Below, piece by piece: positions 1-64,000 of a stretch of 64,000 nt of DNA (position 1 is its first letter; every line of letters begins with the position of its first letter). Source of the DNA: Lacipirellula parvula (lineage in GTDB: Bacteria; Planctomycetota; Planctomycetia; Pirellulales; Lacipirellulaceae); contig NZ_AP021861.1 of NCBI RefSeq assembly GCF_009177095.1, positions 310,001-374,000 on the forward strand, read 5' to 3'. Below the pieces are notes generated by a model. The model had not been told where the DNA came from and did not search any database. It saw nothing but the letters and a program-made list of their open reading frames with translations. Made by a program: the position numbers and the translations under genes.

Positions 1-1119
1 CTCCGCGGAACCGGCAATTGCCGTGAGGTGCCCCATCTTCCGCCCCGGCCGAGCCTCGGCCTTGCCGTACAAATGCAGCCGCAGCTGCGGATCGGCCAGC
101 ACTTTTTCCCACCGCGGCTCGCCGTTCGACCAAACATCACCCAGCAGGTTGGCCATCGCGGCGGCAGGAACGATCGTCTCGAACGACCCCAACGGCAGAC
201 CGCAGACGGCCCGCACCTGCTGTTCGAACTGCGAGCAATTGCAGGCGTCGATCGTGAGGTGCCCCGAGTTGTGCGGCCGCGGAGCGATCTCGTTCACCAG
301 CAGCCGGCCGTCGCGCGTGAGGAAGAACTCAACGCACAATAGGCCCACAACGTCGAGCTCCCGCACGACCGCCTGAGCGATCTTGCTGGCGTCCTCGAAC
401 AGCCGGGCGACCCGCGGTTGCGGATAGACAGAGACGTCGAGAATGTGGTGAGCGTGATCATTGGCGATCGGCCCGAAGAAGGCTTCTTCGCCATTGGCCG
501 AACGAGCCGCAAGCATCGAGACTTCGCACTCAAAGTCGACCCAGCCTTCGAGGATCGCGGCGGCGCTGTTGAGCGCGGCGTGGGCTGCTTCCGCTTCGGA
601 CGCGCTGCGGACGAGCGCCTGCCCCTTGCCGTCGTAGCCCCAGGCGGCGGTCTTCAGCACGGCGGGGAGGCCGAGTTCCGCGAGGGCCGCGGTGAGCTGT
701 TCCTTGGTAGTCGCCTCGGCAAATGGCGTGCACGGGATGCCCGCCGCGCGGAGAAAGCCCTTCTCGCGGAGCCGTTCTTGCGTGGTGTGGAGGACGCGGC
801 CGCCAGGCCGGACGGGAGCGAACTTGGCGGCCGTCTCGATCGCCGCTGCCGAGATGTTCTCGAACTCTAGCGTCACCACGTCGACCGACTGGGCGAACTC
901 CGCCACCGCCGCCTCATCGTCGAACGAACCGACCGTTTGCCGATAGGCGACGTCGGCCGCGGGGGCGTCATGTTCGGGGGCGTAGACGTGGACGCGATAG
1001 CCGAGCCGCGCGGCGGCCATGGCGAACATCTTGCCAAGTTGCCCGCTGCCGAGCACGCCGAGCGTGGCGCCAGGAAGAATGGGAGCGGCGGCGGGATTCG
1101 TCGCAGCAGAAGCCGCCAT
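1..1119 (-). CDS. purK: N5-carboxyaminoimidazole ribonucleotide synthase PurK (3' end cut by window edge)
   Basis: PurK is a cytoplasmic ATP-grasp enzyme of purine synthesis that carboxylates AIR with bicarbonate and ATP to N5-CAIR. I translated the minus strand from the ATG at 1119 and the frame stays open to base 1 (373 codons). Seen in the protein are the N-terminal nucleotide-fold motif GVLGSGQLGKM, an ATP-grasp glycine loop GYDGKGQ, and the family signature EIAPRPHNSGH. The family is about 355-400 residues long, so only a short tail should be missing. It lies about 10 bases downstream of purE, which makes its product the direct substrate of its neighbour. Identification is firm; only the stop codon is unseen. 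Confidence 0.93.
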   Translation of the reverse strand, partial: MAASAATNPAAAPILPGATLGVLGSGQLGKMFAMAAARLGYRVHVYAPEHDAPAADVAYRQTVGSFDDEAAVAEFAQSVDVVTLEFENISAAAIETAAKFAPVRPGGRVLHTTQERLREKGFLRAAGIPCTPFAEATTKEQLTAALAELGLPAVLKTAAWGYDGKGQALVRSASEAEAAHAALNSAAAILEGWVDFECEVSMLAARSANGEEAFFGPIANDHAHHILDVSVYPQPRVARLFEDASKIAQAVVRELDVVGLLCVEFFLTRDGRLLVNEIAPRPHNSGHLTIDACNCSQFEQQVRAVCGLPLGSFETIVPAAAMANLLGDVWSNGEPRWEKVLADPQLRLHLYGKAEARPGRKMGHLTAIAGSAE

Positions 1120-1129
1120 AGCAATATCC

Positions 1130-1633
<504 letters not shown>

Positions 1634-1662
1634 CTTCAGGGTTTGAGGACGGATGTCAACGA

Positions 1663-2919
1663 CTATCGCGGCTTCACGGCCCGGCCGTCGACGACGTTAT
1701 CGCCGGGGTGCATCACGACGACGTCCCCTTCGGCCAATCCTCCGCGGATCTCGGCCTCTAGCCCGTTTTCCAGGCCGAGCTTCACCGTTTGCTGGCGGGC
1801 GACTCCGTTCTCGACGCGGAAGGTCGCCCAGTCGTCGCCGACGCGGAACAGGGCGCTCGAAGGGATTTTCAGCACATCGTCCGCCTCGGCGATCACAATC
1901 CGGGCTTCGACGCGAAACCCGTCGCCCAGATCGTCGCGCTGTTGGGGGGGATCGATCAGGTCGACGATCACGTTGACGCGCTGTTCCTCGACGCCGAGCG
2001 TGGAGATCTTCGTGAAGCCTGAGGGCTCTACCAGCCGCACCTCGCCATGGAGCGGCCGATCGCCGCCCCACTCTTCGAGCACGACGGTGGCGCCGGGGCG
2101 AACTTTCACCGCATCGCGAGAGAGAACGTCGATTTCAATTTCGAGGTCGTGCGGATCGCCGATCTCGAGCAACGGCTCGCCGGCCGCGACGACGGCTTCG
2201 CTCTCCTTAAACACCCGCAGGACGCGCCCGTTGATCGGCGAGAGGATGTTGAAGTGCCACTGCGGATCTTGTTGGGGATAGGGGGCTCTTTCCTGCTCTT
2301 CGCCAGCTTCAGGCTTCGCGGGTTTCTCGGGCGGGCGCGAGCGTAGCAGCGCGGCGCGAGCCTGATCGAGTTCGAACTGAGCGATTTCCTGTGAATGCTG
2401 CGCGGAACGGACGAGCGCCGCGCGAGTGCGGCGGAACATCTCTTTGTTTTCCAGCTCATTCTGCGTGATCGCGCCGACGCTCTCGCGCTGCGCCGCTCGC
2501 GCCCGCCGCATGTCGGCCTCGGCGAACTCCAGGTTGGCCGTCGCTTCGTCGAGGAGCGGCGTCGCGCGGGCGAGCTTCGCCTCGGCCGCTTTGACGTTCG
2601 CCTCGGCCTGCAGCAGCGCTCGGGCGTCGAGCAACTCGGGGTCGCGCGGCTCGATGCTGGCGACCAGCGTTTCGCCGGCAGCGACCTCGTCGCCTGGGTC
2701 GAGTTCGATCCGCAGCAATCGCCCGGCCAGTGGCGCCGAGACGGTGTAGCGTTCCCGCAGCCGCGTCTTACCATCCTGGTCGACGGTTTCGCGAATCTCG
2801 CCGCGGACGACTTTGGCCAAGTCCGCCTCCACTGGCGCCGGGCGCAGGCCAAGGATAATCGCCGCGACAACCGCGGCGACGAACCCAATCAGCAGGATCC
2901 GGCGAACCAAAGATTTCAT
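1663..2919 (-). CDS. HlyD-family membrane fusion / periplasmic adaptor subunit of ABC exporter
   Basis: A 418-residue adaptor of the HlyD/MacA/DevB type. One membrane anchor near residues 7-25 ([18 protein letters not shown]) is followed by a first lipoyl half with [19 protein letters not shown], a central alpha-helical hairpin rich in Ala/Glu/Arg (about 95-200), a second lipoyl half ([19 protein letters not shown]) and beta-barrel and membrane-proximal domains. Such proteins bridge an inner-membrane permease to the outer envelope. The gene starts 18 bases after the stop of the double-FtsX permease and belongs to the same transcription unit as the ATPase upstream. The substrate cannot be inferred from sequence. 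Confidence 0.88.
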
Positions 2920-2937
2920 GACTACAGCTTAGCTTGC

Positions 2938-5307
2938 CTACTCGCGAGATTTCAGGACTGCGACCAGATCGAGGTGGTCAAGGTTTCGCCGCACCAGCAA
3001 GCCCGAGAGCGCCGACGCGGCGATCACCACGAGCGACGCCCAGGCGTACGTCCGGTTGCTCACCACCATTGGGAAGCGAAAGAGCTCCTGGTCGAACGCG
3101 GTGCACATCCACCACGCGAAGAACGTGCCAAGACCGAGGCCGACGGGGATTGCCAGCAGCGTCACGATCGCCAGCTCGCCGAGCAGAATCGACGAGATCT
3201 CCTGCCGCGTGAAGCCGATGACGCGCAGCGTGGCGAGCTCGCGGCTCCGCTCGGCGAGCGAGATGCGGGCACTGTTATAGACTACCCCCGCCGCAATGAT
3301 ACAGGCGAAAATAAGGTTGATCCGCTTCATCACGCCGAGGTTCTTGGCGATCGTATCGTTGAAGCTGTCGATCGAATGTTGCTTGACCATTACGGTGGCG
3401 ACGGCGGGGGTTTCCTTCAAATCGCGGTATAAGGCGTCCTGGTACGCGGGGTCGACTTCCATATTCACGCCGTTGATCACTGGCCCTTCCAACATGATTT
3501 GCCGCAGTTCCGCGAGATCCATGTAAGCGCTCAGGCCCACGAAATCTTTGATCGTCGCCGCGATCATCACCCGCCGGTGGGGACGCTCGTCGGTGAGGAC
3601 TTCGAGCTCCACCCAATCGCCGACCTTCACGTCGAGCACCTCGGCCAGCTTTTGCGACACGAGCAGGCCGTGCGGCGGCAGCGTCGCTTCATGGCCATCC
3701 ATGTTCACTAGGCCGTAGAGCGTGCTGTCTGGTTCGATGCCGCGAACGCCGACGCGGCGGTTACGCGGGCCGGCGCGCAAACGAGCGGAAACGGTGCGCG
3801 TCGGTTCGCAGTGCATTACCCCCGGCATGCTGGCGAGCTCGTAGAGCGCCCGGTCGCTGACGGGGTCCGAAGTGGCAATCGAGACGTCGAACCGCTGCAC
3901 CCAATGGAATTGGGCGTTCATCATGTAGTCGATGGAGTCTTGAAAGAAGTTGCCGATCACCAGCACAGTGACGGCGAGCGAGATCGCGAGCGTCGAGAGG
4001 CCGGTTTTGACGGGGTGGCGTTCCAACTGGCGGACGACCATCAGCGCGATCGGCGGCACGTAGCGGCCGACGCCAAGGCGTTCGAGAATCGTCGGCCCGA
4101 AGCCAGCGGGAGGTTCCGGACGCATCGCCTCGGCGGGGGGCAGCCGGACGGCGCGCAGCACCGAGCCCAACGCGCCGACAACCGCGGCCGACGCCGCGAC
4201 CAGCGCCGCGGCGACCAGTACCGAGGGATAGATGCGGAATAGAAACACCGGGAAGTGAAACAGCCGCGCGTACATCCCCGTCACCAGCCAGCCGAACCAA
4301 GCCCCGGCCGGGATGCCGATCGCAAGGGCAAGCGCCGCAATGAGCAGCACTGACTTGATGTAGTGCCAACCGACCTCAAAGTTCGAGTAGCCGAACGCCT
4401 TGAGCGCCGCGATCTGCTCGCGCTGACTGTTGATCGTGCGCGACATGACAACGTTGATCAAAAACGCTGAAACGCCCAGGAAGATCGAAGGGGCGAAGAG
4501 CCCCATGTTGCGGTTTTGCTCGATCTCGTTGTCGACAAACTGATGCGAGAGCTGATCGCGGCGATCGAACGCCCCCAGGCCGCCGTACGGTTCGATCAGA
4601 TTGTCGACCCGCTGGATGACGTCCTCGGGGTTGGCGCCCCGCATAAGCTTGATGGCAAGGTCGTTGAACGCGCCATCCATGTCGTAGGCGAGTTGCAACG
4701 CCTCTTCGTTCATCCAGAAGACGCCGAAGTGGCGGTTGTCCGGCACGATGCCGCCTGGTTTGATCTCATAGATGTACTCGGGCGAGAGGACGACGCCGAC
4801 GATCTTCAATTCCTTCATCCGGCCGTTGATAACGGCGGAGAAGCGGTCGCCGACTTCCATGCGGTTGGCGTCGACGAACGCTTCGCTGGCGAGGGCTTCG
4901 TCGTCGCTGCGGGGAGTCAGCCAGCGGCCGCGGCGGAGGAAGAGCTGATTGAGCCGCGGGCGGCCGACGTCTGGCACGGAGATGAGCCGGCCTGAGGCTG
5001 GTTCGTCGAGTCCTGGCACCGACAGGTTGACCGGGACGACGATCCGCCGCTCGGCGGTCGCAACGCCGGGGATGCGCTCGATGCGATGGATGATCTCGTC
5101 GGGCGCCCGTTTGATCGAGGCAAAGACGTCGGCGAAGTTGTAGCGGTCGTAATAGGTCTGTTGCGTCAGCTCGAGCGAATGGAGCATGCTCCGCGACAGA
5201 ATAAAGAGCGCGATGCCGCAACCCATCACCACCGAAATCGCCGCCGCCAGCCCGCGCATGTGCCACAGGTCGCGAAACATTTTGCGATCTAGCGGGGGGA
5301 TTAGCAT
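2938..5307 (-). CDS. ABC transporter permease with two FtsX domains (MacB/LolCE-like)
   Basis: A 789-residue inner-membrane permease. A hydrophobic segment near residues 20-40 is followed by a large periplasmic domain, a first FtsX block of three helices (about 270-400, including QREQIAALKAFGYSNFEVGW), then a second copy: a helix, a periplasmic domain and a second FtsX block (about 640-780, with RSRELATLRVIGFTRQEI). The duplicated A-L-[KR]-x-[FI]-G coupling segments are where the ATPase engages. The ATG at 5307 was chosen; the longer frame begins with TTG at 5328 and adds only seven residues. It pairs with the ATPase upstream and the HlyD adaptor downstream as a tripartite exporter of the MacAB/DevBCA class. 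Confidence 0.88.
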   Translation of the reverse strand: MLIPPLDRKMFRDLWHMRGLAAAISVVMGCGIALFILSRSMLHSLELTQQTYYDRYNFADVFASIKRAPDEIIHRIERIPGVATAERRIVVPVNLSVPGLDEPASGRLISVPDVGRPRLNQLFLRRGRWLTPRSDDEALASEAFVDANRMEVGDRFSAVINGRMKELKIVGVVLSPEYIYEIKPGGIVPDNRHFGVFWMNEEALQLAYDMDGAFNDLAIKLMRGANPEDVIQRVDNLIEPYGGLGAFDRRDQLSHQFVDNEIEQNRNMGLFAPSIFLGVSAFLINVVMSRTINSQREQIAALKAFGYSNFEVGWHYIKSVLLIAALALAIGIPAGAWFGWLVTGMYARLFHFPVFLFRIYPSVLVAAALVAASAAVVGALGSVLRAVRLPPAEAMRPEPPAGFGPTILERLGVGRYVPPIALMVVRQLERHPVKTGLSTLAISLAVTVLVIGNFFQDSIDYMMNAQFHWVQRFDVSIATSDPVSDRALYELASMPGVMHCEPTRTVSARLRAGPRNRRVGVRGIEPDSTLYGLVNMDGHEATLPPHGLLVSQKLAEVLDVKVGDWVELEVLTDERPHRRVMIAATIKDFVGLSAYMDLAELRQIMLEGPVINGVNMEVDPAYQDALYRDLKETPAVATVMVKQHSIDSFNDTIAKNLGVMKRINLIFACIIAAGVVYNSARISLAERSRELATLRVIGFTRQEISSILLGELAIVTLLAIPVGLGLGTFFAWWMCTAFDQELFRFPMVVSNRTYAWASLVVIAASALSGLLVRRNLDHLDLVAVLKSRE

Positions 5308-5348
5308 TTGGCAACGGGGGTTATACAAGGCGAGGTTTGCGGGGGCTG

Positions 5349-5526
5349 TCAGTGGTCTGTCGTCAGTTGTCAGTTGCTAAATGCGTGAGAGTGGAAGGTC
5401 GAGCGAACATTAAAGCCACCGGCTCCGCCGGTGGACGCGGCTGGAGCAAGGCTAGCGAGCACTTCGTCCACCGGCGGAGCCGGTGGCTTGTATTAGCAAC
5501 TGACAACGGACCACTGACAACTGACA
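5349..5526. repeat. Nested palindromic element between ATPase and permease genes
   Basis: Two perfect 24-base inverted arms (5413-5436 and 5466-5489) face each other across a 29-base loop. Each arm is itself a hairpin built on CCACCGGC/GCCGGTGG. Outside them a second imperfect pair runs from about 5349-5380 to 5493-5524 (TTGTCAGTTGCTAA opposite TTAGCAACTGACAA). The element fills the roughly 220-base gap between two genes that should be co-transcribed. Confidence 0.85.
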
Positions 5527-5529
5527 CAT

Positions 5530-6255
5530 TCACCAATTCAATTCCGAAGCTGGTCGTTTGCGAGAGTTCATTTCAACGCCCGTAATCTCGCCGCCGGAGA
5601 GGTGGATCACGCGGTCTGCCATTTCCGCGATGACGGCGTTGTGCGTGATCACCGCGGTGGTCGTTTTCAATTCTGCGTTGATTTTCTGGATCGCCTCCAG
5701 CACCAGCACGCCGGTGCGGACGTCGAGGGCGCCGGTCGGTTCGTCGCACAGCAGCACGTCGGGGCGTTTGGCGACGGCGCGAGCGATCGCCACCCGCTGC
5801 TGCTCACCGCCCGACATCTGCGCCGGGAAGTGGTCGAGCCGCTTGCCAAGATCGACCAATTCGAGCGCCTCGACGGGGCTCATCGGGTTACGGGCGATTT
5901 CGGTGATCAGGCTGACGTTCTCGCGGGCCGTGAGGCTGGGGATCAGGTTGTAGAACTGGAAGACGAATCCGACATGGTCGCGGCGGTACCGCGTCAGCGC
6001 GGCGTCGTCGAACTCCGTGAGTTGGCGATCGCGGTAAAAAACCTCCCCGCCGCTGGGGACGTCGAGCCCGCCCAGGATGTTCAGCAGCGTGCTCTTGCCC
6101 GAACCCGAGGGGCCGAGCAGCACGACGAACTCGCCGGCAAAGAGTTCCAGGTCGACGCCGCGGAGTGCGTGCACGTCGACCTCGCCCATGTGATACACCT
6201 TCGTGATCTGCCGAGCGGTGAAGACAGTCTCGACCGAAGGAACAGATGAAGGCAT
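5530..6255 (-). CDS. ABC transporter ATP-binding protein (LolD/MacB-type)
   Basis: A 241-residue cytoplasmic ABC ATPase. Walker A is GPSGSGKST (about 49-57), the Q-loop region is [10 protein letters not shown], the signature is [14 protein letters not shown], Walker B is [12 protein letters not shown] and the switch histidine is in AVITHN. The N-terminus ([20 protein letters not shown]) is typical of LolD/MacB ATPases that power FtsX permeases by mechanotransmission. It is the first gene of the minus-strand exporter cluster; the permease follows after a gap filled by a large nested palindrome. Substrate unknown. Confidence 0.93.
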
Positions 6256-6799
6256 AGGGGGCCGCCTCGAGCGGCGGAGCGGCGTGAGAAGGTGTATGAA
6301 GGATTTGTGAACGCTATCGCTGGGCCCGATTTGCGAGGCATGGCCAGCGTCGCGGAGGACATTTCAAGTATCGGCGCCCTCCTGGGGAGGGTCAAACTGG
6401 TCAATTGACGCCTCCCGCCGAACGGCGTGGCGGGTCGGTTCGTACCCATTTCAGGGCCGTCGTAGCGTCAGATTGGGGGCCCTGGAGAGGGGCGAAACGA
6501 CTGTGCCGGATGTGCCGTCCGCGGCATCGTTGACACGTCCCCCCCCGGGGATACGATGAACTTAACTCCTGTCCTGACAGGCCCTAAGGCCACGTTGAGG
6601 AACCGTTCGATCAGCGTCTTTTCTCGCTCTCATCAGCGGCGCTTTGCGGACCTTCCAAGGCGCGGTTCCTAACGACTTCGGTGAATGGGCTTCGGTGATT
6701 GGCGTCGCGGCTGAAAAACGCCGCTGAGCGCCCTCGCATCGAACCCGCACACTCGACTGAACAGAGATTTCCTTCGCCAACTTACGCAGCGAATACGAC
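6256..6799. other. Intergenic region between divergent exporter and TPR operons
   Basis: No convincing gene was seen. The stretch holds the divergent starts of the ABC exporter (minus) and the TPR gene (plus), a strong sigma-70-like promoter at 6530-6557, and a roughly 240-base leader. In the leader, AGGAACCG at 6598-6605 can pair with CGGTTCCT at 6663-6670, closing a stem-loop of about 73 bases. Downstream of the promoter there is also a small CCTGTC-CT-GACAGG palindrome near 6568. Confidence 0.6.
6530..6557 (+). promoter_or_regulatory. Sigma-70-like promoter of the TPR gene
   Basis: A perfect TTGACA box (6530-6535), a 16-base spacer and TACGAT (6552-6557, five of six consensus bases) point rightward to the 1486-residue TPR gene. 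The expected start near 6564 would leave a leader of about 235 bases. Promoter use is inferred from sequence only. Confidence 0.65.
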
Positions 6800-9700
6800 A
6801 TGCAACGCTATCGCGTCAACTACGTTCTGCTCATCATTCTGGTCGTCGGGGGCATCCTTGGGACCATCGGCGTCCACTTCCTGTGGCGATATCAGATCAA
6901 CAAAAATGCCGATCGGCTCTTGGCCAAGGCCGAAGCCGCGGAGGCCTCCGGCGACATCGAAGCGGCATTTGACAGTTTGCAGCAGTACGTCCAATTGCGG
7001 ACGGATGACGACGAAGCCTTGCTCAGCTTCGGCGAACTCGCCGCGAAGGCGGTCGAGACCGACGGGCTCGAGATGGAGGTGCGCGCCAAAGGGTACGGCC
7101 GACTGGGCGAGATCGTCCGTGAGACGTCCGTGTCAGAATCCGAAGCCGTGCGCGCCGGCAGTGCGAAGCTTCGCCGCAAGTTGATTGATTTGCAGACGAT
7201 GTTCGGGTCGTTTGACCTGGCCCTCGGCAATATCAACGAATTGCTGTTAACGAATAGCGACGACCCCGAGCTGTTGACGCTTAAGGTGCAGGGCTTGTTC
7301 CAAACGCAAAAGCAGGGCGAGGGGGCGCGCGTCGCCAACGAACTCATCGGCTACGACCCGCAAGAAGATAAATTCGACGTCGCGAAGGCCAAGGCGCCGC
7401 ACGATCCGCGGACCTACTTAATGCTGGCGGCCTATTTGAACGACCAGAAACCGGAACTCGCCTCGCGCGTTATCGAGCAGATGGTGACTGCCAACCCCGA
7501 GTCGGCTGACGCGTTTGTGACGCAATACAGCTTTTACAAGTCAACGGGAAAGAACGACGAGGCCCGCGCCGCGCTCGACAAGGCGTTCGCCCTCAAGCCG
7601 GAGGATGCGGCAGTGTTGAACGCGAAGGGCGCCGAAGCCATCGCGGATTTCCAACAAGCGTTTGCCGACGCTAAGGGCGACGACGCCGAGAAACAACGCA
7701 CCGAGGCGAAGAAGCATTTAGACGAAGCGGCGAAGTTTTACGCCCAAGGGATGGAGAAGTACCCGGACCGGATCGACTTTTTCGAACGCGCCGCGCGGAT
7801 CGAAACGTTCCGCGAGAAACCGGATGATGCGCTGAAGATCGTCGACAAAGGGATCGCCGCGTTCCCGCTGAAATCGAACTACAATCGGCTCGGCATTCCT
7901 GCCGCGCTCGGCCTAGCGAACATCAAGATGGAAATCTTGATTACCCGGAAGGATTTTGACGGGGTGAAGAAAGAGATCGCCGAGTTGCGGTCTCTCAACG
8001 ACGCTCGCGTCAACGCCGTCGCCGACTTCCACGAAGCCCGTCTGGCCGCCGTCGACGAGAAGTGGGCCGACGCCGCCAAGCAACTGCAAGACGTCCGTCC
8101 GCGGCTGCTCGGCTTCTCTGAATTGCAGGCCCTCGCGGCGGCAATCCAGGGCTTCTGTCACACGCAACTCGGTCAGTTCGACCTAGCGCTCGAAGCATAC
8201 AAGGCGGCTCTCGACATCAATCCGGAGTTGCCGCAGGCCAAAGCGGGCCGCGAACAAATCCTGGCGATGATGAACATTGAACAGCCCGAAGAGGGCATGC
8301 TCGAACTTGATCGCGAGATTAAGGAGATGCTTGCCAAGCCGAAGGGAGAGCAGGACTGGGGCTCGCTGACGGCGAAGATCGACGATTACATTGACGAACA
8401 AGCGTCGCAGCGAGTCGTGCCCACCTCGTGGGCCGCTTCTCGCAAGGCGCTGTTGCGCGGCCAGATGTTGGCGATGCGGGCGGTCGAAGAGAAGAATCCA
8501 GCCGAGCAGAAAACCTTGTTCACGCAGGCGCGCGACGCGATCAAGCAAGCGTACGCCATCGATCCGAAAGATCCTACCGTTCAGGTTCAAGCCATTCGAT
8601 TGTTGGCGCAAGAACCGGACAGCGGTCCGGCGAAGGCGCTCGAACTGCTCGACAGCATCGTCAAGAAGGGTAAGGATTCCGCCGCTTTCCGGACGCTGCG
8701 AGTCGAGCTTCTCGCCGCGATTCGTGATCCGCAGCTGCCTGCCCAGCTGAATGCCGCCACGCAAGGGATGGACGACTTCGAGGATGCTCAAAAGGCATTG
8801 GTTTGGTCGGCCGTCGCTGCCCGGTTCGAGCAGCTGGGCGATATCGCCGAAGCGCGCCGCTGCCTGGAGCAAGCGGTCGCTCTGTCGCCGAACAATTTGC
8901 CGACGCGGAATGCGTTGTTCGATCTCGCCCTTAAGCAACGCGACGATCCTGGCATGCAGGCCGCGCAAGAGAAGATTCTTGAGATCGTGAAGAGCAAGAG
9001 CGATCCGGTATACGTCCTTTCCGAAGTCAAACGCCGTCTCTCGGGGCTCGAAGCCGGGACCGCTTCGAAGGAAGAGGTCGCCGAAGCTCGCCGCATGCTC
9101 GATGCGGCGATCAAGCAGCGACCCACCTGGGCCGATTTGTACGTGGTGAAGGGGCAGTTGGCGCTGCTGCTCGACAGCAACCCAGATCAAGCATTGAAAG
9201 ACTTCGAGAAGGCGTTCGAACTCGGCGGCACGAACCTCAACGCCTTGGCGTTGCAGATTCGCCTGTTGGCCGAGCGCGGCCGCGTCCAAGAAGCGCGGCA
9301 GCGAATGGATCGCCTCCCGAGCTCGGCGTGGTCGGGCGTCTTGGGGACGACGGCCGCGGATATTCTGGCGAATGTCGGCGAAAGCGAGTTGGCGTTTGCC
9401 GAGGCGCAGAAGGTTGCCGAGTCGAAGCCGGAAGACGCCGCCGTGCAATCCTGGTTTGCAGGGATCGCCGTCCGCGCCGATAAGTCGGACGCCGCTGAAA
9501 AGGCGATGAAGAAGGCGATCGAGATCAATCCCGAGGATCCCGATGCCTGGACGCGACTGGTCAGCCTGTACCGTGAACTGAAGCAGTACGACAACGTGGA
9601 GAAGACGTTGCGCGAAGCGTTCCTGGCGCTCGACGACGAATACTTGCCGCTGCTCACGGGGCGCTACTACGAGCTCCAGTCTCGTTGGCAAGAGGCGGAG

Positions 9701-11260
9701 GATATCTATCTGACGACCTATGCCGGACGTGAAGACGAGCCGCAGGTAGCGCGTCGCATGGCCGAATTCTACTTGCAGTGGATGAGTGCCAATGCCGCCA
9801 ACCGCGGGAAGGCCGCCGTTCAGATCAACAAACTGCTGAAAGCCTCCTACGACGGCAAGCTTGAAGCCAACGATCCGAGCGGTCCGTGGGCGCGCCGTCA
9901 GGCGGCTCAATTGCTCGCGACGAGCGGCGAACTCAAAGACTCCGCAAAGGCGGAGCAGTTGCTCGCGGCGGCCGTGGAAGGGAAAAACGCCACGCCCGAA
10001 GATCTCGATCAGCTCGTCGATCTACTCTCGTTGCGCGCCGACCCGGTTTCGCGCCAACGGGCGGTCGACACGCTGCAGAAGGTTAAGCAGATGCGCGGCG
10101 GATTGACGCCCGAGCGCGAGCTGCAACTTGGGCATCTGCTGTACGAGTTGGGCGAATGGGATGCGGCCCAGAAGCAAATGCTCGATTCGATCGGCAAGTT
10201 TCCGAATGATCCGCGACTGCAAACCGCGTATGCCTCGATGTTGATCGGGCAGAAAAAATTTGACGATGCTGCACTCCGCATCACTCGTCTGGAAGGCCTG
10301 CCTGGCACGGCCGCGGGGGTGAATGAGCTCCGTTTGCGTTTAGCGTCTGAAAAAGGCGATAAAGACGAAGTTCGACGGATGCTGACGGCGATGACGCCGG
10401 ATCTCACCCGGCTTACCGAAGAGCAGGTGAAGTACGTCGCCAGCCTTGCAAGAACGGCTGACGGCGTGGGCGACCATGAGTACGCTCTCAAGCTCTTCCA
10501 AGAGTACGCCCGCCGCGCTTCTGACGCCGGTTTGGAGATGGCGCGTCTAACGGCTCTTTACGGCAACCTCGATGAAGGCATGGCGGGCGTCCTCGCCCAG
10601 TCGTCGCAGGATATGGACGACGCGATGCGTATTGCCGTCGAAGTGCTCCGGAGTCGTCGGAGCGAATCGCCCGAGAAACTCGACGCCGCAGTCGAACGAA
10701 TCATTCGCGCCGGCCTTCGTGACGATCCGGAAGCTGCAAAGCGTTTGATCCTCGAAGCGGAAATGTTTGAAGTTCAGGAGAAGTTCGACGAGAGCATCGC
10801 CGCCTACAAGAAGCTGCTCGCCAGAGACGACGTTCCCGCGCTCGTGCGCGCCACGGCGCTCAACAACTTGGCGTTTATTCTCGCCCAAAAGAGCAACGTT
10901 CCGGCTGATCTTGAACTGGCGCTCAACTCGGTGAATGAAGCGATGGATCTCATCGGCCCGCTGTCCGACGTCCTCGACACGCGAGCTCTGGTGTATCTCC
11001 AGCAACAGCAATACGGCCCCGCGGTGGAAGATATGAAGCTTGCCGTGAAGATGAACGCCACGGCGAGCAAATATTACCACCTGGCCGCCGCCCTGTTGGG
11101 CGCCGGCGACGCCGACGGCGCCGCCGCGGCCTGGAAAGAGGCCAAGGCCCGGGGGATCGGTCCCGACGCGGTGTCCGACCTCGAAAAGGCTGATTTGGAG
11201 GCGTTCACCAAGCAGATCGAGCAAGGGGCTGAAGCTGGCGCCACCGCGCAGGTGCAGTAG
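6800..11260 (+). CDS. Large membrane-anchored TPR-repeat protein (1486 aa)
   Basis: A very long protein with one N-terminal membrane helix (about residues 8-29, YVLLIILVVGGILGTIG) and then an almost continuous helical array of tetratricopeptide-like repeats to residue ~1450. Typical units are seen around 440-490 (GFCHTQLGQFDLALEAYKAALDINPELP), 830-860 and 910-945 (AEKAMKKAIEINPEDPDAW). The short cytoplasmic N-terminus suggests the repeats lie on the far side of the inner membrane. No enzymatic domain was recognised, so a scaffold role is the most that can be inferred. It is preceded by a clear promoter and followed by a 17-bp stem-loop, then by an acidic repeat protein and a lipoprotein on the same strand. 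Confidence 0.85.
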   Translation: MQRYRVNYVLLIILVVGGILGTIGVHFLWRYQINKNADRLLAKAEAAEASGDIEAAFDSLQQYVQLRTDDDEALLSFGELAAKAVETDGLEMEVRAKGYGRLGEIVRETSVSESEAVRAGSAKLRRKLIDLQTMFGSFDLALGNINELLLTNSDDPELLTLKVQGLFQTQKQGEGARVANELIGYDPQEDKFDVAKAKAPHDPRTYLMLAAYLNDQKPELASRVIEQMVTANPESADAFVTQYSFYKSTGKNDEARAALDKAFALKPEDAAVLNAKGAEAIADFQQAFADAKGDDAEKQRTEAKKHLDEAAKFYAQGMEKYPDRIDFFERAARIETFREKPDDALKIVDKGIAAFPLKSNYNRLGIPAALGLANIKMEILITRKDFDGVKKEIAELRSLNDARVNAVADFHEARLAAVDEKWADAAKQLQDVRPRLLGFSELQALAAAIQGFCHTQLGQFDLALEAYKAALDINPELPQAKAGREQILAMMNIEQPEEGMLELDREIKEMLAKPKGEQDWGSLTAKIDDYIDEQASQRVVPTSWAASRKALLRGQMLAMRAVEEKNPAEQKTLFTQARDAIKQAYAIDPKDPTVQVQAIRLLAQEPDSGPAKALELLDSIVKKGKDSAAFRTLRVELLAAIRDPQLPAQLNAATQGMDDFEDAQKALVWSAVAARFEQLGDIAEARRCLEQAVALSPNNLPTRNALFDLALKQRDDPGMQAAQEKILEIVKSKSDPVYVLSEVKRRLSGLEAGTASKEEVAEARRMLDAAIKQRPTWADLYVVKGQLALLLDSNPDQALKDFEKAFELGGTNLNALALQIRLLAERGRVQEARQRMDRLPSSAWSGVLGTTAADILANVGESELAFAEAQKVAESKPEDAAVQSWFAGIAVRADKSDAAEKAMKKAIEINPEDPDAWTRLVSLYRELKQYDNVEKTLREAFLALDDEYLPLLTGRYYELQSRWQEAEDIYLTTYAGREDEPQVARRMAEFYLQWMSANAANRGKAAVQINKLLKASYDGKLEANDPSGPWARRQAAQLLATSGELKDSAKAEQLLAAAVEGKNATPEDLDQLVDLLSLRADPVSRQRAVDTLQKVKQMRGGLTPERELQLGHLLYELGEWDAAQKQMLDSIGKFPNDPRLQTAYASMLIGQKKFDDAALRITRLEGLPGTAAGVNELRLRLASEKGDKDEVRRMLTAMTPDLTRLTEEQVKYVASLARTADGVGDHEYALKLFQEYARRASDAGLEMARLTALYGNLDEGMAGVLAQSSQDMDDAMRIAVEVLRSRRSESPEKLDAAVERIIRAGLRDDPEAAKRLILEAEMFEVQEKFDESIAAYKKLLARDDVPALVRATALNNLAFILAQKSNVPADLELALNSVNEAMDLIGPLSDVLDTRALVYLQQQQYGPAVEDMKLAVKMNATASKYYHLAAALLGAGDADGAAAAWKEAKARGIGPDAVSDLEKADLEAFTKQIEQGAEAGATAQVQ

Positions 11261-11290
11261 GCCAGTTTCCGCCCGATTGGCAGCCCACCG

Positions 11291-11331
11291 CGGCGGCTGT
11301 TTTGCCGGTTCTGACGGCAAAACAGCCGCCG
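11291..11331. terminator. 17-bp perfect stem-loop after the TPR gene
   Basis: CGGCGGCTGTTTTGCCG (11291-11307) and its exact reverse complement (11315-11331) are separated by seven bases. It lies about 30 bases after the stop codon. It lacks a U-tract on the plus side, so it may be a transcript-stabilising hairpin or a palindromic repeat rather than an intrinsic terminator. Confidence 0.55.
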
Positions 11332-11536
11332 CTTGCCGTAAATGGCCCCCTGTTTGCACCCGAATCGTTGTTTGGCCGCATCGCCGTCGTTAAGATGCGA
11401 ACTTGGAGCCATGCTGGGACGCTCACTCCGGTAACCTACGGTCGAACGTTTGGCAGTCGAGGCAGCGAGGATTTCTGCCGATTTGCCGCATCTTTCCGGA
11501 TTCAATCGGTCAGCCCCGCGGGGCGGAGTTCCAAGC

Positions 11537-13714
11537 ATGTTGCGTCGTCTTGTCAGCCCGTTTCGTCGTTTTATTCCTGCGCCGGCCGTCGCCCTGCTGG
11601 TCGCCTTGCTGTCAGGCGGGACCGCTGTTGCTCAGGATTCGCCGGAGTTGACCGAAATCTACGGTCGGGGCGTCCACAACTACTTCGGCGGGCAGGTTTG
11701 GCTGGCGGACGATCAGTTCTCGCAGGTCATCGACGCCGGTTCGACCGACCCGCGTGTTTACTACTACCGAGCCCTGGCTCGCCTGCGGTCGGGACGTGAG
11801 GACGACGCGAAGCAAGACCTCGCAACGGGTGCCGCCTACGAAGCTCGCGATCCGGGCGCGACGTACACGATTGGCCAGGCGCTGAGCCGCATTCAGGGCT
11901 CCAATCGGCAGCTTGTCGAGAAGTACCGTCGTAGCGCTCGCATCAATCAAGCTCAGCAGAATCACGCGCTCACGCAAACTCGCTACGAGCAACTGAAGAG
12001 CCGCGAGCAACAGGTGCTGCGCACCGAGACGCCGGCCGACCTGAGCAAGCTTGCCGCGCCGCCAGCGGCGCCTGCCGCCACGGTTGCCGTGCCGGCTGTT
12101 TCGCCGCCGGCAGTTGCTACGCCTGCCGTGACGCCGCCAACCCCGCAACCGACGCTGGCCGCCGAACCGGCCGCTCCTGCAGCGGCGCCGGCTGAGACCG
12201 ATCCGTTTAGCGCTCCTGCTGAAACTCCGGCCGTCTCGGCGACGCCGGCCGTTCCGGCTGAGGCAGCGGCGCCTGCGACGACGCCCGATCCGTTCGCGGA
12301 ATCGACGACCGAGCCCGCGATGCATGCGAGCGAACCCGCCGCTCCCGCCGCCGAGGCTGCCGACGATTTGTTCGGCGCCGAGCCGGCCAGCGAACCGGTG
12401 CTCGAAGCCCCGGCGACGGCCCCTGCGGAAGCCGCCGTCGCGCCCGCCGAGGAAGCCGATCCATTTGGCGCCGAGGCGCCCGCTGAAGCCGCTGCGGAAA
12501 AGGCAGCGGCCGAGGTTCCGGCAGTTACCTCCTCGGAGGTAGCCGACGGCTTGTTCGACGAACCGGCCGCTGCCGCGACCGGCGATGTCGAAGCTGCCGC
12601 GGAAACGAAGGCCGAGACCGCGGCTGAGGCGGATGCCTTCAGCACCGAATCGAGCGCGGAACTGGTTCCAGCCGGCCAAGCTGCCGAGCCGGTCGACGCT
12701 GACATGGCGACGGAAGCGGACGCTGCCCAAGCGACCGGCGGACTATTCCAAGAAGAGACCGCCGAAGACGGCGACGTTCAGGCGCAAGAAGATCCCTTCG
12801 CTGCGGAACCGGCGCTCGGCGTGCCTGCCGACGAAGCCCCGGGCGCGGCTGAAGCGCCGGCTGCGGAAGCCGCCGAACCGGCCGCTGAAGCGCCAGCCGC
12901 CGAGGCCGACATCTTTGGCGAAACGCCCACGGAGACGCCAGCTGAGGAAGCGGCCGAGCCTGCGGAAGCGGCGCCAGGCGATGCGGCTCCGGCTGCAGAA
13001 GCTGACCCCTTCGGCGAACCGACCGCGACTGAGGCCCCTGCCGCGACAGAAGCCGAGCCCACGGCTCCGGCAGCGGAAGACGATATCTTCGGCGAATCAG
13101 CCGCTACGGATGCCCCCGCGGCGACCGAGGCCGAACCGGCTGCTCCGGCTGCCGAGACCGATCCGTTCGGCGAACCGACGACAGAGCCGGCCGCTCCCGC
13201 CGATGCGGCCCCGGCTGATTCAACCCCGGCCGATGCGGCTCCTGCGGAATCGGCTCCGGCCGAGGCGGCAGAAGACGATCCGTTTGGTTCCGCCGCTCCG
13301 GCTGAGGCGCCTGCTGGAGAATCGGATCCGTTTGGCGAACCAACGTCGGAGCCCGCCGCTCCGGCTGATGCTGCCCCGGCTGAAGAAGCCCCGGCTGCCG
13401 ATGCGGCTGAGGCCGATCCATTCGGCGATGGCGCCGCTCCTGCCGAGGAGTCGGATCCGTTCGCCACAGAGCCGGCTGCCGACGCCGCTCCTGCGGAAGG
13501 CGAAAAGCCCGCTGCCGAGAGCGACGCCCCCGCTGCAGACGCGGCGAGCGACGATCCCTTCGCCGATGCGGCGACGGACGAGCCAGCCGCCGAAGAACCG
13601 GCCGCTGACGAAGCCCCCGCCGAGGAATCGGCGGACGCGACCGAAGAGAAGCCGGCCGACGAAGCCAAAACGGAAGATGCTGCGGCTGAAGACGATCCTT
13701 TCAACGGTCTCTAA
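11537..13714 (+). CDS. Secreted Ala/Pro/Glu-rich protein with acidic DPF-type repeats
   Basis: The ATG at 11537 was chosen because it gives a classic signal peptide (MLRRLVSPFRRF, hydrophobic core, cleavage near AVA-QD at residue 32) with a GGAG box upstream; the longer frame adds 29 implausible residues. Residues ~35-125 form a short TPR-like helical domain (YYYRALARLRSGREDDAKQDL). From ~175 to the end (725) the chain is low-complexity Ala/Pro/Glu/Asp, punctuated about 18 times by an acidic motif of the form [ED]-[AST]-D-[PIL]-F, commonly ADPFGE. No known catalytic domain was recognised. A surface, periplasmic or matrix role is possible but not shown. The protein follows the large TPR gene on the same strand. 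Confidence 0.8.
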   Translation: MLRRLVSPFRRFIPAPAVALLVALLSGGTAVAQDSPELTEIYGRGVHNYFGGQVWLADDQFSQVIDAGSTDPRVYYYRALARLRSGREDDAKQDLATGAAYEARDPGATYTIGQALSRIQGSNRQLVEKYRRSARINQAQQNHALTQTRYEQLKSREQQVLRTETPADLSKLAAPPAAPAATVAVPAVSPPAVATPAVTPPTPQPTLAAEPAAPAAAPAETDPFSAPAETPAVSATPAVPAEAAAPATTPDPFAESTTEPAMHASEPAAPAAEAADDLFGAEPASEPVLEAPATAPAEAAVAPAEEADPFGAEAPAEAAAEKAAAEVPAVTSSEVADGLFDEPAAAATGDVEAAAETKAETAAEADAFSTESSAELVPAGQAAEPVDADMATEADAAQATGGLFQEETAEDGDVQAQEDPFAAEPALGVPADEAPGAAEAPAAEAAEPAAEAPAAEADIFGETPTETPAEEAAEPAEAAPGDAAPAAEADPFGEPTATEAPAATEAEPTAPAAEDDIFGESAATDAPAATEAEPAAPAAETDPFGEPTTEPAAPADAAPADSTPADAAPAESAPAEAAEDDPFGSAAPAEAPAGESDPFGEPTSEPAAPADAAPAEEAPAADAAEADPFGDGAAPAEESDPFATEPAADAAPAEGEKPAAESDAPAADAASDDPFADAATDEPAAEEPAADEAPAEESADATEEKPADEAKTEDAAAEDDPFNGL

Positions 13715-13846
13715 GAGACTGAAGTCGGCGACTCTGCCGGGTCGATTCGACTAGCACGACGTTCGAGCAAAGAGATCGATGCCCTCCTGGAGTTCCAGCG
13801 AAGCGCGCGTGTCGATCAGACCTGCGTGTGATTAGGAACTGAAGCG

Positions 13847-14440
13847 ATGGATTCGGCTGGTTGTCGCGCAAGCTCGGTGGCCGCTCGCTGGAGTCGGCGA
13901 ACGGTTGGTTGGGCTCTCATGCTCGCGATGGCGTTGTCGTTCGTCGGCTGCGAACGGCCCGCCAAGAAGCTCCCCGCCGTCCCCGTGTTGCCTGCCAGCA
14001 ACACCGCCGAGGGGAAGCTGGCGCGCATCATGCAGCGGTTCGACGACGCGCTCGAGTCGGCCGAAGCGGCCGGCGGTTCCGGCGTTATCTCGGAGCGCCG
14101 CGCGTACTCGAAGCTGATTACGCCCGAAGATGGTTCGGAGCCGCGGGAAGCGATTATCTTTATCGAGACGAAACGCGCCCTCGCGCCGGTCACCTTGAAT
14201 GCGGCGGCAAAGAGGAAGCTCGAGGAAGCGGCCAAGGCGGCCAATGAGGAATTGGCGGAAGGCGCTGCGAAGCCGTTCACGATGTCCGACACGCAGCAGA
14301 TCGAAACCGCTGAATTCCCGATGGTCTACGACGGCGAAGCGTGGAAGCTCGCCAAGGAATTGCCGCCGCAGCCGGCAGGCGAGCCGATGAGCATCGAGAA
14401 AATTTTGTTCGATTACGCGCTCCATGCGAACGGAAAGTAG
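13847..14440 (+). CDS. Putative lipoprotein, function unknown
   Basis: A 197-residue protein with a charged N-terminus, a hydrophobic stretch (WALMLAMALSF) and a lipobox-like FVGC near residue 35, so probably exported and lipid-anchored. The mature part is mostly helical and charged (KRKLEEAAKAANEELAEG) with a short beta-rich patch in REAIIFIETKRALAPVTL. No family was recognised. Codon use matches neighbouring genes (GC-rich third positions). It is the third gene in a plus-strand series with the TPR protein and the DPF-repeat protein and converges with floA, whose end is 27 bases away. Confidence 0.7.
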   Translation: MDSAGCRASSVAARWSRRTVGWALMLAMALSFVGCERPAKKLPAVPVLPASNTAEGKLARIMQRFDDALESAEAAGGSGVISERRAYSKLITPEDGSEPREAIIFIETKRALAPVTLNAAAKRKLEEAAKAANEELAEGAAKPFTMSDTQQIETAEFPMVYDGEAWKLAKELPPQPAGEPMSIEKILFDYALHANGK

Positions 14441-14467
14441 CGCGCTGCGAACAAAGGAGACGCGGCG

Positions 14468-15475
14468 TTAGCGGGAGCCGTTCGCCGCGGTCCGTTCCAG
14501 ATTTCCTTGGCGGAAGGCGTCGGACATCGCTAGCGGCACTTCGGCCTGAGCGAGCAGCACGCCGGCGCGATTAGCCGCGACTTGGGCCTTCATTTCCTGC
14601 TCTAGAGCAATCGCGTTGGCCCGCCGTTGTTCAGCGAACGCTTGAGCCATTCGCGTGTCGGCCTCGGCCTGATCGGCCTGCAGGCGGGCGCCGATGTTCT
14701 CGCCGACGTCGATGTCGGCGATGTCGATCGAGACGATTTCGAACGCCGTGTGGGCGTCGAGGCCGCGCTGCAGCACCGCCTTCGAAATGCGGTCAGGGTT
14801 CTCCATCACTTCGAGGTGCGTCGCCGCGGAGCCAATAGACGTGATGATGCCTTCGCCGACGCGGGCGATGATCGTATCTTCGGTCGCTCCGCCGATGAGT
14901 TGGGCGAGATTCGTCCGCACGGTCACGCGGGCGCGAATCTTCAACTCGACGCCGTTGCGGGCGACCGCGCTCAGCGTCGTCCGCGGTGACTTCGCGGGAT
15001 CTGGGCAGTCGATCACCTTTGGATAGACGCTCGTCCGCACCGCGTCGAGCACGTCGCGGCCGGCGAGGTCGATCGCCGCGGCGCGGTCGAAGTCGAGGTC
15101 GATGTCGGCCCGCTGGGCGGCGATGATCGCGTTGATGACCCGCGGCACGTCGCCGCCGGCGAGGTAGTGGGCTTCTAGCCGCTTGGTGGTGATGCCTGTT
15201 TCCGGATCGGTGCCGACGCCGGCCTGCATCGCCATGATCTTCGCGTCGACGATGGTGCCGGCATTCACCTGCCGCAGCTTCATGCCGATCAGTTCGAAGA
15301 AGCTCACCCGCGCATTGGACGTGTACGCGCGGAGCCACAGTCCCCCGAAGTTGAACATGACCGCCATCATCACCAGTGCAACAATGGCGATGAAAATGAT
15401 GAAGGCGATTAGCCCCATTTGCGTGGGTTCGAGGTCCGCAAGCGTGAAAGGTGCAAAAGTCATGGTCGACCGCAT
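14468..15475 (-). CDS. floA: Flotillin-like protein FloA, copy 1
   Basis: A 335-residue SPFH-family scaffold of bacterial membrane microdomains (UPF0365/FloA). One hydrophobic hairpin segment near residues 20-45 is followed by the family core: [56 protein letters not shown] and [18 protein letters not shown], then an Ala/Gln/Glu-rich coiled coil. ATG at 15475 or the in-frame ATG at 15463 could both be used; neither has a strong ribosome-binding site. This copy stands alone, unlike the second floA at 38264-39289, which lies in an NfeD cluster. The two share most core motifs and are clear paralogues. Confidence 0.92.
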
Positions 15476-15736
15476 CGCGTTACTGGACTGTGGAAGTATG
15501 AAACCTCGCCGCCATCATAGGCGATTCGCTGAGCGGTGAGAACACTTGCCGGTTCATTCGCAATTCTCTTAAGCCCTCGCAGGGCATGGACTTGCCGATG
15601 GCGTCGATCCTTGAGATTTGGAGTCTCGGACGCTTTTAGTGCCAGTGCGGAAGTTTCCATTCCTCGGCAGGCGCCTAGAATGACGGCGTCTGCCCCCGCG
15701 GCAGCCTATCACGCTGAACCAGTAGGAGAGTCTTTG

Positions 15737-16324
15737 ATGTCCCGCACCGCCAAGCTTGCCCTCGCCTTTGTGTTGGCAATTGGTTCCCTCCACAGCCCCC
15801 TCCGCGCCGACGAATTCACCGTCGATCCCTCGCACACCTCGGTCATCTTCGGCATCAGCCATCTCGGCTACAGCTTCACCTACGGCCGCTTTAACAAAGT
15901 GAGCGGCGAATTCACGCTTGACCCAGCGAAGCCAGACGCCGCGTCGTTCACCCTTGCAATCGACGCTGCGAGCATCGACACCAACGATGCGAAGCGCGAC
16001 GACCACCTGCGCGGTCCCGACTTCCTGAACACGGGCGAGTTCCCCGTCATCAGCTTTAAGAGCAACAAGGTCGTCGTCGAGAAAAAGGACGATGCGACGA
16101 TCTACGTCGTTAGCGGCGAGCTCACGATGCACGGCGTCACGAAGCCGGTGACGCTCAACCTGCAGAAGCTCGGCGAAGGCCCCGGCCCGACCGGCCAAGG
16201 CTTCCACACCGGCTTCAACTGCCAAACGAAGCTCAACCGCAGCGAATGGGGCATGACGAAGATGGTTCCGCACATCGGCGACGAAGTCGCGGTGACCATC
16301 AGCCTCGAAGGCTCGCGCAAGTAG
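15737..16324 (+). CDS. YceI family periplasmic protein
   Basis: A 195-residue secreted lipocalin-like protein of the YceI family, which binds polyisoprenoid or other amphiphilic ligands in characterised homologues. ATG at 15737 was chosen because AGGAG stands 9 bases before it and it begins a signal peptide (KLALAFVLAIGS, cleavage near LRA-DEF); the longer frame adds 67 residues with no family match. Family signatures are FTVDPSHTSVIFGISHLG at the mature N-terminus, HLRGPDFLNTGEFPVISF, and ELTMHGVTKPVTL. The physiological ligand is unknown. A 12-bp stem followed by TTTCTT lies about 60 bases after the stop. Confidence 0.93.
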   Translation: MSRTAKLALAFVLAIGSLHSPLRADEFTVDPSHTSVIFGISHLGYSFTYGRFNKVSGEFTLDPAKPDAASFTLAIDAASIDTNDAKRDDHLRGPDFLNTGEFPVISFKSNKVVVEKKDDATIYVVSGELTMHGVTKPVTLNLQKLGEGPGPTGQGFHTGFNCQTKLNRSEWGMTKMVPHIGDEVAVTISLEGSRK

Positions 16325-16386
16325 GCGGGCGTCGGTGGGGCTCCCAGTCCGACAGCCCCGCCGAGTTGCGTTTGCATTCTCACGAT

Positions 16387-16426
16387 GCCGTAGGTCAGGC
16401 GTTCGCGTCTGACCTACGGCTTTCTT
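16387..16426 (+). terminator. Stem-loop terminator after YceI gene
   Basis: GCCGTAGGTCAG (16387-16398) pairs perfectly with CTGACCTACGGC (16409-16420) over a 10-base loop and is followed by TTTCTTC. This fits an intrinsic terminator, though the stem also resembles intergenic palindromes seen elsewhere in the window. Confidence 0.6.
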
Positions 16427-16444
16427 CGAATTGATTGGGTCGAC

Positions 16445-17395
16445 ATGCCCGGGTTGAAAGAGTTTTTGCTGGGCGGCATCGTGCCGATGATCGCCGCATT
16501 GGCGGCGTTCGCGTTTGCGTGGGTCGCCTCGCGACGAGCGTCGGTCGCGTGGCCGGTGGGCGTGATCGTCGGCTACCTCAGCGGGACGATCGCGCTCGAA
16601 GCGGGCACTGTCGGCGTCGCTGCGGCGCTGAAGAAACTTGGCTCGCCGCACGATGCGCACGAGTGGACTTGGATGTTGGCGTTCGCGGCGGCCATTCCAG
16701 CCATCGTCGCACCTTTTCTCGGCGAACGCCGCGGCTGGCGTTGGCTCTTGATCGTGCCGCTCGTGGCCGGCGTGCCTCTGTGGTTGATGTGGCGGAGCAA
16801 GTATCTGCCGAGCGCTGCGGACCGTGCGACTGGCTTCATGACGCAGGCGTGGAGCGTCGGCGAAGCGATCTTGATTCTCGGCGCTGTGGCAGCGGCGATG
16901 CTGCTGGTCTGGCGGTTGTGGGAAGCGAACGAACCGAGCGATCAGCCGCGAACTCGCGGGTTTCTCGTTGCAGTGGCTCTCTCCTGCGCGGCTGCCGTGG
17001 CGGGGATGAGCGGATCGTTTGTCTACGCCTACGTGATCGGCATTGTCGCTGCCTCGGTTGGCGGCTGTTTCTTTGCCGCGCTCGCGTGCCGCGCGAACGT
17101 GGGGCCGGAATATGCGGCTGGCCCGATCGTTCTCCTCTCCGGCTCGCTGTTGATGCTTGCTACCTTGATCTCGGATCTCAAACCGCTGCATGCCGCTGGG
17201 CTGTGGATCGCGATCGCCTTGGCGTCGTCGCGGCTTCCTGGCAAGCCTGCGAGCGAGCGGGGGCGGATCGTACTGCGGTCCGTGCTCTGCTTATTGCCGC
17301 TCGTCGCCGTGGCAGGGCATGCGGGGTGCAAGTTTGCAGAGAGCCAGCGACAGCTGCAGGAAGAAGCGGAGTCGAATCCGTATATGAATTTGTGA
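16445..17395 (+). CDS. Multi-pass membrane protein, function unknown
   Basis: A 316-residue protein with about eight or nine hydrophobic segments (for example LGGIVPMIAALAAFAFAWVA, LIVPLVAGVPLWLMW, GSFVYAYVIGIVAASVGGCF and PIVLLSGSLLMLATLI), short loops and a soluble C-terminal tail (KFAESQRQLQEEAES). No transporter or enzyme signature was recognised. It starts about 25 bases after the YceI terminator and has no obvious partner gene; downstream is a nested palindrome and then the convergent mnmA. Coding status is supported by codon bias and membrane topology. Confidence 0.75.
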   Translation: MPGLKEFLLGGIVPMIAALAAFAFAWVASRRASVAWPVGVIVGYLSGTIALEAGTVGVAAALKKLGSPHDAHEWTWMLAFAAAIPAIVAPFLGERRGWRWLLIVPLVAGVPLWLMWRSKYLPSAADRATGFMTQAWSVGEAILILGAVAAAMLLVWRLWEANEPSDQPRTRGFLVAVALSCAAAVAGMSGSFVYAYVIGIVAASVGGCFFAALACRANVGPEYAAGPIVLLSGSLLMLATLISDLKPLHAAGLWIAIALASSRLPGKPASERGRIVLRSVLCLLPLVAVAGHAGCKFAESQRQLQEEAESNPYMNL

Positions 17396-17574
17396 GTGGA
17401 AGGTGAGTGGGTGAGTAGGTGTTTAAGTGAGGAGGTGTGGGATTAGCGGACAAGCTGCTTGATCTTGCGAAATAGCCCTGGGCAAGCTTGCCCAGGGCTA
17501 GTGATGGATGCGACGTCGCCACTCTCGCATTTACTTACTCACATAAACACTTACTCACCTAAATACTTCTTTCC
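17396..17574. repeat. Nested palindromic element between membrane protein gene and mnmA
   Basis: A perfect 28-base palindrome at 17473-17500 (TAGCCCTGGGCAAG and its exact reverse complement) is the core. It is framed by degenerate GTGAGT-type units on the left (GTGAGTGGGTGAGTAGGTG, about 17403-17421) and complementary ACTTACTCAC-type units on the right (about 17530-17562). It sits between two convergent genes and could serve both as a terminator. Confidence 0.75.
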
Positions 17575-18783
17575 TCACTCAATCCACCCGCCGCCGAGCA
17601 CTCGCTCGCCGTCGTAGCAGACGACCGCTTGTCCCGGCGCGACGCCGAATTGCGGTTCGTCGAAGCGGACGCTCAGTCGGCCATCATCGAGCAGCACCAT
17701 GTCGCCCCACGCCGGCGCGGCGTTGTAGCGAATCTGCACCAAGCCTCGCGATGGCACGCTGCCCGCCTCTACGAGCCAGTTGCAATCCTTCGCGGTGAGT
17801 TCGCTGCGGCCGAGTTCGGTCCGATCGCCGAGCACAACGCGTCGCGTCTCGCGTTCGATCCGCACGACGAACTTCGGTTCGCCGAGCGCGATGCCGAGCC
17901 CTTTCCGTTGACCCACCGTAAAACCTTCGATGCCGTCGTGCTGGCCGACGACTTCGCCGGAGGTGAGCACGAATTCGCCCCCCTGCTCTGCCGCATCGGC
18001 GACGCCGCGGCGAGCCTGACGGTCCTTAATGAACTCGTGGTAATGGCCCTGCGTGACGAAGCAGATCTCTTGGCTATCTTTCTTCGTCGCGACGTTCAGG
18101 CCGATCGTGCCGGCGAGGCGACGGATCTCCGGTTTCTCGAACTCGCCGACCGGCAGCAGCATGCGATCGAGATGGCGGCGCTCGATGCCGAACAGCACGT
18201 ACGACTGGTCCTTCGAATCGTCGACGCCGCGAAGGAGCGTCGCCTCGCCGGCGGCGCTCCGACCCATGCGGGCGTAGTGACCCGTGGCGACGAACTCGGC
18301 GTCGACGCTGTCGGCGTAGTCGAACAGCTTGCCGAACTTGATCCAGTTGTTGCACTGGACGCAGGGGTTCGGCGTGCGACCGGCGGCGTACTCGTCGACG
18401 AAGTAGTCGATGATGCGGCTGAACTCGGCGTCGAGGTTCAATGCGTAGAACGGGATCGCGAGCCGATCGGCGACGCGGCGGGCATCCTCGGCGTCGGAAG
18501 CGGTGCAGCAGCCCTGCTTGTGATCGAGCCGATTGACGACCGGCAGCGCCGCGAGCCGGGGCGTCTCGCCCCCGGCGTTTTGTCTTGGATTCTTTGAGCT
18601 CGCGGAATGCGCCGGGGTCGGGACGACCCGGCTCGCTGTGGGTTCATCGATCGCACACGCCACCGGCGAGGCTTGCCCGTGGCGCATGAAGACGCCGATC
18701 ACCTCGTGCCCCTGCTCTAGCAGCAGATGGGCCGCGACGCTTGAATCGACTCCTCCGGACATTGCCAGGACCACGCGTGCCAT
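17575..18783 (-). CDS. mnmA: tRNA-specific 2-thiouridylase MnmA with in-frame palindromic insertion
   Basis: MnmA adenylates and thiolates U34 of tRNA-Lys, -Glu and -Gln. The PP-loop SGGVDSS is at residues 9-15, the first catalytic cysteine is C144 in NPCVQCN, and the second is C241 in DSQEICFV; both are intact. At 402 residues it is about 30-40 longer than typical homologues. The excess lies at about residues 50-78, between VFMRHG and the HKQGCC segment, and is encoded by an 86-base element (18551-18636) with perfect 10-base inverted ends. It is divergent from prfB, whose start is 95 bases away. Function is very likely retained since the insertion falls in a variable loop before the conserved core. 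Confidence 0.95.
   Translation of the reverse strand: MARVVLAMSGGVDSSVAAHLLLEQGHEVIGVFMRHGQASPVACAIDEPTASRVVPTPAHSASSKNPRQNAGGETPRLAALPVVNRLDHKQGCCTASDAEDARRVADRLAIPFYALNLDAEFSRIIDYFVDEYAAGRTPNPCVQCNNWIKFGKLFDYADSVDAEFVATGHYARMGRSAAGEATLLRGVDDSKDQSYVLFGIERRHLDRMLLPVGEFEKPEIRRLAGTIGLNVATKKDSQEICFVTQGHYHEFIKDRQARRGVADAAEQGGEFVLTSGEVVGQHDGIEGFTVGQRKGLGIALGEPKFVVRIERETRRVVLGDRTELGRSELTAKDCNWLVEAGSVPSRGLVQIRYNAAPAWGDMVLLDDGRLSVRFDEPQFGVAPGQAVVCYDGERVLGGGWIE
18551..18636. repeat. Palindromic element inserted in frame within mnmA
   Basis: GCGAGCCGGG (18551-18560) and CCCGGCTCGC (18627-18636) are exact inverted repeats, and inside them CCCCGGCG and CGCCGGGG pair as well, forming an imperfect stem of about 26 bp. 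The element reads through in the mnmA frame with no stop and encodes roughly residues 50-78. It resembles a mobile REP/RPE-like element. No second copy was found in this window. Confidence 0.75.
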
Positions 18784-18877
18784 CCCTCAAGTCTAGGCCC
18801 CCTCGTGCCCTGCGTCGACGTGCCGTAGAATAGCGGGCTCGAACCCCGTTTCCGCCCTCTCCCGAGGTCTCGCAACA

Positions 18878-19997
18878 ATGTTGGACAGCCAGTGGTATGA
18901 CCGCGCCGAAGCGATCCGCCAGACGATTGTCCAGCTGCGGGACTCTCTTTGACTGTGCGACGAAGCATTCGCGCATTCTCGAAATCGACGGCGAGATGGC
19001 CTCGCCCGACTTCTGGGACAACCAGGAGAAGGCTCAAGAACGCGTCGCCGAGCGTAAGGGGCTCATCGGCATCGTGAAGCCGCTCGACGAGGCGCTCAAG
19101 TCGAGCGACGACCTCGCCGCGATGATCGAGATGGCTGAGGAAGACGAGTCGTTCGCCGCCGAGGTGCCGCCCGAGGTCGAGCGGATCGAGGCGCTGCTTG
19201 AAGATCTCAAGTTGAAGGCGCTGCTCAACGGCCGCTACGACGCCGCGGGCGCCATCCTGACGATCAACGCTCGCGACGGCGGCACCGACGCCAACGACTG
19301 GGCCGAGATGCTGCTCCGCATGTACCTCATGTGGGCCGAGAAGAACGACTACGCCGTCGAGCTGATCGACCGCCACGACAACGAAGAGGCGGGCATTAAC
19401 CACGCTTCGGTCGCCATCCGCGGACCGATGGCCTACGGCTACCTCAAGGGCGAGACGGGCATGCACCGCCTGGTGCGGATCAGCCCGTTCAACAGCGAAG
19501 GCAAGCGGCAAACAAGCTTTGCCGCAGTCGACGTTTCCCCGGAGATCTCCGACTCGGTCGAGATCGAGATCAACCCGAACGACATCCGCGAAGATACGTT
19601 CCGCGCGAGCGGCGCCGGCGGTCAGCACGTTAACAAAACTTCAAGCGCCATTCGCCTAACCCACTTCCCGACCGGCATCGTCGTGCAGTGCCAGAGCGAG
19701 CGGTCGCAGCACAAGAACCGCGCGACCGCCTGGAAGATGCTGCGAGCCCGTATGGCTCGGATGGAAGAAGAGAAGCGCGAAGCGGCCGAAGCGGCGAAGT
19801 ATCAACAACAGGCGAAGACGGGCTTCGGCTCGCAGATTCGCAACTACTTCCTGCATCCTGATCAACGGGTGAAGGATGCCCGGACGAAGTATGGGCAAGG
19901 GAACTTCCACGCGGTGATGGATGGCGATATCCAGGGCTTCCTCGACGCGGTGCTCCGCTGGCGCGCGGGGCAGCCGGTGGAAGAGGATGACGATTGA
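18878..19997 (+). CDS. prfB: Peptide chain release factor 2 (programmed +1 frameshift)
   Basis: RF2 recognises UGA and UAA and releases finished peptides. Translation begins at ATG 18878 (MLDSQWYDRAEAIRQTIVQL) and meets an in-frame TGA at 18950-18952 after 24 codons, in the context CTT TGA C. Shifting +1 at CTT reads GAC and enters the main frame (DCATKHSRILEIDGEM) to the stop at 19997, giving about 372 residues, close to the family norm of ~365. The codon-recognition tripeptide SPF (RLVRISPFNSEG) marks RF2 rather than RF1, and the catalytic GGQ is in SGAGGQHVNK. The Shine-Dalgarno-like stimulator before the slip site is weak (CGGGA). Confidence 0.95.
18947..18953 (+). promoter_or_regulatory. 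prfB +1 frameshift site (CTT TGA C)
   Basis: The heptamer CTTTGAC is identical to the slip site of classical prfB genes. The CTT codon is in the start frame, TGA is the autoregulatory stop and GAC begins the +1 frame. When RF2 is scarce, pausing at UGA favours the shift and restores RF2 synthesis (established for Escherichia coli). Here the upstream purine run is GGGA, four bases before CTT. Confidence 0.9.
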
Positions 19998-20030
19998 TCG
20001 TCTCTCTTGCTCAACTCGGCTTCATTAATG

Positions 20031-20112
20031 TCTCACGCAAAGGCGCGAAGGCGCAAAGGAAGTCGCAGAGGGGATCGAGTATTTCTTTGCGCCTTCGCGC
20101 CTTTGCGTGAGA
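20031..20112. repeat. Perfect 28-bp inverted repeat downstream of prfB
   Basis: Bases 20031-20058 and 20085-20112 are exact reverse complements over 28 positions (core AAGGCGCGAAGGCGCAAAG), with a 26-base loop. It lies just after prfB and ends 15 bases before the next start codon. Related, more diverged pairs occur at 52983-53171 and 56201-56281. Confidence 0.9.
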
Positions 20113-20127
20113 TCTTTCGAAATTCAA

Positions 20128-20691
20128 ATGGCTGACGAATCGCCGAATGCGTTCATTGAATCTCTCGCCGTCGACGGACGCCGGTTGCGCGTGGAGTTTT
20201 TGCAGTTGGGCGATCGCATTGGGCATCGCGTCTTGGCCGTACATGCCGATGGGAGCAAGGCGGTGCTGCTCGCTTCGCAGGAATTAGCCAGCGGCGAAGA
20301 ATCGCCGGAGGCGCCGGCGCTGCAGTCGGTGCATGTGCAGCCGTTGGTGGATCGCGCGGGGGAGTTGGCCGCGCTCGTCGGCATGTCGGGGGCGAATCAC
20401 TGGTCGTTTATTGTGGAGCCCGATGCCGAGGCGAAGGCGCCGCGTTTGATCTTTGACGCGGCGTGTCGGATCAAACGCGCAGGGCTTGTGCGGATGGTGA
20501 GCCGTTATGCGCGGGCCGCTGAAGCGGTGCGCGCCGAGCGCTTTCGGTTTGAGCTACTGCCGCTCAGCGATCAGTCGATCGCGCCGCGGATTGAAGAGAG
20601 CGACGCCGAGATCGCGATCATCCGCGAGATCACGCCCGGCGACGTAGCGCCAACGACCGTGCGTTGGCGCTACGCCATCGAGCTGGTTTGA
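20128..20691 (+). CDS. Hypothetical protein
   Basis: A 187-residue soluble protein from ATG 20128 (MADESPNAFIESLAV); an alternative start at 20107 would lie within the inverted repeat and is less likely. No signal peptide, helix or known motif was seen. The chain alternates beta-like segments (LRVEFLQLGDRIGHRVLAV) with charged stretches and ends TTVRWRYAIELV. A possible ligand-binding or regulatory domain cannot be named. It follows prfB but is separated from it by the palindromic element, so co-transcription is uncertain, and it converges with the DUF1080 gene. Confidence 0.7.
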   Translation: MADESPNAFIESLAVDGRRLRVEFLQLGDRIGHRVLAVHADGSKAVLLASQELASGEESPEAPALQSVHVQPLVDRAGELAALVGMSGANHWSFIVEPDAEAKAPRLIFDAACRIKRAGLVRMVSRYARAAEAVRAERFRFELLPLSDQSIAPRIEESDAEIAIIREITPGDVAPTTVRWRYAIELV

Positions 20692-20697
20692 TGACGA

Positions 20698-21489
20698 CTA
20701 GCTCGCCTTCTTCACCGGCGTTTCCTTGTCGCCGTTGCGGATGAACGGCTCTTTGACTTGCTTCCCTTCGGCCGGCTTCGTTTCGCGGATCCAGATGTTG
20801 CGGAACCGTACCGGGTTGCCGTGGTCTTGCAGGCGGATCGGTTGCTTCACGTCGTGCTTCGCGTACTTCGGCGGTTCGTTGAACGGCGTGTTGCCGAGCA
20901 GTTGGAAGTGGTTCTGCGCGACGACGCCGTTGTGCAGCACCGTGATGTATGCCGGCGATTCGAGGGCGCCGTCGTCCTTGAACCGCGGGGCAGTCCAAAT
21001 GATGTCGTAAACGTTCCAATCGCCGGGGGCCTTCATCGCGTTGGCCATCGGGGGCGTTTGCTTGTAGATCGCCGCGGCCTGGCCGTCGAAGTAGGTCTTC
21101 GCTTTGTACGAGTCGAGCACCTGTAGTTCGTAGGGGCCGAAGAAGACGCCGCTGTTGCCGCGGCCTTGGCCTTCGCCAACCGCCGGGGTCGGGGCCGACC
21201 ATTCGATGTGGAGCTGGCAGTCGCCGAAGGTGTCCTTCGATTCGATCATTTGCTTGCCGACGACCATGGCGCCGTCTTCAACCTTCCACGACTCGGCGCC
21301 CTTCCAGGCGGAGAGGTCTTTGCCGTCGAAGAGGATGACGGCGTCGGAGGGCGCCGCGCCGCACTTTTCGCCGGGGGTGACGACGGGCGGTTCCTGCCAC
21401 TCGATGCCGTTGAGGTATTCCTGGGCGGGGGCGGCCGACGCGGCGAGCGACAGCAGCATGGCAAGAGTGGCGGATGCACGCTTCGACAT
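20698..21489 (-). CDS. Secreted DUF1080 protein (3-keto-disaccharide hydrolase family)
   Basis: A 263-residue exported protein: signal peptide at residues ~1-22 (SATLAMLLSLAASAAPA) and then a DUF1080 jelly-roll domain. Family features visible are AVILFDGKDLSAWKG, the GDCQLHIEWSAP strand, GNSGVFFGPYELQVLDS, and a C-terminal RLQDHGNPVRFRNIWIRE. The family is greatly expanded in planctomycetes; some members hydrolyse 3-keto-glycosides, others are uncharacterised. It stands alone, convergent with the hypothetical gene at 20128 (6 bases between stops) and divergent from the Ala-rich protein at 21700. Substrate unknown. Confidence 0.9.
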   Translation of the reverse strand: MSKRASATLAMLLSLAASAAPAQEYLNGIEWQEPPVVTPGEKCGAAPSDAVILFDGKDLSAWKGAESWKVEDGAMVVGKQMIESKDTFGDCQLHIEWSAPTPAVGEGQGRGNSGVFFGPYELQVLDSYKAKTYFDGQAAAIYKQTPPMANAMKAPGDWNVYDIIWTAPRFKDDGALESPAYITVLHNGVVAQNHFQLLGNTPFNEPPKYAKHDVKQPIRLQDHGNPVRFRNIWIRETKPAEGKQVKEPFIRNGDKETPVKKAS

Positions 21490-21699
21490 GACGATTCCTC
21501 GTGGATTCGGTGGGTGACGAGTGCCTGGGTGGCTGGGGACTGATTATGGATCGAGGCCGCGGCGGGGGCAATGAAGGGGGATTGCTCGCTTGAACGGCGG
21601 TCGGCTTTCGGGGAGAATCACGGGACCGCGGCATGGCGACGGCCGCGGACGCTTTTCTGCAGTCGCCTCGGCGGTCACCAGTTCTTGCGGAGCGTGCGG

Positions 21700-22329
21700 A
21701 TGGCGACGTTCACTGAATCTGTCGAAGCGCTTAAGCATCAGTACACCGACAAGTACGTCGTCGTCGACCCGGGACGCCCCGAGCTGGCGCGGTTCCAGCA
21801 CTACGTCGGGCAGGTCAAGACGGTGAACATGAGTGGCCGAGCGCTCGTCGAGTTCCTCGACTACCACCTGAATATCGGGTGGTTCGATATCGACTTGAGC
21901 GCGCTGACGGTGGTCGACAAGCCGACCGCGGAGTCGAAGGCCCAGGCGGAAACGAAACGGGCCGCTGCGGCGCCGGCCGCGAAGCCTGCCGCCGCTGATG
22001 CGGGCGGGAAGAAGCTCTCGCCGCTAGAGATGGCCCGCCAGCAAGGCGCCCAGAAGCCTGCCGGGGCTGCTCCTGCTGCAAAGCCGGCGGGCGGCGCGAA
22101 GGCGTCGGTGGCCGACATCCTGGCCGCGGCCCGCGCGGGAGCGAAGCCTGCCGCTGCCGCGGCTCCGGTGGAAGCGGCGGCCCCTGCTCCGCCCAAGGCG
22201 GCTGCTCCGAAGCCGGCTGCGGCGCCAGCGTCGGCTGCCGGCGGGATTGTGCGGATCGATAAGTCGGGCATGAGCGTCGACCAGATGCTTGCGTACTGCC
22301 GTGAGCATGATGCCGGGCGTGCGGGATGA
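21700..22329 (+). CDS. Planctomycete hypothetical protein with Ala/Pro/Lys-rich linker
   Basis: ATG 21700 (MATFTESVEALKHQYTDKYV) was chosen; the longer frame adds 43 residues without support and there is a GGAG-type site before this ATG. The 209-residue protein has an N-terminal folded domain of about 65 residues (YVVVDPGRPELARFQHYVGQ, TVNMSGRALVEFLDYHLNIG), a long Ala/Pro/Lys linker (about 75-180) and a short C-terminal helix (RIDKSGMSVDQMLAYCREHD). I recall similar N-termini from planctomycetes but know no function. The two-ended design with a flexible middle suggests a tether. Cytoplasmic, no signal peptide. Confidence 0.75.
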   Translation: MATFTESVEALKHQYTDKYVVVDPGRPELARFQHYVGQVKTVNMSGRALVEFLDYHLNIGWFDIDLSALTVVDKPTAESKAQAETKRAAAAPAAKPAAADAGGKKLSPLEMARQQGAQKPAGAAPAAKPAGGAKASVADILAAARAGAKPAAAAAPVEAAAPAPPKAAAPKPAAAPASAAGGIVRIDKSGMSVDQMLAYCREHDAGRAG

Positions 22330-22400
22330 CCTCGCGTTTATCGCAGGGCGGCAATGTGGCTGCCGTCTGAGCGAATCACTTCCGAGTGCTTTTGTGAACT

Positions 22401-22429
22401 GCTCCGGCGGGTCGTTGACCCGCGGCTAC
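22401..22429 (+). repeat. Short hairpin repeat, copy C (stem CGGGTC/GACCCG)
   Basis: GCTCCGG, a hairpin CGGGTC-GTT-GACCCG and CGGCT follow each other. Related copies lie at 34407-34436 (same stem) and 30478-30507 (opposite orientation, stem CCGGTC/GACCGG). It sits 15 bases before the next start codon. Confidence 0.75.
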
Positions 22430-22443
22430 TTTGAGGAACTTCC

Positions 22444-23679
22444 ATGCGTGCGTTCGTTGTCGGGCTGATTGCGTGCGGTTTGATGGTCGCGAGCGCTGGC
22501 GTATCGCGGGCGATTGAGGTTTCCTCGTTCGAGCCATTGCTGCGAGACGGGAAGTGGGCCGAGGCCGAGAAGCAACTTGCGGGCGCCGTCGCCGCTGATG
22601 CGAAGGATGACAACGCCCGGTTTGCTTTGGGCACGGTGCAGGCGCTGCGGGCGTTCGAGGGACTTCTGCAGGGGCTGTACCGTTACGGGCTCGACCCCGA
22701 GTGGACGACCAACCTGCCGTTCGTGCGGTTGCCGATTCCGCCGAACCCCAAGCCGACGCCAATGACGAACGCCGACTTCCGCAAGCTCATCAGCGACTTC
22801 TCTGCTGGGCTCGCGAAGGCCGAGAAGACGCTGGCGCCGATCAAGTCGGCCGACGTGAAGCTGCCGCTCGCGATCGGTTCGTACCGCATCGATTTCAACG
22901 GTGACGGCAAGGCGGATGAATCGGAGTCGTTCTGGGGAATCTTCGCCGAGGTCGTTGGCGCGCCGATCGCCGAGGAAGAGGCCAAGGGCTTCGTCATCGC
23001 ATTCGACGCGGGCGACGTCCATTGGCTCCGCGGCTACTGCCACGTGCTGCAGGCGTTCTGCGATTTCTTCCTCGCGCACGATTCGCAGAAGCTGCACGAC
23101 TACACGGCTCCCTTCTTTTTCCCGACCGCCAAGACCTCTTTCCCGTCGCTCCCGCGGGAGTCCGAATCACGCGGCGGGTTTGACTTTAGTGAAATTCTGG
23201 ACGGCGTGGCGTTCGTTCACCTCATCCAGTTGCCGGTAATCGAACCTGAGCGGTTGAAGTCGTCGCATGCTCACTTGCTCGAGATGATTGCGCAAAGCCG
23301 GTTGATGTGGACGGCGATCTTGGCGGAAACCGACGACGATCGCGAATGGATCCCGAACCCCACGCAGCAGAACGCCGCGCTACCCGGAGTCGCCGTTTCG
23401 CCAGATATGATTCACAGTTGGCACATCGTGCTCGACGAATGCGAAGCGATCCTTGAGGGGAAGAAACTTATCACGTTCTGGCGCCCCGCCAATGGTCGGG
23501 GCGTCAATCTCAAGCAGGTCTTTTTTAAGCCGCAGGAATTCGATTTGGTCCTGTGGGTCCAAGGGAGCGCGGCGATTCCGTATCTGGAAGACGGGCCAAT
23601 CACCAGCGCCGAAATGTGGAGCGAGGTCCAGCAAGTCTTCGGCGGGCAGCTGGGACTCTTTGCGGTCTGGTTTAACTAA
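22444..23679 (+). CDS. Secreted hypothetical protein with one EF-hand-like loop
   Basis: A 411-residue protein with a clear signal peptide (RAFVVGLIACGLMVASAGVS, cleavage near SRA-IEV). The N-terminal part (about 25-70) is TPR-like (LLRDGKWAEAEKQLAGAVAADAKDDNARFALG). A calcium-loop-like DFNGDGKADESE is near residue 157, as in EF-hand or dockerin loops. The rest has no recognised domain but is well structured, with aromatic-rich segments (HDYTAPFFFP, VHLIQLPVIEP). Probably periplasmic. It follows a small hairpin repeat and has no clear operon partners. Confidence 0.8.
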   Translation: MRAFVVGLIACGLMVASAGVSRAIEVSSFEPLLRDGKWAEAEKQLAGAVAADAKDDNARFALGTVQALRAFEGLLQGLYRYGLDPEWTTNLPFVRLPIPPNPKPTPMTNADFRKLISDFSAGLAKAEKTLAPIKSADVKLPLAIGSYRIDFNGDGKADESESFWGIFAEVVGAPIAEEEAKGFVIAFDAGDVHWLRGYCHVLQAFCDFFLAHDSQKLHDYTAPFFFPTAKTSFPSLPRESESRGGFDFSEILDGVAFVHLIQLPVIEPERLKSSHAHLLEMIAQSRLMWTAILAETDDDREWIPNPTQQNAALPGVAVSPDMIHSWHIVLDECEAILEGKKLITFWRPANGRGVNLKQVFFKPQEFDLVLWVQGSAAIPYLEDGPITSAEMWSEVQQVFGGQLGLFAVWFN

Positions 23680-24111
23680 GCCAGCTCACTTGGTTCATGC
23701 GGCAGCTGTCGTTTGACGCGACGCGGTTCAATGCGTTGTCCTGTCGTGTCGCATGTGTCGTGTTTTACATTTTAGGCGACACTACGCGAGTTGCGTGGTT
23801 GCTAAGTCGTTGGGTGGCAGTCGGTTACGTGCTGTCGTGCGACTGTCGTTGGCCGGACAGTCAATCTGGGATCGCGTCAGACCGGGAGGATTCGCTGAGT
23901 TCAAAGAACTCCGGCTGAGTTGAACGTCTCTGTGCATAACGGCGCGCACGAAACCTCTGCGTTAGACCTCAGCCTAGCGACTTCTGTGGCCGATTTCAGC
24001 AAGAAAGTTTGCGGATTTGAGCTTCGCCGCGCGTGGCCGTAAAGCGGATCTTGACGGCTTGTGACGTGCACGCCCCCGGTTTGAAGAACCGGGGGCTAAT
24101 GAGGTGCTTGG
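23680..24111. other. Intergenic region, no gene seen
   Basis: About 430 bases with short spurious frames only. Composition is somewhat richer in T than neighbouring genes. The only clear structure is a 10-bp palindrome (GCCCCCGGTT/AACCGGGGGC, 24072-24096) just before the DUF1559-type gene. A decayed copy of the same sequence, with the stem lost, follows that gene at about 25073-25100. Confidence 0.6.
24072..24096. repeat. Palindrome around GTTTGAAGAAC
   Basis: GCCCCCGGTT and AACCGGGGGC form a perfect 10-bp stem with a TGAAG loop, 16 bases before the ATG at 24112. A related sequence with the same GGTTTGAAGAACCG core but an imperfect stem occurs just after the same gene (about 25076-25095), so the gene is bracketed by two copies. 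Confidence 0.7.
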
Positions 24112-25086
24112 ATGAAGTTTCGGTTGGGGACGATGGCGTACGCGTTCGCGCTGCTGGCGGCGGGGATGGCGGCGTTTGGCGCGTGGGGGATTGTTCGTGC
24201 CGTGGGCGTGATGTGGTTCTGGCTATGGACTAGCGGCGGGAGGCCTCGACGTCGGCCGATGCTGTGGGGCCTCGGGGCGGTCTGCATTGTGGGAGCGACT
24301 CAACTGCTGTTGCCGACGGCGACGCCTGCCGCCTACCACGCCGTGCAACGACAACTGTGCCTCGTGAATCTCAAGTTCTGGGCGGCCGGTATCAGCGAGT
24401 ACGAATCGGCCAACGGGACTTTGCCGCCCGTCGCACTGCGCGACCCCGCGGGGAAGCCTCTTCATAGCTGGCGCACGCTAGTCTTGCCCTATCTGGACTT
24501 GAAGGGATTGTACGGCAAGTTTGATTTGCGGCTGCCATGGGACGATTCGGCCAACGCGACAGCCGCGCAGACTCTGCTTGAATTCCAGCAATGTCCGGCC
24601 GATCATCAGCACGGGCCGGCGACGAGTTACTTTGCCGTCGTTGGGCCAAGGACGGCGTGGCCGGCGGATGGGAAGCGAAAGATCGATGAAATCACCGACG
24701 GGGCTTCCAACACGATTCTCCTGATGGAAGCGCCGGGGCGAAGCGTCGATTGGGCCGAACCTCGCGATCTGTCATTTGACGAAGCGGTCGACGTCCTCAC
24801 GGGCCAGGGCCTGCGTGCGGGCAGCCATGACGTTGACGTCTACAATCTCATCTTCGTGGTCTACGCGGACGGCCGGCTCGGATCGTTGTCGGCGCCGCTG
24901 TCCAGGGAATTAGCGACCGCGCTGCTGACCATCGACGGGGGCGAAGCAATTGACAAGGCGGAACTTGTGAAGGCAGAGCCGCGGAAGATGAGTGTGGAGT
25001 TTTTGTGGGGATTGTCGGCGTTTGTTGCGTTGGCGCTGTGGCCGGGCGTTTGCGTTTGGCGGGGCGTGAGAACGCCAACGGTTTGA
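24112..25086 (+). CDS. DUF1559-type membrane protein
   Basis: A 324-residue protein with hydrophobic segments near residues 8-42 and 58-75 and a C-terminal helix (FLWGLSAFVALALWPGVCVW). Between them is a DUF1559-like domain: LCLVNLKFWAAGISEYESANGTLPP, HSWRTLVLPYLD, TSYFAVVGPRTAWP, ITDGASNTILLMEA and a late VYADGRLGSLS matching the family's H-x9-DG region. Most DUF1559 proteins begin with a type IV pilin-like signal; this one instead has two ordinary membrane helices, so it is an atypical, membrane-anchored member. The family is highly expanded in planctomycetes and of unknown function. Confidence 0.75.
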   Translation: MKFRLGTMAYAFALLAAGMAAFGAWGIVRAVGVMWFWLWTSGGRPRRRPMLWGLGAVCIVGATQLLLPTATPAAYHAVQRQLCLVNLKFWAAGISEYESANGTLPPVALRDPAGKPLHSWRTLVLPYLDLKGLYGKFDLRLPWDDSANATAAQTLLEFQQCPADHQHGPATSYFAVVGPRTAWPADGKRKIDEITDGASNTILLMEAPGRSVDWAEPRDLSFDEAVDVLTGQGLRAGSHDVDVYNLIFVVYADGRLGSLSAPLSRELATALLTIDGGEAIDKAELVKAEPRKMSVEFLWGLSAFVALALWPGVCVWRGVRTPTV

Positions 25087-25126
25087 AGAACCGAGGGTTA
25101 AGGGGATTTACGACGCGCATAAAGAA

Positions 25127-25151
25127 AGCCGCGGGGATGAACCCCGCGGCT
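25127..25151. terminator. Bidirectional stem-loop between DUF1559 gene and fusA
   Basis: AGCCGCGGGG and CCCCGCGGCT form a perfect 10-bp stem with a 5-base loop. On the minus strand, the end of fusA, it is followed by TTTCTTT; on the plus strand by CGCTTTT. A 26-base core identical to 25129-25154 recurs at 32032-32057, so it is also a repeat. Confidence 0.7.
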
Positions 25152-25180
25152 CGCTTTTCGTTTGAAGTTGCAACTTCGCA

Positions 25181-27277
<2,097 letters not shown>

Positions 27278-27688
27278 AGTCGAGGCGCCGGTGAAGGCAG
27301 TAAAGTAGAGTTGTCGGGTTCGGTTCCTTCGACCGCGTGCGCAGTGCGACGCGGGTGGAGCCGCTGTTGGTTTGGCCCACGGCGGTGACAGGTCGCCGAG
27401 GGCACGAACGATCAAGAGCCGGGAGAGGCTGCCAGATAGCTTCTCCCGTCCGGGGCGGGGACGATCCTACATTTTTACGAAGTGGGGTCGGTGCGACTAG
27501 TCCCCGCGGGGTGGTTTTTGCCGGTTTTCGGGGCTGGACGCGGTGGCTGCCGCAGGTCGCGGGAAACGGCGTCAGATTAAGCCAACGGGGCACAATCGCA
27601 AAGATCGATTTTGACTACACTGGGCGTTGAGGCGGCCTGCGGAAAATGGGCCGCAGGGCTCTTATCTCGTTGCGGGAACACGATTTCC
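27278..27688. other. Divergent intergenic region fusA / CPBP gene
   Basis: About 410 bases with no supported gene. It must hold the fusA promoter and the promoter of the CPBP protease gene, but no pair of good -35/-10 boxes was found. A near-perfect hairpin GGGAGAGGCT/AGCTTCTCCC is at 27421-27447 in the presumed fusA leader. Confidence 0.5.
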
Positions 27689-28621
27689 ATGGAAGCACCG
27701 GTCAGCGACAACATCCCGGAATCGAAGCGGTGGCTGTTCGAGGGGGACGCCCCGCCGCTGCCGCGCGGAATCTGGGGCCGCTGGCCTGCCATCACGTTCG
27801 TGCTGCCGTTCGTGGTTTACATGCTGATTGGCATGCTCGAGCCGGGGCCGCCCAAGCAGTTCCAACTCCCGAAGCCGGGCGAGACCCCCAAGCTGGGAAA
27901 AACGGGCGAGCCGATCGGCATCCCCGGCAGCGACGGCCGACGGCACGACGCCGATGGACACGTGATCGGCGACGACGTCGAGCTCAATGACAAGGGCTAC
28001 ACGCAGATTCCCTACACCTACTATCCCCGAATTTACACCATCAAGATCATCGCGACCGTCGTGACGATGCTGCTGGTGTTGCCGGGGTATTTGAGCTTCC
28101 CGCTGAAATTGAATTGGATCTCGATCCTCGTAGGCGCCGTCGGCGCCGTGCTGTGGATTGGGATCTGCAAGCTCCATTTGGAGCAGAAGTTGCTCGTGCC
28201 AATTGGGCTCGGGAGCGTACTGGGGCTGGGCGAGCGAACTGCCTACAACCCGCTGGAGAAACTGGCGAGCGACCCGACCTGGGCTTACCAGTTCCTGGCG
28301 ATCCGGCTATTCGGGCTCGCGATCATCGTGCCGATCATCGAAGAGTTCTTCACCCGCGGGTTCTTGATCCGCTTTGTGATGGACGTCGACTGGTTCAAGA
28401 TCCCGTTTGGTCGCGTCGACAAGCTGGGGCTGATCACCTCGGTGGCGTTCCCGATGTTGATGCATCCGGGCGAACTGTTCGCCGCGTTCGTCTGGTTCAG
28501 CTTGATTACGTGGCTGATGATCCGGACGAAGAACATCTGGGATTGCGTCGCCGCGCACGCCGTGACCAACGGCATGTTGGGAGCGTGGGTGCTGTGGTCG
28601 GGCGATTGGTGGTTGATGTAG
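27689..28621 (+). CDS. CPBP (CAAX protease-type) intramembrane glutamic endopeptidase
   Basis: A 310-residue membrane protein. ATG 27689 (MEAPVSDNIPESKRWLFEG) fits better than the 26-residue-longer frame. The first helix (AITFVLPFVVYMLIGML) is followed by a polar periplasmic or cytosolic stretch of about 75 residues, then four or five helices. The ABI/CPBP catalytic motifs are present: EEFFTR near residue 217, HPGE near 258 and the AAHAVTNG histidine near 289. It resembles the CAAX-protease-related proteins often found with exosortase systems, but no exosortase gene is in this window. Substrates are unknown. Confidence 0.88.
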   Translation: MEAPVSDNIPESKRWLFEGDAPPLPRGIWGRWPAITFVLPFVVYMLIGMLEPGPPKQFQLPKPGETPKLGKTGEPIGIPGSDGRRHDADGHVIGDDVELNDKGYTQIPYTYYPRIYTIKIIATVVTMLLVLPGYLSFPLKLNWISILVGAVGAVLWIGICKLHLEQKLLVPIGLGSVLGLGERTAYNPLEKLASDPTWAYQFLAIRLFGLAIIVPIIEEFFTRGFLIRFVMDVDWFKIPFGRVDKLGLITSVAFPMLMHPGELFAAFVWFSLITWLMIRTKNIWDCVAAHAVTNGMLGAWVLWSGDWWLM

Positions 28622-28747
28622 CGGGAGGGGGATCGAGAGGGGGATCGGTGACTGGTGATCGGTGATCGGTGATCCGTGATCGGGAAATGCCAGTCGTGCA
28701 CTGCCTCCCACCGATAACCGATCACGGATCCCCGATCACCTTCGCTG
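28622..28747. repeat. Tandem GGTGATC units with inverted partner
   Basis: Bases ~28643-28682 carry four or five near-copies of the heptamer GGTGATC (one is CGTGATC). The complementary run (ACCGATCACGGATCCCCGATCACC, in two parts) lies at ~28715-28741, so the whole can fold back on itself. It fills the gap between the convergent CPBP and TPR genes. Confidence 0.65.
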
Positions 28748-30304
28748 CTAGCCTTCCACGAAATCAGCCGTTTGCACGTCCGATACCGGTTCGGTGCGGA
28801 ACGGTTGGCCCGCTTGGTACATCGCGCGGCGTTCTTCGTACGCCTCGCGAGCTTGCGGCGGAGCGATTTGAATCGCTTGGTTGATCGTGGCGACCGCTTC
28901 GCGATATTGGCCGGCATTGGCCTGAGCGGCGGCGAGCGTATCAAGTGCGGCACAGCGATCGCCGTAGCCGCATGCGAGAGCCTTTTGGGCTCCGGCGAGA
29001 GCGGCCTTCGCATCGCGGATCGTTTCGTCCGGACAGGTGGCGAGCAACCACGCGCCGTTGCGATAGGCGTGTTCAAACTGCGGATCGAGGTCGATTGCCT
29101 TCGCGTAGTCTTTCAGAGCGTCGGTATAGCGGCCGAGGTCGACGAGCAGGTCGCCGCGGCTACAGCAGACTTCCGCCGTGATTTCGGTTCCGGCCATCGC
29201 CCGATCGAGGTTCGCGAGGGCGTCGTCAAAGCGGCCGGTCATGTGGCAGAGGCGACCATAGCCGACGAGGGCTTGCGTGAGCTGCGGTTCGAGCCGTAAG
29301 GCCGACTCGTAATCGGAGACGGCGTTGTCGACGTCGCCGGCCTGCACGTAGAGCGTGGCGCGGTTCGAGTAGGCCTTCGCGAAGTTCGGATTGATCGCGA
29401 TGCAGCGGCAGATGTCGTCGAACGCTTCGGCGAACTGCCCCGCTTGGGCGAGGCTGACGCCGCGGTTGTGGTAGGCCCGCCAGCAGTTGGCGTCGAACTC
29501 GATCGCGGCGCGGAAGTCGGCGAGCGCGAGGTCGAATTGCCCTTGGTCGGCGCGGGCTTGGCCGCGGCGGTTAAGGGCCCAAGCGGAAAGCTCGTGGCTG
29601 AACTTGCGATTTTCAGGATTCGAGTTGCCCCGCATCGAGGCGGCGCAATCGCGGATGATTTGCGAGTACTCGGCTTCGCTCTGAGCGGTGAGCGACAGCT
29701 GGTAAGAACTCACCAGCAGTTGTTCGGATGTTTGAGCCGACTGCGGCGTCGCTTGCGGCGTCGAGGAGGCGGCGTGCGACGGACGCGCGGGCTCGTCCTG
29801 GTCGGTGATCGCGACAAAGTCGTCGGCGCTCGGCTGGCGTTGCGGTTGCTGACGCACTGGCGAGTTCATGCCGCCGCGGCGATTCGATTGTCCGTTGAAA
29901 ACTGGGCCGCGACGATGAGCGGCCGGCGTGACGGCAGCGTCGGCGAGCATCGTTTGCGACGCTGCGGCAGCCTCGGGCGTCATCGCCGGAGCAGCGACTG
30001 GCGCCAGCGGGGCCTGGCGGCCGCTGTTGGCGACGACCGATAGCGTCCCCTGAGCGGAAGGCGTCGGCTGAGCGGCAGGCGCGGGCGTCGCTACGACGAC
30101 GGCGGGCTGGCTGTCGTCGGCGAAGACTACCAGATCGCTCGCGCCGGCGGCCTCGCCGGCCGGTTCTTGGAGTTCGACGCCTTCGTCGCTGACAAACGAG
30201 ATGTTCGATTCGTCAGCGTAAGCGCCAGCGCCCGTGGCGACGACGCCCAGTGCTAGCAAAGCTCCGGCAACCCGGTTGAATCGAGTGGCGTTGTGAAATT
30301 CCAT
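28748..30304 (-). CDS. Secreted TPR protein (518 aa)
   Basis: Signal peptide at residues ~1-30 (VAGALLALGVVATGAGAYA), then an Ala/Pro/Gln-rich linker up to about residue 210, then six to seven TPR units (about 245-470), for example WALNRRGQARADQGQFDLALADFRAAIEFD and AYSNRATLYVQAGDVDNAVSDYESALRLEP. The segment WLLATCPDETIRDAKAAL near residue 430 has a counterpart, WVLATSPDDDVRDGKLAV, in the TPR protein at 32614-34320, so the two share a module. Probably periplasmic. It has no operon partners. Confidence 0.85.
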   Translation of the reverse strand: MEFHNATRFNRVAGALLALGVVATGAGAYADESNISFVSDEGVELQEPAGEAAGASDLVVFADDSQPAVVVATPAPAAQPTPSAQGTLSVVANSGRQAPLAPVAAPAMTPEAAAASQTMLADAAVTPAAHRRGPVFNGQSNRRGGMNSPVRQQPQRQPSADDFVAITDQDEPARPSHAASSTPQATPQSAQTSEQLLVSSYQLSLTAQSEAEYSQIIRDCAASMRGNSNPENRKFSHELSAWALNRRGQARADQGQFDLALADFRAAIEFDANCWRAYHNRGVSLAQAGQFAEAFDDICRCIAINPNFAKAYSNRATLYVQAGDVDNAVSDYESALRLEPQLTQALVGYGRLCHMTGRFDDALANLDRAMAGTEITAEVCCSRGDLLVDLGRYTDALKDYAKAIDLDPQFEHAYRNGAWLLATCPDETIRDAKAALAGAQKALACGYGDRCAALDTLAAAQANAGQYREAVATINQAIQIAPPQAREAYEERRAMYQAGQPFRTEPVSDVQTADFVEG

Positions 30305-30477
30305 GTTCGGCCAGTCCGCGAAGAGTGCGACAGTTCGAGAAGCCCGAGCGAACCCAGGCGCGCTGTGCGCCGAGTTCGCGTTGAGTCTGTATCGGTCGCT
30401 GCGGAAAGTTGGCGTAATCGAATTTGCAAGAAAAACCGGAAGGAGCTGCGCAGCTTCGCTGGATTGCCGCGCGTGCT

Positions 30478-30507
30478 AGCAGCCGCCGGTCAACGACCGG
30501 CCGGAGC
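30478..30507 (-). repeat. Short hairpin repeat, copy B (stem CCGGTC/GACCGG)
   Basis: Read on the minus strand it begins GCTCCGG and then carries CCGGTC-GTT-GACCGG and CGGCTGCT. Compared with the copies at 22401 and 34407 the only differences in the stem are a G-to-C change on one side and a C-to-G change on the other, which keep pairing intact. Confidence 0.8.
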
Positions 30508-30563
30508 GGTGCTCGAATGGGGAATGCTGAATGCGGAATGGGGATCGTCGCAGAGCGATGACC

Positions 30564-31973
30564 TCAACCTGGCCGCGTCATGCTGTCGGGGTCGAGCAGG
30601 CGGTCGAGCTCCGCTGGTTCGATGAGCTTTTGCTCGCTGACCAACTGGCGGATCGTCTTGTTTTCTTTGAACGCCTGCTTCGCGAGCTTCGCACAGTTTT
30701 CGTAGCCGAGTACCGGCGCCAGGCTGGTGACCATCATCAGCGATTCGTCGATCAGCGATTTGCAGCGGTCTGCGTTTACTTGCAGGCCAGCCAGCAGCTT
30801 GTCGGTGAAGACGTTGGCGACGTTGGCGAGCAGCTTCACCGATTCCATGAAGGCGTCGATCATCACCGGCATGGCGACGTTCAGTTCGAACAGCGAACCG
30901 ATGCCGCCGAGGGCCGAGGTGGTGACGACGGCGTCGTTGCCGATGACGCGACAGCAGACCATCATCATCGACTCGGCGATGACGGGGTTCACCTTACCCG
31001 GCATGATCGAGCTGCCGGGCTGCGTTTCGGGGAGCAGGAGTTCGAACAGGCCGCAGCGCGGGCCGCTGCCGAGCCAGCGGATGTCGTTGGCGATCTTCGT
31101 CATCGAGACGGCGATTGTCTTCAGCTCTGCATGGGCGGCGACGAACGAATCCTTGGCGCCTTGGGCCTCGCAGTGGTTTTCAGCTTCCTTAAAGTTGACG
31201 CCCAGCTGTTTGGTGAGCGCGGCGCAAACGCGTTTGGCGAACTCCGGATGCGTGTTGATGCCGGTGCCGACGGCGGTGCCGCCGATCGGCATGTTCTCTT
31301 CCAACGCGGCCAAGGCGCGGCCGGCGCGGGCGACGGCGTATTGAGCCTGCGCGGCGTAGCCGGCGAAGACTTGGCCAACGCGGATTGGCGTCGCGTCCAT
31401 CAGGTGGGTGCGGCCGATCTTGACGATCTCGTCCCACTCCTTGCCCTTCGCTTCGAGGTCGTTAGCGAAGCGGGTGAGCGCGGGGATGAGCTTATCCTTG
31501 ATCTGCACGGCGCCGGCGATGTGCATCGCGGCGGGGAAGGTGTCGTTCGACGACTGCCCCATGTTGACGTGATCGTTCGGGTGGATGGCGCCCTTCTCGT
31601 TCTTGGCGCCGAGGCCGATGCCGCGGTGATCGTTCGCGAGGTTCGCGATCACTTCGTTGGCGTTCATGTTGGTCGAGGTGCCGGAGCCGGTCTGGTAGAT
31701 GTCGACTGGGAAGTGCTTGTCGTGCTTGCCAGCAGCGACTTCGAGCGAAGCGGCGACGATCGACTCGGTGATCTTCGCGTCGAGCTTGCCGAGTTCCTGG
31801 TTGGCTTGCGCGCAGGCGGCCTTGAGGTAACCGAAGGCGTGGATCACCGTGGCGGGAACCGGTTCGAGCGCGACGGGGAAGTTGTCGACCGCCCGCGCGG
31901 TGGAGGCGCCGTAGAGGGCGTCGGCGGGGACTTGCATTTCGCCCATGGTGTCGCGTTCGGTGCGGAAAGACAT
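30564..31973 (-). CDS. fumC: Class II fumarate hydratase FumC
   Basis: FumC interconverts fumarate and L-malate in the TCA cycle without an iron-sulfur cluster. The 469-residue protein matches family length. The superfamily signature GSSIMPGKVNP is intact, and substrate-binding motifs are seen in SGTSTNMNANEV, HPNDHVNMGQSSNDTFP and the catalytic-base region GRTHLMDATPIRVGQ. The C-terminus ends LLDPDSMTRPG as usual for this family. The start at 31973 has GGAG about 9 bases upstream. The cupin gene lies upstream on the same strand, separated by a hairpin repeat, so fumC is probably transcribed alone. Confidence 0.97.
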   Translation of the reverse strand: MSFRTERDTMGEMQVPADALYGASTARAVDNFPVALEPVPATVIHAFGYLKAACAQANQELGKLDAKITESIVAASLEVAAGKHDKHFPVDIYQTGSGTSTNMNANEVIANLANDHRGIGLGAKNEKGAIHPNDHVNMGQSSNDTFPAAMHIAGAVQIKDKLIPALTRFANDLEAKGKEWDEIVKIGRTHLMDATPIRVGQVFAGYAAQAQYAVARAGRALAALEENMPIGGTAVGTGINTHPEFAKRVCAALTKQLGVNFKEAENHCEAQGAKDSFVAAHAELKTIAVSMTKIANDIRWLGSGPRCGLFELLLPETQPGSSIMPGKVNPVIAESMMMVCCRVIGNDAVVTTSALGGIGSLFELNVAMPVMIDAFMESVKLLANVANVFTDKLLAGLQVNADRCKSLIDESLMMVTSLAPVLGYENCAKLAKQAFKENKTIRQLVSEQKLIEPAELDRLLDPDSMTRPG

Positions 31974-32031
31974 GAGAGGACTCCGAGTTCGATTTATGAT
32001 TTGGGATTTCTGATTTGTAAGATCGCGAAGA

Positions 32032-32057
32032 CCGCGGGGATGAACCCCGCGGCTCGC
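32032..32057. repeat. Second copy of the CCGCGGGG hairpin repeat
   Basis: Twenty-six bases are identical to 25129-25154 (stem CCGCGGGG/CCCCGCGG, loop ATGAA, then CTCGC). Here it separates the cupin gene from fumC on the minus strand and could end the cupin transcript. Confidence 0.75.
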
Positions 32058-32076
32058 ATTTGATTGGGATGGTGCG

Positions 32077-32448
32077 CTAGGGCCAGTTGTCGACCATGAC
32101 GGTGTCCGCGTGTTCGTAGGCGGGGGCGCAGCAGCAGAGGAAGCGTAGCGGTTCCTGGCTGATCGTGGTGATCTGGTGACGCAGGCCGGGCGGGATCGCG
32201 ACCGCGTCGCCGGGGCCGACTTCGCGGACGTCGTCTTCGATCTGCATCCGGCCGCGGCCTTCGAGAAGGTAATAAATCTCTTCGGCCTGCGGGTGGTAAT
32301 GGGGCGCCGTCGCTTCGCCGGGCGGGATGCGGGCTTCAGCGAGGCTCTGGTTGCGAATGGCCGAGTTGCGGTGGGCCAGCAGTTCGCGGATTTCAGAGCC
32401 GTCCTTGGTGGTAAACGGCGGGGCTTTGGCGAGGTTGATCACGTCCAT
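32077..32448 (-). CDS. Small cupin-domain protein
   Basis: A 123-residue single-domain cupin. Motif 1 is visible as HYHPQAEEIYYLLEGRG (metal ligands H, H, E) and motif 2 as PPGLRHQITT (H). The fold alone does not define a reaction; such small cupins include isomerases, dioxygenases and sugar-binding proteins. A CCC run near the C-terminus (RFLCCCAPAYEH) is usual among related cupins. Cytoplasmic, no signal. It lies upstream of fumC on the same strand with a hairpin repeat between, so a link to fumC is not established. Confidence 0.85.
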   Translation of the reverse strand: MDVINLAKAPPFTTKDGSEIRELLAHRNSAIRNQSLAEARIPPGEATAPHYHPQAEEIYYLLEGRGRMQIEDDVREVGPGDAVAIPPGLRHQITTISQEPLRFLCCCAPAYEHADTVMVDNWP

Positions 32449-32613
32449 GCGCGTATTGTGGCGCGCGTGGGTGGCGGCGCGGAAGGGGTAGGCTGGGACT
32501 TCGCGTGGTCACGCGGGCTGGAAACCGCAATAATGGGGGCGTCCCTTCAAAATTCCCGCTGGCGGCAGCGGATCGCTCGTCGCCGGCGCTGACTCCCCGC
32601 CCTGAGGTTTCCT

Positions 32614-34320
32614 ATGAAACGTTGCCCGTGGCTGTTGGCCATGTCGCTTGTCGTGTCGCTCGTCGTTGGCTCCCCTTCCGTCCGAGCCGAAGGGAACGGG
32701 CAGGAGGATTTCGACGAAGCGATGCGGGTGAAGGTCACCGCCGAGGATATGGGCGACCTCAACAAGGTGGTCGAACTGCTCGAATCGGCGATTCAGAAGG
32801 GGCTCGACGTCGAGAACAATGACTTCGCCGAGGAGATGCTGGTCGAGACGCTGATGCAGCGAGCGGCCCAGCTGTCGGCGGTCATCCAGTCGGCCCCCGG
32901 CCGGCGGCTCGCTGACGACGATCTGCAGAAGGTGGTCAACCAAGCGACGACCGACCTGCAGCGAGCGATTGAGTACGACTCGGCCCCGCCGCAGGCGAAG
33001 GTGTTGCTCGCCCAGCTGTTGACGCTGCCGGGGGGCGATCCGAAGGAGGCGCTCAAGCTGCTGAACGAAGTTTTTGAGGACGAGCGACTCGACGCGATGC
33101 CGCCAAAGATGCAGGCGGAGTCGCTCATCATGCGGGCGAAGCTGCTCGCCGAGAGCGATCCGGAGAAAGCCCAGGCCGACTTCGCCGCTGCGATCGAGCT
33201 CGACGGCAAGAACCCCGAGCACCTCCTCGCGCGGGCCGATTTTTACAGTCGGCAGAAGAAGTACGACGAGGCCGTGGCGGACATCGACGCGGTGATCGAG
33301 CTCCATCCTGAAGTGGCTGGCTCGTATCTCGTGAAAGCCACGCTTCTGCGTGAGCAGGAGAAGTTCGACGACGCGCTCGCGGCGCTCGACAAAGCGGCGG
33401 AGATTGCCCCCAACTCGGCAGGCATCATTCAGCAGCGGGGCGAACTTTACCGGGCGAAGGGGGACTTCCCGAAGGCGATCGAGCAGTTCACGCAGGTGAT
33501 TGAAGCCCACCCCGGGCTGATGCTGCCGGTGATTCACCGGGCCGAGGCGTATCTCAACGATAAGCAGTACGACAAGGCGTTGGCGGACATCGAAACATTC
33601 ATGAAAGAGAACCCCGAGTATCCCGCCGCCCATGGCCTCAAAGCCCAAACGCTGGCTAGTCTCGAGCGCTTTCCGGAAGCGATCGAGGAGCTCAAGAAAT
33701 TGACGGAAGATGAAGAAGCGCAGCCCGAGTTCCAGCTGCAACTCGCGCTCTACTACCTGTTCGCGAATCAGCCTCGCGAGGCGATCGCGGCGTACAGCGA
33801 GTTGCTGGAGCAAGACGACGACAATTTCGCCGCGCTGCGCGGCCGGGCGGACGCTTACCTGAACATCGGCGAACATGCGAAAGCGGTTGCGGACTTCAAG
33901 AAAGCGCTGGAGGTCCAGCCTGAGGAATCAGGCCTGTTGAACAACTACGCCTGGGTGTTGGCCACCTCGCCGGACGATGACGTTCGCGACGGCAAGCTCG
34001 CCGTTGAGTTGGCCACGAAGGCGTGCGAAGAGACGGATAATAAAGAGTCGCATATTCTCAGCACGCTCGCCGCGGCGTACGCCGAGACGGGCGATTTCGA
34101 CAAAGCGACGGAGTGGTCGAAAAAGGCGATCGAGACGTTCGAGTCGCAACGCGAAGCCGCGGTGAAGGCGGGCAACCAGGAGAAGGTCGACGAACTGTCG
34201 AAGGAGCTGGCGGCCGAACTGGCAACGTTCGAAGCGAAGAAGCCGTGGCGAGAACGGCAGACCGCGGAGGAGAAGAAGCCGGCGACTGACGAGAAACCCG
34301 CCGAGGACGAAAAAAAGTAA
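32614..34320 (+). CDS. Secreted TPR protein (568 aa)
   Basis: Signal peptide at residues ~1-28 (WLLAMSLVVSLVVGSPSVRA), start supported by TGAGG eight bases before ATG 32614. The mature protein is a regular TPR array from ~60 to ~500: KFDDALAALDKAAEIAPNSAG, KAIEQFTQVIEAHPGLM, KAVADFKKALEVQPEES. A WVLATSPDDDVRDGKLAVEL segment matches one in the TPR protein at 28748-30304. The C-terminal 60 residues are Lys/Glu-rich and disordered (EKKPATDEKPAEDEKK). Likely periplasmic protein-interaction scaffold; partners unknown. Confidence 0.87.
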   Translation: MKRCPWLLAMSLVVSLVVGSPSVRAEGNGQEDFDEAMRVKVTAEDMGDLNKVVELLESAIQKGLDVENNDFAEEMLVETLMQRAAQLSAVIQSAPGRRLADDDLQKVVNQATTDLQRAIEYDSAPPQAKVLLAQLLTLPGGDPKEALKLLNEVFEDERLDAMPPKMQAESLIMRAKLLAESDPEKAQADFAAAIELDGKNPEHLLARADFYSRQKKYDEAVADIDAVIELHPEVAGSYLVKATLLREQEKFDDALAALDKAAEIAPNSAGIIQQRGELYRAKGDFPKAIEQFTQVIEAHPGLMLPVIHRAEAYLNDKQYDKALADIETFMKENPEYPAAHGLKAQTLASLERFPEAIEELKKLTEDEEAQPEFQLQLALYYLFANQPREAIAAYSELLEQDDDNFAALRGRADAYLNIGEHAKAVADFKKALEVQPEESGLLNNYAWVLATSPDDDVRDGKLAVELATKACEETDNKESHILSTLAAAYAETGDFDKATEWSKKAIETFESQREAAVKAGNQEKVDELSKELAAELATFEAKKPWRERQTAEEKKPATDEKPAEDEKK

Positions 34321-34406
34321 CCCCGCCAGCGCCATAAAGCCGCCGCCGGTGGCGGCGGGGGTTTAACGAACCCGCCATAACGCGCGGGAAACCTGGATTT
34401 TGGGAC

Positions 34407-34436
34407 GCTCCGGCGGGTCGTTGACCCGCGGCTGCT
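34407..34436 (+). repeat. Short hairpin repeat, copy A (stem CGGGTC/GACCCG)
   Basis: Thirty bases matching the copy at 22401-22429 almost exactly and the copy at 30478-30507 except for a compensated base pair. It ends about ten bases before the putative tRNA promoter. Confidence 0.8.
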
Positions 34437-34446
34437 GGCTACTGGG

Positions 34447-34474
34447 TTGACGTTCGCGGGGGGCGAGGTAGACT
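34447..34474 (+). promoter_or_regulatory. Putative promoter of tRNA-Leu
   Basis: TTGACG (34447-34452, five of six consensus bases), a 16-base spacer and TAGACT (34469-34474, four of six) lie about 50 bases before the tRNA. Inferred only from sequence and position. Confidence 0.5.
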
Positions 34475-34525
34475 ACCGAATCTGGTTGCGTGCGGCGGGA
34501 AACCGCTGGAGCGGCCAGACTCCAA

Positions 34526-34609
34526 GGGCTCGTGGCGGAATTGGCAGACGCGCAAGGTTGAGGGCCTTGTGCCCGCAAGGGCGTGCTGGTTCGACTCCAG
34601 TCGGGCCCA
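34526..34609 (+). tRNA. tRNA-Leu (anticodon GAG)
   Basis: An 84-nt class II tRNA folded by hand. The acceptor GGGCTCG pairs with CGGGCCC (one U-G wobble) with discriminator A. The D-arm region is TGGCGGAATTGGCAGACGCG, the anticodon stem CAAGG/CCTTG holds the loop TTGAGGG (anticodon GAG), the long variable arm is GCCC-GCAA-GGGC, and the T-arm is CTGGTTCGACTCCAG. CCA is not encoded. It is followed by a strong intrinsic terminator at 34681 and reads CUC and CUU codons. Confidence 0.95.
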
Positions 34610-34680
34610 CTTGGCGAGGAACGCACGCCAATGCGTTCCCACAAATTTGCCGCGGTTTCGATCGCCGGCTTATTGAGATT

Positions 34681-34717
34681 GAGGCTCGCTGTCAGCAGAC
34701 CGCGAGCCTCTTTTTTT
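34681..34717 (+). terminator. Intrinsic terminator downstream of tRNA-Leu
   Basis: GAGGCTCGC (34681-34689) and GCGAGCCTC (34702-34710) form a perfect 9-bp GC-rich stem with a 12-base loop, followed at once by seven T residues. A textbook rho-independent terminator about 70 bases after the tRNA. Confidence 0.9.
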
Positions 34718-34732
34718 GCGCTCATGCGGCGG

Positions 34733-34761
34733 TCGCCAAACGTCCGACAACGACTTACAAT
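34733..34761 (+). promoter_or_regulatory. Putative promoter of ferritin gene
   Basis: TCGCCA (34733-34738, four of six), a 17-base spacer and TACAAT (34756-34761, five of six) lie 60 bases before the ferritin ATG and just after the tRNA terminator. No Fur-box-like palindrome was recognised around it. Confidence 0.5.
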
Positions 34762-34820
34762 CCCTTAACGCCGTCCGTTTTCCAGTCTCTCAGATCACGC
34801 CAACCGCGGAGAACTCAGCC

Positions 34821-35330
34821 ATGCTCAATGCCGTGGTGCAAGACGCCATCAACGACCAGATCAATTACGAGCTCTTTTCCTCGTACCAATACCTCTCGAT
34901 GGCGGCGTGGTGCGAGCACGAGCAATTCGTCGGCTGTGCGAGCTGGCTGCGGATCCAAAGCCAGGAAGAGTACGCCCATGCGATGCGGCTGTACGATTTC
35001 TTGCTGGCCCGCAACGCGCCGATCAAACTGAAGGCGATTGCCGCTCCTGAGCAGAAATTCGCTTCCGTGGCGAGCGTCTTCGAGAAAGCTCTCGAGCAAG
35101 AGCAGAAGGTGACCGAGCAGATCGACCGCCTTTACGAGCTGGCGTTCAACGAAAAGGCGTTCGCCGCGCTCGTGGAACTCGAGTGGTTCATCACCGAGCA
35201 GGTCGAGGAAGAGAAGACCTCGCGCGAGGTGGTCCACAAGTTCAAGATGGTGAAGGACGATCCTTCAGCGCTCTTGGATCTTGATCGCGAACTCGGCGGC
35301 CGGGCGACGGCGACCGATGCGACGGCGTAA
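34821..35330 (+). CDS. ftnA: Ferritin (non-haem, FtnA type)
   Basis: A 169-residue four-helix iron-storage protein. ATG 34821 was chosen because it has GGAG upstream and starts the family N-terminus (MLNAVVQDAINDQINYELFS); the longer frame adds 35 spurious residues. Ferroxidase ligands are seen as E in NYELFSSYQY, E and H in SQEEYAHAMR, E in ALEQEQKV and the E/Q pair in ITEQVEEEK. Length and pattern match bacterial FtnA, which oxidises Fe(II) and stores it in a 24-mer. It has its own putative promoter after the tRNA terminator and a likely fold-back terminator of ATTTATGATT/AATCATAAAT type downstream. Confidence 0.95.
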   Translation: MLNAVVQDAINDQINYELFSSYQYLSMAAWCEHEQFVGCASWLRIQSQEEYAHAMRLYDFLLARNAPIKLKAIAAPEQKFASVASVFEKALEQEQKVTEQIDRLYELAFNEKAFAALVELEWFITEQVEEEKTSREVVHKFKMVKDDPSALLDLDRELGGRATATDATA

Positions 35331-35442
35331 ATGATTTATGATTTAGGATGTATGATTTCTGGATTGGGGAGACGGCACGCCTTGCTGGCGAGCGCGAGCC
35401 ACTCTCCAAATCATAAATCAGCAATCATAAATTGCCGCCTGC
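35331..35442. repeat. AT-rich inverted repeat between ferritin and small membrane protein genes
   Basis: AATGATTTATGATTT (near 35331-35346) faces AAATCATAAATCAGCAATC (near 35408-35426) with further matching flanks (GGAGA/TCTCC), so the gap can fold into a long hairpin. It lies between convergent genes and may end both. A related ATTTATGATTTGGGATT run is in the fumC leader near 31992. Confidence 0.6.
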
Positions 35443-35676
35443 TTACGCCCACAACGTCCCGCTGGCCGCTTGCAGCAGCGACCCCGGCACGCTCATGCTG
35501 AGCGGGCCGTTCTGGGTGCCGAAGCCGTACTCGCTGATTTCGAGCGCGAAGAAGAGCGACGCCAACATCAACGCGAGCAGCGAGATGAGCAGCAAGGCCG
35601 TGTAGATGTTCCAGGCCGACTTCTTCGTCAGGACGGTCGGTGCGGGGCTATCCGACTCGAAGCTTGGTTGCGACAT
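35443..35676 (-). CDS. Small single-pass membrane protein (77 aa)
   Basis: A 77-residue protein with a polar N-terminus (SQPSFESDSPAPTVLTKKS), one strong membrane helix (IYTALLLISLLALMLASLFF) and a Gly/Ser-rich outer tail. No family function is known to me. Its ATG (35676) lies 29 bases inside the end of the upstream coiled-coil gene, so the two are probably translationally coupled and act together. Codon bias supports coding. Confidence 0.75.
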   Translation of the reverse strand: MSQPSFESDSPAPTVLTKKSAWNIYTALLLISLLALMLASLFFALEISEYGFGTQNGPLSMSVPGSLLQAASGTLWA

Positions 35677-36478
35677 CGTCGTTCTCTTGGATCTGACCTT
35701 GCTGGAACTTGCGAATGACTTGGCCCACGGCGCGATCGGGATCGGCCCGGAGGATTTCGGCGCGGCCTAGGTAGCGGTCGCCGCGGAAGATTTCGATCGT
35801 CTGACCCTGGCGAACGCCGTCGTCGGCGCCGATGGTGATTTCAATGAGTTGGCCGCTGGCGTTCGGTTGGATCTTGCTGACCTTGCCGCGGACGCGGGGG
35901 ATGTATTCCCCTTCGGTGTTGACGCCGGCTTCTTTGGCTTTCGCTGTGACGTCGGCGAGCTGAGCCACGACCTGAGCGCTGCGCTCTTGGAGTTGCTGCA
36001 ACTGACCGCCGACCGAGTGGAGTTCCGAGGTCGCCTTGAGCGTCGTGTGGAACTGCTCGTCGCGATCTTGCTGAGCGACGCGGACGTCATTGCGGAGACC
36101 AGTGACTTCGTCGGTGAGGCGAGAGACGTTCTCACCGGTGGCTTTGACCATGCCGACGCTTTCAGCCTGATCTTGGCGAAGCAAGTCGACTTCCTTTTGG
36201 ATCGTTTGGTTTTGGCTGACGATGACGTTGCGCTCGGTTTCGAGCTTGGCGACGTCTTGCAGAGCGGCGGTTTGCTCACTCTTGAGCTGGCTGATTTGTT
36301 GCTGGTACTTCGCCTCGAGGTCGGCCTTGGCGGTTTGCTCTTGAGCGAGCTGCGCGTTGACCTTGTCGTAGGCTTCCTTCCAGTTGCGATGCGTCGCGTA
36401 GACGAACATCGCGATGACCATCAGCGAAACGCTGGCCAACAGGATGAGGACGGTGAAGATCTTTCCCAGCAAATTCAT
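35648..36478 (-). CDS. Membrane-anchored coiled-coil protein
   Basis: A 276-residue protein: N-terminal membrane helix (residues ~5-27, IFTVLILLASVSLMVIAMFV), a coiled coil from ~35 to ~185 rich in Gln/Glu/Leu (LEAKYQQQISQLKSEQTAALQ), and a beta-rich C-terminal domain (about 190-276: GKVSKIQPNASGQLIEITIG, IEIFRGDRYLGRAEIL). The C-terminal part looks like a small barrel of the kind found in FlgT or envelope proteins, but I cannot assign it. The stalk likely projects into the periplasm. It overlaps the small membrane protein gene downstream by 29 bases. Confidence 0.82.
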   Translation of the reverse strand: MNLLGKIFTVLILLASVSLMVIAMFVYATHRNWKEAYDKVNAQLAQEQTAKADLEAKYQQQISQLKSEQTAALQDVAKLETERNVIVSQNQTIQKEVDLLRQDQAESVGMVKATGENVSRLTDEVTGLRNDVRVAQQDRDEQFHTTLKATSELHSVGGQLQQLQERSAQVVAQLADVTAKAKEAGVNTEGEYIPRVRGKVSKIQPNASGQLIEITIGADDGVRQGQTIEIFRGDRYLGRAEILRADPDRAVGQVIRKFQQGQIQENDDVATKLRVG

Positions 36479-37073
36479 CGATGCACTTTCCAGTGAGGAA
36501 CGAGCCTGCCTTGCGGCGGCGATTCCAACGCGCCTTCGACCGGTTCAATCCAAACCGCTCGAACAGCCTCCAGTGGCACGCAGAGCATCCGATGCCCCGT
36601 CACGCGGCGACGGTGTGTCTTCCAGCTTTGTCTGTTTCTCTGGCGACGACGTGTTGCAAAGACTGTTCCGCAGTCGGTCTCGCGGGCCTACTGGTCTTGC
36701 CACAAATCACTGCCAGGACAGGAGATATCCCCTGTAGTACCGCAGTATAATCAGGCCCCGAAAAGGGTGTCAAACTTTGCGGGCGTCCAGGCTAGGCCGC
36801 AAAGCGAAGGGGCGACTGATCTTAGGGATTATACGGGCGTCTGCCGCGGCGGTGCGGAGTTTTTTCTTGGCCGCAGGCCGCCGCGGGCCAAATCGTGGGG
36901 AGCGAATGCCGCGGCCGCCCTGCCCTGGCGGGCGTCGGGTTGGCCGCTAACTGGTCGGTATTAATGCCCGAACGGAGTCGCGTGGCGTGGCGAGATCGCC
37001 ACAAGGCGGCTTGGGGTTGTTGCCCAACCGCAACGCCGGAGTTCTAGCCCCGGGCTCTGCCCGGGGCTAGTTG
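36479..37073. other. Intergenic region of about 600 bases, no gene seen
   Basis: Only short spurious frames. It includes the upstream region of the coiled-coil gene, a lone TATAAT at 36746-36751 without a matching -35 box, GC-rich patches around 36840-36950, and the hairpin at 37045-37071. Confidence 0.5.
37045..37071. repeat. CTAGCCCCGGGC palindrome next to the zinc-ribbon gene
   Basis: CTAGCCCCGGGC (37045-37056) and GCCCGGGGCTAG (37060-37071) form a perfect 12-bp stem with a TCT loop, ending two bases from the zinc-ribbon stop. The stem matches the 17473-17500 palindrome except for one compensated pair (C-G here, T-A there). Confidence 0.8.
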
Positions 37074-37283
37074 TTAGTGGCAGCCGCAACCGGTGCCGCA
37101 GCCACCGCCGCCCATCGGTCGGGGGCTCGCCGCTTCGCCGCCGAGGTGGGCCACCGCAGGGACGCTCAACAGCTTCGACAACTTCGTGCCGCCGCAGGAG
37201 TCGCAGGTCGGCGTCTCGCTGCCGCGGACGAGGTGTTCCTGTTCCTTTTGGCAATCGCGGCAGACGAATTCGTAGAGGGGCAT
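37074..37283 (-). CDS. FmdB-type zinc-ribbon protein
   Basis: A 69-residue protein. ATG 37283 starts the family N-terminus MPLYEFVCRDCQKEQEHLV; the longer frame adds 11 residues that do not fit. Two CxxC knuckles (CRDC near residue 8 and CDSC near 31) form a putative zinc ribbon, followed by GGTKLSKLLSVP as in FmdB-type regulators. The tail GGGGCGTGCGCH carries further Cys and His that could bind metal. The family's role is poorly defined; putative regulator. It lies about 140 bases downstream of the NfeD/FloA cluster, separated by a palindromic element. Confidence 0.87.
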   Translation of the reverse strand: MPLYEFVCRDCQKEQEHLVRGSETPTCDSCGGTKLSKLLSVPAVAHLGGEAASPRPMGGGGCGTGCGCH

Positions 37284-37326
37284 GGCAGGATTTCTCGTTT
37301 CAGCAACTCTGGACAACTATGGGGCG

Positions 37327-37398
37327 GTCATTCTGAGCGGAGCGAAGAATCTGGTAGCTCGTTTGAGCTGCTAGATCCCTCGCTCCGCTCGGGATGAC
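37327..37398. repeat. Inverted repeat with GAGCGGAGCG core
   Basis: GTCATTCTGAGCGGAGCGA (starting 37327) and TCGCTCCGCTCGGGATGAC (ending 37398) are imperfect reverse complements; the centre (GGTAGCTC-GTTT-GAGCTG) folds too. This type of sequence is a common interspersed palindrome in GC-rich soil and marine bacteria. It separates the zinc-ribbon gene from the floA cluster. Confidence 0.75.
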
Positions 37399-37422
37399 GT
37401 CTACTGCAATATTCGTCGCCGC

Positions 37423-38223
37423 TTACCAACGTTCTTCAGGCCGGCGCAAGATTTCGTTCGCGATGATCACCTGCCGGATCCCGCCCGGGCGGGCCAGTAG
37501 TTCGCGAAACTCCTTGGCCGCGGTCGCCGCGGCGCTTTTGGGGGCCGCGTTCGAGACTGGGGCCAGCGTTCCGACGCGGTGGTCGAACTTCTGCTGCAAC
37601 TGCGCCTGCATGCGGTCGTCGGCCAGGGCGACTTCTTCCCCCAGCCGCGAGGCATGTTGGCCGATGGAGGCGACGCCCCGCATTTGTTCGGTGACGTACG
37701 CGTCGACCGCGGCGCCGGTGGGCAGATTGTTGCGACTGGTATCAGCGACCGATTCTGCCGCGCGGCTGGTGAGCGAGCCAGGGGCGTCGACCAGGCGGCG
37801 GGGCTGGACTTCCTCCAGCTGCGGTTCCGGCGCCTTTTTCTGCGGCGTCGGTCGTTGCCGCTGCGGCTGTGGCGGTCGCTTTGGGGCGGCCGGCTTTGGC
37901 TTCGCCTCGCCCTGAGCACGACGAAGAAACTCCTCCACTTCGCGGCGGAGCGTTTCTTCGAGCGTGACAGGTTTCGCCGAAGGGGCGGGATTGGCGGCGG
38001 GACGTTCGAGGCTCGCACGGTCGGGAACGCCGGCGGGGCGACCCATGTCGAACGGATCGGGCTCGGGCTTCGGGCGGGGCGCCGCTTGCTCGCGTTTCTT
38101 TTTCTCCTGCTGCATTGCGCCCACGAGGTGGGCGACGCCGTAGATCACCACGATGATGATTGGCATTACGACTCGCGCTAAGTCGGCGAGGTCGGCGAGC
38201 AGGAGTGGCGGAGAGGCGAGCAT
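37423..38223 (-). CDS. Membrane-anchored protein of the floA/NfeD cluster, function unknown
   Basis: A 266-residue protein with one N-terminal hydrophobic helix (residues ~17-36, VVMPIIIVVIYGVAHLVGAM), a Lys/Arg cytosolic flank (QQEKKKREQ), then a long Pro/Ala/Lys/Gln-rich segment (about 45-150) with a short helix LEETLRREVEEFLRRAQ, and a final helical part with AAKEFRELLARPGGIRQVIIANEILRRP. The C-terminal motif looks conserved-type but I cannot name a family. It lies 40 bases downstream of floA copy 2 on the same strand, which suggests a role in the same membrane-microdomain system. Confidence 0.75.
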   Translation of the reverse strand: MLASPPLLLADLADLARVVMPIIIVVIYGVAHLVGAMQQEKKKREQAAPRPKPEPDPFDMGRPAGVPDRASLERPAANPAPSAKPVTLEETLRREVEEFLRRAQGEAKPKPAAPKRPPQPQRQRPTPQKKAPEPQLEEVQPRRLVDAPGSLTSRAAESVADTSRNNLPTGAAVDAYVTEQMRGVASIGQHASRLGEEVALADDRMQAQLQQKFDHRVGTLAPVSNAAPKSAAATAAKEFRELLARPGGIRQVIIANEILRRPEERW

Positions 38224-38263
38224 GCCGGTGAATTGTTTGAGGATTGATGCCGCTGATATAACT

Positions 38264-39289
38264 CTACGCCCGATTGCTGGTGGTGCCGGCGATCGACTCG
38301 CGCATGTCGGTATCGGCCTGCACGTTTTTCAGCTTGTAGTAGTCGAGGATGCCGAGCTTGCCGGTGCGGAAAGCCTCGGCCATCGCTTTTGGGATCGAAG
38401 CTTCGGCCTCGACGAGCTTCGCGCGGTTTTGTTCGATGCTGGCGATGTACTCCTGCTCTTGCGAGACGGCCATCGCGCGGCGGCCTTCGGCCTGGGCGCG
38501 GGCGACGCGGGTGTCGGCCTCGGCTTGGTCGGCCTGCAGGCGAGCGCCAATGTTGTCGCCGACGTCGATGTCGGCAATGTCGATCGAAACAATTTCGAAC
38601 GCCGTCTGCGAATCGAGCTTGCGAGCGAGCACCGCGCGGGAGATGCGGTCGGGATTGGCGAGCACTTCGGCATGGGTCTCGGCCGAGCCGATGGCGCTCA
38701 CGATGCCTTCGCCGACGCGGGCGACGATCGTTTCTTCGGTGGCGCCGCCGATGAGCTGGTCGAGGTTCGCACGCACGGTGACGCGGGCCTTCACCTTCAA
38801 TTGGATGCCGTTCTTCGCCACCGCGTCGAGCGTGAGCCGCTTGCCGGTTTGCGGCGGGCAGTCGATGACGCGGGGGTAGACGCTCGTTTGGACCGCTTCG
38901 AGGATGTTGCGGCCGGCGAGGTCGATGGCGGTAGCGCGACGGAAGGAGAGTTCGATGATCTTCGCCTTGCGAGCGGCGATCATCGCGCGGATCACCAGCG
39001 GGACGTTGCCGCCCGCCATGTAGTGGGCTTCGAGCGCCTTGGTGGTGAGTTCTTCGTCGTCATTGAGGCCGGCCTGGACTGCCATGATCTTGGTGCGAGT
39101 GATGACGGTGGGATTCACCTTACGAAAGGACATCCGCACCAGGTCGAGCATGCCGACGCCGGCGTTGGTCATCACCGACTGCACCCACAGTCGCGCGAAG
39201 CGGGCGGCGATCGCGAACGCGATCACGACGCCGATGAGTACAACGAACCCGACCACCAGCATCGGTGCGCCAGTAAGAAATTCAGGCAT
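38264..39289 (-). CDS. floA: Flotillin-like protein FloA, copy 2
   Basis: A 341-residue FloA/UPF0365 protein. The N-terminal membrane segment (residues ~8-30, [21 protein letters not shown]) is followed by [75 protein letters not shown] and [18 protein letters not shown], then an Ala/Glu/Arg coiled coil. Nearly every block has a counterpart in the copy at 14468-15475. It is downstream of two NfeD genes, the usual partners of SPFH proteins, and upstream of an anchored protein. Flotillins organise membrane microdomains; the exact clients are unknown. Confidence 0.94.
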
Positions 39290-39563
39290 CGCAAGTCGCT
39301 CCGTCGTTGGGGAGGTGCAAAGAGAAAGTCGGCCTGGGCGTCAGTATAGCGGAATTCGGATGGAATTGGGGAGCCTGAGTTGCTGGGCTATCGCTGTCGG
39401 CGGTCGCGGCAATCGCTGAAAGCGTTCTAACGCGATGCGGATGGGCGCCATGCTCTCGATGGTACGCCGTCGTGAACATGCGACTGGCTTGCTCTTGGGA
39501 GCCGTTATGCATGCTCACGCCTTTGGGGGCGAGAGCATGCCACCCCCTGGGCGGTTCTTCGCT
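39290..39563. repeat. Intergenic gap with GCATGCTC palindrome
   Basis: The 274 bases between floA copy 2 and the short NfeD gene hold no gene. GCATGCTC (39508-39515) and GAGCATGC (39532-39539) form a perfect 8-bp stem extended by CGCC/GGCG-type pairing. CATGC(T/G) units recur nearby at 39477 and 39533. Confidence 0.55.
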
Positions 39564-40145
39564 TCAGGCCAACGGATCTTCCAGCGAATCGAAGCCGAAC
39601 TCTTCGATTGGGCGAGCGAGGACGTCGTCGGGTTCGAACGCGGCGGCCTGGGCTTCTTCGGTTGCGGCGGGGCGGACCATCACGCGATTCGCGCGGACCT
39701 CGACGATGACCACCGGCTGACCCGGCTCGATGGCGATTCCCTGACTAACGGCGTCGATCAGCCTGCCATCGACGAGCACCGCCCCGCTGGGGAGCATCAG
39801 CGATTGAGCGACGCCGACGCGGCCGACGAGGCCGCGGCGCGGATCATCGGGTTTCGTCTCTTCCTCGCTGGGCAATTCGCCGAGAATGGCTCGCCCCATC
39901 GGCGTCTTCGGCCAGATCTTAAGCGCGAGCCCAATGGCGAGCGGGATCGCTAGCCCGGCGACTGCCATGAAGCTGAGGCCCGTGGTGAGGCTGCGATTGA
40001 ACGCGACGACGATGCTCGCCACGACGGCGATAAACGCGAGGAAACTGAGAATCCCGCCGGAAGGGATAAACGTCTCGAGCGCGATCAGGCCGCAGCCGAC
40101 CACCAGCAACACGACCGCCCAACCAATTGGATCGAGCAGATTCAT
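39564..40145 (-). CDS. Short NfeD-type membrane protein
   Basis: A 193-residue NfeD1b-like protein. Three or four membrane helices occupy residues ~8-90 (GWAVVLLVVGCGLIALETFIP, LSFLAFIAVVASIVVAFN, FMAVAGLAIPLAIGLAL). The C-terminal OB-fold follows (about 105-170: RRGLVGRVGVAQSLMLPSGAVL, PVVIVEVRANRVMVRP). NfeD proteins are partners of SPFH proteins such as FloA, whose gene is the next one. The acidic tail (EFGFDSLEDPLA) is of unknown role. It lacks the ClpP-like protease domain, which is present in the upstream gene. Confidence 0.9.
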   Translation of the reverse strand: MNLLDPIGWAVVLLVVGCGLIALETFIPSGGILSFLAFIAVVASIVVAFNRSLTTGLSFMAVAGLAIPLAIGLALKIWPKTPMGRAILGELPSEEETKPDDPRRGLVGRVGVAQSLMLPSGAVLVDGRLIDAVSQGIAIEPGQPVVIVEVRANRVMVRPAATEEAQAAAFEPDDVLARPIEEFGFDSLEDPLA

Positions 40146-40291
40146 AGGGCAGGAGTTTCTCTGATGCTTCGCGCGGCGATTTTTAGGACGCTGGGCATTC
40201 TAGCACGCTGCGGCAAGCGGCGGCAAAGTGGAGGGGATGTCCGTAGTCAGTGGTCAGTTGCCGTCGATGGGCATCGCGTTCAACGAATTTG

Positions 40292-40496
40292 GAACGCTGC
40301 CGGCGTTCAATCTTCCAGCCCGGGGTTGATCGCTATGCGATCTACCCCGGGTACATTCGCGTATCGTGCCGCAACCCTGAAAGGGTTGAATCATCTGCAA
40401 CCCTTTCAGGGTTGTGGTCAATAAAGGCGGCGGTTGCCCGGGGTAGATTGCCGCGCAATCAACCCCGGGCTGGATGCTAGAACGCTTTCAGCGTTC
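40292..40496. repeat. Mirror-symmetric array of six hairpins (palindrome of palindromes)
   Basis: Six small hairpins lie at 40292-40308, 40315-40351, 40372-40388, 40398-40414, 40437-40473 and 40480-40496. The first matches the sixth, the second the fifth, and the third the fourth, each as inverted copies. The third and fourth are exact 17-base reverse complements (CAACCCT-GAA-AGGGTTG). The second and fifth share the stem CCCGGGGT/ACCCCGGG, and differ inside by GATCGC/GCGATC versus GATTGC/GCAATC, a compensated base pair. The whole fills the gap between the long and short NfeD genes. Confidence 0.9.
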
Positions 40497-40528
40497 ATGG
40501 TCATAGATGGCAACGCTATTGGCGAGGT

Positions 40529-42850
40529 TCACGTCGCCGCGCGAACGAGCACGCGATTGGCGTGGGCTGCGATGACGACGACGCGCGTGCCGCGATCAAG
40601 CGGAATCCCCTCGGCAATGACGTCGACAAGTTGCCCGCCCACGAGAGCGCGGCCGCCAGGGCGAAGGTCGGTCATTGCTTCGCCGACGACGCCGATTAAG
40701 TGAGAGTAGTCGGCAATCGCCTCGCGGTGGGAAAGCGTGATGCGTTCTTCCGGGGCCGGCGGTTCAAGCACGAGGCGGTTGAAGATCGGCGCCTTCGGTA
40801 GGAAGCGGCGCAGAGCGACTGCCAGCCCGATGACGCCGAGTCCTGCGCCGATGACGATCGACATCGACCGTCGCATCTCGTCCATTTCGGCGCCACTGGT
40901 CGGAAAGGTGAAGGTCTGGCTCGCGAGGATTAGGGAGAAGATCACCATCAAGCCGCCAGCGAGCCCGAAGATTCCCATGCCGGGGACGACGAAGATTTCG
41001 AGCAGCAGCAGCACGATGCCGCCAACGAACATCACGATCTCTAGCGAGGTGGCGGTCCCTTCGAGCGACTTGCTCCAGAAGAAGAGCAGGAACGCGATCG
41101 CCGCCACGACCCCGCCGACGCCAACGCCAGGGGTTTTCATTTCGATGTACATGCCGACGAGGCCGAGCATCAGCAGGAACGTCGCGAGCCCCGGCGAAGC
41201 GAGAGCGCGGACGAGCTTCATCGCCCAGTTCAATTCGGCGTGTTGCACGTCGACGCCGTAGAGCCGTTCGAGTTGCTCGAAGTTGTCGACGGTTTGAAAG
41301 GCGATGCCGGCGTCGAGTGCGTCCGTGCCGCGAAGTTGGAGTAGTTCGTTGCCGGCGTGAAGCGCGGGGCCCTGCGTCCAGTTGGCGCCGTCGCGCAATT
41401 CGCCCGCTTCTTCGACGCTCATCCAGCGCGTGACGCCGGTGTTCTTGTTGCGATACTGAAAGAGCTCGACCTGCGGATCGATCATCGCGTCGAGCAGCGA
41501 CCAGCTGCGGTTCGTCTTTCCGGCGAGCGAACTACGGAGGCTAACTTCCGCGGACGCGACGGCGGCGCGTAGGCCTTTGACGTCGATCTCGTCGCGCGGT
41601 TGGAAGCCGCGGCGACGGCGCGGGTTTGGCGGGAGGTTGCGATTGTTGTCGTCGTTGCGGCCCGCCTCGGCGAGATCGGGCGCGATGCCGATCGTCGCGT
41701 CGGGCGCCATGACGAGTTGATCGCAGGCGAGCGCAACGATGGCGGCGCCCCCCTTCGCTTCGACGGGGACGTACGCCACCGTGCGCACGGCGTTGGCGTC
41801 GAGTTCCGCCAACTGATTGGCGAGCGTCAGGCAAGCGTCGAGATCGCCGCCAACGCTATCGATGCGCACGCCGATCCAGTTCGCGCCGCCGTCGAGATGA
41901 GTCGTCAGCAGCGTCGACGCTTGGCTTACCTCGTCAGGAGTGATCTCGCCGCGCACGGTGATCATGACCGCTTTCCAATCGGCGATGAGCGATTGATCGA
42001 TCTCCAGCGATTCAAGCGGAATCGAGAGCGCCTTGGCGACGTCGGCTTTATCGGCTGCGAGGTATTTCACAAACCCGAATTGCCGTCCTTCGCGTCCGGT
42101 GAACTCGCCGATGGAGCCGGCGGGGATCAGCGTGCGCTCGGAGATGACTTCGTTGTCGCTGCGGAAAGCTTCGACCTCTTCGCGCAACAAGAAGCGAACG
42201 CCTTCGTCACTCTCGATCTGGATCACCTCGACGGCGGGGTCGGTCATGCCGATGGCGAGTGCGACGGGAATCGTCCGCTTCGCGTCGGCAATCTCGCGGT
42301 AGGCCTCGACGACGGTGCTGCTGATTGCTTGATCCGCCGGTTCGTCGGCGGCAGCGTCGCCGATGCGGGCGTCGGCGGGCATGATGATTTCTTCGCATGC
42401 GATCGCCGCGAGCAGGCCGTGGCCTCGCAACGAGTCGGGCAGCCAAGCGACGGTTTTCACGTCGGCCATGTCGCGGCTTTCGAGGAACCGTGCGAGCGAG
42501 AAAACAGTTTCAAACTGGCTGCCGGCGCCAGCCGATTCGCCGGGAGCGTCGAACCGCAGCACTAAAATCGGTCGGCGACCATCGCCCCGTTGTCGGCTCT
42601 CGGCGACGAGTCGATCACGCGCGCGGGTGATCATTTGCTTGAGCGGGGCTTCGCCGCCGCTGCCGAGCGGCAGCTTCACCTCGACCATCGCCGCGAGGCC
42701 TGGTTGCGGCAGGTTGGCGGCGCCATCTGCTGCGGGGGCTGCTTCCAGCGCCTGGCAGACGCCGCTGGAGAATGTGGCGGCGACTAGCGCGAAGAGTGCG
42801 AGACAGCGCCAGGAGGCGCGAGCGGCGATCAGTGCGTTCGACTTGTTCAT
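40529..42850 (-). CDS. Long NfeD protein with two degenerate ClpP-like domains
   Basis: A 773-residue envelope protein. Signal peptide at residues ~1-35; a first ClpP/crotonase-like domain (core about 130-165: VKTVAWLPDSLRGHGLLAAI); a second copy (core about 355-390: VRTVAYVPVEAKGGAAIV and ALACDQLVMAPDATIG, with IDSVGGDLDACLTLANQ just before); four or five membrane helices (~565-690); and a C-terminal NfeD OB-fold. In known NfeD proteases the serine nucleophile lies in a G-x-R-A-A-S-A-type segment; neither domain here shows a serine there, so proteolysis may be lost. It leads the minus-strand cluster with short NfeD and floA, with a possible promoter at 42907. Confidence 0.88.
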   Translation of the reverse strand: MNKSNALIAARASWRCLALFALVAATFSSGVCQALEAAPAADGAANLPQPGLAAMVEVKLPLGSGGEAPLKQMITRARDRLVAESRQRGDGRRPILVLRFDAPGESAGAGSQFETVFSLARFLESRDMADVKTVAWLPDSLRGHGLLAAIACEEIIMPADARIGDAAADEPADQAISSTVVEAYREIADAKRTIPVALAIGMTDPAVEVIQIESDEGVRFLLREEVEAFRSDNEVISERTLIPAGSIGEFTGREGRQFGFVKYLAADKADVAKALSIPLESLEIDQSLIADWKAVMITVRGEITPDEVSQASTLLTTHLDGGANWIGVRIDSVGGDLDACLTLANQLAELDANAVRTVAYVPVEAKGGAAIVALACDQLVMAPDATIGIAPDLAEAGRNDDNNRNLPPNPRRRRGFQPRDEIDVKGLRAAVASAEVSLRSSLAGKTNRSWSLLDAMIDPQVELFQYRNKNTGVTRWMSVEEAGELRDGANWTQGPALHAGNELLQLRGTDALDAGIAFQTVDNFEQLERLYGVDVQHAELNWAMKLVRALASPGLATFLLMLGLVGMYIEMKTPGVGVGGVVAAIAFLLFFWSKSLEGTATSLEIVMFVGGIVLLLLEIFVVPGMGIFGLAGGLMVIFSLILASQTFTFPTSGAEMDEMRRSMSIVIGAGLGVIGLAVALRRFLPKAPIFNRLVLEPPAPEERITLSHREAIADYSHLIGVVGEAMTDLRPGGRALVGGQLVDVIAEGIPLDRGTRVVVIAAHANRVLVRAAT

Positions 42851-42906
42851 GCGGCGCGTCTAGCGTTAAGTCGACCGTTAGCAACGGGTTACTGCGAACA
42901 TCGCGA

Positions 42907-42935
42907 ATTATACGCGATGCGGTAAAGTGCGGAAA
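42907..42935 (-). promoter_or_regulatory. Putative promoter of NfeD/FloA cluster
   Basis: Reading the minus strand, a perfect TATAAT (42912-42907) stands 17 bases after TTTCCG (42935-42930, three of six matches). The start would fall about 50 bases before the ATG at 42850. The -10 box is within a small palindrome CATCGCG/CGCGATG. Confidence 0.45.
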
Positions 42936-43082
42936 GGAATCCGAGATTCCCCCGCTGGCACGGGCGATAGGAGAGATTCGTCGGCGCCGCGAGAAGCTTG
43001 CCGTGAAACAAATCGCCGAAGAGAACGCCCTAGATGCTGAGCCTGCACAGGCGCGGGCGAAAGAAGAGATCGTCCCCAGAGG

Positions 43083-43114
43083 GAGCAGAATCGGACTGCC
43101 CGCCGATTCTGCTC
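43083..43114. repeat. 12-bp stem-loop after the Rrf2-like gene
   Basis: GAGCAGAATCGG (43083-43094) and CCGATTCTGCTC (43103-43114) pair perfectly over an 8-base loop. It lies about 30 bases past the end of the Rrf2-like gene (minus strand) and about 170 bases before the NfeD promoter; no U-tract follows. Confidence 0.6.
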
Positions 43115-43145
43115 GCCCCTGCGTTGGACGAATCGAGCGAAGCGA

Positions 43146-43571
43146 TTAACGCTTCTTGGCGACAGGACGCTTGGCCGGAGCCGCCTTGACGCTCTTGCCC
43201 TTCGGAATCATGTCGGCCAGCGACTCGGAAGCGAACTTCGAGCGGAGCTGATCGACGGCCGTGTCCATCGACTTCTGGAGTTGGTTGGCGGTAGCCACCT
43301 TCTTGTTGGCCTGACGCTTCAGCGGTTCGACGGCGTCGATAACGTCGAGCAGCGAGATCTTGGCAGCCGGCTTGGCGAGGGTGACGCCGCCGCCGACGCC
43401 GCGACGCGAGTGGATCAATCCGCCGCGACGCATCGATTGCAGCACCTTCGCAAGGTAGGCGCTCGGGACCTTCGCCTTGGCGGCGATGTCTTTCGTCGTG
43501 GCGGAGCCCGACGAGTCGGCGGCGAGCTGCACCATCGCACGCAGAGCATATTCGACGGTTTGTGAGAACAT
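43146..43571 (-). CDS. Rrf2-family transcriptional regulator without Fe-S cysteines
   Basis: A 141-residue winged-helix regulator. ATG 43571 (MFSQTVEYALRAMVQLA) has GAAGGA about 8 bases upstream, better than the TTG six bases earlier. The DNA-binding wHTH is clear: ATTKDIAAKAKVPSAYLAKVLQ, then RRGGLIHSRRGVGGGVTLAK. IscR and NsrR bind an Fe-S cluster with three cysteines near residues 90-105; this protein has no cysteine at all and instead ends in a Lys/Ala/Pro tail (KAAPAKRPVAKKR). It must sense something else or act constitutively. Target genes cannot be inferred; it stands alone. Confidence 0.9.
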   Translation of the reverse strand: MFSQTVEYALRAMVQLAADSSGSATTKDIAAKAKVPSAYLAKVLQSMRRGGLIHSRRGVGGGVTLAKPAAKISLLDVIDAVEPLKRQANKKVATANQLQKSMDTAVDQLRSKFASESLADMIPKGKSVKAAPAKRPVAKKR

Positions 43572-43872
43572 ACGCAATTCCTTCTGGCGGGGGCGCCTAG
43601 TGGCGCCGGTGTGTGTTGGAACGCCCTTCGCTAGCGTTCACATTTCTCGGTTTTAAGCAGGCCGACGAATTAATGGAAGATGGTTTACGCATAATTGCGG
43701 AGAACGGCGATTAAAGGGTCCGAATCTTACCAAAATGGAAGGTCCAGGGACGTGCGCCGGGACTTGAAAGGGTATTTCCCCCTCTGTAACGAGGCTTCGC
43801 CGATTTCGCTTTTCAATGCGGCAAGACGCGGTTGACGTCAGCCTTCATTGTTTCCTTTCAAAGTTGCAATCT
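43572..43872. other. AT-richer intergenic region upstream of the Rrf2-like gene
   Basis: About 300 bases with a lower GC content than the genes around it and no supported reading frame. It should hold the divergent control regions for the Rrf2-like gene and the hypothetical gene to the right. No convincing promoter pair or operator palindrome was identified. Confidence 0.45.
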
Positions 43873-44355
43873 ATGGTCGCTTTTTCCTCCACGAGACGCC
43901 GTACGCCCCGTCCGATTGTTGGCGCGGGCGTTTCCCCAACGACATTGCTTGAGCAGAAAAATAGCGTAAACCTCGGGGAAAACGCTACCTTGCGAGGTTC
44001 GCGGCGATCGTCGAGCGGCGTTGAAATCGTGCGCGATGCGAGCGGGCGAATCATTCAGGCGCGCATCGGTCGTTGGCGCGTCGTCTCGGCAGCGGCGGAT
44101 CGCGATATCCTTGAGGTGCATCAAGCATCGTGCGGTCGCACCGCAATTCGGCTGGCGCGCTGCGCCAATCGACAGGATCGCGCGAGTTGCGAAGTGTGGC
44201 AACTCTACGATGACCAGGGCCGCCTCTTGGCGTCGTTGCAGCGATCGGCTGACGGAAGGATGGCGGTCATTTCCGACTATCAGTTGCGGCAAGCCTCGCG
44301 ACTGGTGCGGACTCACGCAGGCGAGATGGAATGCGTGGAGTCTTGGAATATTTAG
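43873..44355 (+). CDS. Hypothetical protein, possibly expressed
   Basis: A 160-residue basic protein from ATG 43873 (MVAFSSTRRRTPRP); the frame is open further up to 43816. The N-terminal 50 residues are Arg/Ser/Thr-rich and seem disordered. The rest reads like a small beta domain (VEIVRDASGRIIQARIGRWRV, ASCEVWQLYDDQGRLLASLQ) with four or five cysteines. No family recognised. Codon bias in the second half is like that of real genes here, less so at the N-terminus. The opposite frame is also open, so the strand call is moderate. Confidence 0.5.
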   Translation: MVAFSSTRRRTPRPIVGAGVSPTTLLEQKNSVNLGENATLRGSRRSSSGVEIVRDASGRIIQARIGRWRVVSAAADRDILEVHQASCGRTAIRLARCANRQDRASCEVWQLYDDQGRLLASLQRSADGRMAVISDYQLRQASRLVRTHAGEMECVESWNI

Positions 44356-44401
44356 CAGCTTTTCGGAATGGCGCGCAGCGGACGCATGCGTCACAAAAAA
44401 A

Positions 44402-44431
44402 CGAAGACCAAGCCGAGCGGCTTGGTCTTCG
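44402..44431 (-). terminator. Intrinsic terminator of the small basic protein gene
   Basis: GAAGACCAAGCC (44403-44414) and GGCTTGGTCTTC (44419-44430) form a perfect 12-bp stem with a 4-base loop. On the minus strand the stem is followed by CGTTTTTTTG, a good U-tract. It lies about 35 bases after the stop of the gene at 44464. Confidence 0.88.
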
Positions 44432-44463
44432 TGTTCGTGAGTCGATGGTGGCGGTTGACGGGC

Positions 44464-44697
44464 TTACTTCTTGCCCTTGGCGCCCTTGGCGGGGGCTGCG
44501 TCGTCCCCTTCGGCCTTGGTCTTCTTTTTCTTCTTCAGCGACAGCTTCTTCACGCGGACCTTCGGAATGCCGATGGGCGACATGCCCTCGCTCCAGCGGT
44601 CGTTTTCCTTGAGGCGTTCCAGTCGCTCAGCACGGCTCAGGACGTTCCGGGTGCTCGTGGCGCCGCGACGGACTTTCAGGCTCTTGTCGATGGTCAT
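44464..44697 (-). CDS. PVC-type small basic protein (possibly ribosome-associated)
   Basis: A 77-residue, very basic protein: MTIDKSLKVRRGATSTRNVL, then RAERLERLKENDRW, GIPKVRVKKLSLKKKKK and an Ala/Lys/Gly tail. It matches the small basic protein known in Planctomycetes, Verrucomicrobia and Chlamydiae, which I recall is suspected to bind the ribosome or rRNA, without firm experimental proof known to me. High Lys/Arg content and a strong private terminator suggest an abundant single-gene transcript. The kinase gene upstream on the same strand is about 280 bases away. Confidence 0.87.
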   Translation of the reverse strand: MTIDKSLKVRRGATSTRNVLSRAERLERLKENDRWSEGMSPIGIPKVRVKKLSLKKKKKTKAEGDDAAPAKGAKGKK

Positions 44698-44891
44698 GGG
44701 AAGCTCCCGCCCCGCGGGCGGATCGATCGTGAAAGGGTATTGTCGAAGGGCGTTCGCATGGCGAACCGCCCGGATGGTCGGTCGAATTCGGCATTCTAGC
44801 GGGTCGAGGTAAACCCCGCAATGCGTGCCGCCGCCGCCGACGCTGCGAAGGCAGTTATCGGCCGAAACAGGGGCAGTCGGCCAATATTGAA

Positions 44892-44965
44892 GGGGTCGGG
44901 GGCCTTCTGCCGCTGGGGAGCCTGCTCGAGTGGAGCGCCGCTAGCGGCAAAAGGCCCCCGACCCC
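44892..44965. repeat. Inverted repeat with AAGGCCCCCGACCCC core
   Basis: Bases 44892-44914 and 44943-44965 are reverse complements with one mismatch in 23 (GGGGTCGGGGGCCTT side and AAGGCCCCCGACCCC side). It lies just after the kinase stop. A half-copy (AAGGGGTCGGGAGCCTTCG, then CCGCT) occurs at about 51714-51743. Confidence 0.75.
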
Positions 44966-44980
44966 CTCGATTGGCAGTCC

Positions 44981-45856
44981 TTAAACCGTTTCGGTCTTCG
45001 CCGAGCGGATTGCGTTGAGCAGCGTTTTCATCGAACCGAACCGCTTTTCAGCCTCCGGTTCGAGGCATTTGTGGATCGCATCGCGAATGACTGGGTTGAT
45101 CTTCGGGCAATGCTTTTCCAGCGGCACTGGCGCCGATTGGCCATTCCCCATGGCGGCGAGGCCGTCGCCGCTTCCCCGCTGCCAGGGGAGCTCGAACGAA
45201 AACATTTCGTACATCGACACGCCAAAGGCGAAGATATCGAGCCGATGGTCGGTCGGCTTGCGGCGAACCACTTCCGGGGCCATGTAATTCGGCGTGCCGG
45301 TACGGATGCCGGGCTGCTGGAACTCCTTCTTCGCCGGAACGGTCAGGCCGAAGTCGATCAGCTTCAGCGACGTGGCGTCCTTCGTGCAGACGAAGTTTCG
45401 CGGGCAGATGTCGCGGTGGATGTAGCCGGCTTCGTGGACTGTTTGCAGCGCCTCCCCCGCCTGCGTCATCAGGGCGACGCGATTGCCGTCGAGCAGTTTG
45501 CTGCGTCCGATGATGAGCGAGTTGAGGCCGGGGCCGTCGAGATACTCCATCACGACGTACTGCTCGCCCTTGTTCGTCATGCCGTGGCTGAGCGTGCGGA
45601 CGATGCGGGGATGGTTGAATTGCATCGCGATCTCGCCTTCGCTTGGCTTGTTGAGGCCGCGGAAGCGCTGTTCGAGTTGCTCGGTCTTGTCCTTGTCGAG
45701 CACCTTCAGGCCGACGATCTCGCCCGTGTTCCGATCGCGAACCGCCTGGAAGCTGCTCATCGTGCCGGAGACGGCTTCGCGGAGGACTTCGTAACGACGG
45801 GTGACGTCGACTTTGCCCCCCTCCATCAGCGATTTGAAGAAGCCGCCGATACCCAT
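44981..45856 (-). CDS. Eukaryotic-like serine/threonine protein kinase
   Basis: A 291-residue soluble kinase from ATG 45856 (MGIGGFFKSLMEGGKVDVTR); the longer frame adds 23 unsupported residues. Catalytic residues are in place: Lys51 in IVGLKVLD, HRD at 147-149, Asn154, DFG at 168-170 and APE at 193-195. The glycine loop is degenerate (AVSGTMSSFQAV). No membrane helix, PASTA or other sensor domain is present, so it may act in the cytoplasm on an unknown client. Such kinases are numerous in planctomycetes. The nearest gene upstream is accD, about 190 bases away on the same strand. Confidence 0.92.
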   Translation of the reverse strand: MGIGGFFKSLMEGGKVDVTRRYEVLREAVSGTMSSFQAVRDRNTGEIVGLKVLDKDKTEQLEQRFRGLNKPSEGEIAMQFNHPRIVRTLSHGMTNKGEQYVVMEYLDGPGLNSLIIGRSKLLDGNRVALMTQAGEALQTVHEAGYIHRDICPRNFVCTKDATSLKLIDFGLTVPAKKEFQQPGIRTGTPNYMAPEVVRRKPTDHRLDIFAFGVSMYEMFSFELPWQRGSGDGLAAMGNGQSAPVPLEKHCPKINPVIRDAIHKCLEPEAEKRFGSMKTLLNAIRSAKTETV

Positions 45857-46047
45857 AGGATGTCGCGATTCGGTGAAAGGAGTGGAGAACGCCGACGGAA
45901 CGAAGCGTTGAAATCGTGGCCGCAAATACGCCCATTTAGCGGCGGTCGTCAGGCCGCTTCCCGCCGCGAGCGGCGGGGCTAAATGGCCCTAGCGGCCACC
46001 ACTCCAATTTAGATGGGGCATGCGATGCGGGCAAGAAAACGCTGGGC

Positions 46048-46935
46048 TTAGCGCTTGCCGCAGTAGTCGATCGCGCGGGCCAATTCGCTCTTCAAATCGT
46101 GCCGGCGGATGATGCGATCGATATAACCGTGCGCCAGCAGGAATTCGCTGGTCTGGAAGCCTTCCGGCAGTTCAATCCGGATGGTCGCTTTAATCGTCCG
46201 CGGGCCGGCGAAACCGATGAGGGCCTTCGGCTCGGCGACGATGATGTCGCCCAGCGACGCGAAGCTCGCCGCGACGCCGCCCATTGTGGGGTTGGTGAGG
46301 ACCGAGATAAACAGGCCCCCCGCCTGGTCGTACCGGGCGAGCGCGGCGGAGACCTTGGCCATCTGCATCAGGGAGAAAATCCCCTCGTGCATGCGGGCGC
46401 CGCCGCCTGAGCCGCTGACGATGATCAGCGGCAGCTGTTGTTCCGTGGCGCGTTCGACGAGCCGCGTCAGCTTCTCGCCGACCACCGAGCCCATGCTCCC
46501 CATGATGAACGCCGAATCGGTGACGCCGAACGCCACGCGACGAGCGCGAATCATGCCGCTGCCGGTGACCACCGCGTCGCGGAGGCCGGTCCGCTGTTGT
46601 TCCGACTTGATGCGGTCGGGGTACGACTTCTTATCGTTGAAGCCGAGCGGGTCGACCGACTGCAGGTCGCGGTCCCACTCTTCGAACGTTCCCTCGTCCA
46701 GCACCGACGCGATGCGGCCCTGGGCGCTGAGGTACATGTGGTTGTCGCACTTCGGGCAGACGTTGAAGTTCTGCTCGACCGCTTTGCGAAACAGCATCTC
46801 CCCGCACGAGCCGCAGCTCATCCACAGGCCGCTGGGGACCCCGCGTTTTTCGCGCGGAGGTTTACCCTGCCCGCCGGGAGCTTCGGTTTCGCTGGACGAC
46901 ATGGCTTGGGTCGGGGAGGAAACGATGGTCGACAT
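46048..46935 (-). CDS. accD: Acetyl-CoA carboxylase carboxyltransferase subunit beta
   Basis: AccD pairs with AccA to move carboxyl from biotin to acetyl-CoA, forming malonyl-CoA. The 295-residue protein has the N-terminal zinc ribbon (CGSC and, 16 residues on, CPKC, in [19 protein letters not shown]) and carboxyltransferase motifs [58 protein letters not shown] and [13 protein letters not shown]. The first ~32 residues are a disordered Ser/Glu/Pro leader. accA, accB and accC are not in the window. It precedes the kinase gene on the same strand. Confidence 0.97.
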
Positions 46936-47213
46936 GTGGCGGCTGCTGGGGTGATATCGCCGGTACGCAGTATATCAGCGTCGTCGGCGGGCAACCATGG
47001 CGGTCTGGGGAGGTTGGCCGGGTGCCGCGCTGACGGCTCTAGCGCCTCGCGGAGCCACCGACTCAACAATACTTCTGGCTCCCTCCCCCTGGAGGGGAGG
47101 GCTGGGGAGGGGGGAAGAAGCCTGGTACCCGCTGCGATCACCCCTCCCTAACCCTCCCCATCAAGGGGAGGGAACCTCATGGTTGAAGTATTGGCAGGGG
47201 CTAGAAATGCAGG
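46936..47213. repeat. Intergenic CCCTCCCC inverted repeat
   Basis: CTCCCTCCCCCTGGAGGGGAGG (about 47078-47099, itself nearly palindromic) is followed by GGGGAGGGGGG, and the complementary CACCCCTCCCTAACCCTCCCC lies at about 47139-47160 with AAGGGGAGGG after it. A shorter relative (TCCCCTTGAGGGGGAGGGA) is at about 49736-49754. No gene is seen in this gap. Confidence 0.6.
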
Positions 47214-47789
47214 TTAGATCGCTGCAGCGAGCTCAATTGGCTCCCACAGCGGCTTGCCGACGCAGGCCGACTGGCAGAGCGTCGGCGGGGCGCCCGCCTG
47301 CAGCATTGAGCGGAGGACGCTCGCCAGCGGTTGGGCGAGCACCAGGGCGATCGTTCCCGATTTGTGCTTTTTCGTAAGCTTCGCGATCGCCGCCTTCAGC
47401 CGCTCGCCCGCTTCGCGAAGCGTTTCGCCTTCGGGGGGGCAAACCGTGTCTGGGCGTTCTTGCCATTGGCGGAACACGCGGGGCTGCTTCGACTTCACGT
47501 CGTCGAACAGCATGCCCTGCCACAGGCCTTGGTCGAGGTTGTGGAGCGTCTTGAGCGTCTTCGGCTTTTGCTTGAGCGTCGCGGCCAGCACCTCGGCCGT
47601 TTGCTGGGCGCTCAGACACGGACCGGCGTAGAGGGCGTCGATCTGCGTGCCGCGGGCCGCCAATTCTTGGGCGGTCGCCTCGGCTTGCTGGCGTCCTTCG
47701 CCGCTCAGCGGAACGTCGAGCGTTCCCTGAATTCGGCCCTGGCAGTCGTACTCGGTCAGCCCGGATCGGACTAACAAGATGGTTAACAT
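47214..47789 (-). CDS. Histidine-phosphatase-fold protein lacking catalytic histidines
   Basis: A 191-residue protein from ATG 47789 (MLTILLVRSGLTEYDCQGR); the longer frame adds 19 residues. The fold of phosphoglycerate-mutase-like enzymes is plain: N-terminal strand, GRIQGTLDVPLSGEGRQQAE, SAQQTAEVL, LDQGLWQGM and PPEGETLREAGERL. But the RHG triad reads R8-S9-G10, so the phosphorylated histidine is a serine; the second histidine (usually SHG) is replaced in VLAQPLAS; and the arginine of S-x-x-R-x-x-Q-T-A is missing in LSAQQTAE. This looks like a non-catalytic relative, perhaps a binding protein. It lies 110 bases after rpe on the same strand. Confidence 0.85.
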   Translation of the reverse strand: MLTILLVRSGLTEYDCQGRIQGTLDVPLSGEGRQQAEATAQELAARGTQIDALYAGPCLSAQQTAEVLAATLKQKPKTLKTLHNLDQGLWQGMLFDDVKSKQPRVFRQWQERPDTVCPPEGETLREAGERLKAAIAKLTKKHKSGTIALVLAQPLASVLRSMLQAGAPPTLCQSACVGKPLWEPIELAAAI

Positions 47790-47898
47790 CGAACGAGCAA
47801 CCTCTGAATCTCTCTGCTTGGTTCTGGCAACTAGGGTAAGTGGCATTGAGTGTTGCGTCGATTGGAACCGCCGGGTTTGCCGCCTGGCGGTTTCGACG

Positions 47899-48594
47899 CT
47901 ATTGGGTTCCCGAGGCGGCCAGGCGAGTTAGCTCAGCCAAACTATCCGCGTACGGGGCAGGTTTCTTGAAAATTGCGGAGCCGACGACCAGCATCTGGGC
48001 GCCGGCGGCGGTGCATTGGGCGATGGTCGAGGCGTTCACGCCGCCGTCGATTTCTAGCAGCAAGTCGCTGCGGAGCGAGCGCAAGGCCCGCAACTTGTCC
48101 AGCGCCACCGCCTCGAACTGCTGGGCGCCAAAGCCCGGCATGACGCTCATGCACAGGACCATGTCGCACAGCGGCAGCGCGTCGGCAATCGCTTCGACGG
48201 GCGTCGGCGGGTTGATCGCCAGCGAGGCCAAGGCGCCCCGCTTGCGGATCTGTTCTAGAATCGGCCGGGGATCGTCGGTCGCCTCGGCGTGGATCGTTAC
48301 GATGTCAGCGCCAGCATCGATGATCTCGTCGACGAACGCGGCGGGCTTCGACACCATCATGTGGACGTCGATCGGCAGGTCGCTCGCCCGGCGGACCGCC
48401 TCGACGATCGGCATGCCGTACGTGATGTTCGGCACGAAATTGCCGTCCATCACGTCGAGGTGAAAGGCCCGGGCGCCAGCAGCTTCGACGGCCTTCACCT
48501 CAGCGGCCAGGTTGCCGAAGTCGCACAGTAGCAGCGACGGCAGCACCACGGGCGGCGGGTTGCGAAGTTCATCGAGGATACGGCGGCGCGGCAT
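47899..48594 (-). CDS. rpe: Ribulose-phosphate 3-epimerase
   Basis: Rpe interconverts D-ribulose 5-phosphate and D-xylulose 5-phosphate. The 231-residue TIM barrel has PSLLLCDFGNL at the first strand, HLDVMDGNFVPNITYG (metal and base Asp/His), DVHMMVSKP, TIHAEAT, PPTPVEAI, MSVMPGFGAQQF and LEIDGGVNASTI (second catalytic Asp). The first 15 residues are an extension (MPRRRILDELRNPPP) over the usual start. It is upstream of the phosphatase-fold gene and downstream of scpB on the same strand, with a 311-base gap to scpB. Confidence 0.95.
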   Translation of the reverse strand: MPRRRILDELRNPPPVVLPSLLLCDFGNLAAEVKAVEAAGARAFHLDVMDGNFVPNITYGMPIVEAVRRASDLPIDVHMMVSKPAAFVDEIIDAGADIVTIHAEATDDPRPILEQIRKRGALASLAINPPTPVEAIADALPLCDMVLCMSVMPGFGAQQFEAVALDKLRALRSLRSDLLLEIDGGVNASTIAQCTAAGAQMLVVGSAIFKKPAPYADSLAELTRLAASGTQ

Positions 48595-48905
48595 GGCGGA
48601 GTCGCTCTTCGGCGCAGCAATGCCGATGGAGCTAGTGACCCAGAAATGGGGTTCAGGAGGGAATGGCCGCTGGGTAGTCGCGCGGCGCCGATCGAATCGG
48701 TAACGACTGAATCGTGTTCAGTCGCCTCGGAGGATCATGGGCCGCAAAGGGCGGCCGGCGGCTGTCGAAGTCGCCGCGCCGATTCTACTCACGGCACCAG
48801 GAACTACTAGAGCGGTTTCCTGGGTCTGGTTTGTAAGTTGTTTGGTGGTATGGGGTTTGGTGGATTGCGGATTCTCGCAGATTGGCTTCCCGAAGACCGC
48901 CGATG
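48595..48905. other. Intergenic region scpB / rpe, no gene seen
   Basis: About 310 bases without a supported reading frame. No strong palindrome was found, unlike most gaps in this window. It should hold the promoter for rpe if that gene is not expressed from the scpB transcript. Confidence 0.5.
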
Positions 48906-49652
48906 CTACGAATCGTCCAAATCCTCGTTCCGTGGCAGGTCGGCTGGCGAGCTGACGCCGAAGAGCTGGTTGAATCTTGAGGTTGTGTGATATCGGGCCA
49001 CTTTGGGCGTCCCCGCAGGCCGCTCGACCCGCACCAATTGGCGGCGGACCAGCTGGGCCAGGATCGCATGGCTTTGCGAGCCGCGGAGCTTGTTGAGTTC
49101 CTCGCCGCTCACCCCCTGGCGGTAGGCGACGATGCTCAGCACCTCGACCGCGGCCGGCGTGAGCTTGGCGGCCCGTTGTTGCCCCCGGAACTGGTCGCGG
49201 AGGATGCCGAGGTCGCTGCGGAGCTGCAGCCGGTAGCCGGCCGCGTCGCCGGTGATTTCGTAGGCCGCTTCGTCGTGCCGGTAGCTGGCGTTGAGGTCGG
49301 CGACAAGCTGCTCGACCTCCTCGGCGGAGACATTGCGGATGTGCGAGGCGATTTTTGCCGCGGGGAGCGGCTTGCCATCGGCGCTGCCGACGAACAGCAT
49401 CCCCTCGATGATCATCCGCGGCGTCACGGGTAACGAATCATCGTCGTCAGGCTCTTCTTCAGGTTCGAGCGCGATCTGCGGCTTCGCGATCGCCAAGCCG
49501 GGCGCGGCGGCGGGCGTCCCCATCAAGCGGGCGAAGGCCGAGGAGAGCCGCTCCAGCGAGAACCGCTGGTTCGTCGGCGCGGGCGCCGACGGCGGCGCGA
49601 TCGGGCGCAGCGGCAAGATATCGGGATCGGCGGGTTCGCGTTCGGGGGGCAT
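48906..49652 (-). CDS. scpB: Segregation and condensation protein B (ScpB)
   Basis: ScpB is the winged-helix (kite) partner of ScpA in SMC-type chromosome condensation. In this 248-residue protein the first ~75 residues are a planctomycete-type disordered extension (Pro/Ala/Glu). The two winged helices follow: MIIEGMLFVGSADGKPLPAA, EEVEQLVADLNASY, YRLQLRSDLG, then LTPAAVEVLSIVAYRQGVSG, a signature of ScpB, and RGSQSHAILAQLVRRQLV. scpA and smc are not adjacent here. The C-terminal tail is short and acidic (PRNEDLDDS). Confidence 0.95.
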   Translation of the reverse strand: MPPEREPADPDILPLRPIAPPSAPAPTNQRFSLERLSSAFARLMGTPAAAPGLAIAKPQIALEPEEEPDDDDSLPVTPRMIIEGMLFVGSADGKPLPAAKIASHIRNVSAEEVEQLVADLNASYRHDEAAYEITGDAAGYRLQLRSDLGILRDQFRGQQRAAKLTPAAVEVLSIVAYRQGVSGEELNKLRGSQSHAILAQLVRRQLVRVERPAGTPKVARYHTTSRFNQLFGVSSPADLPRNEDLDDS

Positions 49653-49815
49653 AGCGGCCGGATGATATCGCCGCGGCGGCAGAAGTCACAAGGCGGCTAT
49701 GCGGTCCCTCACGTAAAATTAAACCGTGAGGTCCCCTCCCCTTGAGGGGGAGGGAGCAGAGGATTCTCTTTAGAGACGCTTGCCGTTAATGAGCTTCTAG
49801 CTGCAGGGGAGGTAG

Positions 49816-50499
49816 CTAAGGAGCAACCGCTGCTAGCACCGTTGCCTCCACGGGCCGCGGCGTGAGCAGGGCCACCCGATGCTCAGCCACTAGCTTCCGC
49901 GCCCCCGGCAGAATCTCCAGCATCCGCCCCGGAAGTTCCGGCAGCTTCACCCGCCGCATCACTTGGTTCAGGCGAAACAGGAGCGTCTCGTCTTCCATGT
50001 AGTCATACAGGAAACGCAGTTCGACGAACCGCGTGATCAGTCCCGCCACGCCGCTGGCGTCGCAGCCGTTCATCTGGCCGATCGCGGCGGCGACGAACTC
50101 GGCGTCGACTGTCGCTAATGCCGCGTAGTAGGCATCGACGCCGCGGCGATCTTCAGCAATGAGGGCCGCGTCGAGCAGCAGTTCAACCAAAATATGCCCG
50201 AGAAAACCGGGCCGCATCCCGTCGCGGTCGCCGGTCGCCCAGCGGACCTGGCGGGCGAGTTCCATCGACAAATCGCCGAAGGCGCCCGTCTCGTGGAACC
50301 AATCGTCATCGGCATGGTGCCGCATGACGCCGCGGGCGTAGGAGGCCATCTTCGAGTCGTCGGCGTCAACAAACGGCGCCGCCTGCCGCGATCGGCAACG
50401 CAACCGCGGCCGCGTCATGCAGAGCCAATCAGGCGTTGCCGCCCCCGCCACTTGGTACGGATCGTCGAGGCAATCGATGGCGTGAGCAAGGTAATTCAT
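49816..50499 (-). CDS. ACP phosphodiesterase-like protein
   Basis: A 227-residue protein. ATG 50499 (MNYLAHAIDCLDDPYQVAGA) was chosen because it gives the N-terminus typical of AcpH-like proteins (MNFLAHL in known members); the longer frame adds 17 unsupported residues. Histidines in MRHHADDDWFHETGAF and the FLGHILVELLLDAALI helix could form a metal site as in this all-helical hydrolase family. A full match to AcpH, which removes phosphopantetheine from acyl carrier protein, cannot be claimed. It lies about 160 bases upstream of scpB on the same strand. Confidence 0.65.
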   Translation of the reverse strand: MNYLAHAIDCLDDPYQVAGAATPDWLCMTRPRLRCRSRQAAPFVDADDSKMASYARGVMRHHADDDWFHETGAFGDLSMELARQVRWATGDRDGMRPGFLGHILVELLLDAALIAEDRRGVDAYYAALATVDAEFVAAAIGQMNGCDASGVAGLITRFVELRFLYDYMEDETLLFRLNQVMRRVKLPELPGRMLEILPGARKLVAEHRVALLTPRPVEATVLAAVAP

Positions 50500-50688
50500 A
50501 GATTTCGGGTCGGGGCATCCCCCCAACCAAATGCTAGCAAGCCCCCGCAAAGCCCATCTAGCCGCGGCGTGAGCCCGCGCTGACCTCGACGCAGGCCTTC
50601 CCTTTTAGGTAGATACCGGTTGCACCACGATCGGGCAACTCCGCTTCGCGTCGCTCCGGCGCCCCACCCTCGCTTGTTCGGTACCGTC

Positions 50689-51705
50689 ATGCTCATCGCC
50701 TTGCTAGCTCAGGCCACCGCTCTAGAAGCCGCTCAGGATGCTGTTCCTTTGCCCGTGAAGCCGGAATTGCTGCCCGGCACGAAGGAGTGGAAAAGCAACA
50801 CGCTGAATGAACTGTTTACCCTGCAGTTCAGCAAGATGGACCCTGCCGAGTGGGAGTATGCCGCGTACCAACTTGGCTTGCGCGCCGTCTATGTGCTCGT
50901 CCTGCTGACGCTCGCTTGGACGCTTTCTAGTTGGGCGGCGTCGGTCGTTCGCGCCACGCTAACGCGCGTCAAGTTCGACGAGACGCTCACTCTGTTTCTG
51001 TCGACGCTCATGCGTTGGACAATTTTGCTGCTCGCGGCGCTGTCGTGCCTCAGCTACTTCGGCGTCCAAACGACGAGCTTCGCCGCGCTCATCGGCGCCG
51101 CAGGCTTGGCGATCGGCCTCGCCTTCCAGGGGACGCTCTCGAACTTCGCCGCCGGAGCGATGCTGCTCATCTTCCGCCCCTACAAAGTCGGCGACACCGT
51201 GAACGTCGCCAGCTACACCGGCAAGGTCGCGGAGATCGAGCTCTTCACCACCGCGATCGACACGAGCGACAATCGCCGGATCATCGTGCCGAATAGTTCA
51301 ATCTTTGGCGCCGTTATCGAGAACATCACTTACCACGCAGTGCGGCGTGCCGACGTCAACGTCGGCACCGGCTACGCCGACGACATCGACCAGACGCGGG
51401 CCGTACTCGAAGCGGCGGTTCGCAGCGTCGCCGACGTAGTCGCGACGCCGGCGCCGGAGGTGATCCTCACCGACCTCGGCGCCTCGAGCGTCAACTGGCA
51501 GGTTCGCGGCTGGGCGAAGCGGGAGTCGTTCGGCGCCGCCAAGCAGGCGATCATCCGCGCGGTAAAGCTGGGGCTCGACGAAGCCCGGATTTCGATTCCC
51601 TTCCCGCAGCTCGATCTCCACCTCGACCCGCCGGGCCCCGAGCCGGCGCCCTCCCCTGCCCCGCCCGAGCCGGTGCGGTGGGCGCCGAAGATTTCGAATA
51701 CTTGA
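50689..51705 (+). CDS. MscS-family mechanosensitive channel
   Basis: A 338-residue small-conductance channel homologue. ATG 50689 gives a signal-like hydrophobic start (MLIALLAQATALEAAQ); a TTG 69 bases upstream would add 23 residues and is a possible alternative. Helices at ~70-95 (GLRAVYVLVLLTLAWTLSSW), ~110-130 and the pore helix ~140-165 (AALIGAAGLAIGLAFQGTLS) are followed by the beta domain signature FRPYKVGDTVNV and NSSIFGAVIENIT, then an alpha/beta domain and a Pro-rich tail. It likely relieves turgor in osmotic down-shock. Divergent from the AcpH-like gene. Confidence 0.92.
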   Translation: MLIALLAQATALEAAQDAVPLPVKPELLPGTKEWKSNTLNELFTLQFSKMDPAEWEYAAYQLGLRAVYVLVLLTLAWTLSSWAASVVRATLTRVKFDETLTLFLSTLMRWTILLLAALSCLSYFGVQTTSFAALIGAAGLAIGLAFQGTLSNFAAGAMLLIFRPYKVGDTVNVASYTGKVAEIELFTTAIDTSDNRRIIVPNSSIFGAVIENITYHAVRRADVNVGTGYADDIDQTRAVLEAAVRSVADVVATPAPEVILTDLGASSVNWQVRGWAKRESFGAAKQAIIRAVKLGLDEARISIPFPQLDLHLDPPGPEPAPSPAPPEPVRWAPKISNT

Positions 51706-51860
51706 TGCCGAGAAGGGGTCGGGAGCCTTCGCTTCGCTGCCGCTGTCGCCAGCCGCCGAAACCCGCTAGAATTCGGGGTTTCGCCAGCCATTCGCATGGC
51801 TAATAGGCGCCGAGCCGCCCCCACCGCGTCACGATCTCACCGCGTCAGGATTGTAGTTCA

Positions 51861-52952
51861 ATGGAAGCAGGCATCGTCGGGCTCCCCAACGTCGGCAAAA
51901 GCACGCTGTTCAACGCCCTCACGGCGGCGGGGATTGCCAGCGAAAACTACCCCTTCTGCACGATCGAGCCGAACGTCGGCGCCGTTGCCGTCCCTGATCC
52001 TCGCTTGGGCCGCATTAGCGCGCTGATCAAGACGCAGAAGATCATCCCGGCGATGCTGAAGCTCGTCGACATCGCCGGCATCGTTCGCGGCGCGTCGGAG
52101 GGCGAAGGCCTCGGCAATAAGTTTCTCGCCCACATCCGCACGGTCGATGCGATCCTGCATGTGGTCCGCTGCTTCGAGGATGGAGACGTCGTCCACGTCG
52201 AAGGCAGCGTCGACCCGATCCGCGACGTGGAAACGATCGACACCGAGCTGATGCTCGCCGACCTGCAATCGGTCGAAACGATGCTCGATCGTGCGAAGCG
52301 GACCGCCCGCACGGGCGACAAGGATGCGAAGCAACGCGTCGAGATCCTCGAAGAGTGCAACGCCCTGCTCGCCGCCGGCAAGCCGGTCCGCGGCTTGGTG
52401 TACGAGGATGAGACGCGGGCGCATATCTTGTCCGAGTTGCAGCTGCTCACCACGAAGCCAGTGCTCTACGTGGCGAACGTCAACGAAGACGACCTCGCCG
52501 GCGAGAGCGCCCACGTGAAAAAGCTCCGCGACCGCGCCGCCGTCGAAGGGGGCACGGTCGTCCCCGTTTGCGCCCGCCTCGAATCGGAGCTCGTCGAACT
52601 AGACGACGCTGAGCGGCAGGAAATGCTCGAAAGCATGGGCCTTTCCGAGCCCGCCCTCGCCGCCCTCGCCCGCGCCGCCTACAAGCTCCTTGGCCTGCAG
52701 AGCTACTTCACTGCCGGCGAGAAGGAAGTCCGTGCCTGGACGATTCCCGTCGGCGCCACCGCCCCGCAGGCGGCCGGCGTCATTCACACCGACTTCGAGC
52801 GCGGCTTCATCCGCTGCGAAACGTACTCGGTCGCCGACCTCGAGCAGTACAAAAGCGAGAAGGCAATCCGCGAAGCGGGCAAGATGCGCGTCGAAGGGAA
52901 GAACTACGTGATGCAGGATAGCGACGTTTGTCACTTCTTGTTTAACGTCTAG
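51861..52952 (+). CDS. ychF: Redox-regulated ATPase YchF (OLA1 type)
   Basis: YchF is a conserved Obg-family P-loop protein that prefers ATP and binds ribosomes. The 363-residue protein has G1 [27 protein letters not shown]3 [16 protein letters not shown], a G4 replaced by NVNE (the basis of ATP preference), a coiled-coil insertion at ~130-200, and the C-terminal TGS domain ([32 protein letters not shown]). Start 51861 fits the invariant N-terminus [14 protein letters not shown]. Length matches the family (about 363). No operon partners. Confidence 0.97.
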
Positions 52953-52982
52953 GGCGTCTGCCGTTCGTGACGCTGGGAAAGG

Positions 52983-53171
52983 TCTCTCGCAAAGGCGCAG
53001 AGGCGCAAAGGAATGCGCTGAGAGCGGCTGTGTGGATCAAGGCCGGTGGTGCGGTCCATCTTCAGGCAAGATTGCTCCTAGCTCGACGAATTGTCGACGG
53101 GCTTGCCGTGTGCGCATGAGGTATCATTTCTTTGCGACATGCCCTCTGCGTCTCCGCGCCTCTGCGCGAGA
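52983..53171. repeat. Diverged AAGGCGC-type inverted repeat
   Basis: TCTCTCGCAAAGGCGCAGAGG (split: 52983-53003) and its continuation GCGCAAAGG pair imperfectly with CCTCTGCGTCTCCGCGCC and TCTGCGCGAGA (53143-53171). The arms are relatives of the perfect repeat at 20031-20112 and the pair at 56201-56281, but here about 130 bases of other sequence lie between them. It occupies the gap between ychF and the DUF3592 gene. Confidence 0.7.
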
Positions 53172-53208
53172 CATTTCTGAAAGCCAATACCGGTAGCAGT
53201 CGACGCCC

Positions 53209-55014
53209 ATGCGAATGAAGTCGCTTGTAAGCACCGAGAATGCCACGGGCGTTAAGCAGTGGATGCAGTCGATTTTGGTGATCTTGTTCGCGCTCCCCTT
53301 CGCCGGCGTCGGCGTGTTTATGGCTGGCTGGGTTGTACGCGACGTATGGACTTACAATGCGATTCAGTCGTGGCAGGCGACGCCCGCCATGCTTTTGGAG
53401 ACTGAACTCAAGGGCACAGGTTCCCAGCGGGCGACTGCGCGCTATCGGTACGAGGTCGACGGCAACAGCTACGAGTGCGATCGAGTCGCCCTACATGCAG
53501 GCGCCGATAACATTGGCAAGTTTCAGCGCGAACGCGGCGAAGAACTGGAGCGGCTATTCAAACAAGGCAAGCCGATCACCGCGTACGTCAATCCAGCCGA
53601 CCCGGCCGAAGCGATTCTCTTTCGTGATTTGCGTCCGGGAATGCTGGCGTTCAAAGCAATATTCGCCTTGGTCTTCGGCGCTGTTGGATTTGGCATCATC
53701 GGCGCCGCCATCATGGCGGCGTTGGGACGGGACGGAAAGGCGGAAGCGAAGGCGAGCCAAGAGCCGTCGCTGGAACCTTGGCTTGCGAAAGAGGCGTGGC
53801 GAACAGGGCGAATCCGCACAAGCGCGGGCCCGATCTGGGGAGCGCTGCTGATGGCCGGTTTTTGGAATCTGATCAGCACGCCGGTTTTCTATCAGGCGGC
53901 GACCGATGGCGAGGTTGAGTGGTATATCCTCTCGCTGATCAGCCTCTTTCCCTTGGTCGGCTTCGTCCTGGCCGTCTCGGCCTGCTATTTGTGGCTGCAG
54001 CATTGGAAGTGGGGCGTCTCGGAGTTTGAAATGGCCGCCGTTCCGGGAGTGCTGGGCGGCCCCTTGGCCGGGGTGATCCACGTGCCACGGTCGATCGAGT
54101 CGCCGGAGGGAATCGTCATCCGGCTGGCCTGCGTCGAAAGTAAGCGAGAAGGGAAACATACGAAGACGACGACGCTGTGGGACGAAGAACGCACCATTAT
54201 CCGCAACCTCTCCACGCCCGGCGGCGCTGAGACGTTGATTCCGGTCCAGTTCGTGATTCCCTACGGCCTGCCCGATAGCGGCGCCAACGGCGTGACTTGG
54301 AAGCTATCGGCTGCCGCAAAAACGACCGGCATCGACTACGGGGCTGAATTCGATGTGCCAGTCTTCAAAACGGAGGCGAGCTCGCCGACTCCGTCGACGA
54401 TCGAGATCGACGACGGCAAGCTCTTCGCCCCGATCACGCTGGAGTCGATTGCCAGAGGATCGGGGGCCAGTGTGGAGGAGGACCTGCCCGATCGGAAGCA
54501 ACTCAACTTTCCGATGGCTCGTCAGCGCGGATTGTCGTTCGGCGCCACGCTCTTCACCGTCATCTGGATCGGCGTCAGCGTCGGGTTGTTTTACAGCGGC
54601 GCTCCGCGCTTCCTTGCCTGGTTGTTCAGCGGCATTTCCGTGGTCTTACTTCCGATGCTCGTCTCCACTGTGCTGGAGCGGACGCGACTAGAGTTTGGCA
54701 GCCACGGCGTGAAATACACGCGGCAGATCGCAGGCATCGGACGCGAGCGGTCGGTGGCTGCGGAGAATATTTCCAGCGTCACGGCGACCAAGTCGGGGAT
54801 GAGTTCGAACACCACGACCTATTGGAAAGTGGAACTGCTTGAGCGGGGAGGCGCCTGCCATACGCTGGTCACCGCCATTCCGAAGCGGCAATTGGCCGAA
54901 CGCCTTGCCGAGGAGATTGCCGCGGCGACGGGAATCTCCCAATCGCGCAAGGGTTCCGGGTGTTCGCGCATGGAACTCGAAAGCGAGTTGCCGGCCGACT
55001 TGCGGGGCGGTTAG
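53209..55014 (+). CDS. DUF3592-type multi-pass membrane protein
   Basis: A 601-residue membrane protein. A helix at ~20-45 (SILVILFALPFAGVGVFMAG) is followed by a DUF3592 domain (ATPAMLLETELKGTGSQRATAR, RYEVDGNSYECDRVALHAG, ITAYVNPADPAEAIL), two helices near 145-170 and 205-260, a large soluble beta-rich domain (about 275-420) and two further helices near 455-495 with a cytosolic tail. DUF3592 has no assigned function; the extracytoplasmic domain may bind peptide or ligand. The gene is framed by a palindromic repeat upstream and LD-carboxypeptidase downstream (about 140 bases). Confidence 0.85.
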   Translation: MRMKSLVSTENATGVKQWMQSILVILFALPFAGVGVFMAGWVVRDVWTYNAIQSWQATPAMLLETELKGTGSQRATARYRYEVDGNSYECDRVALHAGADNIGKFQRERGEELERLFKQGKPITAYVNPADPAEAILFRDLRPGMLAFKAIFALVFGAVGFGIIGAAIMAALGRDGKAEAKASQEPSLEPWLAKEAWRTGRIRTSAGPIWGALLMAGFWNLISTPVFYQAATDGEVEWYILSLISLFPLVGFVLAVSACYLWLQHWKWGVSEFEMAAVPGVLGGPLAGVIHVPRSIESPEGIVIRLACVESKREGKHTKTTTLWDEERTIIRNLSTPGGAETLIPVQFVIPYGLPDSGANGVTWKLSAAAKTTGIDYGAEFDVPVFKTEASSPTPSTIEIDDGKLFAPITLESIARGSGASVEEDLPDRKQLNFPMARQRGLSFGATLFTVIWIGVSVGLFYSGAPRFLAWLFSGISVVLLPMLVSTVLERTRLEFGSHGVKYTRQIAGIGRERSVAAENISSVTATKSGMSSNTTTYWKVELLERGGACHTLVTAIPKRQLAERLAEEIAAATGISQSRKGSGCSRMELESELPADLRGG

Positions 55015-55152
55015 AGTTGGACTTGTGCTTGGTGGAATTGAGCCACGAACGCACGACGGACACGAAGGATGGCACGAAGGTGATACGGGTTCCATCTTTT
55101 CGATTTCTCCTTGGCGGTTCAACTTCTTAAACGCATCAAGCGAAGAGCAGCA

Positions 55153-56196
55153 ATGATTCATCGAGTGAAGACGCAGTTAGTCGTAAGTATGGCAGTAGCC
55201 ATTACAGCAGTGAGCGCGGTTTGTTCCGCCGCGGAGCCGCAGAAGCTGGTGTGGCCGAAGCGGCTGGCGCCTGGCGATACGATCGCGCTGATCGCCCCGG
55301 CCGGGCCGCCCGATCGCGAGCAGGTGATGCGATTCAAGAATCACGTCGAGCAGCGCGGCTACAAGGTGAAGCTCCGCGAGGACATGTTCAACGTCGAGGG
55401 ATACCTCGCCGGCAGCGACAAGCGGCGGGCGGAGGAGTTCAACGAAGCGTTCGCCGATCCCGAGGTCGACGGCGTGCTGGCGGTGCGCGGCGGCTACGGC
55501 TGCATGCGGATGATGCCGCTCATCGATTGGGATGTAGTGAAGAAGAACCCGAAGCTGCTGCTTGGCTACAGCGATATCACGGCGCTTCATGCCGGGATGA
55601 ATAAGGTTGGGATTGTCAGCTTTCACGGTCCAGGCCCGGCGTCGGGGCTCGGCAGCGAGAAGGGGCCGACGGAGTTTACTGGCAAGTACCTGCTTCGCGC
55701 CGTCGAAGCCTCGCCCGAGTCGCCGGCTGGTCCCTACACGGTCGAGGTGCCGAAGGATGTTTCTGAGGTTGATTCGTTCGGCAAAGGCAAGGCGACGAGC
55801 CGGCTCGTCGGCGGCAATCTGTCGCTGATCTCTGCCCTCGAAGGGACGCCGTACGCGATCGATACGGATGGCGCGATTCTGGTGATCGAAGACGTCAACG
55901 AGGCGCCCTATCGGATCGACCGGATGATTCAACAACTGAAGCTGGCCGGCAAGCTCGACAACATCAAAGGCGCCGTGCTGGGCAAGTTCACCGAGGACTT
56001 CGTTCGAGAGGATAAGCTGACCGACGACCAGCGGTTCGATACGACCGGCGTGCTGCGGCAGTACTTTGAAAACCTCGGCGTGCCGGTGCTGGTCAACTTC
56101 CCGATCGGCCACTACCCGCAGAACTGCACCGTGCCGCTGGGGGGCGAGGTTGAGATCGACGCTGATGCGAAGACGCTCAAAATTCTTGCTCCTTAG
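55153..56196 (+). CDS. LD-carboxypeptidase (peptidase S66 family)
   Basis: A 347-residue exported enzyme of the LdcA family, which trims D-Ala from tetrapeptides in peptidoglycan recycling. ATG 55153 (MIHRVKTQLVVSMAVAITAV) starts a signal peptide ending near CSA-AEP; the longer frame adds 14 residues. The Ser-Glu-His triad is visible: Ser in LLGYSDITALH, Glu in VIEDVNEAPYRID, and His in PIGHYPQNCTVP. GDTIALIAPAGPPD and VLAVRGGYGCMRM are further family marks. A signal peptide makes this a periplasmic version, unlike the cytosolic E. coli enzyme. Notable given the long debate about planctomycete peptidoglycan. Confidence 0.92.
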   Translation: MIHRVKTQLVVSMAVAITAVSAVCSAAEPQKLVWPKRLAPGDTIALIAPAGPPDREQVMRFKNHVEQRGYKVKLREDMFNVEGYLAGSDKRRAEEFNEAFADPEVDGVLAVRGGYGCMRMMPLIDWDVVKKNPKLLLGYSDITALHAGMNKVGIVSFHGPGPASGLGSEKGPTEFTGKYLLRAVEASPESPAGPYTVEVPKDVSEVDSFGKGKATSRLVGGNLSLISALEGTPYAIDTDGAILVIEDVNEAPYRIDRMIQQLKLAGKLDNIKGAVLGKFTEDFVREDKLTDDQRFDTTGVLRQYFENLGVPVLVNFPIGHYPQNCTVPLGGEVEIDADAKTLKILAP

Positions 56197-56200
56197 TTTT

Positions 56201-56281
56201 TAGCCGCGAAGAGGCGCAGAAGACGCAAAAATAAAGACAGTAGAGGCCTCTTTTTGCGCCCTTTGTGCCTTCTCGTGGCTA
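56201..56281. repeat. Inverted repeat between LD-carboxypeptidase and DUF1501 genes
   Basis: TAGCCGCGAAGAGGCGCAGA and onward (56201-56231) pairs imperfectly with 56251-56281, ending CTTCTCGTGGCTA. The right arm overlaps the stop codon of the DUF1501 gene. Related in sequence to the repeat at 20031-20112. Lies between convergent genes and probably ends both transcripts (AAAAA and TTTTT flank the loop). Confidence 0.75.
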
Positions 56282-57580
56282 AGAAAATAACTCTTCAACC
56301 ACCTCGCCGCCGTCAACGATTTTGATTGGCCTCCCGCCGCCGCTCATGTTTTCGTAGTCGGCGTCGATGCCGAGCGTGTGGTAGACCGAGCGGAAGAGGT
56401 CGGGGATCAGCACGGGGCGGTCGGTCACTTCCGTGCCGGCGTCGTTGGTGGCGCCGATGACTTGCCCGCCGCGGACGCCGCCGCCGGCGAGGGCGACGTT
56501 GAACGCTTTTGGGAAGTGATCGCGGCCGCCGCGAGGGTTGATCTGCGGCGTGCGGCCGAACTCGCCCATCCAAATGACGAGCGTCTTCTCAAGCATGCCG
56601 CGCTCTTTCAGGTCGGCGATGAGGCGGGCCGACGGTTGATCGACGTTGCCGCACAGATTTCGCACGGCGGCGAAGTTATCCTGGTGCGTGTCCCAGCCCC
56701 GAGCGTGGACCTCGACGAAGGTGACCCCCTGCTCCACCAGCCGGCGGGCCATCAGGCAGCCCGCGGCAAACTCGCCGCTGCCGTACGACTCGCGAACCTG
56801 CTCGGGCTCGCGTTCGATGTCGAAGACTTCCATCCGCGGGCTGTGGATCATGTCGGTCGCCCGCTTGGCGACTTTCAGTTGGTCGGCGACGACCTGGGCG
56901 CCGCCCGCCGCGGCGAAGTCGCCTTGCATCGATTCGAGCAACTGCATCCGGCGGGCGAAGCGAGTGGCTTCCGACGATGGCGTCGTGTTTTGCGGCGGCT
57001 TCGAGGCCGATTGAATGATGAGCGGATCGTAATCGACGCCGAGGAGCCCGCCGCCGCCTGAGTTCGGCAGCCGGCCGCCGATTTGGACGAAGCTCGGCAA
57101 TTCGCTGGCGGCGCTACCGATTTGATCGGCGACGTTGGCGCCAAGCGTCGGGTGCTTCACGCTCGCCATCGGCAGGTAGCCATGGTGGAGCAAGTAGGTC
57201 GCCCGTTGGTGGTTGCCTTCTTTGCTCGTCATCGAGCGGATGATCGCGAGCTCGTTGGCGACCTTCGCCATGTGGGGAAGGTTCTCGGCGATCTGAATGC
57301 CGGAGACGCTGGTGTCGATCGCCTTCGTCTCGCCGCCGTTCGCGTGGCCCGGCTTGGGGCTGAAGGTTTCGAACTGCGAGGGGCCGCCGCTCATCCAGAG
57401 GAGGATGCAGGCCATGCCGCGGTCGCGAAGTTCGTCGGCACGCGCGGCGAGCACGTCGGTCCAGCTAAGGGCACTGGCCGCTAAGCCGCAAGCGGCTGAT
57501 GCCTTGAGGAAGTCACGCCGGCGGACGACGCGGTTGCCGCGGAGGGAGACGTGCGTGTGATGTTGTAGTGAGAAGGCCAT
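56279..57580 (-). CDS. DUF1501 protein with Tat-like signal
   Basis: A 433-residue exported protein. The N-terminal RRRDFLKASAACGLAASAL is a twin-arginine-type signal, cleaved after VLAARA or so. The mature domain has the DUF1501 pattern, an alkaline-phosphatase-like fold: ILLWMSGGPSQFETFSPKPG, GIQIAENLPHMAKVANELAI, GEFGRTPQINPRGGRDH, and a C-terminal LIPDLFRSVYHTLGIDAD. The family is greatly expanded in planctomycetes and usually encoded next to DUF1549/DUF1553 proteins, as here (about 185 bases upstream on the same strand). Substrate unknown; a sulfatase- or phosphatase-like role is only a guess. Confidence 0.93.
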   Translation of the reverse strand: MAFSLQHHTHVSLRGNRVVRRRDFLKASAACGLAASALSWTDVLAARADELRDRGMACILLWMSGGPSQFETFSPKPGHANGGETKAIDTSVSGIQIAENLPHMAKVANELAIIRSMTSKEGNHQRATYLLHHGYLPMASVKHPTLGANVADQIGSAASELPSFVQIGGRLPNSGGGGLLGVDYDPLIIQSASKPPQNTTPSSEATRFARRMQLLESMQGDFAAAGGAQVVADQLKVAKRATDMIHSPRMEVFDIEREPEQVRESYGSGEFAAGCLMARRLVEQGVTFVEVHARGWDTHQDNFAAVRNLCGNVDQPSARLIADLKERGMLEKTLVIWMGEFGRTPQINPRGGRDHFPKAFNVALAGGGVRGGQVIGATNDAGTEVTDRPVLIPDLFRSVYHTLGIDADYENMSGGGRPIKIVDGGEVVEELFS

Positions 57581-57765
57581 CGGAGTGCCTGTGTCTCAAG
57601 TGCTATGAATTAATTGAACCGCGGATTTCACTGATTTCGCTGATAAGCAGGTGACCAGTAATCTGAAAGTGGCTTCGAAGGAATTGCCGATCAGCCTCTT
57701 ACTTTCCTATCTGTATAATCCGCGAAATCCGCGGTCGCTCTTTTACCCCTCCGAGCCAGTGGCTA
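57581..57765. repeat. Gap with CCGCGGATTTC inverted repeat
   Basis: CCGCGGATTTC (near 57619-57629) faces GAAATCCGCGG (near 57724-57734). Between them is AT-richer sequence including TGTATAATC. It separates the DUF1549/DUF1553 gene from the DUF1501 gene and could harbour a promoter for the latter. Confidence 0.55.
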
Positions 57766-59403
57766 TTACCTTCGGTGCCGGAACTCCGCCGAGTTCACCA
57801 GCGCCCAAGCGAAATCTTCCACCGCCTGCTTTCGATTGCCGACTTCGCGGAAATACGTCTTCGCTCGCGTGAGCTCTTCTTCAGTTGGCTCTCGGCTGAG
57901 CGTGCGCAAGTAAAGTTCGGCGACGAGTTCGTCGTTGTTTTTGATTTCGGCGACCAAGCCGCTGAGGACGCCGCGGTTGGCTCGAAGGCTGCCGGCGACT
58001 TGGGCGGAGTTCATCATGGCGAGCGACTGCGGGATCGAGCCGCTGATCGACTCGCGCGGCTCGCTCGGGTCGAAGCCGAACGTTTGGTTGAACTGCGTGC
58101 GCGGATCGCGCTGCTGGCCGCCGAGCCCTCCGCCGCCGCGGCCAGGGCGTTTTGGTTCTGCTTCGGGGACGTCGAGCGCCGAGAGGATCGCGTTGTACAG
58201 CTGATCGGCCCGCAGTGGTTGCGGCACATTGGCGGCAAACGGCGATTCGTCCTCCGCGCCGCCGCGCGGCCGCGATTGGCGTTGGTACGCCTCGGTCGCG
58301 GCGATCGTTTCGAACAGCCACTTCACGTCGTAGTCGGCGTCGCGGAAGCCCTTCGCGAGGATCTCCAGCGTTTCCGGGGCGACGGCGGTGCGGTCGGGGC
58401 CGACGTCGTCGACTGGTTCATAAAAGCCGCGGCCGACCATTTCAGACCAGAGTCGATTCACCATCGCGACGGCGAACCACTCGTTGCGGGTAAGGTACTT
58501 GGCGAGCATCTCGCGCCGCTGCGAGTCGACGGTGCCGTACGGCAGCTTCGCGGTCGTGAGGAAGAACTTCGGCTGCATTTGCGTGCCGGGCGCCGAGGGG
58601 TCGAGCAGGTCAGGCATGAAGTGCTCGGGCATCGGACGGTTGCCGTCGTCCGCCTTAGCGAACTTGAACTGACGATCGCTGGCGACAACTTGGAATGAAC
58701 GCGACGTTGCCGTGCGGACTGGCCGGACGCCGATGCGCGGGAAGAACGCAGCGAGTTCGTGGAACTGCTCTCGCTTCCAGCGATCGTACGGGTGGTCGTG
58801 GCACTGGGCGCACTGGATTTGCATGCCGAGGAAGATGCGGGAGACCTCGGCGGTCGTTTCTTCGGTGCGGCCCTCTTGGGCCATGATGATCGCGGTCGAG
58901 CCGTTGTCGCGAACGTCGCCGGTGGCGGTGACGAACGCGGCGGCGATTTCGTCCCACGGGACGTTCTTGTTCAGTTTTCCGCTAAGGTCGGCCTCGAGGG
59001 CGTTCGACGCGATGAGGGCGCGGTCTTCGATGCGGCGATAGAAGATGACGTCGCGCCAGTAGCGGGCCCAGTTGAGGCCATACTGCGGATCGGCGAGGAG
59101 TTCGCGGACGGCCCGCTCGCGTTTGTCGGCCGAGGGATCGAGCGTGAAGGCGATCACATGCTCGGGCGTCGGGATGTCGCCGACGAGGTCGAGCCAGACG
59201 CGACGGAGGAAGGTGGCGTCGTCGCAGGCGGGGGCGAGTTCGGTTTGCGATTTGAAGAGCTCCGCGGCGAGCAAGGCGTCGACTTGCTTGGCAACGGCTT
59301 TGGGCTCTTGCCGCGGGCCAGCGTGGGTCGAGGGGGCGAGGGACGCCAAGAGGGCGAAGCCGATGGCGAGTTGCGTCGCGAATGTCGTGAAGGGTCGTGG
59401 CAT
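57766..59403 (-). CDS. DUF1549/DUF1553 protein with one CxxCH motif
   Basis: A 545-residue exported protein: signal peptide (TTFATQLAIGFALLASLAPS), DUF1549 at ~40-240 with ATFLRRVWLDLVGDIPTPEH, ERAVRELLADPQYGLNWARYW and IQCAQCHDHPYDRWKREQFH, and DUF1553 at ~285-520 with YLTRNEWFAVAMVNRLWSEM, PETLEILAKGFRDADYDVKW and SIPQSLAMMNSAQVAG. The CAQCH in the centre is a haem-c attachment motif conserved in this family. The N-terminal cytochrome domain (PSCyt1) found in longer relatives is missing. It is paired with the DUF1501 gene downstream, a typical planctomycete duo of unknown but probably extracytoplasmic role. Confidence 0.93.
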   Translation of the reverse strand: MPRPFTTFATQLAIGFALLASLAPSTHAGPRQEPKAVAKQVDALLAAELFKSQTELAPACDDATFLRRVWLDLVGDIPTPEHVIAFTLDPSADKRERAVRELLADPQYGLNWARYWRDVIFYRRIEDRALIASNALEADLSGKLNKNVPWDEIAAAFVTATGDVRDNGSTAIIMAQEGRTEETTAEVSRIFLGMQIQCAQCHDHPYDRWKREQFHELAAFFPRIGVRPVRTATSRSFQVVASDRQFKFAKADDGNRPMPEHFMPDLLDPSAPGTQMQPKFFLTTAKLPYGTVDSQRREMLAKYLTRNEWFAVAMVNRLWSEMVGRGFYEPVDDVGPDRTAVAPETLEILAKGFRDADYDVKWLFETIAATEAYQRQSRPRGGAEDESPFAANVPQPLRADQLYNAILSALDVPEAEPKRPGRGGGGLGGQQRDPRTQFNQTFGFDPSEPRESISGSIPQSLAMMNSAQVAGSLRANRGVLSGLVAEIKNNDELVAELYLRTLSREPTEEELTRAKTYFREVGNRKQAVEDFAWALVNSAEFRHRR

Positions 59404-60078
59404 GGCGAGCCGTCTCGTTTTGAACGCCGTGGTTGAACGCCGTAGCGGAGCCTGGGGAGCAGATTTGCTCGCCCGGCGTCTCTATTTCCAGCATATCCGC
59501 TGGCGAAAGTTTTCAGCGCTGCGAGTTCCGGGAATTGAACCCCGGCGTTTTGGCGGGAGTTTCGTTGTTGGTTGGGCTTTCGTTGTGGTCGCCCGTCGAG
59601 GCCGGATTGCAGTGCATTCCTTGTACCGGGGGCTTTGTTTGCGGGGACCGCGACCGGCGGTCGCGGCTTTATGGCGGGATTTGATTTTTGTCGCGGGATC
59701 GCGCTTTTGACGACATAAATCTTAAGTTGTTGTTGGGATTGCGGTTGTGGGTGTCGCGGCGGCGACAGATTTGGTTGTTGGAATCAGGCCTCATGAACGC
59801 CGCATGCTAGCCGGACCGCCACGCGGTCCGGGGGCGGTTCGTTGGTGATGGTGCATCGATCGCGCTGCGGCCCGGAGGGCGTGGCCCTCCGGCTAGTTGG
59901 TTGCCGAGGGTGCGTCGCGTTGATTTGAGCCTAGCAGAGTGGGTGGCCCAGTTTCGACACAAAAGTTCGGAGATTGTCGGTGGCCGGAAAGAGGGGCTGG
60001 CGGTTGATTTTAGTGTGTAGCCCCGGTTGTCGTCTCAAGCGGCTGCGCCGCCCTGGTGGGCGAGTACGCCAACCAGGG
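59404..60078. other. Repeat-rich non-coding region, left part
   Basis: No gene seen. It holds a T-arm-like sequence on the minus strand (59523-59545), a perfect palindrome with CCGCGACC/GGTCGCGG (59648-59666), a palindromic GCGGTCC/GGACCGC-type patch near 59820, and at 60041-60087 the left copy of a 47-base direct repeat. Base usage is more T/G-rich than in coding regions nearby. Confidence 0.6.
59648..59670. repeat. 23-bp direct repeat, left copy
   Basis: Twenty-three bases identical to 60701-60723. The first 19 (CCGCGACCGGCGGTCGCGG) are themselves palindromic. The pair bounds the repeat-rich island of about 1.05 kb. Confidence 0.85.
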
Positions 60079-60087
60079 CTACCCGCT
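60041..60087. repeat. 47-bp direct repeat, left copy
   Basis: Begins GGCTGCGCCGCCCTGG and ends GGGCTACCCGCT. It matches 60583-60629 at 45 of 47 positions in the same orientation. The two copies flank the orphan reading frame at 60079-60450; the last nine bases overlap its 3' end. Confidence 0.9.
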
Positions 60088-60450
60088 TTCGAGTGACCTC
60101 CAGTAACTTGCCTCAAGCGGTGCTGAGCCGAGCTCGAGCACCTCTCCTTCCCAGACGGGCTCCCAAGTTTGGTATATCCCAAATCTTAGGCCGACGTGCA
60201 GTCTGGTGTGTGGGGCGCGCCGTGAAGCCAGTTGGAAGACGATCAGCACTGATCGTTGCGCTTCGTCGGCCGATTTCACTTGGCGAACAACAATGTCCCA
60301 TTGATTCGCTGCTTCGTCGTGAAGCACGTTGTGAGGGGTCGTTTTAATGTGGCCGGCGTAACCAACCCATGGTGGCGCGAACGGCCGGGTTGTCCCTCGG
60401 CCTGTCCATGTAACTTTCGCATGAACGACAGGGTAATGTTCGCCAGGCAT
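60079..60450 (-). CDS. Orphan hypothetical protein within the repeat island
   Basis: A 123-residue frame from ATG 60450 (MPGEHYPVVHAKVTWTGRGT). It looks like a folded small protein rather than a shadow: aromatic and hydrophobic residues alternate in YPVVHAKVTWTG, NQWDIVVRQVK, SVLIVFQLASR and RFGIYQTWEPVW, and there is no low complexity. No family recognised, no signal peptide. Its GC content appears lower than that of genes around it. The 3' end runs into one copy of a 47-bp direct repeat. It may be a transferred gene or cargo of a decayed mobile element; expression is unproven. Confidence 0.45.
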   Translation of the reverse strand: MPGEHYPVVHAKVTWTGRGTTRPFAPPWVGYAGHIKTTPHNVLHDEAANQWDIVVRQVKSADEAQRSVLIVFQLASRRAPHTRLHVGLRFGIYQTWEPVWEGEVLELGSAPLEASYWRSLESG

Positions 60451-60582
60451 AGTGAAATCACGAGAGCAGAATACGCGACAGAAACCGTTTCAATATCAGG
60501 TACGGAATTAATGGCGGGCCTCGGCTGCCGCCTCGCGCGGCTACCGTGGCGGGGCTGGTCTGGCGATTGTATGGCCTCTTGT

Positions 60583-60629
60583 GGCTGCGCCGCCCTGGTA
60601 GGCGAGTACGCCAACCGGGGCTACCCGCT
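60583..60629. repeat. 47-bp direct repeat, right copy
   Basis: Same orientation as 60041-60087, two mismatches in 47. Preceded by a CGGGGCTGG-type sequence, so it may be part of a larger duplicated unit with hairpin potential. Confidence 0.9.
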
Positions 60630-60700
60630 GCGGCGGATGAATTAGGCGGGCGTGTCCTTAATGTACCGCGCTAGTGTGAAGCGTGTGCGATGATGAGGGG

Positions 60701-60723
60701 CCGCGACCGGCGGTCGCGGCTTT
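60701..60723. repeat. 23-bp direct repeat, right copy
   Basis: Identical to 59648-59670, ending about 30 bases before the rpsI terminator on the minus strand. Confidence 0.85.
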
Positions 60724-60751
60724 GTAGGGAAGTAAGGAGTGAGCGCGCAAC

Positions 60752-60785
60752 AAAAAAGCCGCCTTCGGTTGAAGGCGGCTTTTTT
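60752..60785 (-). terminator. Intrinsic terminator of rplM-rpsI
   Basis: AAAAAAGCCGCCTT and AAGGCGGCTTTTTT form a symmetric stem with A- and T-runs on both sides and a short CGGTTG loop. It is a strong bidirectional rho-independent terminator 25 bases after the rpsI stop. Confidence 0.92.
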
Positions 60786-60809
60786 CGTTTTGGGTTGTCG
60801 CGAAGGCGA

Positions 60810-61211
60810 TTAACGCTTCGAGAACTGCGTTCCGCGGCGGGCGCCGTGGAGGCCGTACTTCTTGCGTTCCTTCATGCGGGAATCGCGCGACATGTAGTTC
60901 TTCTCGCGAAGCTTTTCGATCAGCTCGCTGTCGTGCTTCAGCAAGGCGCGGGCGATGCCCTGGGTGCAGGCGCCGGCTTGGCCGGTGGTGCCGCCGCCGT
61001 CGACGAGGATCTTCACGTCGACCTTGTCGCGGAGTTCGCAGTGGTCCAGCGGGCCGGTGACGGCGTTCTGGTCCTGTACAATGCGGAAGAACTCGGTGAG
61101 TTCGCGGCCATTGACGGTGATCTTGCCGCTGCCCGGCTTAATGCGGACGCGGGCGACGGAGGTCTTGCGACGGCCAGTGCCGAGGGCTTCTTCCGAGGCG
61201 ACTGCTGACAT
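60810..61211 (-). CDS. rpsI: 30S ribosomal protein uS9
   Basis: A 133-residue ribosomal protein. GTGRRKTSVARVRIKPGSGK is the N-terminal family signature, GGGTTGQAGACTQGIARAL the middle signature, and the C-terminal tail KKYGLHGARRGTQFSKR reaches the P-site tRNA in the 30S subunit. The tail's final Arg is intact. It follows rplM by 65 bases, the usual bacterial order, and ends at a strong terminator. The start has AGAGGA 12-13 bases upstream. Confidence 0.97.
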   Translation of the reverse strand: MSAVASEEALGTGRRKTSVARVRIKPGSGKITVNGRELTEFFRIVQDQNAVTGPLDHCELRDKVDVKILVDGGGTTGQAGACTQGIARALLKHDSELIEKLREKNYMSRDSRMKERKKYGLHGARRGTQFSKR

Positions 61212-61276
61212 GGAGGAGGTTCCTCTGTTAAATCATCGCGGGATGACCCGCGGCTAAGTATTTGAAATGTATGGGG

Positions 61277-61714
61277 TTAGGCGATCGAGGCGAGCTCGGT
61301 CGGCTCAGGCTGTTGGGCCTGGTGCGGGTGATCGGCGCCCTTGTAGATCTTGAGCTTCGACAGCATCGCGGCGCCGAGCTTGTTCTTCGGCAGCATGCGG
61401 CGGACGGCTTCCTGAAGGATCAGCTCAGGCGACTTTTCCAAGCGGTCGGCGGCGCCGATCGTGCGTTGGCGGGTGTAGCCGGTGTACCAGGCGTACTTCT
61501 TCTGGTCCCACTTCTTGCCCGTGAAGTGCACCTTCTCGCAGTTGACGACAACGATGAAATCGCCGGTGTCGACGTGCGGGGTATAGGTCGGGCGGTGCTT
61601 GCCCATCAGGATGACGGCAATTTCGCTGGCCAGGCGGCCCACGATCTTATCGGTGGCGTCGACTAGCAGCCACTTCTGCTCGAACGTGCCAGCTTTGGCC
61701 ATGTAGGTGGTCAT
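61277..61714 (-). CDS. rplM: 50S ribosomal protein uL13
   Basis: A 145-residue ribosomal protein of the large subunit. Visible features: KWLLVDATDKIVGRLASEIA, TGDFIVVVNCEKVHFTGKK, YTGYTRQRTIGAADRLEKSP and the signature ILQEAVRRMLPKNKLG. It leads the two-gene rplM-rpsI operon, with a putative promoter 85-113 bases upstream and a GC-rich leader. In several bacteria this operon is autoregulated by L13 or S9 through leader RNA; no known L13 leader motif was recognised here. Confidence 0.97.
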   Translation of the reverse strand: MTTYMAKAGTFEQKWLLVDATDKIVGRLASEIAVILMGKHRPTYTPHVDTGDFIVVVNCEKVHFTGKKWDQKKYAWYTGYTRQRTIGAADRLEKSPELILQEAVRRMLPKNKLGAAMLSKLKIYKGADHPHQAQQPEPTELASIA

Positions 61715-61798
61715 GGGACGAATACTTTCCGCAAATACGTGTCGAAAACTGTCGTTCGAGCCGCTTAGCCGAGGCGCAGCGACTTTGGAGAATCGCTC

Positions 61799-61827
61799 AA
61801 TTTACCAGCGTCCCCCCAAGGGGGCAA
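61799..61827 (-). promoter_or_regulatory. Putative promoter of rplM-rpsI
   Basis: On the minus strand TTGCCC (61827-61822, four of six), a 17-base spacer and TAAATT (61804-61799, four of six) precede rplM, leaving a leader of about 75 bases. Confidence 0.5.
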
Positions 61828-61911
61828 GTGGACCATTTTTAAGGGTTCAGGTGGCTGGGTTCGGGGTTCAGGAAGAACGCGGTGGGCCTCGCTACTCCCG
61901 GAGCGTACGTG

Positions 61912-62121
61912 CTATTTTCGGCCGCGCAGGGCGAGCGCCCCGAGCCAAAGGGTGAGAAATCCCCCGGTCATCGCCACGACGACCCACAAACGGCGGTAGT
62001 CGCGGTCGGGAGTTTGCGGGTCGAGGCCGAGATAGGCCCCGAGGGCGAGCAGGCCTCCCCAGGCGACCAGGCTGGCCACGATGTACCACAGGAGCCGGCG
62101 GTTGGTGGGTTCGTGCTGCAT
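61912..62121 (-). CDS. Small two-helix membrane protein
   Basis: A 69-residue protein from ATG 62121 (MQHEPTNRRLLWYIVASLVA); the longer frame adds 45 Pro/Arg-rich residues from a repeat sequence and is unlikely. Two membrane helices (LLWYIVASLVAWGGLLALGAYL and LWVVVAMTGGFLTLWLGALAL, each given in part) are joined by a polar loop (DPQTPDRDYRR). No family function known. It lies upstream of rplM on the same strand, about 200 bases away. Confidence 0.7.
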   Translation of the reverse strand: MQHEPTNRRLLWYIVASLVAWGGLLALGAYLGLDPQTPDRDYRRLWVVVAMTGGFLTLWLGALALRGRK

Positions 62122-62477
62122 GGGGCGGTCTGGCCGGAGGGTTTGTGGGAGGGGTCTCCGACCCCGATGCGGCTTTGGCGGTACTGAACGGCACGAATTG
62201 GTGAGCGGTTTCGGCGTCGGAGACGCCTCCCACAGGCGGGGCTTGCCTTTCGCCATCGTTGCAGCGGTCTTCGGATTAGCGCAAAAGCGCTATTACGTTA
62301 AAGGCCTGCGCAATTCGAGATTTAAGCAGTCACGACCTCCGAGTACACTCGGCTAAAGATGAGCGAGCCGCGGGCATCCCCCGCTTTCTCGGCGGACGCG
62401 CGGGGCGAGTCCCTGCGGCGTGATTCTACCCCACCCCCGCCCTTCCCTGAATCGTTATTTGCCAAGGCTGAGTTGAG
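62122..62477. other. Intergenic region with 18-bp inverted repeat
   Basis: No gene seen. GTGGGAGGGGTCTCCGAC (62145-62162) and GTCGGAGACGCCTCCCAC (62216-62233) are reverse complements with one mismatch. The rest should contain the promoter of ald, for which no convincing -35/-10 pair was found. Confidence 0.6.
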
Positions 62478-63587
62478 ATGATTATCGGCGTCCCCAAAGA
62501 AGTGAAGTTGGATGAGTACCGCGTCGCCATGCTGCCGGTTGGCGTCGAAGAGCTAACCCGCCGCGGGCATAAGGTGCTCATCGAAGTTGGCGCGGGAATT
62601 GGTTCGGGCTTGCCCGACACCGAATACGCCGCCGCCGGGGCTGAGTTGGTGCTCGAAGCGACTGAGATCTTCGCTCGCGCCGACATGATCGTGAAGGTGA
62701 AGGAGCCGCAGGCAAGCGAATGGCCGATGATCCGCAAGGGTCAAACGGTCTTCACTTACTTCCACTTCGCCGCCGATCGTGAACTGACGGAAGCGATGAT
62801 CAACTCGGGCGCCGCCGCGGTGGCGTACGAGACGCTGGCCGACGACCAAGGCCGATTGCCGCTGCTGACGCCGATGAGCGAAGTGGCCGGCCGGATGAGC
62901 GTGCAGGAAGGCGCCAAGTACTTGGAGCGTCCGCAGCAAGGCCGCGGCATTTTGCTGGGCGGCGTGCCGGGCGTGGCGCCGGCGAACATCCTCATCCTAG
63001 GCGGCGGCATCGTGGGTGCCAATGCCGCGAAGATTGCCGCAGGCTTCAACGCCAACGTGGCGATTCTCGACATCAACATGGATCGGCTGCGGTACCTCTC
63101 GGACGTGATGCCGCCGAACGTCGACGTGTTGTTCAGCGATCGTCACATCATTCGCGAGCAGCTGCGGTTGGCCGACCTCGTGATTGGCGCCGTGTTGATT
63201 CCTGGCGCCAAGGCGCCGCGGTTGATCGAACGCGAGCAGCTGAAGGAAATGAAACAAGGCTCGGTGATCATCGACGTCGCGATCGACCAGGGCGGCTGCA
63301 TTGCTACGAGCCGGCCGACGACGCACAGCGAGCCGACGTACATTGTCGATGATGTGCTCCACTACTGCGTGACGAACATGCCGGGCGCCGTGGGGCGGAC
63401 GAGCACGTTTGCGTTGTGCAACGTGACGCTGCCGTGGGTGATTGAGATTGCCCAACGCGGGATCGAGGATGCGGCTCACTCGCTGCGGCCGATTGCTCGG
63501 GCCGTGAACATGTTCGCCGGCGAGGTGACGAATCGGCCGGTGGCTGAGACGTTTGCGATTCCTTATAGCAATCGCTTTCTGCCGTAA
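62478..63587 (+). CDS. ald: Alanine dehydrogenase
   Basis: Ald reversibly deaminates L-alanine to pyruvate with NAD. The 369-residue protein matches family length. The N-terminus MIIGVPKEVKLDEYRVAMLP, substrate residues in IVKVKEPQ (Lys) and TYFHFAAD (His), the GGVPGVAPANILILGGG dinucleotide fold with GIVGANAAKIAAG, and SVIIDVAIDQGGC are all as expected. ATG 62478 is five bases after a GAG-type site. It is followed after 17 bases by a partial membrane protein on the same strand. Confidence 0.97.
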   Translation: MIIGVPKEVKLDEYRVAMLPVGVEELTRRGHKVLIEVGAGIGSGLPDTEYAAAGAELVLEATEIFARADMIVKVKEPQASEWPMIRKGQTVFTYFHFAADRELTEAMINSGAAAVAYETLADDQGRLPLLTPMSEVAGRMSVQEGAKYLERPQQGRGILLGGVPGVAPANILILGGGIVGANAAKIAAGFNANVAILDINMDRLRYLSDVMPPNVDVLFSDRHIIREQLRLADLVIGAVLIPGAKAPRLIEREQLKEMKQGSVIIDVAIDQGGCIATSRPTTHSEPTYIVDDVLHYCVTNMPGAVGRTSTFALCNVTLPWVIEIAQRGIEDAAHSLRPIARAVNMFAGEVTNRPVAETFAIPYSNRFLP

Positions 63588-63604
63588 GCGTCTCGGTTTG
63601 CTTT

Positions 63605-64000
63605 ATGGAAGTCTCATGGCTGTGGTTCGTCGTGCCGGCTCTGGTCATGGGGTGTTACGTCTTGCCGGTGCTAATTCTCTGCCTCAGCGGGCTGAAGCTT
63701 CACCTTCACAAGGAGGCTGCCGCGGTTGAGTTGTTTCGTGGTCTGCTGTCGTCGGGCGCTATAGATCCACAATGGCTTAGGGATAGTGGGTTTTCCCCGT
63801 TGGGAGCCTATCACCTGGGTGATGCAACTGGTCGGAGCTCGGTTGTTTGGAAGCGCACTGGAGAGAGAACGTATTTGTCAGTGGTCTTGAACGGAGGCGA
63901 GTTTTCATCACTCGAATTCTTTTCTGCGTTTGAATCTGGCGGACTTTCGACCGGCAGTCGGATTCTCCAAGTTCTTCCTGTTGCTCCCGGCCGCTGGGTT
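63605..64000 (+). CDS. Hypothetical membrane-anchored protein (3' end cut by window edge)
   Basis: From ATG 63605 the frame is open for 132 codons to the end of the window. The protein starts MEVSWLWFVVPALVMGCYVL with a hydrophobic helix through about residue 30, then a soluble domain (AAAVELFRGLLSSGAIDPQW, GAYHLGDATGRSSVVWKRTG, YLSVVLNGGEFSSLEFFSAF). No family recognised from this part. It starts 17 bases after ald, so it may share a transcript, but its codon use is less GC-biased than that of ald, which may mean a different history. Confidence 0.65.
   Translation, partial: MEVSWLWFVVPALVMGCYVLPVLILCLSGLKLHLHKEAAAVELFRGLLSSGAIDPQWLRDSGFSPLGAYHLGDATGRSSVVWKRTGERTYLSVVLNGGEFSSLEFFSAFESGGLSTGSRILQVLPVAPGRWV

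Follow-up and report, generated by a model that had tools for sequence, protein, structure and literature searches.

The closest described systems all involve Y1 transposases. Conserved inverted ends, a length-constrained spacer and compensatory changes are already known for REPINs (PMC3116915), and for TnpA_REP the rules for the foot, the stem mismatch and cleavage at CT have been set out (PMC8266576). A 2018 survey of TnpAY1 proteins characterizes subclass 1.2 by the motifs DH[IV]H, WQ and Y---Q--HH, a length of about 148 aa and a tail of about 30 aa; it enters "no" for this subclass under REP and gives it as generally without terminal structures (PMC6006769). TIRtrons and TIRYTs carry a Y1 transposase within long, sometimes doubly palindromic inverted repeats (PMC3733652), and 20 of the 26 published TIRtron examples fall in subclass 2.1 (PMC6006769).

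Here we analyze an array of six hairpins in a 64,000-nt stretch of Lacipirellula parvula DNA (the window; contig NZ_AP021861.1, positions 310,001 to 374,000). Judged from sequence, the array is very probably a non-autonomous mobile element, REPIN- or MITE-like: an IS200-like element reduced to its two mirrored three-hairpin ends and lacking the transposase gene that such ends enclose in relatives.

An ordered three-hairpin unit and its inverted copy

The initial annotation described a mirror-symmetric set of six hairpins at 40292-40496, and the symmetry is present: the 60-nt outer arms (40292-40351 and 40437-40496) are 82% complementary and the inner pair (40369-40388 and 40398-40417) 95%. We refine this description in one respect: the six hairpins are two inverted copies of one three-hairpin unit, and the natural unit is the ordered half of about 98 nt together with its inverted partner. 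Each half runs from H1 (17 nt) through a 10-nt linker ending in CCAG, H2 (33 nt) and a spacer to H3 (17 nt). The halves are arranged head-out, with the H3 hairpins facing each other across 9 nt. The features, in window coordinates, are as follows (R1 is the covariance model introduced below).

40292-40388, plus strand: left half-unit (H1-linker-H2-spacer-H3); R1 match of 96.9 bits, E 5.4e-18
40292-40308, plus strand: left H1 hairpin, 17 nt
40315-40318, plus strand: CCAG foot 5' of H2, a putative guide-like tetranucleotide
40319-40351, plus strand: left H2 hairpin, 33 nt, with an internal T.T mismatch
40352-40371, plus strand: left spacer, 20 nt, of variable sequence
40372-40388, plus strand: left H3 hairpin, 17 nt
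40389-40397, no strand: centre, 9 nt; the position of the transposase gene in gene-carrying relatives (L103, L085)
40398-40496, minus strand: right half-unit, inverted; R1 match of 99.6 bits, E 1.3e-18
40398-40414, minus strand: right H3 hairpin
40415-40436, minus strand: right spacer, 22 nt
40437-40469, minus strand: right H2 hairpin, with its CCAG foot at 40470-40473
40480-40496, minus strand: right H1 hairpin

The compensated difference reported between the H2 hairpins (GATCGC/GCGATC against GATTGC/GCAATC) is found in the sequence, as is the difference between the H1 hairpins, which is T.G in the left half and T-A in the right when each is read on its own H1-to-H3 strand.

Several other labels for the array were discarded. 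The Rfam model RF04104 (MIR918) matched 40293-40495 with 60 bits against a gathering score of 268; this reflects generic long-hairpin pairing, a single-hairpin miRNA model picking up a long palindrome, and the match disappeared with a shorter stretch. RF01754 (radC) was rejected with a score of 24 against 40. CRISPR-like and attC readings were dropped on inspection, the units being inverted pairs and not repeat-spacer arrays.

The unit is dispersed in the host genome and its structure is constrained

The array is not unique, as a whole-genome search of the kind suggested in the initial annotation revealed. A DNA search of the host genome with the array gave 36 strand-matches. The covariance model R1, built only from host copies (27 of 28 half-units), detected 32 half-units with E < 1e-6 at 18 places, which comprise 4 single halves and 14 mirrored pairs, all of the latter head-out. 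For the H3 core CAACCCTNNNNGGGTTG the search gave 45 strand-matches, corresponding to 27 distinct places, and for its reversed control none; the CAACCCTNNNNGGGTTG places listed all lie inside the 18 array places. Among 27 half-units, the foot 5' of H2 is CCAG in 23, TCAG in 3 and CTAG in 1, and the H2 mismatch is present in 26. Since the closest full-length copy of the window array is 83% identical to it, the family looks old in this genome. Neither a target duplication nor a common target was seen at the host copies. A second dispersed palindromic repeat, CGGCGGGTCGTTGACCCG, occurs on the plus strand at 22405-22422 and 34411-34428 of the window; allowing at most 1 mismatch, the host genome contains 63 forward and 59 reverse matches to it (control 0), and it adjoins several window-family copies.

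The hairpins are structurally constrained. Across the 27 half-units from the host, 98.4% of pairing cells are paired (shuffled mean 91.1%), 11 of 28 pairs show changes on both sides (shuffled mean 6.2), and the covariation score is 0.246 against 0.110 for shuffled alignments, with 0 of 500 shuffles as high; of the five measures, one (further pair types) did not stand out, 94 of 500 shuffles doing as well. These figures and the empty control for CAACCCTNNNNGGGTTG bear out the earlier view that structured units and not chance account for the differences between hairpins. That view named selection or gene conversion as the cause; exchange between units is suggested by shared spacers in another genome (G210, see below). 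The constraint does not extend to the spacer sequence: mean pairwise identity among host units is 75% for H1, 81% for H2 and 91% for H3, and 30% for the H2-H3 spacer, which measures 18-23 nt.

Conserved hairpins between drifting spacers would also be expected if the array were an RNA element kept by the host at gene 3' ends, as a terminator, mRNA stabilizer or processing site, and had spread only secondarily. The location of the copies is in keeping with this: all 18 are intergenic (by a home-made gene caller), and 9 of the 16 classifiable ones lie between convergent genes, compared with 7 of 47 gene pairs in the window (Fisher p 0.002; 2 edge cases of the 18 left out). A 3'-end position is, however, general among REPs, and the departures from Watson-Crick pairing point elsewhere. 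Read on the H1-to-H3 strand, the host units contain 16 G.T and 1 A.C (p 0.0003; half of the G.T cases come from one pair of H3), besides 11 other mismatches, and the excess holds on both genome strands (10:1 and 6:0). Units flanking transposase genes in other genomes show it too, with 23:7 upstream and 23:6 downstream (together 46:13, p 2e-5), in alignments made to R1, a model with a possible slight bias towards G.T. Since an element has its two halves on opposite strands, the asymmetry fits no single transcript, but rather a strand-specific recognition of each unit; with G.T exceeding A.C on the H1-to-H3 strand of both halves, processing of single-stranded DNA fits better than a role in the nfeD mRNA. 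Part of this strand count, like the foot count for transposase-flanking units below, comes from units selected or aligned by R1.

The nfeD locus

The array lies between two nfeD-type genes:

40529-42850, minus strand: long nfeD-type ORF of 773 aa, with 32 nt between its stop and the array
39564-40145, minus strand: short nfeD-type ORF, 193 aa
40197-40202, minus strand: TAGAAT, a -10-like box between the array and the short nfeD, putatively part of a promoter

The C-terminal part of the long NfeD is similar to the short protein, and all 29 of 29 genomes, the host among them, have NfeD-type matches. In the four syntenic relatives read (G001, G003, G004 and G007), the gap between the two genes measures 53-238 nt, compared with 383 nt in the host, and the array is absent from it. 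The nfeD flanks have diverged too far for an empty site to be read base by base, and the absence could reflect loss. G011 was rejected as a syntenic relative, its long nfeD match lying elsewhere. The -10-like box reads TAGAAT in the host, G003 and G004 and TACAAT in G001, and does not occur in G007. The roles in mRNA processing, stability or partial termination that had been proposed for the array are thus unsupported as the reason for its existence, because the asymmetry follows the strand of each half, four syntenic relatives are without the element and the downstream nfeD has its own -10-like box; an incidental effect on nfeD mRNA may nevertheless occur. The same ends also flank a transposase gene in other phyla, as described below, and we regard an origin as a host RNA element as improbable.

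Next to the array, at 40239-40260 on the minus strand, lies a repeat, CAACTGACCACTGACTACGGAC. It has relatives with 3 mismatches at window positions 5355 and 5504, where chance would give none, and a similar sequence is present in the same nfeD gap of G003.

In relatives, a Y1 transposase gene lies between the mirrored units

R1 matches 33 of 59 genomes, host included. In one of them (G012), a 151-aa IS200-like ORF is located exactly between two mirrored half-units of 80.6 and 74.7 bits, and a second (G026) has a Y1_Tnp ORF likewise exactly between mirrored units. A third mirrored element (L093 928-1602, G009:C8) contains a transposase gene interrupted by stops and is possibly an intermediate towards a gene-less element. 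Since R1 units flank the transposase gene in relatives, the window array looks like a gene-less version of that element.

A search of named genomes with these proteins yielded 577 relatives, the best 80 of which, none of them cyanobacterial, were taken as loci. A right-sense R1 unit within 80 nt of the transposase gene was found upstream at 35 of these 80, downstream at 35, on both sides at 26 and on at least one side at 44; the other 36 have none on either side within this distance. Wrong-strand units alone occur upstream at 3 and downstream at 4, and 60 of the 80 show an R1 match of any kind. Of the 26 both-side loci among the best 80, 25 belong to Verrucomicrobiota, Planctomycetota, Bacteroidota, Acidobacteriota or Hydrogenedentota, and one is unassigned; Haloferula sp. 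BvORR071 (L142) and Verrucomicrobium sp. BvORR106 (L148) have units on both sides. R1 matches 26 of 29 genomes of these named loci, picked mostly from loci that already had R1 matches, with 1-73 units each, and 3 have no match; with few candidates scored, the unit counts may be underestimates. Transposases of this type are present in 105 of 196 genomes of the same order.

A three-hairpin detector was also used. With perfect 6-bp stems it found units upstream of 16 of 122 and downstream of 16 of 118 genes, compared with 0 of 610 shuffled and 0 of 738 elsewhere. A relaxed version found 71 of 122 upstream, 74 of 118 downstream and 48 of 117 on both sides, against 10 of 366 shuffled and 47 of 738 elsewhere in the loci; it was relaxed after the first result had been seen, and one of four settings tried is quoted. 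The R1-based flank count is independent of this tuning. Units from different loci resemble one another, which inflates a null of mispaired units; even so, 55 of 99 loci exceed the 99% point of that null (7 of 29 loci of the order had no gene by motif, and 3 with short flanks were dropped).

The ends vary with the transposase. In 49 loci chosen for having units, Mantel tests gave r 0.38 upstream (46 units) and r 0.40 downstream (37 units), with p 2e-4. Ends belonging to the same element resemble each other more closely (0.152 in 36 loci) than those of different elements do (0.341). Of the 83 transposase-flanking units that R1 detected, 80 have the foot nnAG. The proteins carry the motifs DHVH, WQ and YIxxQxxHH; in an alignment of 46 (151 columns) H56, H58, W96, Q97, Y116, Q120 and H124 are invariant, and D55, I117 and H123 occur in at least 90%. 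All 4 proteins scanned match PF01797, and 2 of the 4 pass the NCBIfam IS200 cut-off. For the L117 protein, the predicted structure (pLDDT 93.6) comes closest to ISDra2 TnpA and other Y1 transposases of this kind, that of IS608 among them (E 1e-8 to 1e-6), followed by the E. coli RAYT 4er8 (E 5e-5). The G012 transposase (L103 1584-2039) is 77-78% identical to two Verrucomicrobiota proteins among the best 80 of 577 and at most 54% identical to the three Pirellulales proteins compared; this suggests that the gene may have passed between phyla.

H3 ends a median of 23 nt ahead of the transposase ATG, a distance at which the units could be regulatory sequences of that gene only, for example hiding its ribosome-binding site, and have been copied by chance. 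Units in mirrored orientation are found after the stop codon as well, and most host copies have no gene, so this is hardly a probable account of the array.

The host transposase gene and a sister family

The host genome contains one gene of this transposase group:

G000:C1:2347050-2347710 (L007 1370-2030): host subclass-1.2 transposase element, gene at 2347168-2347614

Its ends have the same layout as the window units and other sequences, and R1 finds its downstream end only, as a weak match. A genome search with the H2 of this element, CCAGGGGCnnnnGCCCCTGG, gave 79 places (control 0). For the 50 places listed, 20 pairs with a spacing of 116-143 nt account for 40; 2 more lie on either side of the gene and 8 are single. 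In all 17 distinct copies examined GTAG stands at exactly one foot, which is the hallmark of REPs. The host gene with its ends and the dispersed H2 thus represent gene-carrying and gene-less forms within one genome, and the window family, with its CCAG foot, is a sister of this family. The proposal that the array is the footprint of a REP-type element mobilized by a RAYT-like transposase was essentially right, with the amendment that the ends belong to a distinct Y1 transposase group and that gene-carrying versions exist. As for the transposase itself, a subclass-1.2-type gene is there; a partner with window-type ends was found neither in the host nor in its genus.

Three further Y1_Tnp matches in the host (L008-L010), together with palindromes mirrored as in BIMEs, would allow a canonical REP/BIME family spread by a class-2 RAYT of the host; this we consider very unlikely, since L008-L010 have no R1 unit and the end-bearing genes encode YIxxQxxHH and not the class-2 motif Y---NP (PMC6006769).

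Comparison with described elements

With REPINs and BIMEs and their RAYTs, the array shares inverted conserved palindromes, a less conserved spacer of constrained length, compensatory changes and an intergenic location, as well as strand-specific REP recognition, a 5' foot, a stem mismatch and a Y1 enzyme (PMC3116915, PMC8266576). The dispersed intergenic pairs of inverted palindromes are those of a canonical REPIN. The halves in the window differ in holding three ordered hairpins over about 98 nt, and the canonical foot GT[AG]G is found in the sister family (17 of 17) and not in the window family, where it is CCAG. The associated transposase is class 1 by motif, lacking the Y---NP of RAYTs (TnpAY1 class 2), and its gene can sit inside the mirrored pair. 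By these sequence features the array is neither a canonical REP, given its foot, nor, by motif, the partner of a RAYT.

The IS200/IS605 family (IS608, ISDra2) likewise has an HUH-Y1 transposase of the IS200 fold, here the nearest among solved structures, and a gene between structured ends. In contrast to its single subterminal hairpins, the ends described here are mirrored three-hairpin units, and in the host gene-less copies outnumber gene copies. Gene-less copies of the ends of a gene-carrying element, as in MITEs, are seen both for G012 and G026 against the host arrays and for the host gene against its own copies.

Motifs (DHVH, WQ and YIxxQxxHH in 46 aligned proteins, the assignment being by motif), a length of about 150 aa and low copy number agree with subclass 1.2 as published. 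Unlike in the published account of that subclass, the genes here are often flanked by structures (R1 units at 44 of the best 80 of 577 loci) and accompanied by dispersed gene-less copies; this disagrees with the published statement that the group has no REP-like partners (PMC6006769). TIRtrons and TIRYTs also have a Y1 transposase flanked by inverted repeats, with dispersed repeats in some genomes; the fixed order H1-H2-H3 was not met in the TIRtron text, to which, without the figures, this comparison was confined (PMC3733652). TnpAY1 class 3 resembles our case in occurring in Planctomycetes with atypical flanking structures and many dispersed copies, but has YV[VI][AENY]EQ, W[TA] and a CnGA foot in place of YIxxQxxHH, WQ and nnAG (PMC6006769).

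The array is probably best filed as a subclass-1.2 Y1 element (the class being assigned by motif) in its triple-hairpin form without the gene, and would work as a REPIN does and also as a MITE derived from IS200. Demonstrated here are its dispersal and mirrored layout, the covariation, the existence of relatives with the gene, and ends that co-vary with the transposase; no transposition event was seen. We found no description of the three-hairpin unit in the literature (subscription papers, figures and supplements lay outside the search), and a literature search by sequence returned only papers that look unrelated by title. Our results tie dispersed hairpin repeats, present in genomes of Planctomycetota, Verrucomicrobiota, Acidobacteriota, Hydrogenedentota and some Bacteroidota, to one transposase group.

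A possible mechanism and the lineages of half-units

In the mechanism we propose, an HUH-Y1 transposase (subclass 1.2 by motif) would recognize the half-unit in the H1-to-H3 sense on exposed single strands. H2, with its mismatch and the 5' nnAG or GTAG foot, would act as the REP hairpin and guide, and H1 and H3, held at a near-fixed distance, would complete the recognition site. The enzyme may cut near the element ends and then join the strand elsewhere or prime copying. Hairpins would persist because only units that fit the transposase go on spreading, while spacers drift. We give an even chance to a wider proposal: an undescribed cross-phylum class of mobile elements in which subclass-1.2 Y1 enzymes, far from being free of repeats, would drive triple-hairpin REPINs, both as IS-like gene-carrying copies and as gene-less swarms, with the halves of about 98 nt as side-swapping replicating lineages, the nnAG foot choosing a CT cut at the element end and the spacer acting, through its length and not its sequence, as a ruler between hairpins. 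If it is true, a single genome holds both stages of the route proposed to lead from IS200 to REPIN. The origin of REPINs from IS200-like elements becomes directly testable, because the same ends occur with and without the gene in one genome.

The behaviour of half-units can be followed in G210, the genome of locus L128, a Planctomycetales MAG. In 30 units from 16 stretches selected from the best R1 hits, collected with a pattern allowing 3-4 changes per hairpin, mean identity is 86% for H1, 98% for H2, 96% for H3 and 45% for the spacer (shuffled spacers 31%), and the spacer measures 22-24 nt in 29 of the 30. Active diversification of spacers was dropped as an explanation, spacers common to copies pointing to drift along element lineages. 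An identical spacer occurs in the right half of one element (L286) and the left half of another (L292), so halves seem to swap sides. Two 222-nt elements are 95.5% identical, with unrelated flanks. The outer flank ends in TCT in 24 of 30 cases, and we infer that such ends would present the CT at which TnpA_REP is known to cut (PMC8266576); the host copies have no TCT-type end. One further stretch of G210 (L288, G210:C282:4230-4980) contains a composite array with an extra mirrored H3 pair and an H2 inside one element, resembling mosaic BIMEs.
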